From: Rhizophagus irregularis
Lineage: Eukaryota > Glomeromycota > Glomeromycetes > Glomerales > Glomeraceae
Direction: 5' to 3'
DNA length: 64,000 nucleotides
Assembly: GCF_026210795.1 (NCBI RefSeq)
Contig: NC_089453.1
Location: 250,501 to 314,500, forward strand
In this document: one piece after another, positions 1 through 64,000 of the stretch
Layout: each line of letters starts with the position of its first letter
Position numbering within the stretch: position 1 is the first letter of the stretch
Position numbers and translations under genes: made by a program
The notes under the pieces: model-generated
What the model saw: the letters and a program-made list of their open reading frames with translations, nothing else
Database searches by the model: none
What the model was told of the DNA's origin: nothing

Positions 1-384
1 TAGCATGATTATCTTAATAAATTTAATCAATTAATGAGACGATAAAATCGCAATATTTTATTATTAGTGGATAATACATCCACATATTTAATTAATGAAA
101 CTATACAATTATCGAATATTAAAGTGCATTTTCTTCCTCCAAATACAACTTCTCACTTGCAATCTTTAGATGCTGGTATTATTAACAGTTTTAAAGTAAG
201 AATAAATACACCAATTATTAATATTATTTGTTATAATTTAATATCTTATTATCTAGATATTTTTTAGGCCCAGTATAAAAAACTTTTGGTCGCAAATAGG
301 GTGGAGGCATATGATATGGCTTAAGAAAATAGTTCAGATATAACACCAATTGATATTTTTAATGCTATAACATTTGCAAGTGAG

Positions 385-628
385 GTTAAGATTGCTGGAA
401 AAACTAGGGGGTTTTGGCAAGTTAGTGAAATGCCAAATAGCGAAACTTTGCCGAAACTATATGAAAGTCTTATTAAAAAGTTGGCAAAACTCTGGAAGAA
501 AGTGAAACCTGATGAAACTTATTATAAATGCCGAAACTGCCAAAACCTTGCCGAAACTATAATAAAACTATAGTGAAATCTTGAAGAAACTAATCGTAGA
601 ATTTTGGAGAGGTTTAGGCAGGCAACCT
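385..628. mobile_element. MITE with GCCGAAAC subterminal repeats, inserted in the Tigger transposase
   Basis: A 244-bp insertion splits the transposase reading frame between ASE and IWK. Host sequence CAAGTGAG (377-384) is repeated as TAAGTGAG (629-636), an 8-bp target duplication with one mismatch, which is the hAT hallmark. Inside are repeats of GCCGAAACT, and the right end reads GGCAGGCAACCTT. The same end motif (AAGGTTGCTTGCC) and the same repeats occur at 62233-62400 beside the BED-finger hAT gene, so this is probably a non-autonomous relative of that element. The left terminus is degraded. Confidence 0.6.
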
Positions 629-741
629 TAAGTGAGATATGGAAAATAGTAAAATCAAGTACAATTAAAAATTGCTGGAGAAAAACGGGTATTTTACCAA
701 ATTTAGAAGACGATTTTGGCTAAAATACTATTAGGCCAAAG

Positions 742-1000
742 AAATAAAATTATTCGTTTCTCATGAAAAAAAATTGCTAAATTTGATCCGGGCGCCCAGA
801 AAAAAATTTATTTTTCAATAAAAATTTAGCTGATTCCTAGAAGTTGATTGGTTGATTTAATAAATTTTTTGCCAGTGGAAAAAAAAATTATTTTTTTATG
901 ATTATGATTGGTCAAAACTAAAATCATATGACTAAATAAAATAAATTTTTTTATCTTTTTTTAACATTTACATGACCCACGAAACGAATGATTTTATTTA
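742..1000. mobile_element. 259-bp MITE with 20-bp inverted ends inside the Tigger transposase tail
   Basis: The left end AAATAAAATTATTCGTTTC (from 742) and the right end GAAACGAATGATTTTATTTA (981-1000) are inverted copies with about one mismatch. The interior is AT-rich with no coding potential. It interrupts the Tigger transposase C-terminal region between NTIRPKK and LNDDINKITLELQ. No clean target duplication was seen, so the family is unassigned. Confidence 0.65.
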
Positions 1001-1586
1001 CTTAGCCTTAATGATGATATCAATAAAATTACTTTAGAATTACAAGACATTATTAATGAATTAAATTTACAAAATCCTATTACAGCTAAGGAGTTTATTT
1101 GTATTAATGACGAGATTCCAATAGAATCATTATCAGATAAAAAAATTATAGATGCGGTAATTTCAAATCCTGAAAACAATAATACAGAAGAGGATGAATA
1201 ATCTGAAATAAATATTATTACTAATAAAGAGGCTTTGAATAGTTTAGAAAAAGTAATTCTTTATTTTAAAAATCCACCTGATGATATTACAATTAATTAC
1301 ACAGAATTGAAATCTCTTAATATTTTAAAATCAAAAATTAACAACAAAAATTCAAGATAATGTAAAGCAGTTTACATTAGATAGTTATATGAACTTATGT
1401 TAAATACTTGAAATATGTAAATACATAATTGTTAATAATAAAATTCAAAAAACTTTTGTTGAAAGAAACTTTTTTTTGTGCTAATATAAAGTTTACTATA
1501 AAGAGAACTTTCGATTTTGTAAATATTCATTATAGTAAACAAAAATGACTGAAACTAAGGGTTCACTATAACAAGCTTTGACTGTA

Positions 1587-3285
1587 TTAAGTTTCAATAT
1601 TTTATTGCATTTATTTATAGTATATTTATTATATAGTATCAGAAGTCTATACTTAATAATAAAAATGTAACACTTAAAAAACTTTCAAGTTCTTAAAAAA
1701 AATACAATTTAAAAAAAATAAACTGATAACTTTATACTTTAAGGTAAGCTCTATCAAATTACTGGTCAGATTTTTAAAAGTAAAAAGTTATAAGCATTTG
1801 AAATTGCATGATTTTCATATAATCAGCCAAATTTGAAACAAAATATATTGGATAGAACTTATGATAAATTGGATCAACTCCATGCATTATAAATTTGTAA
1901 TAATGCCAACCTGAATTATCATAATATGAATTAAATGTAATTTTTTTTAAAAAAAAATTTTTATTAATGTATGACGTTTATGAAATAGTAGTTGTAATTT
2001 ATTGCTAATATCCATTTTTTCTTATGTTTTATATTGTTTGTAATATCATAATAAATTTTTTAAAGACTGCATTTTATTAGTACTTTATACGAGAAATTCC
2101 AGTTTTTTATTGGTTGAATTCCAGATTACATGATATAGAATCGGCTCAGAAAATTAAAATAAAATCATATGATTGTTGAGTATAAACTTCTAATACTATA
2201 CATAAAAAATGAATTTGTCAGCAAAATTATATAATTTGAAAAATTAATGATTTTCAAATTTTAATTCTGGCTAAATTTTTCTTAATTCTAATTAAATTCA
2301 TAACACCAGCCTAAATTTTGAAAAAATACATATATACAGGTTAATGTAGTATTATATTTATATAATATAATACTTTGATTTAAAAGCAAAATAAACTTAT
2401 TGGCCATCCTTACAATTTTATTAAAAAAAAATTCATTACTTAAAGTGACATATTAAGAAAGATTTTCATTTGAAATTAATATTTTTTATATTAAAAATAA
2501 TAAAAGTAAAATACTTCATGTATATTAAATAAAAAATCACAAAAATTTAATATACAGATAGTTTCAATCCCACTGAACAATTTTTACTTAATATACAAAG
2601 GCAATTGTTATATAACTAATATACCCAAATTATGCTCTAAAGTTATTAATAAATAGATATATAAACAATAAATGTTAATTTCTTATATATACTGATTAAA
2701 ATCTTATGAAATTTGAATTATATATAGATTCAACCTTACGTTCTTACCAAACAATTTTCACTTAATACATAAAGGTGATAGATTTTCTTATGATTAAAGT
2801 GCTAAATTACACTCTAAAGTTACTAAACAGAAAAATTAATAAATTCAAAGTTAGTATTTATATAAGTTATTAAATATTAAATGGAATATAATGAAAATTA
2901 AGATACAAGTAGTTTTAGCCCTGCTAAACAATTTTCACTTAATATATAAGAGTAATATAATATGCTTATATCAAAAATGCTAAATATTAAAATTATACCT
3001 TAAAAAATTTTTGCATATTATTAAGAATATTATAAATTTTTGATTTTTTCTCTTTTCTTGTAAAATTACATATAATTATAATTGCTAAAACTAATCATAA
3101 ATAATTGATCATAAGGAAACATTTTATAAAATTAAAAGGAAATCCGCATTATATGTGACCATCGCTGTATAGCATTACATTAAAATGTGGTAATATCACG
3201 TATTCTGAACTAATAAATTTATTGCGATTAAAAAAAAGTCAATGTATAAAGAGAATATTGCAACCAATAGTATAAGAATCCATTC
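1587..3285. repeat. AT-rich spacer with about three copies of a ~175-bp tandem repeat (2480-3000)
   Basis: No gene is visible. Diverged tandem copies share AACAATTTTCACTTAATA-like cores at about 2576, 2749 and 2926, each followed by AAGGYGAT/AGAGTAAT and then GCTCTAAAGTTA or its equivalent. This gives a period of roughly 173-178 bp. The rest of the stretch is unstructured AT-rich sequence. Confidence 0.5.
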
Positions 3286-3612
3286 TTAACATCCTTCTTT
3301 CAGCATTTCAAAAGCTTTACTACAATATTCACCAGCTTTTGTACCTTTGTAGGCTTCACATAATGACTTCAAAATAAGTTGGTCCTGTTGTTCCTCAGTT
3401 AAATCTTCTTGTGGCATATCAGGTAAATCATCATAGTTTTCATTATCTAAATCATATTTGACTATACTTCTTGGTAATAATGAGATAGCTTCCATTGCCT
3501 TAAACAATAATTCCTGCACAGTTTGCTGATGTTTATTATTTCTATCTATAAAATCCATATAATCCTTATCTTCCATATTTTTATTTTCAGATAATTTTGC
3601 AGTATTATCCAT
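3286..3612 (-). CDS. Hypothetical acidic protein, probable last exon
   Basis: I do not recognise this protein. From the first in-frame ATG (3612) it reads 108 residues starting MDNTAKLSENKNMEDKDYMD, with an acidic middle (DLDNENYDDLPDMPQEDLTEEQQDQ) and the ending EYCSKAFEMLKEGC. The frame stays open upstream to about 3765 (THDELYFTCPNIFSFLVKTQ), so this is more likely the 3' exon of a spliced gene than a gene beginning at that ATG. The upstream half of this exon is present in three tandem copies (3591-4330); only this copy continues into the long acidic tail, while the other two stop at NQLN. Expression and the true start are unknown. Confidence 0.4.
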   Translation of the reverse strand: MDNTAKLSENKNMEDKDYMDFIDRNNKHQQTVQELLFKAMEAISLLPRSIVKYDLDNENYDDLPDMPQEDLTEEQQDQLILKSLCEAYKGTKAGEYCSKAFEMLKEGC

Positions 3613-4330
3613 TGGTATAATTTCATTTTTATTGTATTTTCCTTTAATATAAGTGGTAGGTTCATCTTCTTTCTTCACATGAATATTGATTTTGTCTTTA
3701 ACTTGTGTTTTGACAAGAAAAGAAAATATGTTAGGACAAGTAAAATATAATTCATCATGTGTAATAATGAGGATATTTTATATAAACTGATGATATTTTA
3801 TTATTAATTAAGCTGGTTCGCATAAACACTACCTTTAACAAGAACATCACAATAAGATAATTTTGCGGTATTATCTATTGGTATGATTTCATTTTTATTG
3901 TTTCCTTTGGTAGCTTTATCTTCTTTCTTCAAATGAATATCGATTTTGTTTTTGGCTTGTGCTTTGACAAGAAAAGAAAATATGTTAGGACAAATAAAAA
4001 TATAATTTATCATATGTAATAATAAGGATATTTTTATATAGACTAATGATATTTTGTTATTAATTAAGCTGGTTCATATAAACACTACCTTTAACAAGAA
4101 CATCACGATAAGATAATTTTGCGGTATTATCCATTGGTATGATTTCATTTTTATTGTCTTTTCCTTTAATATAAGTGGTAGTTTCACCTTTTTTTTTCAC
4201 ATGAATATCGATTTTGTCTTTGATTTGTGCTTTAACAAGAAAAGAAAATATGTTAAGACAAGTAAAAATATAATTCATCATGTGTAATAATAAGGATATT
4301 TTTTTATATAAACTGATTATATTTTGTTAT
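3591..4330 (-). repeat. Tandem triplication of an exon-sized unit (256-266 bp)
   Basis: Three head-to-tail copies can be aligned on the motif GATAATTTTGC at 3590-3600, 3856-3866 and 4112-4122, giving periods of 266 and 256 bp. On the minus strand each copy encodes a version of FLVKAQxKDKIDIHxKK..KNEIIPMDNTAKLS. Copies two and three have short open frames (3804-4013 and 4060-4281) that end in VLVKGSVYxNQLN. The copy nearest the 3' end has one T fewer in TATATTTTACTTG, which changes the frame of its upstream part. It reads as a local exon duplication. Confidence 0.7.
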
Positions 4331-4555
4331 TATTCGTATAACTCGCAATAAAGTAGAGACGGTATAAATCATCGTGATAAAATAATAAGTGATAAGTACT
4401 CGTTACATTATTTTTTTTTACGAAAGTGACATTATTTACCATCTATTTGGTAAATAGATTACCTTTTAAAAGCTGTAAAAGATGTGCAAGATCAAAGGTT
4501 TATCAACTAATACACTAAATTATATAATATACCTAAATTCAATTCTTCATTTTCA

Positions 4556-5081
4556 TCACTTATAATGAACATCGGTGTCAAAGTTCGCAATGCTATCATT
4601 ATGATTGATAATCAAATGATGGTTTAGCGCATCGAAACAAAATCGCAAGCAAGTGCAAATTGGGCACTAAATATAAAAAAGTTCAACACAATCATCCTTG
4701 TGTTTACAAAAAAAATAGGTAAATATTTTTTGAAATTACCTTGAATGGTCTTTGTCGAATGTGTCTATGTAAATGTTCTACAAGATACAACAACAAATTA
4801 TTATGATTCCTACAGTACCGGCAGAACTAGCAAAGGCAAAAAGTACTTGACATTTTTTTCATACCTTCTAATTTAATAATACTGCTTTTATGCTTATTGC
4901 AACCTTCCCACGGACATATATAAATTGAGTCTCTTAATGTTCTGTTGCATGAATTGATGTCATGTTTATCGATGTGATTTATAAGTTTCTCCCAGGTTTC
5001 AAATTGTTGTGGTTCTGAATGGTAATATGACCATTTACAGACAAATGGCATTAAATTAGCACTTTCAGGCATGGTAGACAT
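4556..5081 (-). CDS. Small C2H2 zinc-finger protein, three exons
   Basis: Hand-built model with exons at 4865-5081, 4740-4777 and 4556-4666, all with GT..AG introns, giving 121 residues. The splices rebuild the finger: YICPWEGCNKHKSSIIKLE ends exon 1, EHLHRHIRQRPFK is exon 2, and CPICTCLRFCFDALNHH followed by LIINH is exon 3. The layout (a Cys-Trp finger with a long loop, then CPWEGC..H..H, then a linker resembling RPFKC) resembles fungal GLI/Rim101-type C2H2 proteins that bind DNA in the nucleus. In the first finger the expected second Cys is Tyr (CKWSYY), so that finger may not bind zinc. I chose ATG 5081 because the frame further upstream opens with a non-ATG codon. It could be a decayed piece of a longer regulator. 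Confidence 0.5.
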
Positions 5082-5099
5082 TGGTATTATCAATGTTTG

Positions 5100-7415
5100 A
5101 TAAAACTGATGTCTGAAGGTTAAAAAAAATGATTTTATGTTGCACGTCTAATATAAGGCTACACAAAATCTGATATATTGTTTAACATATTAACATAACA
5201 AGATTAGACTTAATTGGAAGGAGGGGCAATTTAAGGGTAAAAAATGTCCAAAAAAAATCTCTGTAATACCAATTGTTAAAAAGCCACTTATTTATTTGTT
5301 TCTGGTGAATGTAATATTTTTCCATTAGTTTTGAGTCAACAATAGTCATATAAAGTTTATTTTTAAAAATGCAGTATATCTATTATTTTTATTTTATTTA
5401 TTTTTAAATATTAGTTCTTTATTTTATATACTTTGAACAAGTTTAAAATGTAAGAATAAATAAATCATTTTAAAGACTCCTTAGATATGGTAATATTAGA
5501 TTGATTACAATAAATTACTAAAATAGAAGGAAGTTTTCATGATTATGATAAAAATAATCAATATGGAAAATTAATAAGAATAAAAATTGAAAGTATTTTA
5601 TAATATTTCGTCTTAGTTAAAATATACTAATTTGCTTGTTTTTTGAGCAGAATTGATCCAATGAATAAACAGTAAATATAAAATAAGAATTGTTCATTAA
5701 AAAGTCACGAATCATGTGAATTTTTTTCTTCATCTAATATAACAGTACTTATTATTTCTTTAATTATTATCTGCTACTAGGGGTAATACTTCTTATCTTT
5801 AGCTTTGTAGTTTTAATATATTGTATGTACAGTATTGTATTCTATTTTCATTCATTGAATGTATTATATTATATTACATCTTTTGAATAAATTCAAGTTA
5901 TGTTAATTTAGACAAATTATATTTAACAAAAAAAGAATTATGTTGAATTAACTAATTTGAGCCTTTAACAGATGAATAATGATCTAACGCATAAAATTAT
6001 AATATACGAAATAACTAAAATAGTAATGTATATATAGCAATAGTAAATAAATAAGATTTGTCATCATAATAAACTTTTAAAAAAATTATTCGCATATTTG
6101 TTCATTATTTCATATTGAAACGAAGCTATTTTTGCAATTTATCAGGCAGATGCACCAGTCACCAGATAATTTAATTTTTTCATCCTGTATGTAATTTATA
6201 ACACATAAAGATGACCGATTATGTGAAAAAATCATACAAGAAAATGTCAACTAAGGTCTATTAAATTTTCTCAAGTAATATCTAAAGATGACTTTACTAA
6301 ATTAATCAGTCATATAGTAAGTGAAGATGTTAATCTAACAATGCCGCCCTGATAAAGAAGAAGATAAACGTGATCGTGATTACTTAAAAATTACTTCAAA
6401 GCTTTAAAAAAGACTGATAAATTTTCTCACAATAAAATGGCCTAATATTTTATAGGTGTTGATTAATACTTTTCCTGCTGTCATGTTTGTTATGATTTTC
6501 CTTTTTTTCTGCTTCTCATTGTAAACACCATTTACATATCTGTAAATCAAAGATTGAAAAAGAATTTAATGCATTATCCGCTTATATTTGTGGCTAAATA
6601 ACAGTATGATATCAGTCTAAATCATGATTTCTCTTGGCATTTTTTTTACAAGTCAAGGCGTTTTATTAATGTAAATACTTCACAATGTGAGGTAATAACA
6701 GACTCTACATTATGAGATAGTATATCTGATATCTTGGATTTCTTGAGATTGAAGGATAAGGATGAACTGCCATTATATACAGATATGTCCCTTATTAATC
6801 AGAATCTTTTTCTTCTGACGAGCATGATGACATGCATAATTTATTTTGTCTTTTTTTTTGAGTAAAATTCTGAAAGAAGATCCTTCCTATGTCATGTAAA
6901 AAAAAACAGTATGAGTAACATGTCCTTTTTACAGCAGTAAATAAATTTGATCATAATTTTAAATTTTTCAACCTTGTGTTCATCATTTTTTACTTCATCA
7001 ATGTATTGTTTGTTAGGCTATTGTGGAATTTGTTCCCAAAACCGTTTCAAAGCTTACTTTCAAAGCTTTAACTGTGCAGGCAGACATGACATTAGTCTAA
7101 AAAGCTAAATCAAATCCACATTCTTCTTATTTTTCTCGAAGTTTACCAATAAATTCATTCACTTCAGTTGTAGGAAATAATCAAATAGAATCTTGTTCAA
7201 TTTATTTATTACGTTTACATGATTGTCATGATTTCTGTAGCAATGCATGCATAAAATATAATTGACTTTGATTTGTGTATTTAAGATAGAAATAATTGTC
7301 TATTGTTAGTATTTTGTTTCGCTAAGATATTTTGTTATAATAGACTTAAATATCCCAAGAAAGAATAAAAATTGAGTTTAAAACTGGAATTATATTAAAT
7401 TATATTGATTATAAT
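5100..7415. other. AT-rich spacer, no intact gene seen
   Basis: All frames are interrupted. Short coding-like shreds on the plus strand near 6260-6420 (SQVISKDDFTKLISHIVSED, then DKEEDKRDRDYLKITSKL) could be remains of a gene, but I cannot assign them to a family. Confidence 0.4.
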
Positions 7416-8292
7416 TAGAGCTTTGAATGGGTCAGGTTAGGTCAGGTAATTGATCTGACCTGATCTGATTGATTTTTTCAGGTTAGGCAAAAAGTTGACC
7501 TGAAACAGGTTGAATCAGATATCCGATCTGACCTGATCTGACCTGTTGCAAAAGTCAAAAATATCTTTGTCAATTAAAAATTTCTTTTTTTTAGATGTTT
7601 ATTCAGCTGAAATGCTGAATTTCTTGATTTAAATATTAGAATATATATCTACTATTGAGATATATTATTGTTTTTAAAATTTTTATTTTTTTTTTAATTT
7701 AAAAACATTAATTAACATTCTTTATTATCTTCTTTTTATAGACGGTTTACTTTTTACTTTTAGGATTACAGACTTCAAACCAGATTTTTAAAATTTTTAA
7801 TTTATTAATTTAGTTAAATGTATAATTTATTTAGCAAATTTCGCAAATTTATTAATATTAATGCATTATTACAACAATTATATTATATAAACTTTAAAAC
7901 TATTTAACTCTACTACAACAGAGTAAATTCTTAACTATTATTATTTATAAATTTCTATATAAAAAATGATTACATATTAATATTTAAATAATTAATCAAA
8001 ATAAATAATTTATATTAATTTTATTACCTGGTCGAAATCATTTCTTTCGGCATTAATACTTTTCGTCAAAAGTTTGTCATCATCATCACGTGATTCGTCA
8101 AACATTCGGCCAATTACAAAAATTAAAAAAAAATTAGCATAAATCAACTGGTCGATTTTTGGTCAATTTTTGGTTGAGTTGTAACATAAAAAAATCCATA
8201 AATCGACCAATACTATTTTTTATTGATTTTTATTAACAATAACAATCAACTTAAAACTTTTTTGACGATTTTTAACCGATTTTTTATAATTA

Positions 8293-9759
8293 CATATGGG
8301 CCAATTCTTGGAATCTAATTTTTTTACACAAAAATAATTTTATTAAAGTAAATATAAATTATCATTTATATAAGAATAATAAATTTATACTAGATAATGC
8401 AAAAAAAACTAATTAATTATATAATTTTTAATTTTTTTTAATATAAGATATCATTAAAATTTAAAAGATCAAATATAACTCTCATGACAAAATCATTGAT
8501 AATTCTTTGTAGAAATAAGCTATACAAATAAATTTACATTCATTTGAAAGAAAAAATCGAGACCTATCTAATGAATCTAAAATCAAGTGAATTGAATTAC
8601 TAGTTGTTCAGTAGTCACGTTCAGTATATTTATTGAATTTTATCTAAATTTGATCATTAATTACTTCACATGTAGTGATTCAATTTGAATGATCTTTGCT
8701 CCCTAAGGTGATGCCAACTTTTATCTTTAAAATAAATTTAAAATAATTCGTTTAATATATGTAGATGTTTAGGAATCATCAATTATATTATTAATATAAA
8801 ATTTTATAAGTTTGATAAAATCTGATATAAAAAAATTTATTAAATACCTGTAGATGCAAGCTACACGAATGAAATTATATTCATTTGAAAGAGAAAATTG
8901 AGGTCTATCTAATAAGCCCAAAATCGAATGAATTGAATCACTGGATTGTGAATAATTACATCTAATATATTTATTTTTGATTTTTAAATTTGATTTGACT
9001 TTGATCGTTAATTACGCCTCATCCAGTGATCCAATTTTCCTGATCTTTGATTCTTACGATAGAGCAAATTCTCAGCTTTCAAATGAATGTAAAATGATGA
9101 CGTTAGCATATCTCCAGGAATAATAATGCACGATTTTGTTACCTGCATAAAGTCCAATCTGAAAATTTTATTTCTTACCAAAAAATGCTTTCATAAGAGA
9201 ATCCCAAATTCTTTTACTTTATTTAAAAGATTTTATTTGCCATTTAAGGATTTTAGTGGAATAAATCTAATAAAATAATTTTAAAGATAAAAAACAAATA
9301 TATAATTAGTTATTTTGAAAAAAAAAGAATATCTTATTATTCATTTTACAACTATTTTACATCATAATTATTTTTTATTTGCATGTATTTTTTACAAAAA
9401 AAAACAATAAATTAAAGCTAAAAATTATGAAAAAATATGTCTTATCTATGTATATAAAATATTAAGTTTTTTCTTTTACTTACCACTTAAAAATAACTGC
9501 TATATTTGCTTATAAACTTTTTTGTCATATTTAATAAAAGTGAATAGAAAAATGATGGAAAAGTGATGGGAAAAAGAAGTGGTTATTACCGTTATTTTTG
9601 AATATTGATTAAAAAAATTTTTTTTATTTTTTATTAAATCTGAGTTACGTAAATATGTAACACATATTTAATTTAGATTTGTGTAATGTTAATCTTACTA
9701 AAATATTAAATTTTTATAAAAATCTTAATTTAGACTAATTCCAAAAATCGGCACATATG
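8293..9759. mobile_element. ~1.47-kb MITE-like element with CATATG inverted ends
   Basis: CATATGGGCCAATTCTTGG (from 8293) is mirrored by CCAAAAATCGGCACATATG (ending near 9759), an inverted match with a few mismatches. The interior contains two diverged direct copies of a block about 350 bp long, starting near 8518 and 8868. Each includes TTCATTTGAAAG followed by GACCTATCTAAT or a close variant, and an inverted partner (CTTTCAAATGAATGTAAA) lies near 9080. No coding capacity. The target duplication is unclear. Confidence 0.45.
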
Positions 9760-9889
9760 AATTAATATCAATAACGGCAGATCAGTGTACTAAGCCGCAG
9801 TCATAGTAATTAGTTGATTTATTACCAAATTTAGACTATTAAATAATAGTTTAAACTATTTAACTATTTTGAAAAAAAAAAATTTTTTT

Positions 9890-10200
9890 TTCTTTTTCTA
9901 AACGAAACAGTTTTAAACGTTTCAAAAATTTTTTTTTCAATTTTTTATTGGACCATTAGTTAATTAATGTTCTGATTTTTAATATTTTTATTTTTTTACA
10001 AAACATTTCGTTAAATTTTTTTTATTGGAATGTTAATTAACATTCCATTTTTTTAATATTTTTTGCAAAACGTTCTTTAACGTTTCACTTGATTTTTTTT
10101 TACATTTTCAATCAGAACATCAGTTAACGTTCTGATTTTTTAATTTTTTTATAAAACTGTTATTTTAAAGAAAACGTTTTCTAACATTTTTTTTATACTT
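9890..10200. repeat. Series of short palindromes leading into the micro-exon array
   Basis: Successive inverted repeats such as GGAATGTTAATTAACATTCC (around 10027) and GAACATCAGTTAACGTTC (around 10116) are separated by T-rich tracts. They resemble the hairpins inside the introns of the arrays at 10209-13230 and 57763-58530, so this may be decayed array sequence whose exon blocks are lost. Confidence 0.5.
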
Positions 10201-10208
10201 TTATATAG

Positions 10209-11850
10209 GAAATCGGTTCCAGCATGGATACCGTTTCCCAGGTAAAGTTTTGAAAGATCTTCAAAACTTTCTTTAAAAAAAAATGTTTTATACTAAAAAA
10301 CATTTTTTTTATTATATTTTTTATGTAGGAAATCAGTTCTGGCGTGGATACTGATATTTCAGGTAAAGTTTTGAAAAAAAATTTTGAAACTTTCTTTAAT
10401 AAAACGTTTTAATAAAACATTTTTTTTTTATTTTTATATAGGAAATTGGCTCCAACGTGGACGCCAATATTCCAATTAAGTTTCAAAACTAAAGTTTTGA
10501 AACTTTTTTAAAAACATTTTTTAATAAAAAAAAATGTTTTGTTTTATTTTTTTTATATAGGAATTCGGCTCCAGCGTGAACGCCGATATTCCAGTTAAGT
10601 TTCAAAATAAAATGTTTTGAAACTTCTTTAAAATGTTTTTTAATAAAAAAAAATGTTAATTTTTATTTTTTTTATATAGGAATTCGGCTTCAGCGTGGAC
10701 GTTAATATTTCAGTTAAGTTTTAAAACTTTCAAAACTTTCTTAAAAAACGTTTTTTAATAAAAAAAAATGTTTTTTTTTCATTTTTATTTAGGAATTCAG
10801 TTCTGGCGTGAACGCCGATATTCCAGGTAAGTTTCGAAACTAAAGGTTTAAAACTTTAATAAAACATTTTTTAATAAAAAAAAACATTTTGTTTGATTTT
10901 TTTATATAGGAACATAGATGCCGATATTCCAGTTAAGTTTCGAAACAAAATATTTTGAAATTTCTTTAAATCATTTTTTAATAAAAAAAAACGTTAATTT
11001 TTATTTTTGTATAGGAAATTAGCTCTAACGTGGATGCCAATATTCCAGGTAAGTTTCAAAACTAAAGTTTTAAAACTTTAATAAAACGTTTTTTAATAAA
11101 AAAACATTTTATTTTATTTTTTTATATAGAAATTCAGCTCCAGCGTAGACACCGATATTCCAGTTAAGTTTGAAACAAAATATTTCAAAACTTCTTTAAA
11201 ACGTTTTTTAATAAAAAATAATGTTAATTTTTATTTTTGTATAGGAAATCAGTTCTAACGTGAACACCGATATTCCAGGTAAGTTTCAAAATTAAAGTTT
11301 CAAAACTTCAATAAAACATTTTTTAATAAAAAAAATGTTTTGTTTTATTTTTTTATATAGGAATTCAGCTCCAGCATGGACGCCGATATTCCAGTTAAGT
11401 TTTGAAAGTTTCAAAACTTTCTTAAAAAACGTTTTTTAATAAAAAAAAACATTTTTTTTTTATTTTTATTTAGGAATTCGGTTCCGACGTGAATACCGAT
11501 ATTTCAGGTAAGTTTCAAAATAAATGTTTCAAAACTTCTTTAAAAACGTTTTTTTAAATTAAAAAATGTTTTTTTTTATTTTATTGTATAGGAATTTGGC
11601 TCTAACGTGGACGCCGATATTCCAAATAAGTTTTGAACCATTTTCAAAATTTCTTTAAAAAAAACGTTTTTAACATTTTTTTTATATTTAATTGTAGGGC
11701 CATCAGTTCCAGCTTGGATACTGAAATTCAAGATAAGTTTCAAAAAATTTCAAAACTTTAATAAAAAATGTTAATTTTTAACATTTTTATTTATTTTTTG
11801 TAGAGATCGGTTCTGACGTAGATACCAAAATCCCAAAGATAAATTTTGAA
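10209..11850 (+). repeat. Micro-exon array, part A: 15 tandem exon/intron-like units
   Basis: Fifteen units with a period of 105-120 bp. Each has a T-rich tract ending in AG, a GC-rich block of 33-34 nt, then a donor-like GTAAGTTT or GTTAAGTTT. Blocks start at 10209, 10329, 10442, 10561, 10680, 10793, 10910, 11015, 11130, 11245, 11361, 11474, 11592, 11698 and 11804. The consensus block starts GAATTCGGCTCCAGCGTGGA and ends CGCCGATATTCCAG, about 59% GC in DNA that is otherwise mostly A/T. Donors alternate: units 6, 8, 10 and 12 have AGGTAAG, and units 5, 7, 9 and 11 have AGTTAAG, so the array grew by dimers. Unit 7 has lost part of its block, and units 3, 13, 14 and 15 have damaged donors. Introns carry a hairpin next to the donor (TTTCAAAAC..GTTTTGAAA) and another before the acceptor (AAACGTTTTTTAAT..AAAAAACATTT). 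Whether it is spliced is unknown. Confidence 0.75.
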
Positions 11851-11915
11851 GAATCTTTTCAAAACTATCTTTTTTTTAAAGGAACGATTTACTAATCGTT
11901 TTTTTTTTTTTGTAG

Positions 11916-12573
11916 GTACAGAAAAAACCAAGATTCGTAAGTATATACGAATCTTGGTTTTGTTTCTTTTTTTGTTTTTTTTTTAATATTAATGAATGGT
12001 TACTAATAACCGTTTTTTTCACTTTTTTTAGGTTTGAGTGAGCTTCTGAAAATCGGAAAACCAAAATTTGTAAGTATATATGAATCTTAGTTTTGTTTTT
12101 TTTATTTTTAATATTACAAACGGTTACTAATAACCGTTCTCTTTTTTTTATAGGTTGGGTTAAAGATGTAGTATGTAATTGATAATTATTACCTTGTGTT
12201 GTAATAGTAAGGGTTGCAACTTATTACTACTTTTAAAGTTAAAGTGTTGTAATATTACAATACTTATGATTATTTAAAAATTTTCTTTTTGAAAAATAAA
12301 AATTACAAAAATAAGTTTTTATAGAACAAATATCATCATAAAAAGAAATGATAATATATATTTGTATAATTGAAAATAATTATAACACATTATAATAATT
12401 ACAATACTAGTAGTAATTATAATACTATATAATAATTATAATATTGTGTTGTAATTACAACAAAAGTGTTGTATATATGTTGTAATAATTGCAACTTTAC
12501 AACCTTCTAAAAATAATTACATATCACATCTTTAGGTTAGGTGGATTTCTGACGAATAGATGAACCAAGATTC
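11916..12573 (+). repeat. Micro-exon array, part B: three blocks with donor hairpins
   Basis: Blocks at 11916-11936, 12032-12069 and 12154-12573; the last is split by the MITE at 12161-12534 and is 38 nt without it. The second and third blocks align (GTTTGAGTGAGCTTCTGAAA and GTTAGGTGGATTTCTGACGA). All end in CCAAGATTC or CCAAAATTT and are followed by GTAAGTA. The donor lies in the loop of a palindrome (CCAAGATTCGTA..TACGAATCTTGG). Before the acceptors of the second and third blocks is a second palindrome, AACGGTTACTAATAACCGTT or a near copy; the first block has a shorter one, AACGATTTACTAATCGTT. The two-hairpin plan matches part A although the sequences differ. Confidence 0.65.
12161..12534. 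mobile_element. 374-bp hAT-type MITE inserted in a micro-exon
   Basis: The inverted ends are TAAAGATGTAGTATGTAATT (from 12161) and AATTACATATCACATCTTTA (ending 12534). They are flanked by GGTTGGGT (12153-12160) and GGTTAGGT (12535-12542), an 8-bp target duplication with one mismatch. The interior is a long imperfect palindrome rich in TTGTAATAATTACAA-like blocks, with no coding capacity. It interrupts a block of array part B. Confidence 0.75.
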
Positions 12574-12649
12574 GTAAGTACAAATATGAATCTTGGTTTT
12601 TTTATTTTTATTATATTTTATTTGATTTTTTTTTTCTTCTATTTTGTAG

Positions 12650-13230
12650 GTTTCAGCTTCACGTTGGATATATAGGTGAGTTTCAAAGTAAAGGAATCGA
12701 AACTTTTTAAAATAAATTATTTTTTTTTTAAATTTTTTTTAATTTATTTTTCTATTTTGTAGGTTTCAGCTTTCGGTTCTTAAGCGTTGGATATATGAGT
12801 AAATTTCGAAATAAAACTCCGAAACTTTTTTAAAATAAATTATTTTTTTAAAAATTTTTTTTATTTTAATTTATTTTTCTATTTTGTAGATTTCAGCTTT
12901 CGGTTCATAGGCTTTGAATATACGGGTGAGTTTTGAAGTAAAACTTTAAAAATTTTTTTAAAAATTTTTTTTTTAATTTTATCTTAATTTTTTTTTCTAT
13001 TCTATAGATTTTAGCTTTTGGTTCTTGGGCTCTGGATGAACGTAGATAATTTTGGATAAGTGGATGATGGTAGACGATAGTGGATGATGGATGGTGGATG
13101 ATAGATAGTAGATGATATATGTGGACAATGGTTGACGATAGTTGACAATGTTTGACAATAGATAGTGAATGGTAAATGATAAATGGTAAATGGTAAGTGA
13201 TGGATGATGGATGGTAGGTGTAAATAGACA
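12650..13230 (+). repeat. Micro-exon array, part C and terminal exon-like block with GGATGATGG repeats
   Basis: Blocks at 12650-12675 (26 nt), 12763-12798 (36 nt), 12890-12925 (36 nt) and a terminal one from 13008. They share TTTCAGCTTTCGGTTCTTAG-like sequence after TATTTTGTAG or TCTATAG acceptors and end at GTGAGTTT or GTAAATTT donors. The terminal block reads ILAFGSWALDERR then a stop in one frame. It runs into about 150 bp of imperfect short repeats (GTGGATGATGG, GATGGTAG). This looks like the 3' end of a gene-like structure starting at or before 10209. Confidence 0.6.
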
Positions 13231-13564
13231 GATACTGTAGATATTTGATATTTAATATAATAATTTTTAATGTGTAATTTTAATAAAGTAAAAAAATAAA
13301 ATATAATTTATTGATTGTTATTGCAAAATTAAAATGAACTAAATACATAAAAATCATTAACAATAAGACAAAATTTTACCAATATTCAGCAATTTGAATT
13401 TGGACGAATGTCTAGTAAAAGGTTGACGAATAGTTTATTTCCAATTTTTTAATGAATTTTTGCCAATTTGTGATTGCCAAGTAGCAGGCGAACTGTGCAA
13501 ATCGTTCATAATAATTTTGACAATTTTTTTGGCAATGATCAGCCAAAATTAGATCAACTTTCAT

Positions 13565-16500
13565 CTAATATTCGTCAATTTGAAATTTGGATGAAATGGA
13601 CTATTCTGACCAGTGATTGCCTTATTGATCCAGTTTTTAAGATACATGCAGGCCCGAATTGATTTTCGATTTAAACTAGAGCGCCTTTTTGTTATCAAAT
13701 CGGTTCCACTAGAGAATATTCTTTCAACAGGCACACTTGATCTTGCAATTAAAAATTATAAGAAAAGTTAAAAAAAAAAATTAAAAAAAATTACTTTTAC
13801 CTGGAATCACTAAGAAGTCTTGTGCCATATTTGCAAGATGTGGAAAAGTGGCTTCATGCGCCTATGTACAATATTTTTAATTAATATATATGCAGTTGTT
13901 TGAAATTATATTAAAGGGTTACTTACTTTCCACCATTGTAGTGGATCTGTTTTAAATGTAACAATAGCTTTTCGAAGATATTCTTCTAGTTCATCTTCTT
14001 CATGGTTATTGTCTAAATTAAAAATACCAAAAAAATCGTTCTGATTTTCAAATTCATCAACAAAATTAGGACATAAATTATTTTTGTAATTCTTGTTATA
14101 TGTATCTGTAACAATTTTTCGTGCAGCATCAATGTATTCTTATTCCCAATCCTGCTGTTAATAGTACTTTAATTTTACTCGTGAATCAAGTACTTAAAAA
14201 TTTATAAGAGTTAATAAATAATATTAAGTAGTTTTTAGTAAAAAAAAATAAAAATAATTACTTGTAGCGATTGGATAAACATAGGAATCATCTGTCTTGG
14301 CATAATATACTTTAAGTTTTTCGTATCCTTTTCTTAAAGCATTTCGCACTTCTAAATTAGGGCAGAAGTTACGATCATTTGTGTCTAGCAGTTTTTCAAG
14401 ATGATCCAACAAAACATTATAGACAGGAATAGATGAGGAGAGTGTAATGAAATTTGATTTAGACATATGCTCAGTAGCTTTGTGAAAAATCTAAAATTAC
14501 AAATTATAATAAATAATTAGTATAATTTAATAAATAAGCGATAAAATAAATGAAAAAATTTACCTCAAATATGCGATATAATTCTTTAATTATTTCCCAT
14601 TCATCTGTAAAAATAGTAAATTCTTCTAATTCACGACCAATAGCTGTAATTTCTTCAAGGGGCTATAAAAAATTTAATAAGTTAATATACTATTTATTTA
14701 AATATAGTTAATTATAACATTATACTTACTTCCCGAAATTCAAAGGCACGTTGTAACATTAGATAGGTAGAATTCCAGCGCGTCTTAACATCCAAAATAA
14801 GATTTAATGTTTTAAGATTTGGATTAAGATTGCATTGACGGGAAAATCAATCACGATGCTGTGGTGAGGATCGTATTTTTACAATAAGTTTCCTTAACTA
14901 AATAATTTATAAGTATGAAGTGTTATTAATTACAATATGAATGTATTATTTTTTTATTTACTTCTTACCCTGGGTATTACTTTATTTGTGCTAATCGTTC
15001 CACTTGAAAGATTTTCTAAAATAAAATCTTCATCTTGCACTTCTCCAGCTTTAATATGTTTCAATATATATTTCTTGAACAGCAAGATTCATTATATGTG
15101 CAACACACCTCACATGATTTCGTTTATGGTGAAAATCTATACGATTTTTATTGCATACTTTTTCAAACTCTTTAAAAAAAGTATCATTATTTGCTGCATT
15201 ATCCGTCGTTATTGCTAGAATCTAATTAAATATATTGAATTATTAGTATCATAATTATTTTATATTTTTATAATAAAAAAATACCAACTTTTGTGAGAAT
15301 TTTTTTATTTTAAAGACATTTTGTGAATACATTTGCTAGATTTTTACCCGAATGAGGATCAGAAAGATCAACAAAATCAACAAGAATATCCTTTAAATCC
15401 CAATCAGTATCAATATAGTGACAGGTTATTTCAAGAAAGCTAATAATATTTGGAGAGATCCACCTGTCTAATGCAAAGCTTATTTTTCCTGGAGAATTCT
15501 TTAATTAAAGTAGTTATTTTAGTAATTAATTAATAATTTAGTAATTTATAGATTTTTTTAATTTTTACTAACCTGCAGTAAATTTTGCATAGTTGTTTGA
15601 TAATTTTTAAAAGTATCTAAAACATCATTTCTAACTGTATCTGTCGATGGAATTAATGCTATTGGGTTACATAGTTTAATTAGATCATGAAATTCATCAG
15701 ATTCAACAATGGTAAATGGTTGATCGTCTGCAACAACCTATAAAGCAAGTTTATCCCAAAAATTTTTATTAGTAAACGTCTACAATAAATTAAATAAGTT
15801 AGTTACTTATATCTAAAAACTTGAAAATATTTATTATATTTACATACCATTTGTGGATTACCCTCTTGTAAAAAATTTTTCATAAATTCTGCCTGTTTTA
15901 CCATGGAGGAATCGAATTTATCTGGATGTGATTTAAGATGATGTTTTAAATTTCCCGTTGAACCTCCATTATTCATATTATATTTACCACCTCTATTAAT
16001 ATTTTATATTTAAGTTAAAATAAAATTTTATTTAGCAGGTGTAATTACGCTTATAAAATAAAAAAAATAATTAATTAATAATTATCTACCCACAATATCG
16101 CCATTTCGCCCATATTATTCCTTTATTATCTTTAAATTTATTAAAATGGTTCCATACGATACTTGTTTTTTATTAGTTTCATCTAATGTACTTAGAACTG
16201 AATTTGAAGTATCGTCTAAAGCTCCGAATGGTTCAGGCTAAACCGGGGAACCGATCTGAAACTGGCTCAAAATTCAGTTCAGTTCAGTTCGGATATTAGA
16301 ACTGAAAAACTGGCGGTTCGGTTCAGTTTAATCCGATTTTTTATAAAAATGCGAAAAATCGAATAGCTGGCCATTTAGTGATCGTATAAAGTCAAGTTAT
16401 ATATCATTGGATTCATCTCGACGAGACGTGTCAAATGGTGGTAAGATCATGTCTCTAGCATTGATAAATCACACGTTAACCCACGCTAAATGATTTATAA

Positions 16501-17535
16501 ATAATTGGAATTAGTAAGCTATCTATCAGTGCTAGAGACATGATCTTAGCACCATTCAACGCGTCTTATCGAGACGAATCCAATGAATATAAATTCGTTC
16601 GTGTACGACCACTAGATGACGAATAATATCAAGTTTCGCAATTTTTTGAAATTTTAGAGCGTTAAAAATTAGAAATTCTGATACATGAATTTATTCGTCG
16701 TCTAATGGTTATACAAATATGAATTAGCATTTATTGGATTCGTCTCTGACAGATAGCTTGCTAATTCCAATTTTTTATAAATCATTTAGCGTGAATTAAC
16801 TTATGATCTATTGATGCTAGAGACATGATCTTAACACCATTCAACTCGTCTCATCGATACGAATCCAATGAGTCCTAATTCATATGTGTACGACCATTGG
16901 ATGACGAATAAATTCATGTATCGGAATTTCTAATTTTTAACACTCTAAAATTTCAAAAAAATGCAAAACTTGATATTATTCGCCATCCAGTGGTCGTACA
17001 CTAACGAATTTATATTCATTGGATTCGTCTCGACGAAACGCGTTGAATGGTGCTAAGATCATGTCTTTAGCACCGATAGATAGCTTGCTAATTCCAATTA
17101 TTTATAAATCATTTAGTGTGGGTTAACGTGTGATCTATCGATGCTAGAGACATGATCTTACCACTATTCGACGCGTCTCGTCGAGGCGAATCCAATTGAT
17201 ATATGGCTCGACTTTGTACGATCACTAGATAGACGGCTATTCGATTTTTCGCATTTTTATAAAAATCGGATTAAACCGAACCGAACTGCCGGTTTTTCAG
17301 TTCAGTTCTTACGGATTTCAGCTCTAATCTGAACCGTCTATAATCCAGACCAAACCGACCCATTTGGAGCTTTAGTATCGTCTACTTTATTTTCAAGTTG
17401 ATTATCATTTTGAATTTCTGTATCCAAATCAGGAATATTTTGAAGTTCTTCTTCTTTTTCTTCATTTTCATAGTGATAACGTTTGGGATTAGAAGATTCA
17501 CCAAATTTATTATTACGTTTTTCTCCAGATATCAT
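13565..17535 (-). pseudogene. Broken hAT transposase with BED zinc finger
   Basis: A multi-exon hAT transposase can be followed on the minus strand. It has an N-terminal part (17338-17535), a BED-finger region (VWNHFNKFKDNKGIIWAKW near 16100-16170, then TGNLKHHLKSHP near 15930), and the catalytic-core blocks GKISFALDRWISPN (about 15480) and ILAITTDNAANNDTFF (about 15200). These are followed by NHVRCVAHIMNLAVQE (about 15080-15110), LDVKTRWNSTYLMLQRAFEF (about 14740-14800) and the C-terminal dimerisation motif SSVPVERIFSSGTDLITKRR near 13700. It is dead: a frameshift precedes VWNHF, there are stops in several exons (FTKCL then stop), and the 1158-bp MITE at 16217-17374 is inserted. DNA-binding and DDE-type cut-and-paste function is inferred from the family. 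Confidence 0.85.
16217..17374. mobile_element. 1158-bp palindromic hAT-type MITE with perfect 8-bp target duplication
   Basis: The ends are TAAAGCTCCGAATGGTTCAG (16217) and, on the other strand, TAAAGCTCCAAATGGGTCGG (17374). They are flanked by GTATCGTC at 16209-16216 and at 17375-17382. Deleting the element plus one copy of the duplication rejoins the hAT transposase frame (ENKVDDT to SNSVLSTLDET). Subterminal GGTTCGGTTCAGTTTAAT-like repeats occur at both ends. The interior is several rounds of inverted repeat built on TTGGATTCGTCTCGACGAGA and GCTAGAGACATGATCTTA. Confidence 0.9.
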
Positions 17536-17772
17536 GTAAATAGTAAAGTTTGAAAAAAATTAAAAAAAAAGAGATTGTTAACGGAATTGATAATCTATTT
17601 ATTTATCAATTTAGGTTACACTATATTTATCTGATTTTAATCCAGGTTAATCAGATCAGGTTAAATATTTAACCTGACTTAATATTGGTTCACCAATTTT
17701 CTGATCTGATCTGAAAAATTCAGATCAATCTGACGGGTCATCCAGGTTGACTTGATCTGATTCAGAGCTCTA

Positions 17773-19540
17773 GCCAAAACTGATTGTTTCAGTATTCTTT
17801 TTCGATTTTACATGTAAAAGCGCTAGAATAATTAGTTCTGGCAGTTTTCCTTTTGATTTTACATGTAATAATGCCAGAATAATTAGTTCTAGTAGTTTTT
17901 TTTTGATTTTACATGTAAAAACTAGAGGTTGGAACTGGTTTTAAAAGTCTTAACCGGTTAATAACTAGTTAACCAAACCTTTAACTGGTTAATTAACTGG
18001 TTAAAACTCAATCCTAGTCAGCATTAAAATTTGGCCAGGATTAGCATCAAATATATTTTTAATCCTGGCCAAAATTAAGCCAGACCAAAACTCTAACTAA
18101 TCGAAATGAAACTCTAGCTGAAGACGAAATTCAGGCCAAAAATTGTCTGGCTGGACTAGATAAATGCAGGCTGAAATACATAGTGCCGTTGGTATCTTAC
18201 CTGGTGGCCAAACTTTTATCTAAAATCCCGTGGTTTATAATTTTGGTAAATTTGGCCAGAATTACAAATATTTTTGGCATTTTAACCAGTTAATTTAACC
18301 GATTAATTTAACCGGTTAAAAATTGTTTTTTAACCAGTTAACAAATGTTTTAACCAGTTAACCGTTTTAACCAGTTAATTAACCAGTTAAGCTTAACTGA
18401 TTCCAACCTCTAGTAAAAATACTGAAACTGATAGTTTTGGTATTTATTTTTAATTTTACATGTAAAAACGCTGGAATAATTAGTTCTAGCAGTTTTCTTT
18501 TTGATTTTACATGTAAAAATGCCAAACCTGATAGTTTCAGCATTTTTTTTCAATTTTACATGTAAAAGCGCCAGAATAATTAGTTCCAGCAGTTTTCTTT
18601 TTGATTTTACATGTAAAAATGCCAAAACTGATAGTTTCAGCATTTTTTTTTGATTTTATATGTAAAAGCGCCAGAATAATTAGTTCCAGCAGTTTTCTTT
18701 TTAATTTTACATGTAAAAACGCTAGAATAATTAGTTCTAGCAGTTTTTTTTTGATTTTACATGTAAAAATGCCAAAACTGATAGTTTTAGCATTTTTTTG
18801 ATTTTACATATAAAAATGCCAGAATAATTAATTCCAGTGGTTTTCTTTTTGATTTTACATGTAAAAACGCTAAAACTAATAGTTTTGGCATTTTTTTTTA
18901 ATTTTACATGTAAAAACGCTGGAATAATTAGTTCTGGCATTTTTCTTTTTGATTTTACATGTAAAAATGCTGAAACTAATAGTTTCAGCACTTTGTTCAA
19001 TTGTACATGTAAAAATGCCAGAATCATTAGTTCTGGCATTTTTCTTTTTGATTTTACATGTAAAAACACTGAAACTGATAGTTTTAGCATTTTTTTCGAT
19101 TGTACATGTAAAAACGCTGAAATCATTAGTTCTGGATTTTTCTTTTTGATTTTACATGTAAAAAACACAGAAACTGATAGTTTTGGCAGTTTTTTTTGAT
19201 TTTACATGTAAAAACGCTGGAATAATTAGTTCTAGCAGTTTTCTTTTTGTTTTTACATATAAAAATGCCAAAACTGATAGTTTCAGCATTTTTTTTGATT
19301 TTACATGTAAAAGCGTCAGAATAATTAGTTCTGGCATTTTTCCTTTTGATTTTACATGTAAAAATGCCAAAACTGATAGTTTCAGCATTTTTATCGATTG
19401 TACATGTAAAAATGCTGGAATCATTAGTGCTGGCATTTTTCTTTTTGATTTTATATGTAAAAAATACCAAAACTATCAGTTTCAGTATTTTTTTCAACTT
19501 TACATGTAAAAACGCTAGAATCATTATTAGTTTCAGTGGT
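17773..19540. repeat. Satellite of ~50-bp palindromic units centred on TTTTACATGTAAAA
   Basis: About 25 units, each centred on the perfect 14-bp palindrome TTTTACATGTAAAA or a near copy (for example TTGTACATGTAAAA near 19000). The stretches between centres are inverted repeats of two alternating types: GCCAGAATAATTAGTTCTGG and GCCAAAACTGATAGTTTCAG. The type A/type B alternation gives a higher-order period near 98-100 bp. Open frames on both strands here (FTCKNA.., LHVKSKKMLKL..) are by-products of the repeat. It is interrupted by the MITE at 17923-18412. Confidence 0.85.
17923..18412. mobile_element. 490-bp hAT-type MITE inserted in the palindromic satellite
   Basis: The ends TAGAGGTTGGAACTGGTTTT (17923) and TTCCAACCTCTA (to 18412) are inverted. 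The flanks are GTAAAAAC (17915-17922) and GTAAAAAT (18413-18420), an 8-bp duplication with one mismatch. Many subterminal copies of TTAACCGGTTAA and TTAACCAGTTAA occur at both ends. No coding capacity. Confidence 0.85.
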
Positions 19541-19703
19541 TTTAATTTATTTGACCCAAATATATGTTGGGTTAATGGGTCAGGTCGAGTACTTAAGCAG
19601 CTACCTGCCTGCAGTATTAGGTCGCTGATTTGATGACCTAACCTGAATATTTTAGGTCAACCTATCAGATCACCCGATCTGTCAGGTCAGTTTGCGGAGC
19701 TCT
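19541..19703. repeat. GGTCAGGT-rich hAT subterminal repeat block
   Basis: Repeated GGGTCAGGT, ACCTGAATATTTTAGGTCAA and GATCTGTCAGGT end in GCGGAGCTCTA at about 19703. The end matches the TAGAGCTC family at 7416 and 17772. A related block with GGGTCAACCCGACGGGTCAC occurs at 22970-23065. It is probably a solo end or a small MITE. Confidence 0.5.
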
Positions 19704-20154
19704 AATTGCACTAGTTAAAAACTAATATATTGAATAGCAGATATATATCAGAATTCTAAAAATACTAATATAACTCACAAATAAACTTTAAGTATTGAAG
19801 TAAAAATACATTTTATGACATAACTCTGTCAATATTGAAGCTAGAAATTCGATTTTACTATTATTGGAATTCTCTCATTGAGACAAATTTAATGATATAA
19901 ATTTTATTAAAATCGAATCACTGGTTGTATTAAAAACAGGAGTATATAGGATAATAAAATTTTGAAAATACTTCTATAATACGCAACTTTTGAAAAATTT
20001 TAATATAAACTCTACGCAAATTCAAATGTGAGTTGTATTAGTATTGTTCAGGATCTTTATGTATCAGATATATACCTAATATATGTAAAGATATATATAA
20101 ACTTATATATCATCTACATATTATTTATATGTTATATATACTTTATATTACAGG
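19704..20154. other. AT-rich spacer, no gene seen
   Basis: Only AT-rich sequence with ATATATAT runs near 20070-20150 and one decayed copy of the GAGAC/GTCTC dispersed motif near 19870. No open frame or structure beyond this. Confidence 0.5.
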
Positions 20155-20404
20155 CTATAGTATTCCAGTACCCATTTTGAAAAATTTCATAGTATTTAAG
20201 GGGTATTTTACATTTATCTTGTGATCCAATAATTATATTTGAGTTATCTTTTTTTTTGTTTGATAGCTCTCTTCAAAATAAAAAAAATTGTTCAGATAAA
20301 TTAAACTAGTAAATTGTGAGATATTTGCAAAAAATGGAATTTTTAAATACCTGGGGGTATAGGGTCAAACCCCTGATTTTTGCAAGATATTTGGAATACT
20401 ATGA
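20155..20404. mobile_element. ~250-bp MITE with CATAGTATTCCA ends
   Basis: CTATAGTATTCCAGTACCCA at the left is mirrored by TTGGAATACTATGAC at the right (near 20389-20403). An internal inverted pair (TACCCCTTAAATAC, GTATTTAAGGGG-like) extends it. No coding capacity. The target duplication was not resolved. Confidence 0.5.
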
Positions 20405-20411
20405 CACATTA

Positions 20412-20587
20412 TACATGCTGCCCAAATTATTTTGGGATGTCATAATTATAATTTGGGATGTCGTAATTCATTCAGTTTATATATAATTTACTATGTAAAG
20501 TGCCAAAATAATTTGGGAGCGTCACGTAATTGAATTTGGGATTTTACTTATAATTACGGCAAGCCAAAATAATTTGGATGGCGTGTA
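20412..20587. mobile_element. ~176-bp MITE with CCAAATTATTTTGG ends and TA target site
   Basis: TACATGCTGCCCAAATTATT at the left and AATAATTTGGATGGCGTGTA at the right are inverted with few mismatches. The CCAAATTATTTTGG motif occurs three more times inside. The TA at each border fits a Tc1/mariner-type site. Confidence 0.65.
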
Positions 20588-20725
20588 TATAATATATGTT
20601 ATATATGTCAATCTTGATATATATATGATATATATATCTATACATATTTTATATATCAGGTACTGATATATATAATGATATATATATCTATACATATTTT
20701 ACATATATCAGGTACTGATATATAT

Positions 20726-21218
20726 GTTGTCTCAGATCGATTCTCGCTTTTAGATTCGCTCACTTGGCACGGTTCGAGATTGTCATTCGACGCACCTCAA
20801 TTGCTAATAAAAATGAGCTATAATTAAACATTAAAATTTCCAATTTTAATGTATTTTTAAGTACTAAGTAAACTTATTTATCATTATTTTAAGTATACAA
20901 TCCTAAAATTTCAGATTAGTTAGAATCATGCTCATTAAATCTTTTCATTTGAAAAATGACTTAAAATTTAATGATTTTTCAGATAAAATACAAGTATAAA
21001 TTTCAATATGAATCAGATTTACATAAAGATTTCAGGAAACATGTAACTCATTATGGCGCACAAGTTTGTTTATGTTACAAAAAGTGGTTTAATTAATGAG
21101 AAAAAAAGTTTACTTATAACAGACTTTATTGAATGATTCAAATGAGGTGCGTCAGGTGACAATGCCGAATGTGAGGTGCGTGACTCATCGACAAATGAAT
21201 CGATCGAAAGACGGCAAC
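20726..21218. mobile_element. ~493-bp MITE with GTTGYC..GATCGATTC ends
   Basis: GTTGTCTCAGATCGATTC at 20726 is mirrored by GAATCGATCGAAAGACGGCAAC ending at 21218. A second inverted pair, CGACGCACCTC and GAGGTGCGTC, lies inside. The flanks are ATATAT tracts, so the target duplication cannot be read. The interior is AT-rich and non-coding. Confidence 0.55.
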
Positions 21219-22137
21219 ATATATATAATATATATTATTTATACGTATTTTACGTATATCGATATCCAATTTTCTGCATTTTTACTACACATATTGAATA
21301 CATATTTGATATATATCTGTTACCAATATATTAGTTTTTGATCAGTATTGGCAAATTATTATATAAAAATTGGTAAAAAAAAAAGCAATATATTACATAT
21401 GCAAAAAAAATATAAAATTCATATTTTTAATTAAAATCTGGTAATTATTTTAAAATTATTTATTATTTTATATTTATTGTTTATTTAAATTTACTTTATT
21501 TATTAAATTTGAAAATATAATAAATACAAAGTATAAATACATAAAATTCAAAAAAAAAAAGAAGTTAAAAAAATAATAATAACAATAATTAATTAATACA
21601 AAAAAATATAATTTTTTTAAATTTTATTATAAATTTATTTTATAGTTAATATTCATTAATTAGTTATATTAAATTGCTATAATTTTATATAATAAAATAA
21701 AATTATATAATTTTACATTTAAAGTGATAAACTTCAGTTCTAATTATTTTTATTTATTATATATATTATAATAATAAATATAAATAATTCTTTATATTGA
21801 ACTTTATATTAATTTTTTTTTATAAATTTTGCAGTACATTTGTGATTTATTAAAGTAAAAAATAATAGAAAAATTATAAAAAAAGATTATTTGTTTATAC
21901 TACTCTAATATTATTGAATTATAAACCACCAGATTGTATTCTATATGTATACTATTAAATGATCTATTTGACTCAATAGGTAGATAGACAATATTTGTAA
22001 TATGTTGTTTTTAGTCAATTAGTCCTATTTTTTACATCAAGTAATTACAAAGCCCACACATTAATATGAAAAAAGTTTTTTTTAACAAAAGTATTTTGTT
22101 TTAATGTTTTAAGAATTTCTAATTCTATCTACTCTAT
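21219..22137. other. AT-rich spacer, nothing recognisable
   Basis: Long A/T tracts and imperfect TAATTATTATA-type sequence. No open frame longer than a few dozen codons and no paired ends. Confidence 0.5.
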
Positions 22138-22470
22138 GAAAAAAAAATTCTTTAAAATATACTTAAAATGTACTTATATATTTTAAAATATATTTAAAAT
22201 TTTTAAATATACTTAAAATATATACTTAAAATTGCAATTTTAAGTATATTTAAAATATGAAATTTTATATTTAAATTATATTTAAAATATACTTAATTGC
22301 AATTTAAATATAATTTAAGTATAATTTAAGTGCAAAATTTTACACTTTAAATATACTTAAAATTGCAATTTTAAGTATATTTTAAGTTTTAAAATATTAA
22401 GTATATTTTAGGTATATTTTAAAATATATAAGTATATTTTAAGTATATTTTAAAGAGATTTTTTTTTATA
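22138..22470. repeat. AT-only palindromic element (~330 bp)
   Basis: AATTCTTTAAAATATACTTA at the left is mirrored by TAAGTATATTTTAAAGAGAT at the right. The interior repeats ACTTAAAATTGCAATTTTAAGT (a palindrome) and variants. The whole could fold into one long hairpin. It is probably a MITE; CTATG occurs close to both outer edges. Confidence 0.55.
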
Positions 22471-22829
22471 GGGCTATGTATATTTAGTAGATTTCAAATC
22501 AATGAATTATTTTTCTATCTCAAAGAATAATAATATTATTTATAATTTTTCATTTTTCATTCTTTTTTATATTATTATTTTCAGGATTTAAAATTATTAT
22601 ACTTATAATAATTTCTTTATGATAATAGTTTTATTGGCATTTTATAATATGATTTTGTAAATCTAATTCCTTATACATTAATTATTAACAGTAAAAATAC
22701 TAAATATACCTAATGATTTTACATATGTTCTATAGTAGAATTTTACTATATCTAATATTGAGATTTATTAGGTTTATTATAACTATAATGAAAGTTCACT
22801 ATAAGCCAAATTTAATATAATGACTAATG

Positions 22830-22853
22830 AGCTTCACTATAATGAGACTGTAT
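22830..22853. repeat. Solo Tigger/pogo-type inverted end
   Basis: GCTTCACTATAATGAGACTG followed by TA closely resembles the Tigger end at 1561-1586 (GTTCACTATAACAAGCTTTG, ACTG, TA). No matching left end was found nearby, so it is read as a remnant. Confidence 0.45.
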
Positions 22854-22969
22854 TACTGAAAATTTTCAAATTAATGCAATTAATGCAAAATTTGCTTGAT
22901 CATATTTAAAATAAAATAATAGATATACTGAAAATTCATTTTGGATTACGTACAGTAAGTAAATCACGG

Positions 22970-23065
22970 GTTAATCGAGTCGGGTCAAAACGGCGATGTT
23001 ATAGTCATCAATTTGATGACCGACCTGAATATTTCGGGTCAACCCGACGGGTCACCCGAATTGAC
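22970..23065. repeat. GGGTCAACCCGACGGGTCA repeat block
   Basis: Short direct and inverted copies of CGGGTCAA and TTGACCCG, with the shared phrase GATGACCGACCTGAATATTT that also occurs at about 19636-19660. It is a second copy of the hAT-like subterminal repeat family, without a visible partner end. Confidence 0.45.
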
Positions 23066-26000
23066 TCAGAACGAATATGATTTTATGTGATATACAATAA
23101 TAAAAAAAATTTTTAAAGACTTTGTGATAATATCTCATTTTATGACTTTACGTGATATCTAATATTATAAAAAAAAATTTTTTTAATTCTTTGAAGAATA
23201 AAATTGTAAATATAAAACAAGTATAGGAAAATATATTCAATATAAAATAAAATTAATTTTAAAAATGAGATATATATTATAATACTATATATTATAATAT
23301 AAAATTCATTGTTTCCTTAGAATATACTATTTATAGAATTTTCTGTGATAGATTTCTTTAATAGGTTTTTTAAACGCTTCGGCCTTCGGACGCAACCAAA
23401 GTGTAACAATTTTTTTTTTTTAACAATTTGGTCACTTTTTTCTAACATTCATTTATACACATGTCTTAATTTATATCTTAAATACTCCTAATACTTTATA
23501 TCGATACACAATGTATATCACTATTCTCATACCAATTTTGTTTATAGTGTTTCCCCGAATTAAATTCGGGTTATACCAATTATCAAAAAAGTAAAATCAT
23601 TACAAATCCTAAATTTCAATTAGAAAACCAGTTATTGTTTTGTCATAACAACTTTTTTTAATAATGAAATAATAAAAAAGGAACGAAAAAGCCTCACGCA
23701 TATATATATATAATTATTAATTTTTTTTTTTTATAGCAAAAGAACAACTTTTTTAGAAAGAATAAGAACAACTTTTAGAATTTAGAATTTTTTTATGGCA
23801 TTTAGGCGCGTAAAAGAAAAGAATTGTGATATTCATTCATTAAAAATTGTGTGTGTGAGAATATTGGTTAAAAAACATTATGGACATGGGCCGTGGACAT
23901 TGTGAATGCACTTTTTACTCAGGTTTACTGTATAATAGTCACAAATATATCTTTTTTGAAAGAAAAATTTTTTTTCTTTTTTTTTTACATTCGAAATAAA
24001 GAAACTTCTATTCTTATCCTTATTCTTTATAAAAGGCGCAAATAATTACCATTTTAATAACATTTTGTTTTCTTTGTTTGGACATTCCATGTAGATAAAA
24101 ATGTATTCTATTATATGTTGTGTTAACCTTCAATCCGGTTAATTAATACTTTAGAGGGCTTGTATAAACCCATGTGGGAAAGAGATAATGTACAGATTGA
24201 TCGTCGTGATGAATCGGTTAAATGACGATTTCACTATTCATGTAGGATGTGCAAGTTACACAGCAAAAATATATACCAACATCAAAAAATTCTACAAATT
24301 CAAAAAAAGATTTACTAAGGGATTGCTAATGATCCACTTTTTCATCTATCTTTTACTAATTAAGAAAAAAAGAAAGTTTTATAATAATAATATAGTAATA
24401 ATATATATATATAGTAATAATAATAATATATATATATATACATATATATATTATTATTTTATTTTATTTTTTCATTATATCAATCATTTTTTTTTTTTCA
24501 GTGTTCAAAAAAATATTTAAATTATATGAACCTGATAAAAGACCAATTGTGTAAAATGAAATTCTAGATAAGGGAAAACTCAATGAGACAACGGAAGGGA
24601 TAAAAGAATATTATATTGTTCAAGATTTAGAAATTATTAGTGACAATCAATAAAAAAAAATTCGTAATTTTCATAAAGAGTGTCAGTATCGCGATCTGTA
24701 GTACACGTTACACCACTTTTACAATGACACTTACAAAGCATTTTACTTAAAAGCTTACAAAGCTACAAAAAAGTTACAAAAAGTTACAAAAAGTTACAAA
24801 AATTACAAAAATTACAAAAAACCATTGTTCTTGATCATTTACTAAGGAAGGATTAATATTACCAATAGAAGAAAGAAAGAAAGAAATAAGATTTTATATA
24901 GCATTTTAGTAGCATATTTTAACGCATATTATGTACTTCAAAAATAAGTATTTCAAAAAGGTTCAACCAATAATGATATCAGACTAACACTTTATATGAC
25001 TTACAATAATGGGAAACCAAACAAGGAAAGAGAACCCGGTTATTCAATGGTAACGTTGTTATCTAGTGAAAAATCATTGGTTCGCAACATGTTGATCATT
25101 TTAGTTTCTTAAATCATGTTAGGTCATGTTACTAAGAATAAATCTGGTTTCTTATATTTTTGCACACTGAATAACTAAATATACATTGCACACTGGAATA
25201 TTTCGAATTTTTAATGATCCTCATCGGGGGAAATTTTTTATGATAGATAGACGAGAAATATGTACATTTTTATCTTTTTTATCTTCATTTTAGTTAAAGG
25301 GGTTTGAACTATGAAATTTTGCATACGTAAGACAAATTTAGTTTTTTGTTGTAAAAATAAATATTTTTTTAACTTAATTGGTTCTAAAAATATTTCTATA
25401 AGGTAAACAATAAAAAAATACTATTATTCCTTTGATTAAGGAAAAAAGATAAAGTAAAAATATATCGTTATTATGATGCAAAAAAAAGAAAAAAAATAAT
25501 AATTTTTTTTTTTTATTAATTAAAAAAGGGAACCTTTATTATTTCATTTTAGAGCTCCGTTATATTGAATCTATTAACGGAAAATATTTTTACTCCGAAA
25601 TCCGAATGGTTAGTGAATCTTGATAGGTTTATCCAATAAAAGAATTGTTCTATATTTAAGTTCTCCGCATACCATCTATAACTATATTTTTTCTTTTAAT
25701 ACTGTATTATCGATCGAAAAGCTCCATATAAGAATATTATTTCTATTTCAAACCTTTTTTTTTTTTTGTTGACGAAATTCATAGTAGTCAAATTTTTTTA
25801 TTTGCTGACGAAATTGACGAATATTTTATACGAACCTATCATACGTAAATAAATAAAAGTACGCAACTACGCATCATTCGCATCATTCACATCATTCACG
25901 CGATTTTAATCAGTAATCAAAATTTTTTTTTTTTTCAATTGTGAAAATTGTTTTCGTATTGGCGTATTTTGTGTAACGACCAGGTTAAACCTACTTTGGT

Positions 26001-26785
26001 TATATAGCGAACCTAAAAAATTACGGTTCCCGCGAAATTTACTAGTGACTTATCATGTGAATCCGAAAAACCAGTTTTTATATATATCAAAAATTGGTAA
26101 GATTTACATGAATGAAAAATGTGTTCTTTAATTTTGAATAATATTTACTTTCCAAAAATAAAAGAAAGAAAATAAAAAAAAAAAAACAAAAAAAGAAAGG
26201 AAATGAAAGAAAATGAAAGAAATAAAAAAAGATATAATAAAAAAAAACCATATTATCATTATTTATCATTACATATCATACATATATCACCGGATATCAA
26301 AAAAAAAAAATAATCAATCTTTTTTTTTTTTTGAACTAGAAAAACAATTTAACCAACTTTTATGGTTAAAATTATTTTGGGCGGCATTTAATTACTTGAT
26401 AAGGATATAATGTAATATTATAATGAAGAGAAAAAAAAAAACTGTAAAATGATGGCATTTTTAATATTGTGGGCGTTCATCTTTTTTTTGGTTAAATTGA
26501 TTTGATTTTTCCTTGTGATTGCGGCAGTTTGGCGGTTAGATACATTCCTTTTATGTAAATATAGTTGAACTTTGTATATAATTAATATTGTTAAAAAAAA
26601 ACCTGTCAATTTTTTTATTTTAAAATTTTTTTTTTTTGAAATAATGATGGTGTTTTTTTTTATTAATGTCGATCCCCACCTCGCATTTCATTATTTATCA
26701 AAAAAGATCATTTATTATTTCTGCAGTGTAAAAGGATTATGAATGAATGCTACAAATGTCAATTTTACAAAAGAAATTTTTTTTT

Positions 26786-26985
26786 GATATTTGAGATTTG
26801 AGATTATTTGAGTTGAGATTATTTGAGATTATTTGAGTTTATAGAGATTATTTGAATTTATAGAATTTTATAACTCAATAATCTCTAATAAATAATCTCA
26901 AATAATAAATAATATCAAGTAATCCAAAATAATCTATATAATCTCAAATAATCTCCAAATAATCTCAAGTAATCCTAAATAATCG
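26786..26985. repeat. Hairpin of opposed GATTATTTGAG / CTCAAATAATC repeats
   Basis: The left half holds direct copies of GAGATTATTTGAG. The right half holds direct copies of the complement, CTCAAATAATC or near versions. Together they form a long imperfect inverted repeat of about 200 bp. Confidence 0.6.
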
Positions 26986-29004
26986 TACCTTATAATCACA
27001 TACCTTTATATGGAACATAACACATAAATTTTGATTAATTCATTGTTTCCTTTCAAATTTTTAATTTTTTTGAAAAAAAGATGGGTATAAAAAAGATTTT
27101 TATTACCAATAATATTACCAATAAAATAATATTACCAATATAGAACAACAATATTAAATCTCTTTTTGCTTTATCGGTAAAAATCTCGGTAGAGAAATCA
27201 TTCATAAATCATCTTTTTCCTCATTTAAAACGAATACACCGATTAGATTAAAAATCGATTCGCCTTTACGCCAAATGCCAAAAAATTTCAAAAAACTTTA
27301 ATCCCACTTTTTTAACCCCATATTTTGTGGTTATTTGTAATACGTTTTTAATAAATGGTAAAACAAGGGTATTTTCCATGACAATAATAATAAAAAAAAA
27401 AAATTTTTTTTTTATTTATTTTTTTTTTGAAACAATTTATAATCCCGAATAAAAAAATGATTAATAAAGAAAAGTTTCTTTTCGTTTTTAAAAAAGATCA
27501 CCCTTTTGATGATAAATATGATAAATATGATAAATATGATAAATTACTGCATTGTTCATCTGATAAATGAGTGTCAGTTTTTTTATGTTTATCATCAATC
27601 AATGTTTATTATAATTTTTTTTTTATTCAATGTTGTATAATTTTGATATCAAAAAACCAAACTTGATTGTGATTGACACTTTGATTATTATTTATCAATT
27701 TTTTTATCGTAAATAAAAATCAGTTAAAACCTGTATAATATGTATAATATAGTCACAATCACCAAACTTTATCATGGATACTTTTTATCGACCCTCGTTA
27801 TTTAGAAAAATTTAAAACCCGTGTAAAATTTATCTTGACCTCCTTAACCTTAATAATTATTTGTTACGATAAACATAAACCTTGTTACATTATAATTTCC
27901 TTTTATCGAAAGAATAATCGATACTAGAACATTTCAAATTTTACCGTTTAAAATAGCAAACAATTTATCTGATTGTGAAAAAAAGAGAGAAAAAAAAAGT
28001 AATCCATCATCAAAATATTTAATATAAAAAGTAAACTATGTGGGGGCGTAAACTTTAAAAAAAAAAGTCGGTTTTAATTCTAGTAAGCGTTACGAAATTT
28101 AGGGAATTGGGAAATTGGCGTAAAAATATTATTACATAAAATTTACTTTATAACCATTATATTATTACATATAAATTATATAATAAATTTATATATATAT
28201 GTATATTTATATATTATATATTTTTTTATTTGTATTTATTTTATTTATATATATATAAATATATAAATTTACATATTTTTTACATATATATATATATATT
28301 ATATATAGATAATTTTTACATAATTTACATATTTACATATTTACATATTTTACATAAAAAATTTTACAATGATCACGAGAATTCGTCATTCTATTCCATC
28401 TTTTACTCAAATAAGGGAATCTCTTGACATTTTTTACATCATTTAAAAATCTGGGACTAAATTTTTTCTTTGTTTTCTATTTGTTTACATATTTTAAGTG
28501 TAAATCATTTCAAAAAAAATTCGGAAAAGTTCGGAACTTATTTTTTTTTATATTGTAAGAAATGTATATCAACAGGTGTTGCCTTTTTTGAATGATTATG
28601 ATAAAAAAAAAAAAAAATTAAACTTTATTCAGTTAACAAATCAAACTAAAAAAAAAACTAAAAAAAAAAAATAATAAAAAAAAAATTTTTTTTTTTTTCC
28701 CTCGTTTAATTTAGGAAATAATTGAAAAAAAAAGAAACACCAATCAGATAAAAATATTTTGAAAAAAAAAAAAAAAAAAAAAAATTTTTTATATACATGA
28801 AAAAAAAAAATTTTTTTTAAATTACAACAAACAAACAAGAAAAAAAAATAAAAATAAAAATAAAAAATAAAAATAATAATGATGAAAAACTCTACAAACT
28901 CTATAAACTCTATAAACTTATAAACTCTATTAAAAGAATCCTATAAATCTCAAACATTTTTTTAAAATCCCCTTTTTTTTTTTGTTAAAAATATTTTTTT
29001 TGAG

Positions 29005-29080
29005 CAGTAAAGTGGTAAAGCGGTAAAGTGGTAAATTGGTAAAGTGGTTAATGTGGTAAAGTCGGTTAATGTGGTAAAAA
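29005..29080. repeat. GGTAAAGTG minisatellite
   Basis: About eight imperfect direct copies of GGTAAAGTG or GGTTAATGTG in a row. Confidence 0.7.
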
Positions 29081-30764
29081 AAAAAAAAAATTTATTTTTT
29101 ATTTTTTATTTCGAAACAGTAAATAATTACCAATAAAAGATTTTTATATATATATTTATTAATACCCCTGCGTTTTATTATGTTTCGTTTTAAATAATAA
29201 TAATAATAATATATACTTTGTAAACTTCTTAATCTTTAATCGATTTTCTCAGCAAATGCATAAGTTCATAAGTTACAGTTACACAATTTCAAGTTCCAAA
29301 TCAAGATTTATAACAACAACAACAATAACACCGGTTCATCTACCAAAAAATACTAAACAATAGAAAATTGAAAAATGAGGTTTTTTTTTTTTATGTAACA
29401 AATTTTTTTTTGAAAATGGAAATTTTTTTTCATATTTGAAATTTGAAATCAATGATTGGTGTTTTAATAGTGTAACATGGTCAATTTAAGGATTCCATTC
29501 TCGTCCACAATGGGTGACCGTTCACAGATGAGTCATTGTGAGAATGGCGCGAGAACTTTTGATATAATGATCATCGCTTATTATTTTTAAAAATATCGTC
29601 GTGGCTCAACATGTGGATTTATTAAAATTTGGCGCTATTTTCTTCTAAAATTAGTTTACTTTCTCTTTGGATGTTCCATTTTAAAATCATAATTCCGGTT
29701 AAAATGCAAATAATAAAAAAAAAACAACGGTAATCTATGACTATTATTCCCATTTAGAGAATACAGTTGACGGAATTTCCACTTTTGGGACACAGAAGGA
29801 AAAAAAAATTATTTTTTTTTTTATTAAAAAAAAAAGTATTAAAAAGTATTAAAAAGTGTTCAAAGAATTTCTATTATTAAATACCTTTATTCGGACAACA
29901 ATTTAAAAAGAAACAACATACACATAAAGCATTGAGTACAAACAAGGTAATTTTTTTTAAAAAGGACAATATTAAAAAAAAAAAATGTTACAAAAATGAT
30001 ACATTCTCATTTTTAGCTAATAAATTAAAATATACATTAAAAAATATACATTAAAATTATTTACTATTTAAAATTAAAAAACTTCCATTGTTTCCCCTTT
30101 CTTTATGAATAATAAAAATATTACTTTTTTATTATCGGGTGTTTCATTTTACTAGTATATTAAAAGTTTACTACCCAATTTTTTTTCTATAAATAATATT
30201 AAATAACCATTTGGGTTCAACAATCTCTTCCGAATAGGGAAATCACTGCCCCTTTTAACTTCAATAGCAAAATATATCGAGATATTAGAGATAAGAAGTC
30301 TATTATAATAAATTAAAATAAACTTATTATAAACTTATATAAAACTTATAATAACCTTATAATAGTTTTTTTTTATAAGAACTACTTCGGTAATGTGGGT
30401 AATGTGATAAACTTTAATCATTACTATTAATATAAAAAATTTTTGGCTTTCTTTATTGCCAATTTAAGCAAAGAATGCACTAGTAAATTAATATATAAAC
30501 ACTGTCACTTGGAATTTTTGGATAAAAACGTAAAAGTCATCAGGAAAAAAAAAAAAAAAATTTTTTTTCTATTTCTAAAAAAACCTCTCTTCTCTCTCAC
30601 ACCAAACAAATATAATATATATATTATTTAAAATATATATAAAAAAAAAATTTTTTTTTTTATTTTTTTCCTTATTCTTTTAAAAACAATAAAAAAAAAA
30701 ACTTTAAAGAAGAAAAAATAAAATAAAAATAAAAATAAATTTTTTTTTTTTTTCTAAAAAAAAC

Positions 30765-32201
30765 ATGTCGTTTTATTGCTTCGAGACAAGACAAGACCGT
30801 ACTTTGGCTCCTTATCCACCACCAGAATTTTCTCAACAAATAGAGAAAATGTCACCTACAGAAATAGTGGACCATATAATAAATACAAATATTGACGCAA
30901 TTACTCTTTCAAAGATTGAAAAAGCAATAGCCGTTCCACTTAGACAACTTATTTCTCCAAGAGAAAATAGAAGACGTCGTGCTATTCCTCGTCCTCAAAA
31001 TAATTTTGTACTTTATCGTAGAAATTTTCATGCTGTTATTACAAAACAACAAGGTCATGGTGTTGCTAAAAATTTTAAATTAATATCAAATGAAGCTGCT
31101 AAAAATTGGTCTGAAGAATCAAATGAAATTAAACAATTATATGAATTGATTGCTGATTGTGCTAAAAAAGTTCACGATTGTACTTATCCTCAATATGTTT
31201 ATCAACCAAAACACAAGTCCAATAAAAAAGGTGCTAATGGTACCATTTTTAGAGAAGTGACTGTGGATTCTTGTAGTAAAAAGAATGATAAAAAAGAAAA
31301 AGATATGAAAGAATTATTAAAAGAAAAAGAAGATTTAAAGAGAGATAAAATTACCATGACAAAAAGTTTTGTTGCTTCTACAACTTTCTTATCTGACATG
31401 AATCCGCCCGTATGTATTAAACCCAGACTAGATATATTAGCAAGCGCCGAAGAAGGTAATAAAAAATGGCGCTGGGCTCATTATACTCAAAGTGACCCAC
31501 CAAATAACGTTAGTAGTAACAACCCCAACAATATTAACCCCAACAATAATAATCCTTCCAACGTTAATAATCCCTCTAACGTTAACAACGTTAATAATCC
31601 TTCCAACGTTAATAATCCTTCCAACGTTAATAATCCTTCTAACGTTAATAATCCTTCAAACAATAATAATCCTTCCAACAATATTAACTCCAACAACAAC
31701 TCCAACAATTCCAACATTAACAACAGTAGTAACAACATTAACAATAACATTAACAATTCCAACATTAACAACAACATTAACAACAACATTAACAACAACA
31801 TTAACATCAACGCTAACAGCAACATCAACAGCAACGCTAACAGCAACGCTAACAGTAACATTAACAGCAACGCTAATAGCAACGCTAACAAAACCAACAT
31901 CATCATCAACAACAACAACATCAACAACAACATCATCAATAACAACGACATCAATAACGATAACAGTGATAATAATAATGATAATAATAACGATTACGAA
32001 GACGATAATAATAATCTTATGGAAGATGTAACTCCCATAACATCAAGTCCTCCACCACCTATTCAACCACCACAACCACCACCACTACCACCAACACCAG
32101 CTTTATTATTACCTCCGATAGATATTCCAATATCTTCAAATTTCCTGGCTACATATGATAGAAATATTTGGAATTTGGTCAACGGTTACACACATGTTTA
32201 A
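30765..32201 (+). CDS. MATA_HMG-type HMG-box protein
   Basis: Intact single-exon gene of 478 residues. Residues about 71-157 form a MATA_HMG-like HMG box: RRRAIPRPQNNFVLYRRNFH, then VAKNFKLISNEAAKNWSEES, then EIKQLYELIADCAKKVH. The IPRPxNxFxLYR start is typical of fungal mating-type HMG proteins, which bind DNA in the nucleus. It is followed by a Lys/Glu-rich stretch (about 175-200), an Asn-rich low-complexity region (about 243-400) made of NPSNVNN and NNINSN repeats, an acidic patch, and a Pro-rich patch (about 430-445). Many such genes are known in Glomeromycota, where their role in mating is unproven, so this should not be read as a mating-type locus by itself. No partner homeodomain genes are in the window. 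The upstream 40 bp are almost pure A/T. Confidence 0.92.
   Translation: MSFYCFETRQDRTLAPYPPPEFSQQIEKMSPTEIVDHIINTNIDAITLSKIEKAIAVPLRQLISPRENRRRRAIPRPQNNFVLYRRNFHAVITKQQGHGVAKNFKLISNEAAKNWSEESNEIKQLYELIADCAKKVHDCTYPQYVYQPKHKSNKKGANGTIFREVTVDSCSKKNDKKEKDMKELLKEKEDLKRDKITMTKSFVASTTFLSDMNPPVCIKPRLDILASAEEGNKKWRWAHYTQSDPPNNVSSNNPNNINPNNNNPSNVNNPSNVNNVNNPSNVNNPSNVNNPSNVNNPSNNNNPSNNINSNNNSNNSNINNSSNNINNNINNSNINNNINNNINNNININANSNINSNANSNANSNINSNANSNANKTNIIINNNNINNNIINNNDINNDNSDNNNDNNNDYEDDNNNLMEDVTPITSSPPPPIQPPQPPPLPPTPALLLPPIDIPISSNFLATYDRNIWNLVNGYTHV
31494..31990 (+). repeat. Asn-codon repeat tract inside the HMG-box gene
   Basis: Imperfect trinucleotide and longer repeats (AACGTTAATAATCCTTCC about five times, then AACAACATT and AACAGCAACGCT) encode the Asn-rich region. 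Such tracts are prone to length change. Long antisense and +1 frames here (Leu/Met-rich, Thr-rich) are by-products. Confidence 0.8.
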
Positions 32202-34590
32202 AAGTTTTTTTTTTTTTATGTCAGATAATTTATCTTGGGGTCTTTCTCTTTTTTATCTTATTTTTCTGTTATATATAAAATATAGTAAATAGTTTTAGCA
32301 TTTACCAAAAAATTTAAACGTAGGGAATTAAAAATTTTTTATATAATTTTTTTTTATTTCTCCCTCTCTTGTACAAAAAAAAAAAATAATTTTTTTGAAC
32401 TCAATCTTTGCATATACTCATAAATAAAATATTCCTGATGTCAAACTTGTTTTAGTGACAATCGAAATATTTTTTTGTCAACATTTCTCGCTTGTGTCAC
32501 ATGAAAGAACAATATCACACAAATTTTTTCGTGTGTCCGTTACACTATCAATCTAACAAAGAAAATCAATATAAAATAAATATTTATGTCACGATGATGT
32601 TCATTCTTGTCAAATCTCTTAATTAAAAAGGTGATATTAAACAATTAAAATTAGTATTTGTAATCAATTACAAATATCATAATAAAATATCATAATATTG
32701 TAATAATTGTAATAGTATATATATTAATATATATTATATATATTGTAAATTATCCAAATTACTGAATTACTGGGAAAAGAAAAAGTACATCAAGTATATC
32801 ACGTTATATCACGTGAGTTTCAAAATAAATTTTTTTTAAGGAGGTAACTTTTTAACGTACCGTACTTTAAACTTGTCTTTATTATCGGATAAAGTTATTT
32901 ATTATAAAAGTTTATTTATTACCTTTTAATACGAAAAAAGTAAAGTTCCTAAACAAAAAGTTCAAATAATAATAATAATAATAATTTTTAATATTTTTAA
33001 TTAAAATTGAAAACATTTGAAGTTTTAGAAATTTCCCTTCTCATTGTTAATCATTATGAAACGTGTAATGAATGATGATTGTAATTTGTTTCATTGTGAA
33101 AATCTTTAAGTTTTTTTTTGGTGACAATTACATAAAAACGAAATGTTTTATTATTTTTGGAATGTTATACTCCGATCAAACAATATCTATTTCCTTATTT
33201 AAAATTATTCAATCGCTCCTTATTTAATTCAATAAGGTTACTAATAAATATATGATCTACTATAAATTTATTTTCTTGTGTACAAAATCATTATAATGGG
33301 TTACATTCAAACAAATAAAAATTTTCTTCTTTTTTCTTCTTTCAAATTTTTTTTTTTTTTTATTAAAAAAAAAAATGAGAAATCTCTTACTTTATTTAGG
33401 TTTTAATGAAAAAAAAAATGATTCAAAAAATGGAATTTATTTTATTTTTTTTTTCCTAAAATAAATAAATAATAAAAAATAAAAATATAAAAAAAAAGGG
33501 ATAAATTTGGTTTTAAAGATAAAAAGAAAAAAAATAAATAAAAAAATAAATAAAAAAAAGGGGGGGGAGGGTGAAAAGTTGGGGTAGAATTGTAGAAAAG
33601 AAGGAATCGTTATTTATACTATTATGGAATGAATGATTCTTTATTATAAATGTATTAAATAATAATTTTTATTGGTTTAATAGTATTAATAAATGTATCA
33701 CAACTTTATTTTAATTTTAATTTGGGAAATACGGAAACATAATGAATTTTTTTTATTTTTATTTTTTTTTTAAAAAAAAAGAAATCCTTTTTTTTTCCTT
33801 GCGGTTATTCCGTTATTCCACGGCACTGGTCTATTATCAACAAATTCAAGTTCATAAAGTTCGTACAAAGTTATTTTCGTACGACAATCTGACCAAATTT
33901 TGCATAACTATAGAAAAATATTATTACAAATCAGAAAATAAAAAAAGAAATGGTAAACCCTCAGAAAAAAAACATTAACATGATCTTTTGTAAGACTTTT
34001 CAGTGGACGACAAAATAACTTTTTTCGGATTTATCGGGATTTATGATTGTATATTTGTATGATTGAAAGATTGATCACACATTTCACACATTTTCATTAG
34101 AAATAATAGGTTACAGAAATATTATATATATTTTTTTAGGTTTATACTGTAAATACAACGTTCAAAAACTATTATTAACCGTGGGATAATTCCCTTAACT
34201 ATGTGACATATAATTGGTGTCAAATAGCATTGTTTAAAAATCTTGTTCCAAATTGCAAACATGTATCTGAATTGCTTAAATATGTAAAGATGTGATGCAT
34301 TGTGACATCACCTATGCGCGTTTTAATTAATGCTAACTCGATTCTGATTTAATTATAAACAACTTCAAATAATAGTTGTACATAGATTCCGAGAAAATCT
34401 TAAAAAATTTATTTACTCATTAAAATAGATTTTTTTTGAGAAAGACGTTTTAAGACGTTTTACAGTGTCGATGGAAATCTAGTTGGATAAAGCGAATTGC
34501 AAGGTAATTATCGACTAGTAAAACTAGTAAATCAAGTTAATATTATAAAACATAAATTGTAAATGGTTGTAAACATTACAGTAGACCACA
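32202..34590. other. 3' flank of the HMG-box gene and AT-rich spacer
   Basis: No gene seen. It contains T-rich and A-rich tracts, a purine run AAAAAAAGGGGGGGAGGG near 33550-33575, and short AT microsatellites. Confidence 0.5.
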
Positions 34591-34663
34591 CTAATACGGT
34601 TAGTTGAGAATTAAATGATTTTGAATCAAAGGTTGCCTATTACGGCAGTAATTACTACATAAA

Positions 34664-34691
34664 GTACCCCCCATGTTCTAACGGGGGGTAG
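34664..34691. repeat. Hairpin TACCCCCC / GGGGGGTA
   Basis: TACCCCCC and GGGGGGTA face each other across about a dozen bases (ATGTTCTAAC). A run of six G is rare in this AT-rich window. Function unknown. Confidence 0.55.
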
Positions 34692-34785
34692 TGCTAATGT
34701 TTTGGGGGCTAATTAGGATCTGAAAAATCATTTTAAAAAAAAATTTTTTATTTGTCCGATCCGTTCGAAAGAGGGATTAATTAAT

Positions 34786-35036
34786 GCTCAGTAAAATAAT
34801 TTGCCCAGTAAAATAATTTGCTCAGTAAAATCATTTGCCCAGTAAAATCATTTTTCCAGTAAAATAATTTTTCCTGTAAAATAATTTTCCCGTAAAATAA
34901 TTTCTTCGTAAAATAATTTTCCAGTAAAATAGTTTGTCAAGTAAAATAATTTTTCCAGTAAAATAGTTTGTCAAGTAAATTAGTTAAGTAAATTAGTTTG
35001 CCAAGTAAAATAGTTTGCCAAGTAAAATAATATTTC
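34786..35036. repeat. ~18-bp minisatellite (AGTAAAATAATTTGCC)
   Basis: About 13 imperfect direct copies of CAGTAAAATAATTTGCC or close versions, with drift in the last bases (TTTTCC, TTGTCA). Confidence 0.8.
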
Positions 35037-35499
35037 AATACGGTTGCCCCGTACAATACAGGCCCTATACAATACAGTGTCCTCAATACGTATCTAAGCG
35101 TGAGTATGCTATTACGGTCCGTTATTAACAAGAATATCATTATGTAATGTCTAAAATGGCTGACAAATTCTAACCAAAATTACGTCAAATTACACGTGAA
35201 GTTATCTTTAATGGGAAAAGCGTCACAAAAACCACAATATCCATACACATACAAAAAAAAAGATTCTTTGAAATAAAAAATGATGTATTATCGATCATGA
35301 GAAAATTATGGTACATTATATTCATGTATATTCGTAAATGGAGAATGGTGTAAAGTATCAATGGAAAAATTCTTGGAATAAAATTAAAAATAAAATTTTA
35401 AATGTTTTTATAATAAAAGATATCAAACTATTATTTAAATTTTTAAATGTTTTTAATGATGATGACAAAGAATTTTTAAAAATTAGTGAATAAATTATT

Positions 35500-36350
35500 T
35501 AATTGAAGATAATATTGAAGATAATATGAAGATAATAATATTAATTCTAACATAATAAAATTCTAATAAAAATTCTAAATAATTCTTATAAAATTCTAAA
35601 TAAAAATTCTAATAAAAATTCTTATAAAAAAAATTCTAAATAAAAATTCTAATAAAAATTCTAAATAAAAATTCTAATATTAATTCTAATAAAAATTCTA
35701 ATAAAAATTCTAATGTTAATTTTAATAATAATTTCAATAAAATTCTAATAAAAATTCTAAATAAAAATTTCTAATATTAATTTTAATATAAATTCTAACA
35801 AAAAATCCTAATAAAAATTCTTATAAAAAAATTCTAAATAAAAATTCTTATAAAAAAAATTTTAATAAAAATTCTAATGAAAATTCCAATGAAAATTCTG
35901 ATGTTAATTAGGAATTTTTTTTAGAAAAAATATATGATTATATTCTAATTTTAATTCTAATAAAAATTCTAATAAAAAATTCTAAATTCTAATATTATAT
36001 TAATTCCAATAAAATTCTAATATAAATTCTAATATTAATTCTAATAAAAATTCTAAATAAAAATTTTAATATTTATTCTAATAAAAATTCTAATATTAAT
36101 TAATATTAATTTTAATAAAAATTCTGATATTAATTCTAATAAAATTCTAATAAAAATTCTCTAATAAAAATGCTAATATTAATTCTAATAATAATTCCAA
36201 TAAAAATTCCAATAAAAATTTCAATAAAAATTCCAAATAAAAATTCCAATTCCAATAAAAATTTTAATAAAAATTTTAATAAAAATTTTAATATTAATTT
36301 TCTAATAATACTATTAATTCAATAATAATTCTAACATTAACTTTTACTAA
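35500..36350. repeat. AT minisatellite (ATTCTAATAAAA), ~850 bp
   Basis: Dozens of irregular copies of ATTCTAATAAAA, ATTCTAAATAAAA and ATTCTAATATTA in direct orientation. No coding content. Confidence 0.85.
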
Positions 36351-38790
36351 TATTAATTTTTATTCTGATTAATTTCAGTTTACTAAATTACATCACTGAT
36401 GTTTAATATTAAATGTATTTTTTAAAAACTATAGCAGTCAGTGGAAATGTCATTTCTTTTGCCGATTATTAATTAGTGTAACCATAATTGAATATATCAC
36501 CACGTAACTAAAAAAAGAAATTTTTAATACAATGCTTATACAAATTAAGTAAATTAATAGTTCATCATGTATACTATAAATATTCGTCATCATTTTCTCT
36601 TTAGTAATATTTTTTTCTTTACATATTACAAGAAAGTTCGTCTTAAAAATGAAGTTTTCCTCAAAATGCAACTTAAAGGTGAGTATAAAATACAATTTAA
36701 ATAACACAAATATATGTAATTTTACGAGAAGAAAAAGATTTATTAAATTAAAAAAGGCAGTTATTTAAGGAGATTTTGTGTAAACTGCAAAAAACCAATT
36801 TTTATAATAAAAAAATTTTTCTTGATTTCAATAAAACTCTTAACAAAAGCTTTTTTAACCAGCAATTATTTCATTTTTAGATATAATTTGGTGAAATGAA
36901 CAACTTTTATTAAGTTTAGAATGGTGATTATTAAGCTAGATTTTTTGTTATTTATAAATTTTGTTGAATTTTTTAATTATAGTGCTAATAAAAAAATTTT
37001 TTTTTTATTAGAATAATATTATTAGGTCTATTTAGGTGTTATAAATGAGGTTTAATCGCAAAAATAGTTAAATATTATGTATTTATTTGTTTATTTAAAT
37101 TAGACATTTAATACTTAATTTTTAATATTATAATAATCATGTAAATTATTATAACATTAAAAAAAACTTTAAAATTTTTAATTTTAGTTCGTTTAACAAG
37201 AAAATAAAACAAAAATTATTTATTTATAGAAAAATTCTTATTGACTATTAGGTCTATTTACTTTGTTAAGTCATAAATACAAATAGTATAATATGAATAA
37301 ATAAAATATATTTTTATATATAAAAAAAGTATTTAAAGTAGCGTTAAAATAAATTGAATATTTAAAAAAAATAAGCAAAAGAATAAGGTTAAATAAATTT
37401 TCTTAATTTTTATTAGTTTATTGTATTAAAATAACCATATAATTGACTACTTTCTTTGGCAAGTTGCAACTGAATAAAGTGAAGTTTTTAACTTTTAAAA
37501 GGTTTAAAATATTTTTCAAACCTTGAATGAACATATTTACTATTGTTGGAAAAAATGTTATATTGCATAAATAAGGTGTTACCTTTAACCTGAAAATTTC
37601 GATTTTAATGTAATTTGGGCTGGCATTATGAATTCGGCCAGAATTAAGATCTGAAAATTGTTGATTTTAGCCATTTGTACCAACTTTGGCCAACCTTAAG
37701 TTTACATATATACTATATGCCATATAGCCATACTGTCCTAATAATTTATATTGAGATATCATAGTACAAAAAATCTCCTTCTAATTTTTAAGGACATTTC
37801 CACTAACTGATAGCCTAAAACTCTAGGCTAAAGAAATTGCTCTAATTAAATTGTTTAGCATTTCTATAAATAGTTAAAAAAAGTTCTACTTAGTACTATT
37901 TTTTTTTATTACACAAATATTGCAAAATAAAATAAAAAAAAAATTAAAGAAAATATATATAAAGTATATATTATGAATTTTTCTAACTATCACTGGAGGT
38001 GATGATCACCAATGACTGAAATTATGACGATCAACTAGCATTAAAAAAATAGAGTGCCAGTAAAATTTGATAATTCTGGCCAACGGTGATACTTATCCCC
38101 GGTGATTTGAAGTAAAAAACATATATTATATATAGCATTAAATATTGCAATATTATTTTATTAATAAAAATATTTTAGTTAAACTACTAATAATATAGAA
38201 TAAAAAATAATATAATAAATAAATAAATAATAATATATATAATTGTAATATTAAACATCAAAAATAAAATTATTATAAATATTTAATAAAATAAAAAATT
38301 TTAAAATAATTTAAAATAAATTTTAGTTTAATATTTTTTCTTGAAAATTTCAAAGGTAATTTAAATATTGTATATTTAAAATACTTTTTCTTTTGTATAA
38401 TACTGAATATTTTCAATTTTATTGAAAATTTCTGAAATTTTTATATATTTAAATATTATATTTATTTAAATATTTTTTCTCTCAAATTTTTGAAAGTCAG
38501 GTAATAATAAATTATATAATTTTAATGATTATTTTCCTACTCTTTTTTAGCATCATGTTTTCAAAGAAATTTCAGTATAAGAAATAGGCTGAGTTGTTTA
38601 AAAAATACTAGGATTTTTAGCAGCTTTTAATATTACTTCAAAAGCTATTTGGAAGAGTTAATTAAACTTTTTATAATATCCTTTAGTTTATTATCTGTTA
38701 ACTGATCATTCTTTATTATTTCATTATTATAAAAATATCTTTTTCAGTTAATAAGTAGTGCTTCTGTTTTTTTATTTCTTGAGTATGTTT
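36351..38790. other. AT-rich spacer, no gene seen
   Basis: No open frame with recognisable content. GGCCAGAATTA-like and CCGGTGAT short motifs near 37610-37700 and 37990-38110 suggest further MITE debris, but paired ends were not resolved. Confidence 0.4.
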
Positions 38791-39299
38791 AATTCGTGAT
38801 TTGCCAGTGAACCATAAAATTTGACTATTAAAAGGTGGTGATAAGTTCATATATATTTTTATCAATAATTTAGAATCTGCGATTCCGGAGAAAAAATATG
38901 GGATAACTCGCCTTCTATTGGTCATAGAGATATAAAATTATTACCATTAGATGCGTCTCGATGAGACGAATCCGATGAACCAAATTTTATTTTCCTACGA
39001 CCACTAGATGATGAGTTATCTTTAAAATTTTTAAAATACTAAATTTTTTTTTTTCAAATTCAAATTTTCAGCTCTTATGAAAGTGTCTTTTGGTGCATGA
39101 AATTTTTACCGGTCTTTTATTATTAAGACAGCAAAATGGCATATTTTTATAGCTATAATATTAGTTTTCATATTATATTTTAGTAATTTGTACCTTGCAT
39201 TGCCGGAACTGTAGATTCCGCGCTATTAGTAAATATATATATAACTTTTCACCGAAATTTAATAGCCAAGTTTTATGGTTCACTGGCGGATCACGAATT
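38791..39299. mobile_element. ~509-bp MITE with ~45-bp inverted ends
   Basis: AATTCGTGATTTGCCAGTGA, continuing ACCATAAAATTTGACTATT at the left, is mirrored at the right by GGTTCACTGGCGGATCACGA and the sequence before it (AATAGCCAAGTTTTAT). The interior includes one copy of the GCGTCTCGATGAGACGAATC dispersed palindrome near 38950. TTA/TAA at the borders would fit PIF/Harbinger, but the exact target site is ambiguous. Confidence 0.7.
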
Positions 39300-39649
39300 A
39301 AATTATATATTTAAAAATTAAGCAAAAAAGGATTTTAAGATACAGTAACCCTTTTTAATTCTAGTTAGGTGTATTTTTTGATCAGATGTTAATTTGATAA
39401 GGCTGACCTATTTGTACTATACAACCAAATTCTGACCTTTTAAACCTAATTTTTTTTAGATTTTAGGTCAAACATAAATAAAAAAAAAAGAAATTAAGAA
39501 ATATGCTTAACTTTTTTTATGTATTTTCTTTATATATTTTTTTGAATATATCTTTTCCATAAGTTCAAAATTTTAAAATAGCTAAGCAAAATACAAGAAT
39601 AAATAAAGTGACAAAAGTCACAAAACTAAAAACTTTAAAATAAAAATTT

Positions 39650-40620
39650 TAGCTCTAAAACCCTTAGCATCTTTAGTTACAAATCCAGTATCTACTTCTT
39701 CACAAAATCAAATATTCTCAGACTTTAAAATAGATTATACTTTAACACCAAGCTTTCAATATCTAGAAAATGAAAGTAATGAAATTAATAAAAAACTTGA
39801 ATATTTTTTACAAGAAAGTAGTGAAACTATATTTATTAATATTCTGAATGTAGATACTCAAAGTTTTAATTAAAAAAATTCAACAGTTAGTATAAAATCT
39901 TTTATTAGCATTGATTATAGTATTTATAAGACTAGTGATACTTAAGTAATTGTTTTAAAATATTAAAGAAAATGATAACATATATGATAGAAAAAAAAAA
40001 TATCAAATTTCAAGTTGCAGAAAGATAAAGCAAAGAAAAAACTGATATTTTACTGTTAGATTTAGAAGACAATTACAAAAAACTTTAGCAAGATAAAAAA
40101 GCAACTATATATAATTTAATTTCTACTGAAGTTATTAAAATAAAATTGAGTGAAAGTATTAAAGGAAAAATTAAATACTTATTGGAGACATATAAAAAAG
40201 TGAAAAGATAAAATGATAAGATAGATTCTAAAAAAATTGATTGAAAGTAGTATAATAAAATGGGCAGAATTTATAGATGTCATGAAAATATTAATTCTTC
40301 TTTTATTTCCAATAATTCTACAGTATATATTAGTAATGATGATAAATTAGAAAAGAAAATTAAGTTAAAGACTTATAAAAAAGAAAAAAAATTCTATTAA
40401 ATTTTCAGTTAATATTATGAATAATATCAGTCAAACAAAACTTAGAATATTTGAATAAAAACTTCAATTAAATCATGAAAAAAATAAAAAAATAAATAAG
40501 AAATTTTAATTGTAAGTAGAAAAATTTAAAATGAAAAGAAAAAATGAAAATTTGAAAGAGAACAGTCACATATATTACATGAATTAACAATAAAAAAATA
40601 GAATTACAGTTGTCACAGTA
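39650..40620 (+). pseudogene. Second gene of the Harbinger element, decayed
   Basis: Coding-like fragments follow one another between stops: PLASLVTNPVSTSSQNQIF with FSDFKIDYTLTPSFQYLENE (from about 39658), then LLDLEDNYKKL, then ISTEVIKIKLSESIKGKIKY. Harbinger elements often carry a second, Myb/trihelix-like DNA-binding protein. I do not see that domain clearly here, so the assignment rests on position inside the inverted ends. Confidence 0.4.
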
Positions 40621-40739
40621 CAATAATTAGTATCATAACAAATATATAATAAAAGTATAATTAGAAGTTTAATAAAAATCATAAATTTACTATTATCATT
40701 CAATTTTATTTTATTTTATTTATAAAACTATAGTAATTA

Positions 40740-41800
40740 TAAGATTGTAAATAATTTGCTTATTATCCAATTTCTTTTTGCTTCTTTTGCTCTTTTTAAT
40801 TTCTTCATTATTATTATAATAATTATCAGATTTATTATTATTTTCTTTACTATTATCACTATCCACCTATATATCATTACATGTAATTCTAAAAAATTAT
40901 GTAAAATAATAGAATAATCTATCATATTTACAGTAGTTGAAATTTTTTTAACAGATATTTCTTTAATTCCACTAAACTTATTTTTCATTTTACTAAATGA
41001 ATGTATAATAACTATTCTATGTAATGAAAAAATACAATTAATTCTATTTGATTTTCATTTGGTTTACTAAAAGATTTAATAAGAAATAGTGATAAAGAAT
41101 AAGTGCTATCTTCAATTATGAAATTATTACCTTTAATTAATGATATTCTATTAAAATAAAAGTGAGAATTGCAATAAACTTTTATACTACCCAGCCATCC
41201 TATATCATAACTTATAAAAATATCATGATAATCAACTATTTCTTAGTAATGTAAAGTGTATTTTTTTCTCTTGTAAAATAAAAATATTTTTCTTTTTCTA
41301 AAGCATTTTGCAAAATAAAATGTATTTCATCTATGGTTTCAATTATACCTTCAATACCTCTGATACTTTCAAATCCATCATAAATAAATTTTCTATTTTA
41401 TTCATTAGTTAACCATTTAATATAATTGGATTTATATGAAATAATAACTTTCATTGTTCTTTTACAATATAATAAAACAGTTCTCTTAGTTATTTTATAA
41501 TGTAAACATATAGAAAAAACATTTTTTTTTAATTCCAATTTTCTTAAAAAAAATGGCTAATTGAAATTCTACAGATACTTGTTTTTTTTATTATTTGTTT
41601 GAAAAATTAAATGAGAACTAAATAAATTAACCAATTTTTTAAAATTTTCTGAAAATTTTTTTAAACCTAATATCATCATAAAAAGGTAAAATATTATGAT
41701 ACCAATATTAAAATTTAGTTATATTATATATATATAATTCTAAATAATAAATTTCATTTAAAATTACTAATCTAAGCATAAAAATCTCAGAAATTTCTTT
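40740..41800 (-). pseudogene. PIF/Harbinger DDE transposase, decayed
   Basis: Fragments in different frames match the DDE_Tnp_4 layout in order: GFESIRGIEGIIETIDEIHF (first catalytic Asp region, about 41330-41390), then YTLHYQEIVDYHDIFISYDI-like sequence with one stop, then FYFNRISLIKGNNFIIEDST (about 41130-41180), and FSGIKEISVKKISTTVNMID, IILHNFLELH near the C-terminus (about 40870-40980). The last piece corresponds to the RxFGxLKxRF..LHN region of the family. Several frameshifts and stops make it inactive. Confidence 0.7.
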
Positions 41801-42598
41801 CTATTCTTCATCTGAAATTGTAAAATTTTCTTTGTTCAACTGTTTTCAATAAGGTTTTTTCTATTATTTGCTTTAAGTCTTTACATTTACAGGACATTTT
41901 TTGAAAAATAAGTTTATAATAATTTAACAGTTTGACCTAAATTTTAATACTATCTCAACCCAAATTATTTAATTTGCAACCAAAAATAAAAAAAAATTTA
42001 TTGGCTAAATTTTGTACAATATAAACTGACCAAAAAATGCAACTAATCAGAATTGAAAAGGATTAGTATATGATATGATTTCACTTATTGAAAAATCTGG
42101 TCAGAATTATCATTAAACTTCCAAATTTTTCAACTTAATATAGAATATATATAAAATTAAATGATCTTAAAAATAATAGATTTTATGATCAAATTATCTA
42201 ATTGAAAAAAACTTTCTGTTATTATAATCACATAGTAATATTTTATCAAATAATAGGCTTAAATTTTTTTAAATTTTTTTTCTATTTATTTTTAGTTTTC
42301 CTTTAAGTTACCTGGCTTTAGATTATGTACACCATAGAAAGAATATTAAATTAATTATTATTTTGAAATGGGTTTTATTTTATACATCTTAATCTATAAT
42401 ATATTTTCAAATTTTTTTACATTACTTTTACAATTAAAAGAAATCCTTTAATTTTAAAATATTTTATTATTTATTGAAAAATAAAATAATTTAAAAGGAT
42501 AAAAATTTAGCAAAATAATATTTTTAGATGTTTTATATAAAAAAAATATAAAAATTTGGAAAATATTTGCAATAAATTATTAAATATATATCAGTATT

Positions 42599-42825
42599 CA
42601 GTAATGTTTTGAAAATTAGGATTTTCAAAGATTCTTCTTAATTAAATTTATAAGAATCTTTAAAGAATTATTCTACCTTTAAGAATCCAAAAATTTTATG
42701 AAATTTTCAATAATTCATAAATTTTTAAAGATTTTTAAAGAATTTTATAACCAATTTAAAGATTTTTAAATTTTTTTTTCATTTATAAAGAACCTTTAAG
42801 GATTCTGATTCTGAAAACATTACTG
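42599..42825. mobile_element. 227-bp MITE with CAGTAATGTTTT ends
   Basis: CAGTAATGTTTTGAAAATTA at 42599 is mirrored by TTCTGAAAACATTACTG ending at 42825, and the inner AGGATTYTCAAAGATTC pairs with GAACCTTTAAGGATTC. The interior is made of AAGATTCTT/AAGAATCTT repeats. No clean target duplication. Confidence 0.65.
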
Positions 42826-43642
42826 ATGTAATTGAATTAAATCTTAAAAAAATTATATGTATTACAATTTTACTATTATTATTAAAAATATTTCAAAATA
42901 ATTTAAATTTTGTATTTTATATTATTTAATAAAAAAAAGATTAATTAATGAATTTAAAGATATTTTAAAAATATTTTATTACTAAATTTACAAGAATTAT
43001 TTATTTCACCTTTTAATGTTATAGCAAAAATTATAGAAATAATCAAAATTAAAGGATTGATGATTGTAATTTGTAAATTTATTTAAGGGATGTGAAAATT
43101 TGAAAAGATTAGTATTAAATGAATTATTTAAGTATTAAGTAATAATTCAACAAGTCAATTAAGAAAAAAGTTCAATGTACTTAAAATGAATATATATATA
43201 TTAGAAGTAAATTATTAAAAAATATAAGAGTTGTGTAAGATATATATTGGAGCACGTAATTATATAGAAATTTGGGATCAAGAAAGGAATTTTTAAAGAG
43301 TACTTTGTTATATTTACATCTACGAGAACTTGTTTGCACATACACATGTACTATGATATACACGTGATGAACATTCTAATACAATATGATAAACATTTAT
43401 TATTAAGGTTTATATACTATTTACATGTGTTTGACATCGCACAAAATACTTTTTACATAAATTATGCATTTGATCAAAAAAATTAAAAAATTTATCATAT
43501 TATTTAAATATTATTTAATACTAATTCAATATTATTCAGTATTATTCAATTATTATTATTCCAATATTCCATATTATAAAGATTGTTTACTATATTAAGA
43601 ACGCACGATATACGAACCATATGAATCATATGAACCATACGA
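42826..43642. other. AT-rich spacer before the gene-rich part
   Basis: No gene seen. There is an ATTCAATATTATTCAGTATT-like microsatellite near 43520-43560 and TACGA repeats at 43605-43650 next to the 3' end of the following gene. Confidence 0.5.
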
Positions 43643-44149
43643 CTATACGACTAATACGTCATGTTCTTCATAAATAGTTGGTAATTGACTATGTATCATA
43701 TATGATATTCGCTTTTTTCTCTTTTCATTAAGAATTTGTTGACGTTCAAATTCCCATTCTTCAAAAGAATAACTACCAAATTCAACATCTTTTAATTTTT
43801 CTTGTTTAAAAATATTTAAAATTCTTTTGTTTTTATAAATAAATTTACGTATTATAAGTGTTAAACAAATTGAAGTGAATGTAATGATTAATAATATAAA
43901 TAACATAAAACTAAAATTATAATTACTCGATATTAATGGAAGAGAAGTTGAAAGTGAGAATGATGGTGATGATGGTAATAAAGGAGGAGGTTGAGGTCTT
44001 ATAGGACTCATAAATAGATTAACGAATGAATCTGTCGAATTAAGTTCAAATGAATTTGTATATTTTGATTGAAATAATAATGATAATAAGAATGATATTA
44101 TTAATGTATAAATTATAAAACGGATTTTATGTCGTATTTTTTTCATCAT
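43643..44149 (-). CDS. Small protein with two hydrophobic segments, function unknown
   Basis: Intact single-exon frame of 168 residues starting MMKKIRHKIRF at a good ATG. Residues about 11-27 (IIYTLIISFLLSLLF) are a signal peptide or first membrane segment. A Ser/Pro-rich stretch follows (PIRPQPPPLLPSSPSFSLST, about 49-68). Residues about 80-103 (FMLFILLIITFTSICLTLII) are a clear membrane segment, followed by a charged cytoplasmic-type tail with FKQEKLKDVEFGSYSFEEWE and EKRKKR. This suggests a single-pass or two-pass membrane protein with a short extracytoplasmic loop. No family recognised. It is divergent from the RING gene, 1.5 kb away. Confidence 0.65.
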   Translation of the reverse strand: MMKKIRHKIRFIIYTLIISFLLSLLFQSKYTNSFELNSTDSFVNLFMSPIRPQPPPLLPSSPSFSLSTSLPLISSNYNFSFMLFILLIITFTSICLTLIIRKFIYKNKRILNIFKQEKLKDVEFGSYSFEEWEFERQQILNEKRKKRISYMIHSQLPTIYEEHDVLVV

Positions 44150-45658
44150 CTTTGAAAGATTTTACTAAAAAAAGATAATTTTTATCTCAAAAGTTGATAA
44201 GACCTCAAAAAAATGACTTTTTTTTTATTTTTTTTTTGAGGAAAACTCATAGTATTTAAAGAAACGGATAAAAGTCCGCGTATTATTTATATCATTACCT
44301 TATTTATTTATATTTTTTGTAATCAAAACAATACACAATGAAATCTATTTATATGACAAGAAAATCGTTGTACAGTATTTCTTTCAGTTGGACTTTTATA
44401 ATAAAGAAACAATCTTTTCTCAAAGGAATTTCTTGGCATATATTTCTTTTACACGTGATTTTTACCATTTCTCTTATGTTAGATGATTGATCGTCTCCTT
44501 ATCTCATGATTTACTTACTTTATAAGAGAATAATTTCCCATCCTATATAACTAATAAATAAGTGATTAACAAAAGTGATTAAACAAGTGATTAACAGGCT
44601 TATATGGAAAGAATGAGAAAATCTATTTATAAAATCATTTCTCGTGATAACACAATCGGTTACACAAACAAAATTATGGTCAATCGTAAGTCTAAAATTG
44701 GTAATTTGTATCCTGTTTAATGAAATATTTATTTATGATTTGTTACAATTTAATCAAAAATTACCATAATTGAAATATTGATAAAAAGATTGGCGTGAGA
44801 AATGATATCAGATTACTGTGCAATTACCTTAATTACCCATGAATTCATAAAGTAATATGTAAGTCCCGTAAGTTCGTTAACCAAATAAAAAAATAAAGTC
44901 CGGATAGTGTAAATTAACTCTCTCTTTTTCTTCCGTTCCCAGTTGTTAAAGTTGTATATTCCCTCTGTATATATAATTTTTATAATATATTATGTAAAAT
45001 TTACTATTGTGATACCAAATATAACAATTAATTCTTGTTTCCTTTTTTAAAAAAGAAAGACGAGGCTGAAGACGCAGAAGTATAATTATCTGAAACCTGT
45101 TTCAACTGATCTAACTTTTCTCCTAAGAAAACCACTTAATAATCCGTTTGTAATATTTGTAATATTTGTATTATTTTTAATTCGGAATTTGACCGGTATT
45201 TTTTTTTTTCGTTTCTACAAGAAAAGAATTCCAATGAAGAAAGAAAAATGGTTATGTTTCAAAATTTAATGGTGTAATCAGTTAAAGTGGAAACTCCGCT
45301 TCGTTCAATAGAACGACATAAGGAAATGTTAACAATGGTAAAATTACGATTTATAGGTAATTGTGAATCCATTTGGGTTAAGTTAAACAATTAATTTTTT
45401 AGATGGGAAAAGATTTTCAATCCCTTTTTTTTTTTGTGTAATATTCAAGGGGTGTTTGTTTTTTTTGTTGTTTAATAAGTATATAAGGAATATTTTCATC
45501 AAAAAAAAAAAAATTTTTTTTTTCTTTTAAAAATCTAACAACATCGTTATTATTCTGAAATTATATCTTTTTTTTTCCTTTTCCTTTTTTTTCTTTTTTT
45601 TCTCTTTTCCTTAACCTTTTTTTTTATCAAAAATAGATCTATCATCATTTTAAGAAAT
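44150..45658. promoter_or_regulatory. Intergenic region between two divergent genes
   Basis: About 1.5 kb separates the membrane-protein gene (minus) from the RING gene (plus), so it should hold both promoters. A pyrimidine-rich tract (TTTTTTTCCTTTTCC and similar, 45565-45630) lies immediately upstream of the RING start. No defined operator was identified. Confidence 0.35.
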
Positions 45659-46059
45659 ATGCTTAATTCACAAAGAAATAATAATGTTAATATTCGATAT
45701 ATTTCTTATCCAAGACAAGTAACAGAACTTCCTCATCATCATCATCCTAATCATCGGTATATATCATCAAATAATAATACAAACAATGTTTTACATCGAT
45801 CAGATACAATTACTTCATCAAGACAAAATTCATCTTCATCAAATCAAATTACAAGACTTGTTAGAAGATTAGTTAATAGAAATTCATCAGGTTCAAATAA
45901 TTCTTCTAATTCAAGATCTTTATTATCAAGAACACAATCAACGAGATCACAAGTGACAACAAATACACCCGCAAGATCATCCACTGCATTTTCTTCATCT
46001 TCATCAAATGTTACTTCATCAGAATCAGATCCTTTTCCATTTCATAATCCTTGGTCAAA

Positions 46060-46090
<31 letters not shown>

Positions 46091-46831
46091 GTAAATCATG
46101 TTAATCATAATTTTATTCAACAAGATTATTCATCTGAATCTACACGTAATATTCAACCTTTAAATACTTCTCGATCTTCTCGATCTTCTTTACATTCTTC
46201 ACATTCTTCACATCAATTACGTTCTACTCGAACTTCAACTTCAACTCCAACTCCACCTCCACGACCTCCTAGACCTCCTCCACCTGTTTCTTCAAATATA
46301 AATGCAATTCGTGATTATTTTAACATAATTCCATTATTTCATGATTCAACTCATTTACCACGTTCTTCAACAAGAAGACGTTTATCAAATTCATCTTATC
46401 ATTCAATAGATCAGTATTCTAATAATAATAATTCATCTAATGATATTATAGAAAGTAATTTTCATGATCCATTTAATCATCGTAGATATCTCATACAAAA
46501 TCATTCTTCACGTGAGGCATTTTGTTTTTTATCAAAATTATCATCTAATTTAAATGATGATAATGATGAAAGTGAAGATGATTATTCTTCTTTTTCAGAA
46601 ACTAGATCTAATTATGAATTTGAATATGAACAAGAAGAAGTAAAACAAGAAAAACAAAAAGTTGATGAATGTTATTTATGTTTAGAATCTTTGGAATTAA
46701 GAGGTGGTAGAATGATTATAAATCCTGGTTGTGGTCATTTATTACACATGAAATGTTATTTAGAATATATAAAATATTTTAAAGAACAATGTACTTTGTG
46801 TAAAAAAGATTTTGGTAGTTGGAATGATTGA
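45659..46831 (+). CDS. RING-H2 finger protein, probable E3 ubiquitin ligase
   Basis: Intact single-exon gene of 390 residues. The first about 330 are low-complexity: Ser/Asn-rich with poly-Ser near 140-147, a basic QITRLVRRLVNRNSSGS, and a Pro-rich TPPPRPPRPPPP. An acidic stretch (DDNDESEDDYSS, then EYEQEEVKQEKQK) leads into a C-terminal RING-H2: C338, C341, C358, H360, H363, C366, C378 and C381 (ECYLCLESLEL..NPGCGHLLHMKC..CTLCKKDF). The C-x2-C..C-x-H-x2-H-x2-C..C-x2-C pattern fits two zinc ions and E2 binding. Ubiquitin ligase function is inferred from the domain; the disordered N-terminus probably selects substrates. There is no membrane segment. Confidence 0.85.
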
Positions 46832-47621
46832 TTAATTTAGATATAACAATTAGAATAGTTAAGGAAATATTGATTAGATGAAAAAGAGAGAGAAAGATTT
46901 CGTGTCATTGTTTTTTTTTTCTTTGTTGTTTTTACAATTTTATAATAATAATGACTGGTTCATTAATAAAAAAAGAAAAATTATACACCTGCATTTTGTT
47001 ACTTACTTTCATTATTTTAATGTGTATTATTGTATTAATAATTTTTGCTAATGTTAACCATAAAATTTGACATATAATATTTCATAGACAAGATCTTTTG
47101 TCCATAAATTGCAGATTTAGTTCTATTTAAATAAAGATCTATTACATACATATTGTAACTTTTCCACAAAGTATCTCATCAGTATAACATCACAACCCTT
47201 AATCTGCAATATTAGATGCTCGATGCAAAAAAAAAATCAGTATCAAACTTATCAATGTATCATTACCATTTTCCGGTTCTACACATGGGTGACATGGCAT
47301 TACCTATAATTCAACATAATGATTTTTTTTTTAATTTTCTTGATAAGATTCAATTTTACAACGGAACTTTTTAGTTCCTCTCTAATTCCTTGTAGTTTTC
47401 GGTAATAATAAATTCTTTATAAGAAAAATGTAAGTAATTAAAAATATACACCAGACAAATTACTAAATATTGAATGTTAGGTTTAATAATTTATTATAAA
47501 TATATTATAATAATAATATTACTATAATACACATTCTCGTAGATACTGTAATAAAACACAAATAAGTAAACAAACAAACAAAATAAATAAATAAATATAT
47601 AGATAAATAAATAAATATAAT
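46832..47621. other. Spacer between convergent genes
   Basis: The 3' flanks of the RING gene (plus) and the aminotransferase gene (minus) meet here. AAATAAATAAATA repeats near 47580-47620 lie just past the aminotransferase stop. No gene. Confidence 0.5.
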
Positions 47622-49141
47622 TTAGCGTCTCCCTAATTTACTCCAAGCTTTTATCAAGATATCTACTTTAGAAGGTTCACGAACTGCTACACGAAGATAA
47701 GTAGGACGATCATAACCGGGAACACCACTTCGAACTGGCACACCTGCAGCTTTAGCTTTACCAATTGCTTCTTCAACGATTTCTTTAGATTTCATATTAA
47801 TCCAAATATAAGATAAAAAGCTTTTTCCATGAAATTCCCATTCATACCCTTCATCGTCTTTTGCTTTTATAATAGCTTCTGATAAAACTCTCAATCTTTC
47901 AATGAGTTCACTACGCCATTTTGGTGTAAGCTCCCAAGTTTTTTCCATATATTCAGTATCCTTAACGACTGCATTCAAAAATGCAAGTGCAGGCGAATTA
48001 ACACTCCAAGGTACTTGTAACTTTTTTAAAACATCACAATGTGCTGATGTCGGACATATAACAGAACCTAAACGTAATCCAGTACATGACCAGATTTTCG
48101 TCCAAGAATGTATAACATAAACTGAAACCCGCCTGGTTTCATAGAGTAAATAAAGGAATTCATGTTGAGATAAAAGAGAATCGGTCCTGAAATCGCTAGA
48201 TAGCCAAGGTTGCATCGATTCATCTTTTTAAAATTTGGTTAAAATTCAAATGAAGTTTTGATTGTTAATTTAATAAGAAAAAAATATTTTTTATTATTTT
48301 ATACTTACCAACAATTACAAATCCACCATCCTCAACATTTTTATCAATCCAATATTTTAAATCATTAATATTTTTATAATCTCCAGTTGGGTTGCAAGGA
48401 TTAACGATACATAAAAGATTGGCAGGTGTAGTATCCTGAGGTTGAAGAATGGTTCTTCCATTGGTTTCTGCCGATCTATGATACTCCTTGTACTAAATAC
48501 ACGTTTAAATTTGAATATTTGTCATCTTTCGATAAGAATCTCAATAAAAAAATGAATTATTAAATGAATCGCTTACTTGAGTGTCCCAAGGGCCAGGTTT
48601 CCACGTACCAAAGGGAGCTGACCTTGTGACTAAATCAATCAATTCACTTGCACCATTACCAAGGAGTAATCTGTCTTTATGTGATGAATAATCATCAGAC
48701 CAGAGAAATTTGGCCAGAGAAGTCTTGGCAGGTTCTTGATTGCCTGGTGGATAATGATGACAAGTATATATCTACAAGAATTCACGTGATTTAATAATTT
48801 TCTCATAACCCGTGATATCAGATAGCAGATAAACTGATTAAAACTCACAGCCTCTTTAGCTGCTTCTAATGCGTCTTTGGGCGTTCCCAAAGCATTGGTA
48901 GTAACCGAAAAGTCTTCAACAAAGTTTTCCAAATACTTCCAATCTTGACCGCCGTGGAATTGTTGAACTTTAGTATCCCATACTTCCTCACTTTCTATGT
49001 AATCATTATGCAAAAATAATTGAAGAGGTTTTTTTATTGGAAAAAAAATTCAATTGGTAATATGCAATCTTCTAAATTCCAATTTCTCGTGCAACGATAA
49101 CATCTCGGTCACGTGACCACAACGAAAATAAACTTACCCAT
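47622..49141 (-). CDS. PLP-dependent aminotransferase, class I/II (CobD/HisC-like), five exons
   Basis: Hand-built model with exons at 49138-49141 (ATGG), 48849-48994, 48577-48771, 48309-48492 and 47622-48223, all GT..AG, giving 376 residues in one frame. The N-terminus MESEEVWDTKVQQFHGGQDW with DFSVTTNALGTP resembles the HGG..DFSxNxNPLGP start of CobD/HisC-type enzymes. Fold-type I signatures follow: NPCNPTG (146-152), VIVDES with the Asp that pairs with the pyridine nitrogen (D177), and the Schiff-base lysine in HSWTKIWSCTGLRLG (K219). YLRVAVRE near the C-terminus carries the likely carboxylate-binding Arg. The substrate cannot be told from sequence; histidinol phosphate is one option. The 4-nt first coding exon is inferred from frame and splice sites and needs cDNA support. 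Confidence 0.85.
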
Positions 49142-49920
49142 CTCTTCTTTTAAAATTTAGACTACGATATTATACATAAGAAGGATAAATTAGTTTCTTG
49201 ATCAAATTTTAATAAAAATTTAAAATGTTTATAGAAATAAAAAATAAATTGATTACTTTTATTTTTAATATTACAAAATCTAAAATTGATTCACTATTTA
49301 ATTAATACAAACCAATAAATAAATCGTTTGCGCTAGAATAAAATATTCACTTAGCTTTCTTCGGAATTCGAAGCAAAGAACTGACTTCAGTCCACAAAAC
49401 TTTTAACTGAAGAAACTAAGCACTTACATTTCTTATCGTTTCGTGTCTTAAACTTTATAAAGTTCGAATGAAATTGAAATTATGAAACTCAGAAATTCGT
49501 TTGGAATTATTCGGGAGTTAGAAGGAAAAATTGTTTCAAACTTATTATAACTTAGACTCAAGAACACGTATATTTTATAGCAATATAAAGAATTCACAGT
49601 GTTTGGAACTTTAGAAGGTAAAAAAAAAAATTCGCAAAACTTTGAATACAACGGTATTTAGATCGCAGTATTTTTTTTTATCTATCTAATATCTCTTAAA
49701 TGATCTCTAATATCATGTGAAATTTTAACCGGTCACAGGATAAAGAGATTCAAAATATTAGATCAATAAATTTTTCGTAATATAAAGGTTTACATGCAAA
49801 GATCATAAAGATCATAAGAGCATAATTTTTTAAAAAAATTGAGGTTTTTTTTACAAATTTAAAAATTTAATATATATTAGATATCTTTTTCTCTCAGTTC
49901 TCAGCTGTTTATTTATAAAT
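49142..49920. other. Spacer between two minus-strand genes
   Basis: It holds the aminotransferase promoter side and the 3' flank of the ribosomal protein gene. The open frame at 49448-49651 on the minus strand has no recognisable content. Confidence 0.5.
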
Positions 49921-50773
49921 TCAATAACCAAAAGCAGAAATCCCTTGTTTAATAGTTGATAAATCTCCTGCCTTATTCTTGAAAGCCTGATTCTTAATTT
50001 TTTCCAATTTCTTTTTACGCTCATAAAATTCTTTACTTTTAACTTTACGTTTTTCTTCAAGTTTCTTAACAACTTCTCCATATTTCCAGCCAACTTCATT
50101 AGAAAGACGTGAGATTGTAGTATATTTACGACCAGGTTTCAATCGCAAAACTCTCAAAGCGTCAGGAACAACCATACGCTTTTTCTTATCATATGGAGGT
50201 GGTATTCCTTCAAAAATCTTGAGACGTTTCAAGGCTTCTGCACCACGCGCAGTCTTATGTGGAATCATGCCACGTATAGTTTTGTAAAAGAGCTTGGAAG
50301 GTGCACGAAAGTGGAAAGGACCACGTGCAGGGTTGACAATCATACGTTTACGAAGGTAATCATGATACTTGACTAATTGATTTTCGTTAATTAATAAATA
50401 AATTAGAAAAATATTCAAACGCGATTCAATAAAAAATAAAATAAATTTTTGTGCATTAATCAAATTTCTGGAAAATATCTACGGTAAATCAAACATACTC
50501 TTATTTCGGAAAAAAGATCCTGATACATTTAATTCCTCAGCACGAACAATAACAACTTTTTGTCCAGTTAATATCTGTTTTGCTACAATGGATGCCAACC
50601 GTCCGATTAAGTGACCTTTACCGTCAACAACAACCACCTAATAAATATAAATATCAAAATTAAACGATCGAACAAAAAAATACAAATTACAAAACAAGCC
50701 AACATAGCAAAACAACTAATTGATAAGCTGTATCCCGTTAATATAATTTTAATACCTTCTCAAAAGTGCTCAT
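49921..50773 (-). CDS. RPL16: 60S ribosomal protein uL13 (L16 / L13a)
   Basis: Hand-built model with exons at 50756-50773, 50499-50637 and 49921-50372, giving 202 residues; yeast L16 is about 199. It begins MSTFEK then [20 protein letters not shown], and continues [15 protein letters not shown], then [49 protein letters not shown] and [21 protein letters not shown]. These are hallmark blocks of eukaryotic uL13, which sits on the large ribosomal subunit. The splice between FFRNK and KYHDY restores the conserved Lys-Tyr-His-Asp run. The C-terminus ends in the Gly-Tyr (FGY) usual for fungal L16. The gene is divergent from the p24 gene across 247 bp, so the two probably share a promoter region. 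Confidence 0.95.
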
Positions 50774-51020
50774 ATTGGCAGACACTATTATTTGAAAGGG
50801 GAACTATTGTTTTTTTTTATTAAGAAAAGAGGAGGTTTAATCTACAACATTCAGTAGCTTTTTAAAAATTTTTGATTGTATCACATAAGACTGTGATCAC
50901 ATGTTTAAAATATCTCATTTAAATTACTGGACAAATTTGGAGATTACACAAAGTGTTGGCAAAATATCAACGGTTGAAAATCTGGTGTTAATATCGAGTT
51001 TTTCACTTCAAACTTCAAAT
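50774..51020. promoter_or_regulatory. Shared divergent promoter region of RPL16 and the p24 gene
   Basis: A 247-bp gap lies between two divergent housekeeping-type genes. It contains a perfect 10-bp palindrome, TGTGATCACA, at 50892-50901, near the middle. A pyrimidine/purine patch (AAGAAAAGAGGAGG, about 50822-50835) lies toward RPL16. Regulatory function is inferred from position. Confidence 0.4.
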
Positions 51021-51968
51021 ATGCGATTCCTTCTAGTAATTTTTACTTTCTTGTCAGCAATATGCCTTGTGGCAGCGCATACAATTACAATTCCGGCTCG
51101 TGTAAAAGAATGCTTTTTTGAAGAACTGCAAGTTGATGATAAAATGACGATAACTTTTCAAGTTGGTGATGGTGGACAATTAGACATCGATTTCTTGGTG
51201 AATATAATTTTTTTTTGCTTAACATCAGATAAAATATTTTATGAAATAGAAAATTAATGATAAACATAGTTTCTCGTTAGAAAACTTATTTATTGGGGGA
51301 AATAATCTCGATTGGATAAAATTTAGAAAGAATGTTTTCTTTGTTCATTCGCTCTGCAAATCAAGCTTCATATACTCGATATTGATATTTCTTTATTTTT
51401 AAAAGATATCAGATCCTTCCGACGTTGTTGTACAAGTCGCTAAAAAAGAAACTACAGGAACATATAGTTTTACAGCCACGAAAAATGGCCGATATACTTA
51501 TTGTTTCAGTAATGAGATGTCAACCGTGACTGAAAAAATTGTTAGCTTTAATGTTCATGGAGTTGTTCATGTTCCGGATAGTGGATGTATGTCAAATGAA
51601 TTTTACATTAAGATAATTTAATAATTAAACCACTAAATTTAATAACAATTTTATAGCTGCTGATCCATTAGAAAATGAAATCAGAGAGTTGGCTGATAAT
51701 CTCGCTGCTATCAAAGACGAGCAAGAATATATTGTAATCCGTGAACAAAGACATAGAGATAGTAAATACTTTTTATATTTGTCTATATTTGATTAAAATT
51801 TCATTTTTAACAATTTTTTAATATATTTTATTTATTTTTCTAGCTGCTGAAAGTACAAATGATCGTGTAAAATGGTGGTCAATTTTTCAATTTTTTGTTC
51901 TTTTCGCTGTATGCTTTTGGCAAGTGTTTTACTTAAAGAGATTCTTTGAAGTCAAACGTGTTGTGTAA
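51021..51968 (+). CDS. EMP24: p24 family cargo receptor (EMP24 / TMED2 type)
   Basis: Four exons (51021-51197, 51406-51586, 51657-51761, 51844-51968), all with GT..AG introns, give 195 residues. There is a signal peptide (MRFLLVIFTFLSAICLVAA), then a GOLD domain with the conserved Cys pair C31 (VKECFFEEL) and C92 (GRYTYCFSNE). A coiled-coil segment follows (LENEIRELADNLAAIKDEQE), then a membrane span (about 166-184) and the short cytosolic tail YLKRFFEVKRVV. The FF pair and the C-terminal VV are the COPII/COPI sorting signals typical of the p24-beta branch. It acts in ER-Golgi transport of cargo such as GPI-anchored proteins. The start at 51021 was chosen because the signal peptide begins there; an in-frame upstream extension exists from 50901 but adds no recognisable sequence. 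Confidence 0.93.
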
Positions 51969-52211
51969 AATATATTAAAAATTCATCAGGAAAGTATGTA
52001 ATGTATTTAACAATTTTTAAAATATGTTATAGACGTCAAATATGGCGGCTATATTCAAAAAATTTTATTAATTAATTAATAAAAATTAATAATTCATTAA
52101 TGTTCTAGTAATTCGTATTTTAGACTAATTATCTATTACGAATATAACATAGACTAAGTAGACTTTTTTATAATGATGGAATGATGTTTAAATGAATTTC
52201 TTTTGAATAAA

Positions 52212-53118
52212 TTATGCATTTGATTTTTTCTCTAAATAATTTTTGACAAGTTTCTCAACATAACCTCCACCAGCTTTTTGTACATCACCGAAAAGCATTG
52301 GCTCGACAATTCTCTCAACATATTTGCCAAGCATATCTACTTCTACATTTACTTTGTCACCAACTTTTTGTGTTGGCATAATCACGTGAGCTTGCGTGTA
52401 AGCCACTAACATGATACTGAACCAACTTTCATTGTCATTAACCTCGCATATAGTTAAAGATGTTCCATCAAGACAAATATATCCCTTCGGAATAATATAA
52501 CGAAGGTAAAATGGATCATTCGGCGATAGCCTAACCCAAAGAGAATTTCCTTCAGGGGTCATGGATATGATTGTTGCAATCGTATCAACATGCCCTTGTA
52601 CGAAATGTCCACCAAATCTTACACTTGCTGCAATTGCTCTTTCCAAATTGACTTTGTTACCAACTTTTAAATCACCTAAGTAATAAAAAAAGAAATAAAT
52701 AAAAATTAGGAATATTTATCTAATCAGATCGGTAAAAAAAAAGATTTAAATCGAAAGATCGAATTTACAAATTAGAACAAATTAGAATATGTATATTGCA
52801 TATACCAACCAAGATTTGTTCTTCTTAGTGTTTCGGGTGCAAGACCAACTTTAAACCACGATGTTTCGAGCTCTGTTACAGTCAAACAAGTTCCTATATA
52901 AAAAGATATTTGATTTAATTAAATAAATCAATTAAATTAAGTGAAATTATTTGATAAAATATACCATTCACAGAAATACTGTCACCGAGACGACAATCAA
53001 CGAGTATATTTTTAGCATCACCAACCTTCATCGACCAGCCACCACCACCAGAACTTGAGTTATCTAATTGTTGAATTTCAACAACAGTACCCAAATGTTC
53101 TACAATACCAGTAAACAT
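52212..53118 (-). CDS. RIB5: Riboflavin synthase (alpha chain)
   Basis: Exons 52965-53118, 52810-52893 and 52212-52675, with GT..AG introns, give 233 residues. The enzyme joins two 6,7-dimethyl-8-ribityllumazines to make riboflavin, the last step of vitamin B2 synthesis. It has the diagnostic start MFTGIVEHLGTV and two tandem lumazine-binding domains. The first has DSISVNGTCLTVTEL..FKVGLAPETLRRTNLG, and the second has GGHFVQGHVD, GYICLDGTSLTICEV and MLVAYTQAHV. Length and domain order match fungal RIB5, which works as a trimer. A Ser-Gly insertion (SSSGGGG) near residue 21 is unusual but lies in a variable loop. The C-terminal tail (VEKLVKNYLEKKSNA) is typical in length. Confidence 0.95.
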
Positions 53119-54609
53119 TTTTAAAAAAGTAGTGAAATTAAAGAAAAATTGAAGAAAAAAAAGAGATAAAAAACAAAAATATGAATAATGAAAACCCGAG
53201 TCATTTTATATGGATTTTAAAATTATAATTTATAATATGAATAATTTTGTTTAGTCAGCATTATAAATACAACAGATCAAAGATTTAATCGTTGCTACAC
53301 AGCAAACTATTGGCCCTATAATAACAATAATAACGATCCCTGATTTTTTAAGGTATAAACGAATATAACAAAAACAAAATTCTCATTCACGTTTTCTTTA
53401 TGTATTATTGTTTTTTTATAATAAATTTCAAATAAATTAGGTTGTATTTATGAACATCAAAAGGACATTGAATTAAAATGTAGTTGAAAAATATCCATTT
53501 TCGACTTAATAGTAAAAAAAAAGCGGATTCTCGTATAAGAGTGAAATAAAAAAATTTATTTATTTATTTATCTATTTATTTTTGATAAGATAAAATTGCC
53601 GCAAATGAAAAAATGTGAATTAATATGAATTTATAATATTAACAAAACCTTTTACGATGAGTTATAACCCTGATATTAAAACCACCGCAAATCTTAAATT
53701 TTACCTTTAACTTCAGGTATTAAAAACTCAATTAATAGTTAAGTTAATAGTACTTTTTTAAAGTTAGAATAATGTTAAAAATGGTACAATAGTGGTACAA
53801 TTATATACAAATCACTTGAAAATGTTTTTAATTAAATATAATAATATTTAAAAAATATCTGGTTTTTTTGATTTTAAGATTTTATATTATTAAACAAATC
53901 CATATTTTCAATATTATTGTTTTTAAAATATTGATTTATTTTGTAATTTTTATTAAAACAATATAAAAATACTTTAATTCCTTTAAGAAAATATAGGATG
54001 TTTTTTTTTCTCTGATCAATCAATGAGCCAATTAAAATTGATCTTTAACTTAGAAGAATTTGCTGAGCCACAGTCCACAGATTATGTGATAGAAAAATAA
54101 GTGGATTATCAGTCAGGTCTTGTGCAATATATTAATTTTTGCATATATATCAAAAAAAATATATTAACCTTTATTCTTTATTTTTTTCTCAAACAATCAT
54201 GAGAAAAATATTAAAGAAATTCTATATGCAACACAGAACTTACTCTAAAAGTAAATATTACCGTCAAAAGCATATGTTATGAAGGGTTAAGAGACTCACA
54301 ATTTAAGATTACTAGGTGTAAAGCCAACTATATCTCTTGCAGAGTAGATCTACATGTAAAAAGGTATGAAGAATCCATTGCATATGCTTTTATGAAGCTC
54401 TTGGTATTAGACAACAATACTAATTATGCCTTATACCTCCTTAACTTTTTCCAGCAAGATATAAAACATGTAGGAATATATGCAACTTTTTGCAAAAATA
54501 TTATTGTAAAAAATAATACAAAATAAGGTATGTATATACCAGAAGTTATGTTTATTTACTGCAAGTAAAAATTTCTCACAATAGGCTTTTGCATTTAGGA
54601 AATACAAAT
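53119..54609. other. Upstream flank of RIB5 and AT-rich spacer
   Basis: No intact gene. The 100 bp before RIB5 are A-rich. Short coding-like fragments near 54020-54100 on the plus strand (LIFNLEEFAEPQSTDYVIEK) have no assigned family. Confidence 0.45.
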
Positions 54610-57256
54610 ATGGCCAATATTACTCTTAACTGTCTTATTGTTTTAGTAGGAAATTTTAATAATGTTCAATGTAATGCGATACACTAAATGATTACAATTA
54701 GTACAAATCAACTGGTCAGTGATCTTGTAGATGCAATTAGAGGCAAATTGGAGTTAAAAGATGCCTCTTTAAGCCTTTATCAAGTTCATTTTAGGAGTAT
54801 TCAAAAAATGAAAATAGATTCTGCATATCTGATTTCTAAATTTTTTGATTGACAACCTCAGGCAGAATTCTTTTATGTCACTGTATATTTCCATTAATAA
54901 TTCACAGTATTATGTAGCGATATTTTCACAATTTTTATGTATTATAAGCTGGCTTCTGGCAATGTTTTTTATTTCTTAAATAAAGCATATTGTATATTAC
55001 ATTCTTGTCATAAATCTTAAAAAATGTCATATGTAATGATATGAGAGTATATTTACTTCTGACTACTATGCAATATCAGGACTATAAATCTAACATTTTT
55101 ATCTGAACTAGTCTGGCATTCAGGTGATGAATCTTCACAGTTAGGAAGGCGCAATGATTAGACGATTATTGCATTTATGATGCAATATGGCTGATCAGTT
55201 TCTTGTGAAACAGAATAATTTTTCACATATAGTCTACCTCAATATTTTTTTTGTCTTTTAACTCTTGTCCTCATATACTGCACTTTGTGTCATGTCTAAT
55301 TTCTGATCAGTTAACTTTTTTTCTGATATCAAATATATACTCTAATTGTACAGGTAAAAATAATAAAAAAATGCTGAAAAAGAGCTTTTAAGTATTAATT
55401 ATATCTTATTTTGACAGTTTTTTTAGATTATTTGAACAATTCTGATTCCAACTTTTGGTTATATAGTGATTTCTTATAACTAAACCATACTCTTATTATC
55501 ACTTCATCACCTTTCAAAGATCAATGGAATACTCTTGATAGAATATGAAAAAGGCAATTTATACAAGCAGGAAAGGAATTATTAAACTCATCATTAGAGG
55601 AAATTTTTGAGAAGAAGGTGATTTCATTAATTTATTTTGTTATTTCAATAAAAGAGAACTTCTTGACATATGTTACTTATCTTGAAGCAAGCATCATGAA
55701 ACTTTCTGGCTCAAATGATAGTATGGAAAACTCCTTAACATATGTTATTTATCTTGGAGCATCATGAGTCTTCTTGATTCCTACCATTGCATTCCATCTT
55801 ATTTTCAATTTATTAATGTATTGGGAGTAACAAATTGCTAATTATCTACCTTATTTAATAAGGTAAATCTGAAGCATGTCAAGTTTAATTTTTATTCCTT
55901 TTGAAAAAAGGTGATTACTGAACAACTACAGGTAATGCAAAAGAAAATATCAGCCAATTTCTAATTCTATTAATGCATTTTTTCCTAAAAGAAAGTTTTT
56001 ACAATTATCACAATAGTGCCAAGTTCAAAATACATATGATATAGAAACCCTTTTTACATTTAATGAAATCAAGTAAATTTTATGAGAGACAGTTCCGCTT
56101 ACTCTATATTAGCCAGACAGCAGAAGGAACATACTTATCTAGATGTGAAGAAAGAATACCAGATATGAAGGAGAATGAAAAAAATGAAAAGAATGATATA
56201 AGTTCATGTTATTTGGAATCCATGCTCAAGTTCTCATTTATGTCTTTTTATAATCGTTCATCTACAAATGATACATTTTATAGAACAATGAGAAAAAATG
56301 TTTAATGGAGAAAGACCAAAAGAAGAAAACGTTGAAATATATCACAAAATATCACAATAATTGTAAGAATGTTAAATGTAGATTACAAAAAATATATTTT
56401 AATATAAGTTTGATTATTATAGAATTTTACAGATATGGATGAAGAATCAGATGATAGTGAAATTGAAGGCTCATGTAACAGGCTCGATTTTACAGAACTT
56501 GATGAATCTTATTCAGTTTAGCAATAGACTCTGAACAAATGTAAAAGTTAAAATCTGGATGAAAAATTAAGAGAATAATTTATCAGTATACAAAAAAGTT
56601 ACATAAAGAATCATGTTTACATTTTTTTATTATAAATAATACTGACAAAAACGTTAAAGCAATATTTTAAAGGAATAATGGAAAGAGATTTTCTTAACAG
56701 ATTTTTAGAAGAAACCAAAAGTTGAAGCTCCACTTATTAAATTGATTAAAAAATATACTTTTGATAATATAAATAATTGAAAAAAATTTCTCTTACAGCT
56801 ATTTGTATCAGACAAAGAAGAGTTTAATAGAAATTTGCACTATAATCTCAGCTTTATCAATTATGTGTATTGAGAAATACTTTTTTTGTGAGAAGCGGAG
56901 GATAATTTTATTTCAGATCAATCAAAACTGAAAGGTTAGTACCAAAGTAATATATGAAACAGAATAATTGATCCAGCTTTTCATGATATGAAGTTTGAGT
57001 TAATAAGGGGTGAAGGTATGAATTTTGCCTTGAGCAACAGAAAAATAATGGTAAAACAGGTTCTATTTATAAGAAAATAGGAAGAAAGAAAGATGGAATT
57101 TTCAGAATAACAACAGATCATATGAAGATTAGAGTCATAGAAACTGGTTACAAATGAAAAGGATCAAACAGGACAAAATATTTGAAGGACAGTTTAAAGC
57201 TAAATAAAATGCTAAAAGACATGATTATGAATCTTATTTTTGAGAATAATTGCAAT

Positions 57257-58766
57257 TAAGGATGGTGCCGTAATTGGGCAATTGCGGAACATTGCGGATC
57301 CGCAATATTGCGGATTTGCGGATTTCAGAAGTCCAAATATCCGCAAATCCGCAATCCGTAATTAGCCGCAAATCCGCAATTTTTCCGCAATTCCGCAAAT
57401 GATCCGTAATTCCGCAATTAATTACAGAATTGCGGATTATTTGCGGAATTGCGGATTATTTGCGGATTTGTGGATTGCCCGCAAAAAAAAGAATAATTTT
57501 TTAAAATATATGTAATTTTTTTAATTAACTAATAAAGAAACCGATTTCTTCTTATTACTAAAAGTAAAAAAAAATCGGTTTTTCATTAATAAAATCTTTT
57601 AAAAAGGACATTTTATTTTTTATCGGCCGGTTAATTTGACGGTTATTAATGATCCGGATTAGATTATCGGACAGTAGTACAAATCATCTGATAATCTTTT
57701 TTTATCCGGACAACTGAATTGCGTTGCGCAATTTTAAAATACATCGTTCTTTTTCTTTGTAAATTCCGGCCTGGAACTTGGAAATGGAGACGGGTAAGTG
57801 TCTCTAAAGTATTTTTTTGTTTTTTTTATGTAAGAACGTTTATTAACGTTCTTTTTACTTTTTTTGTAGATTCTGGCCAGGAACTTGGAAATGGAGACCG
57901 GTGAGTATTTTAAAGGGGAAGCGGTTTTTTTATTTTTATTTTTATGTAAGAACGTTTATTAACGTTCTTTTACTTTTTTTTTGTAGATTCGCATGGCTTT
58001 GGAAATGGAGACCGGTGAGTATTTTAAAGGGGGAAGCGGGTTTTTTTTATTTTTTATGTAAGAACGTTTATTAACGTTCTTTTACTTTTTTGTAGATTCG
58101 GCCTGGAACTTGGAAATGAAGACCGTAGGTGTTTCTAGAGGGGAAAGCGGGTTTTTTTGGTTTTTATGTAAGAACGTTTATTAACGTTCTTTTACTTTTT
58201 TTGTAGATTCCGGCCTGGAACTTGGAAATGGAGACCGGTAGGTGTTTAGAGGGAAAGCGGGTTTTTTGGTTTTTTATGTAAGAACGTTTATTAACGTTCT
58301 TTTACTTTTTGTAGATTCGGCCTGGAAGCTTGGAAATGGAGACCGGTGAGTATTTTAAAGGGGGGAAGCGGTTTTTTTTTATTTTTTTTATGTAAGAACG
58401 TTTATTAACGTTATTTCACTACTTTTTTTTGTAGATTCGGTCCAGAACTTTGATTAGTAGTATCCCTCAAGTTCGTCATTGTTGTCTGTTGTTTGATTTA
58501 GTTTTTGGCGCAGTTGCGCCATTTCAGAGATTATGGTTTTATTGTTTCTAATAAATAATAAATAAATAAATTTATTAAAAAATTTTTTTTGATTAAATTT
58601 ACATTTATAAAACCAGTTGTTTTTTATTAAATTATCATTAAAGACATTAGAAAAATTTTTAATTATCAGCCAATCAGAATTGCGGAATTGCGGGTTACTA
58701 ACCGCAATTCAACTCCAAAATCTGCAATATTGCGGATTTTGGAAATTATTTGCGGACCCATCCTTA
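57257..58766. mobile_element. 1510-bp hAT-type element carrying a second micro-exon array
   Basis: The inverted ends TAAGGATGG (57257) and CCATCCTTA (to 58766) are flanked by perfect 8-bp target duplications ATTGCAAT (57249-57256 and 58767-58774). Subterminal regions are packed with TTGCGGATT and AATCCGCAA repeats (57270-57480 and 58675-58757), the arrangement that hAT transposases bind. There is no transposase inside. Between the subterminal regions lie a CCGGTT/AACCGG palindromic stretch (57600-57720) and the exon-like array at 57763-58530. Confidence 0.92.
57763..58530 (+). repeat. Second micro-exon array: six blocks plus terminal exon-like block
   Basis: Blocks at 57763-57793, 57870-57900, 57987-58014, 58096-58124, 58207-58237 and 58315-58345 are 31, 31, 28, 29, 31 and 31 nt long, and a terminal block starts at 58435. 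The period is 107-120 bp. The consensus starts ATTCCGGCCTGGAACTTGGA and ends AATGGAGACCG, about 55% GC. Acceptors are TTTTTTGTAG (the first is mutated to TGTAA); donors are GTGAGT, GTAAGT or GTAGGT. Every intron has a perfect hairpin with arms AAGAACGTT and AACGTTCTT and loop TATT about 20 nt before the acceptor; only the last has one mismatch. The block is open in all three frames (IPAWNLEMET, FRPGTWKWRP, SGLELGNGDR). The terminal block is open for 38 codons in one frame. Splicing is not proven. Confidence 0.8.
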
Positions 58767-59059
58767 ATTGCAATATTTTTAAACAGTTTCAAGTTATTGG
58801 AATATTAAATGAAGGAAATCAATTGCAAATGATTATAATAGACACACCAAGAGGGTATATTTTTTATGTTAGATATAAGAAATTTTATGAAGTTAGTGGT
58901 CATTTATTGAAAATATAGCCATTAGACTTTATTATTAAGAAAATTTTACATGCAAAAGCAATAATTGTAAAGATTTTAGACTTGATCAACAATTATAAAT
59001 TAAATAATTGGATGCTTTGCAGTAGAAAGAAATGAAATTACTAAGAAAATTCAAATTTT

Positions 59060-60521
59060 CTTTTATATGCCAAAAATATTCTAAATGTTATAATTTGTTC
59101 AGATTTTATATTAACTTATTTTTTTATTTTTTTTAGTAATTTCATCCTTTTCTACTGCAAAGCGCCCAATTTATTCAATAATACTGACAATAATGATTAC
59201 TATGATAATTGTAACGATGTTAAGAATAAGCTTAAAAAACTCACTTTTTTTAAATTTTCTATACCACGCACTTCAAAAACAGAAAATAAAATAAATACAT
59301 TGAATTTGTTTATTTGTATTGTAATTAATAAAATAGCCATTTATTGTTTTTCTCATATAATTTTTGTAACTTGTAATGTATCCCTTAAACTGTAAGAGTT
59401 AAAATTAATTTTAAAAATTTTTGAATTTTTAAAATATCTTAAGTTTTAGTGATCATAAAAAAATGAAATTATATTTGTTAGATTCCTCTTATTAAGATGC
59501 ATTTAATGGTAATATAGTTGTTTCCAAAATTCAATTGGCAAATCCGAAATCTGAAATTACGAAATCGTAATTAATTATGTATTCCGAAATTCTAAAATTT
59601 GCATAATAGTGCGAAATTGCGAATATCTCGGGATTTAGTGATCAGATTTCGATGATCTTACTACCATTCGATTCGTCTCATCGAGTCGAATCTAATGATA
59701 TGTGTTTCATTTCTATAGCACCGATATTGATGGAGTAAAATTACTATAAACATTTAATGAATTTTGGTGTCAGAGTACGATCTAGTGATTAGATTTGAAT
59801 GAATTTACCACCATTCGATTCTTCATGATGAGACAATTCTAATGGTGGTAAGATCATCTTTCTAGCATTGAAATTGGGGAGCTATTATGCTATAAATATT
59901 TAAAAGTTATTGGTATCAGAGCGCGATCTAGTGATTGGATTTAAATGGTCTTACTACCATTAGAATCATCTTATCAAGACAAATCAAATGGTAGTAAGAT
60001 CATCCAAAACAGATTACTGGGTGCTGAGTTATTATTTGTTAAAGTTTTTATATATAAATCAGCCAAAATTAAGGCTAATTTTGGCCAAATATTTTCGTAA
60101 TACAAAATTAATTATGGAGTCCAAAATTAATTACAGAATACGGAGTTTTTCTAATGAATTACTTAATAATTACAGAATTACGTAATTACGTATTTCCATA
60201 ATACTAAAATAATTTCAGACACAAGTATAAATGGTAATAAAATTATCTCTCTAAAATTGATAAATAAAAAGTTATATTAATTTATAGATTTTTAGATTTT
60301 ATAAGTTATCCTATCACATAATATTTGTAGAAGAACAATTTCATTTCTATCAGATTTTTTTCATTAAGACGTATCAAATGGTGGTAATTTTATATTTCTA
60401 GAATTAATGGATAAAAAGATATTTCAATTTAAAAAATTTAGCTACTATTTGTTATAATTTGTCAATCATTTACTTTTAAAAAATCATTAATCAAATTTAA
60501 CTTTTTTTTGATTTTTACTTA
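59060..60521. repeat. MITE-like debris with GTCTCATCGAGAC palindromes
   Basis: Around 59650-60000 there are several copies of ACCATTCGATTCGTCTCATC and its inverse, plus GATCTAGTGATTGGATTT. They are flanked by opposed TTACGAAATCGTAATTAATT and AATTACGTAATTACGTATTT blocks (about 59558 and 60172). The same palindrome family occurs inside the MITEs at 16217-17374 and 38791-39299. Limits are uncertain; no gene. Confidence 0.45.
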
Positions 60522-60529
60522 AAAAATAC

Positions 60530-60826
60530 AGGACCCCGGATATCTAATATAAAGGTCATAATGGACTTTTGGCCAAAAACACCCCTTTTTGCTGAAACTC
60601 AAAAAATCGTTTTTTGTAAATATCTCAGCATCCAGTAATTCAATTTTAATGAACTTTTTTTTATTTTGTAGCCCTCATTTAGCTCTACAATTTAAAAAAA
60701 AGTTTATCAAAATTGGACCACTGGATGCCGAGATATTTACTAAAAACGATTTTTTGAGCCCCTGAAAAATGGGCCAATCTGCCGAAAGTGTGACTTATGA
60801 CCTGTTTTGGAGATATCTGGGGTCCT
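60530..60826. mobile_element. 297-bp hairpin MITE with perfect 8-bp target duplication
   Basis: AGGACCCCGGATATCT at 60530 and AGATATCTGGGGTCCT ending at 60826 are inverted, flanked by AAAAATAC at 60522-60529 and 60827-60834. The whole element folds back on itself: AAAAAATCGTTTTTTGTAAA pairs with TTTACTAAAAACGATTTTTT, and CCAGTAATTCAATTTTAATG pairs with its partner around GACCACTGGATG. No coding capacity. Confidence 0.9.
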
Positions 60827-61059
60827 AAAAATACTATAGAATTTATTTCAAAAATATTAGTTTATGTAATAAAATATTATAAGGTATTTAAAGTATTTTT
60901 AATTAAAAAATAAAATTGCAAGTAAATTTGGCTGCAAAACAGTTTAAGAAATAATATATTAACGTGTATATATTCTTGACTTATAAAATTTTTCTGCAAT
61001 AAATTCATTTTTACTTTGCTCTACCATGACACATATAAACATGATATAAAAAATAATAC

Positions 61060-62232
61060 TGTAAGTCAGTATAACTGCTGCTCAGTATAAGATTTTTAAT
61101 TAATGAAGTAAAATCAAGACTTTTAAATCAAGGATCAATTATTGAAGAAATTAAAGCATCAGTAGTAATTATAGGATAATACTTAATTAAATTTGTATAT
61201 AAAATTGATTTAATTTCATTAATTAAAGCATAAATATTAACTGATTTATTAATATCATCATTTGGTATTTTATTTGATCTTTCTTATTAAATACATCACC
61301 TGTTTCTTTTCTATTAATATTTTGTGAATTAGTTTCAAGTATTTTAATTATTTTTATTATTAATCATGAATGTAAACTGCTTGTCACATTTACTTCCTCC
61401 TAATTTTGTTGTTGCATTTGCAAATGTTAATAATATATACCTCTATTATATTAGCAAGAAAATCCTATCCCTCATATGTAATCATTATTTGCTTTAATCT
61501 TTTAGCATTTTTTTTTGTATCTAAATTTGTATTAATTGAAAGAATATTAGATAAAAGTTTAATCTATTTTTTCAAAGACCACACAAATTCGATTTTTCAG
61601 TTCACTTCACCTGGCCAGGTCACTTTTTCAAATTTTAATAAAAAAAAGTTTATATATAAAAAGTTTATCATGTGATCAATACGTAATTTTATTGGCGAAT
61701 AAGTTTATCACGTAGCTGAGAACTTCTAGAGCGAAAATAAAATCTTTCCCCTTTAAAAGTCAACCAATCAGATATCACGATTTTATATATAAACTTTTTT
61801 TATTAATAAACAATAAACTCTGGGTCCCCAGGTCAATTTTAAATTTCAATGTTACGTAAACTGAAAAATTGAATTTGCGTGGTCAAATATATTAAACGTG
61901 ACTAGGTAAAATAACTTAAATTCTAACAAAAAATTAAAATTCAATATTATAATTATACATAAGAATTTATAAATTATTATTAAAACTTACAATTTGTTCA
62001 TTGGATTCTAAATTTTCATCTTTATTTACATTTGGATATTTTTTTGAATATCTTCTAGGTGTTCAGATTGTTTAGAACACATAAAAAAATCAATTAATCT
62101 TTTTACTTGCAAAATTAATAGTTCTGCTAGGATTAGCCCTTTTCCAATTATTAATTGTAAAGTATGCATTTTATATACTTGCCATTTGATTGAATTCATA
62201 TTTGAAATAGTTTTTTTCATATTGGCAGTATA
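61060..62232 (-). pseudogene. Old hAT transposase, broken by two insertions
   Basis: The minus strand reads the hAT core block MHTLQLIIGKGLILAELLIL, then VKRLIDFFMCSKQSEHLEDI (about 62040-62175), matching the AAHTLQL..GKGL..VKRLINFF..PKQSERL blocks of one hAT branch. It then reads LSNILSINTNLDTKKNAKRL (about 61500-61560) and, near 61090-61210, EIKSILYTNLIKYYP with IIDPxFKSLDF, the usual LDPRFKSLDF block. A 304-bp MITE (61579-61882) and many stops interrupt it. Its 5' part is cut off at about 62232, where the BED-finger hAT element begins. Confidence 0.7.
61579..61882. mobile_element. 304-bp MITE with CCACRCAAATTC ends
   Basis: CCACACAAATTCGATTTTTC at 61579 and GAAAAATTGAATTTGCGTGG ending at 61882 are inverted with few mismatches. 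The flanks TCAAAGA and TCAAATA form a 7-bp duplication with one mismatch. It sits inside the older hAT transposase remnant. Confidence 0.75.
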
Positions 62233-62440
62233 TAAGGTTGCTTGCCGAAACCTGTTTGGCCTAATGCCGAAAGGTGAAACCTCTTATATAGTGCCGAAAC
62301 GCCGAAACGCCGAAACTGCGAAACCTGTCAAAATTGCGAAACTGCCGAAACATGCCGAAACCTCTATAATAGGTTTCTCCGTAGCTTTCGGCATAGTCGA
62401 TCATAAGATTTGCATATAGTTACGCCAAGTTACACCAATT
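62233..62440. repeat. Putative left end of the BED-finger hAT element, with GCCGAAAC repeats
   Basis: TAAGGTTGCTTGCCGAAACC starts at about 62233 and is followed by about ten copies of GCCGAAAC or close forms over 170 bp, some in inverted orientation (TTTCGGCAT near 62390). The sequence to its left belongs to an older hAT gene on the other strand, so a boundary here is clear. TTGGCAGT or TGGCAGTA (62223-62232) is the likely target copy; the partner would lie past the window. Confidence 0.6.
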
Positions 62441-62742
62441 AATAATATAATTTAGATGATCAAATAATCTACAGATAAAAGATTAAACTTCAATATTTTA
62501 CCGTCGTCTTAGTTCTTTTAAGCTTTATCTAGTGTTAGAATTTTCATTTCTAACTCCCATATTAATATTATGATATTACACGTTTTTACAGTTTTTTTTT
62601 AAGGGGCTTATATTCATTAAAGGAAAATGCGTAACATGCATTTAATAAACCCAATTCCGTCATCTCCTTTAACACCTGAACTAAAGTTTCTTTTACTTTC
62701 TTCCGTTTTCTTAATAATAATATTAATAATAAACTGTTTCAA

Positions 62743-64000
62743 ATGACTGATCACATAGAAGATTCACCCATTAAAATGAAAAATAGAGGAGGTCGGCCAC
62801 CTAATAGCATTTGGGAAGATATTAATAAAGGAGAAGCTGTTGGTTCTGGCAAATTTGCCGCCTCCTGCAAGTACTGTAAGAATACATGGTCACGCGGTGA
62901 AGTTTCAAAGCTCGAAGAGCATCTTTCAAACCATTGTCCAGATGCGCCAGCAGCAGTTGTTAGAAGGTATATGACTAAAGTAATGGAACGGCAAGATGAT
63001 CCGAAGTCAGTCGTAAAAAAAGAAAATACTCTGAAGGTCAAAGTAACATGGATGATTACCGATGATTCAACAGAGCTTAACGAACAAAGATGTACACGAA
63101 TTAATCGTGCATTAGTTAAATTTTTTATTGCGTGCGGAATTGCGTTTAGAGTAGTGGAACATCCCTTTTTCATCAATTTTATAAAAGCAAGTCTTAATGC
63201 CGGGTACAATACACCAACAAGGGAAGTATTAGTAAATCAACTACTTGAACGTGAATTAGCTCAAGTGAACTTCAAAGTTAATTCTGAGCTTGAAAAGGAA
63301 ACGAATTTAACGTTAGGTTTGTTAAATTAAATAGGCTATCATACGTCATTTTTATTTAATCTTACTTACTATATAATATTAATTTATAATTTAGCCTTTG
63401 ATGGTTGGACGTCTGGTACACATCGTTCAATTTGGAACTTCATTGTAATGACTCCGTCGCGTAAAGAATATCTTTATCAACTTTCTGATTTGTCTGAAAA
63501 TTCGCACACTGCAGAATATCTAGTTACGGTAATTGAAAAGGTTATAGAAGGTATTGGAGAAGATCGAATATGTGCTGTAGTTTCCGATAATGCGGCCAAT
63601 GTTCGTAATGCACGAAAAATTATACATGAGAATCATCCAAAGATTGAGAATGTGCGATGCGTTGCACATTCTATCAATTTAATTGCATGCGACATCGTCA
63701 AGGAGAAGTTTGGGGAACGTTTATTAAAACGTGTTAATATTTTGACAACCTTTTTTAGAAGTTCTCATCAGGCTAATGCAAAACTTGCTCAAATAATTAA
63801 AGAAAAAGGAATTAGTGGAGGAGGATTAAAATTATATTGCAAGACACGCTGGACTACTGCTAGTGAATCCGTAAATTCAGTAATAAATTTGGAATCAGCA
63901 CTAGAAGAAATGGCCAGCGATCACGATAAAGTGCTAACAAATGATAAAATAAAACCGATTATTCAATCGAGAAATTTTTTTTCAAATTTACGAGTTCTTG
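62743..64000 (+). CDS. hAT transposase with BED zinc finger, runs off the window end
   Basis: Two exons are visible (62743-63316 and 63395 to beyond 64000); the intron is GT..AG and the join gives NLTLAFDGWTSGTHRS. The N-terminus has a BED finger: GGRPPNSIWEDINKGEAVGS, then CKYCKNTW and LEEHLSNHC. After it come VEHPFFINFIKASLNAGYN (the usual VE.P.F..L...L...Y block), the catalytic-domain start AFDGWTSGTHRSIWNF, and AVVSDNAANVRNARKIIHEN with the Asp of SDNA. RCVAHSINLIACDIV and LYCKTRWTTASESVNS follow. No stop or frameshift is seen up to the window end, unlike every other transposase here, so it may be recent and active. It cuts and pastes hAT DNA and probably mobilises the GCCGAAAC-type MITE at 385-628. 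Confidence 0.88.

What the first reader, a model, noticed from the sequence alone, without database searches (positions are those of the whole stretch)
10209..13230. Long array of tiny exon-like blocks with alternating splice donors
About 22 GC-rich blocks of roughly 21-38 nt lie between AG acceptors and GT donors, separated by AT-rich introns of about 75-90 nt. The array has three successive sub-families (10209-11850, 11916-12573, 12650-13230) and ends in a longer terminal block, which looks like a gene built by repeated exon duplication and not a plain satellite. In the first sub-family donors alternate between AGGTAAG and AGTTAAG, which would alternate 34-nt and 33-nt exons. I know of no described gene with this plan in such a fungus. 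Tandem-repeat effectors with repeated exons (SP7-like) are a possible parallel, but I see no sequence match.
Basis: partly seen in the sequence, partly recalled or inferred. Interest (0 to 1): 0.9.

Follow-up and report, generated by a model that had tools for sequence, protein, structure and literature searches.

The report
Jumping-DNA array of tiny exons
A mobile DNA element in a root-symbiotic fungus carries a long row of exon-like pieces of about 34 letters, which public gene models join at the predicted splice sites; the row recurs in many copies of the element, but the copies compared show no sign of keeping a protein reading frame.

Summary
In detail: 23 exon-like blocks start at 10209-13008, AG before all 23, GT after most. 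The donor alternation follows a 231-bp dimeric repeat. The array is not a single gene. It is carried by a dispersed inverted-repeat transposon (window 8026-13615, ends CACTGGTC/GACCAGTG), with matching 3-bp flanks in 8 of 10 copies and in an eleventh, a 9.7-kb copy that also holds a Transposase_21-like ORF. I compared 37 arrays; the search saw 173 candidate places. Public gene models join these blocks: OCT59_016530, on a contig of the window contig's length, maps without mismatch to window 11034-12168 as 9 exons, 8 of 8 introns GT-AG, with alternating 33/34-nt exons; two more map equally exactly. Splicing is therefore probable, though no reads were seen. A maintained protein is unlikely: exons are mostly 34 nt, stops are common in two frames, and open chains are no commoner than in permuted ones (10 of 37 against 10.1). 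AG is kept in 404 of 430 units, GT in 315. An unrelated array of the same plan lies at about 57762-58465 in a hAT-like element. Best reading: transposon-borne, spliced micro-exon arrays with little coding constraint.

The parts
8026..13615 (+). Whole transposon copy: 5' end ACCTGGTCGAAATC (decayed CACTGGTCGAAATC), 3' end GGACTATTCTGACCAGTG, flanked by ATT (8023-8025 and 13616-13618)
   Evidence: Ends shared with other copies; 3-bp flanks, with the window's ends set by hand
8298..9756 (.). Other repeat that interrupts the 5' part of the element in this copy
   Evidence: In relatives the pieces matching up to 8292-8297 and from 9757-9799 lie next to or near each other; 8292-9129 is 98% identical to a piece of L046
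10209..11850 (+). Sub-family 1: 15 micro-exon-like blocks, mostly 33-34 nt (one of 22 nt), period about 115 bp, higher-order period 231 bp
11916..12573 (+). Sub-family 2: blocks at 11916, 12032, 12154, 12536; GTAAGT donors at 11937, 12070 and 12574
   Evidence: three of them (11916, 12032, 12154) are exons of the mapped gene model
12650..13040 (+). Sub-family 3: blocks at 12650, 12763, 12890 and the start of the terminal block at 13008
   Evidence: TRF period 127
13008..13615 (+). Terminal block with GGATGATGG-type repeats, then the 3' part shared by other copies
11034..12171 (+). Exon chain matching P0023 (OCT59_016530, 87 aa): 11034-11048, 11130-11162, 11245-11278, 11361-11393, 11474-11507, 11592-11629, 11916-11936, 12032-12069, 12154-12168, then TAG
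   Evidence: Spliced alignment: 8 of 8 introns GT-AG, 0 mismatches; protein
57257..58766 (+). Second, unrelated element (hAT-like: ends TAAGGATGG / CCATCCTTA, 8-bp repeat ATTGCAAT at 57249-57256 and 58767-58774) with an array of about 30-nt blocks at about 57762-58465, period 110 bp

Best explanation
The feature is carried by a terminal-inverted-repeat transposon of Rhizophagus irregularis (ends CACTG..., 3-bp target duplication: CACTA/EnSpm-like). An exon of about 34 nt together with one intron was amplified in tandem inside the element, partly as a 231-bp dimer, and the element spread through the genome; the window copy is a short, non-autonomous one. Shown: the element, its ends, its copies, the array, and exact agreement of three public gene models with GT-AG joining of the blocks. 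Inferred: the array is transcribed and spliced in the cell, with skipping where donors are lost. Also inferred: the open frames in these transcripts are mostly incidental, because a 34-nt exon shifts the frame by one each time, so that one exon is read in three frames in turn (types EIGSSVDTDIP, NRFQRGYRYSR, KSVPAWIPIFQ), and stops are tolerated. I commit to a spliced, mainly non-coding or weakly coding transposon transcript whose array grows and shrinks by unequal exchange; its use to the element, if any, is open.
For: Copies: 107 matches, 173 candidate places of which 40 were scored; 37 arrays compared. Shared 5' part with a sharp outer edge in 27 of 37 (17 in group A, 10 in group B with the window). 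Matching 3-bp flanks in 8 of 10 elements with both ends found, and TTG on both sides of an eleventh, C17:1179265-1189004 (L037 and L050). That copy holds, between its array and its 3' end, a 368-aa ORF on the other strand that matches Transposase_21 (E 1e-6, 28.5 bits against a cut-off of 28.6). End motif CACTGGTCRAAAT: 504 places against 9 for the reversed control; of the 96 listed on contigs 1-5, 26 adjacent pairs under 15 kb converge and 2 diverge. Splicing: 30 database proteins at E up to 0.1 (28 below 1e-5), 29 R. irregularis and 1 R. diaphanus. P0023 maps exactly to the window (8 of 8 introns); P0014 to L033 (17 of 17, 0 mismatches), P0028 to L042 (9 of 9, 0 mismatches), P0019 to L022 (13 of 13, about 4 mismatches). 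The window model leaves out two blocks without donors (11698, 11806) and uses an unforeseen GTTTTG donor, which looks to me like read evidence. The annotation that I take to lie behind the OCT59 models (link inferred from assembly size and contig lengths) used Illumina reads and Nanopore refinement (PMC10234402, passages). P0007 and P0009 share a contig length and differ by YGKNQNS alone, which resembles block 11916 in another frame (YRKNQDS, by eye). No kept frame: exon lengths mod 3 = 83, 173 and 38 for 0, 1 and 2 (294 exons); stops in 29, 109 and 104 exons by frame; open chains 10 of 37 against 10.1 permuted and 10.9 pooled. No Pfam domain in 8 of the 54 proteins, the only ones tried.
Against: No RNA reads were seen; gene models are indirect evidence, and the paper's read support was not checked for this gene. 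P0014 reads through one intron as a 154-nt exon. Donor GT is lost in 115 of 430 units, and acceptor AG is as well kept in units without a donor (111 of 115) as in those with one (293 of 315), so constraint on inclusion of each exon is not shown. Branch-site-like YTRAY is only slightly commoner than in shuffles in family 1 introns (184 of 246 against 163) and CTRAY is depleted (6 against 27). Ten of 37 arrays share little or no 5' part. Frame 0 has far fewer stops than the others (29 of 294); I read this as a matter of which codons a transition can turn into a stop, by inspection only. The Transposase_21-like ORF could be a nested insertion; 1179321-1183000 of that copy was not seen.
Confidence: 0.72

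Rival explanations
1. A functional protein-coding micro-exon gene family: alternative joining of 33-38-nt exons, each read in any frame, makes many related small proteins, perhaps symbiosis effectors.
For: Many annotated products in several strains and annotation series; isoform-like pairs; some arrays have long open chains (157 aa in L026, 124 aa in L042, 114 aa in L022).
Against: Open chains are no commoner than in permuted exons and stops are frequent in two of three frames; gene finders select open frames, so annotated products are expected anyway; no Pfam domain in the 8 tried; the window model starts at an ATG inside a block.
Confidence: 0.15
2. A plain transposon-internal satellite: the AG/GT borders come from one captured exon and are inherited passively; the gene models are annotation artefacts and little splicing occurs.
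For: Donors drift (315 of 430 intact), G at donor +1 is among the least kept G/C positions (0.58), and many intron interior positions are as well kept as the borders.
Against: Exact GT-AG models with skipping and an unforeseen donor; acceptor AG kept in 404 of 430; three sub-families and a second unrelated element show the same border plan.
Confidence: 0.13
3. An array of palindromic DNA sites, for example transposase-binding subterminal repeats or cruciform sites; the splice-like borders are linkers between hairpins.
For: The block is an imperfect palindrome and the intron holds another; pairs 20/33 and 13/41 form more often than independence predicts (377 against 263; 312 against 226), as do 48/75 and 58/65 in the intron stem.
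Against: Most stem pairs show no excess; G-T mismatches (586) are not commoner than A-C (757) in the block stem, as expected from C-to-T decay on both strands and not from RNA pairing; it does not explain the gene models.
Confidence: 0.08

Closest known systems
Micro-exon genes (MEGs) of schistosomes
   Same: Many very small exons in a row; products that differ by included exons
   Different: MEG exons are described as symmetrical and all MEG products as having a signal peptide (PMC4350168, passages); here exons are mostly 34 nt and cycle the frame, sit in a transposon, and no kept frame was found
CACTA/EnSpm (CMC) DNA transposons of R. irregularis, including Plavaka
   Same: Ends CACTG..., 3-bp flanking duplication of no fixed sequence, Transposase_21-like ORF in one 9.7-kb copy; Plavaka, counted in this superfamily, is reported as particularly prevalent in DAOM197198 (PMC11075540, passages)
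   Different: Internal array of micro-exon-like blocks, which I know from no described CACTA element (recalled)
SP7-like effectors of R. irregularis
   Same: Imperfect repeats in a fungal protein family with scattered paralogues
   Different: SP7 genes are described with a signal peptide, hydrophilic repeats and a conserved intron before the first repeat (PMC11333574, passages); here every repeat is its own exon and no signal peptide is evident by eye; no sequence comparison was made

Membership tests
CACTA/EnSpm-like TIR transposon | Terminal inverted repeats beginning CACTA/CACTG (definition recalled) | tested here: met
   CACTGGTC(A/G)AAATC at 5' ends and GACCAGTG at 3' ends
CACTA/EnSpm-like TIR transposon | Target-site duplication of 2-3 bp without fixed sequence (recalled) | tested here: met
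   8 of 10 elements with both ends: ATG, GGA, CTA, ATA, AAA, CCA, CTC, ATT; L029 and L042 do not match; an eleventh has TTG
CACTA/EnSpm-like TIR transposon | EnSpm-type transposase in a related, longer element | tested here: inconclusive
   Transposase_21-like ORF inside the 9.7-kb copy C17:1179265-1189004, 0.1 bit below the curated cut-off; 4 of 36 Transposase_21 places listed on contigs 1-5 lie within 10 kb inside a facing end motif, random mean 0.89, p = 0.011, with approximate lengths for contigs 2 and 3 and a cut list
Plavaka | Plavaka transposase (PF18759) linked to these ends | tested here: inconclusive
   2 of 26 places listed on contigs 1-5, random mean 0.68, p = 0.15
Schistosome-type micro-exon gene | Coding region mostly of small symmetrical (multiple-of-3) exons | tested here: not met
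   83 of 294 exons are multiples of 3; the modal length is 34 (149 of 294)
Schistosome-type micro-exon gene | Signal peptide / secreted product | not tested
   No predictor on hand; none evident by eye
Schistosome-type micro-exon gene | Alternative splicing of micro-exons | tested here: inconclusive
   P0007/P0009 differ by 7 residues and share a contig length; no reads seen
SP7-like effector family | Family signature and the conserved intron before the first repeat | not tested
   SP7 sequences were not fetched

The most novel reading that the evidence does not exclude
Unrelated DNA transposons of this fungus have independently acquired micro-exon arrays with full splice signals, and these act as a mobile, combinatorial generator: skipping and unequal exchange of 34-nt exons, whose consensus is open in three frames, produce strain- and isoform-specific RNAs and small proteins from one repeated sequence.
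Probability: 0.2. Interest if true: 0.9.

Novelty: new variant of a known kind. Interest (0 to 1): 0.62.

Why it matters
If splicing is confirmed, it shows transposons spreading ready-made micro-exon cassettes, a route by which orphan genes and isoforms in arbuscular mycorrhizal fungi could arise in bulk. It also warns that some of the uncharacterised proteins annotated in R. irregularis may be transposon transcripts whose open frames are incidental. The system would be a natural test bed for how a spliceosome handles chains of 34-nt exons.

Tried and rejected
Rfam: 0 matches in the window at gathering thresholds. RNA-level hairpin selection on the block: not supported. Maintained reading frame: not supported. 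Plavaka as partner transposase: 2 of 26 listed places on contigs 1-5 near a facing end motif; KDZ gave 23 places, compared by eye only. Pfam scans of 16 open stretches from the fetched loci: Transposase_21 in 2 (L039, over the cut-off but upstream of the array, with no 5' end found there; L037, just below it), RNase H in 2 (L041, and L042 inside an element without matching flanks), PIF1 helicase in L029, a kinase in L033, nothing in 10; other open stretches were not scanned. Branch-site enrichment in family 1 introns: weak; in family 2 a TTAAC- or TTAAT-type site within a palindrome precedes the acceptor in the 15 introns that my pattern caught, but the pattern was written for that family. P0028 against L043 and P0019 against L038 were wrong pairings and gave no fit. 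Literature, seen as listings unless passages are cited: R. irregularis with microexon (1 paper), SP7 and splicing terms (2), arbuscular mycorrhizal with micro-exon (3), microexon with effector, fungi and secreted (14), R. irregularis with CACTA (11), with long-read, splicing and TE terms (5), with assembly and isoform terms (1), Glomeromycotina with repeat and intron terms (183 papers holding 5 of 6 terms, 12 listed): none of the listings names such arrays. Genome-wide count of the 3'ss-block-5'ss pattern: not completed.

Full report
Setting. The window lies at 250501-314500 of contig C25 (3,600,274 bp) of a 146.7-Mb genome in 32 contigs. Size, contig number and later protein names fit Rhizophagus irregularis DAOM197198, whose near-complete assembly of 146,773,001 bp is described in PMC10234402 (outline, passages and section 21 seen).

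The observation. The array is there: 15 blocks with a period of about 115 bp, then four blocks of a second type and four of a third, the last running into a terminal block. AG precedes all 23. Most are followed by GTAAGT, GTAAAG, GTTAAG or GTGAGT; 4 of 15 sub-family 1 blocks have no GT at that place. The alternation of AGGTAAG and AGTTAAG goes with a 231-bp dimer and needs no separate mechanism.

It recurs. A search with 10430-11660 gave 107 matches at 173 candidate places, 40 of them scored. I worked with 37 arrays, including the window. Flanks compared all against all show a shared 5' part that ends sharply, in two groups: 17 copies with the edge about 450-500 bp before the first block, and 10 with the edge mostly at 400-500 bp but up to 700-900 bp in four (the window, with its insertion, further out); the other 10 share little or no 5' part (group A alignment of 16 copies). 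The copies begin CACTGGTC(A/G)AAATC and end GACCAGTG. Ten had both ends in the fetched stretch, the window's being set by hand; 8 of 10 carry the same three bases on both sides, L029 and L042 do not. The motif CACTGGTCRAAAT has 504 places in the genome against 9 for the reversed control; among the 96 listed on contigs 1-5, 26 adjacent pairs converge within 15 kb and 2 diverge. This is a DNA transposon, CACTA/EnSpm-like by its ends (family definition recalled). The window copy runs from 8026 to 13615 and is split by another repeat at about 8298-9756. No ORF of more than 62 aa from a start codon lies in it.

A longer copy. L037 holds an array and a 5' end; the 3' end of the same type lies at C17:1179265. 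The bases before the 5' end and after the 3' end are both TTG, so this is one element of 9.74 kb. Between array and 3' end, on the opposite strand, is a 368-aa ORF that matches Transposase_21 with E 1e-6, 28.5 bits against a cut-off of 28.6. A nested insertion cannot be excluded, and part of the copy was not seen. Transposase_21 genes are common in the genome (155 matches, list cut), and 4 of 36 on contigs 1-5 lie inside a facing end motif within 10 kb (random mean 0.89, p = 0.011). An EnSpm-type partner is thus likely but not proven.

It is joined in gene models. A protein search with the joined exons of one array (L026) returned 30 proteins at E up to 0.1, 29 from R. irregularis and 1 from R. 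diaphanus (sequences). P0023 is OCT59_016530; its longest contig has the length of the window's own contig. A spliced alignment places its 87 residues on the window without a mismatch: exons of 15, 33, 34, 33, 34, 38, 21, 38 and 15 nt, eight introns, all GT-AG, stop at 12169. Fifteen of the 16 borders are those of the block pattern. The exception is block 11592, whose usual donor is decayed; the model uses GTTTTG a few bases further on, and skips 11698 and 11806, which also lack donors. P0014 fits L033 with 18 exons and 17 of 17 GT-AG introns, P0028 fits L042 with 9 of 9, both without mismatch, and P0019 fits L022 with 13 of 13 and about 4 mismatches; one P0014 exon of 154 nt reads through an intron. 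The aligner charges more for other introns, so the GT-AG share alone is not evidence; the absence of mismatches is. I take the OCT59 models to come from the annotation of PMC10234402 (inferred from assembly size and contig lengths); that annotation used BRAKER2 with Illumina reads and was refined with Nanopore cDNA through PASA. I did not see reads for this gene.

It is probably not a maintained protein. Of 294 exons with both borders, 83, 173 and 38 have lengths of 0, 1 and 2 mod 3, and 29, 109 and 104 hold a stop in the three frames. Ten of 37 chains have a fully open frame, against 10.1 on permuting exon order and 10.9 on drawing from the pool. The lower count in frame 0 fits the fact that its consensus has no codon that one transition turns into a stop (by inspection). 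A 34-nt exon moves the frame by one, so the same exon appears in the annotated proteins as three peptides. The eight proteins scanned, of 54 found, have no Pfam domain.

Borders. Over 430 units with both regions aligned, AG is present in 404; GT, in either of two registers, in 315. Among G and C columns the acceptor G is the best kept (0.95), whereas G at donor +1 is among the worst (0.58). AG is as well kept in units without GT (111 of 115) as in units with it (293 of 315), which speaks against exon-by-exon selection.

A second case in the same window. At about 57762-58465 lies an unrelated array (period 110 bp) in an element with ends TAAGGATGG / CCATCCTTA and an 8-bp repeat ATTGCAAT, hAT-like by recalled criteria. 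The same 3' end is seen in L048 and L049. The search gave 75 matches and 138 candidate places, 40 scored, and 24 related database proteins at E up to 0.1. Relatives of this array lie inside convergent CACTGGTC pairs at 2 of 8 places on contigs 1-5. Further clusters of unrelated blocks were seen in L030, L034 and L045. The plan thus recurs in unrelated sequences, which favours real splicing signals over one inherited accident.

Conclusion. Around them is a transposon family, public databases already hold gene models of them as uncharacterised proteins, and coding looks incidental. The searches named under Tried and rejected found no paper describing these arrays; the held library is open-access only.

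Noticed in passing
window 57257-58766: hAT-like element with its own micro-exon-like array; its introns hold a palindrome AAGAACGTTTATTAACGTTCTT just before the T-tract and AG.
   Followed up: partly
L045:8696-9788 (+), L034:61-806 (+), L030:600-1100 (+): Further unrelated clusters of 30-50-nt blocks between NYAG and GTAAGT/GTGAGT, with AACGTT-type palindromes that carry CTAA-like sequence before the T-tract (L045 and L034 places converted by hand from the reversed stretches).
   Followed up: partly
L047, between its 5' end (3569) and the first block, and other group A copies: A C/T-rich tract, then GTAAATG or GTAAACA about 100-135 bp before the first block in 9 of 16 group A copies by pattern: promoter- and first-donor-like.
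   Followed up: no
window 18443-19526: Tandem array (period 100 and 298 bp) of TTTTACATGTAAAA-type palindromes; no GTAAGT in its consensus as printed.
   Followed up: no
window 30708-32198: 497-codon open stretch whose middle (31517-31958) is made of AAC/AAT-type repeats.
   Followed up: no
window 8298-9756: Repeat inserted in the transposon; 98% identical over 838 bp to a piece of L046, so a recent move or duplication.
   Followed up: no
array units, all 37 arrays: Differences between units are mostly C/T and G/A, marked at CpG sites such as TTTCGAAA, which fits decay of methylated cytosine.
   Followed up: no
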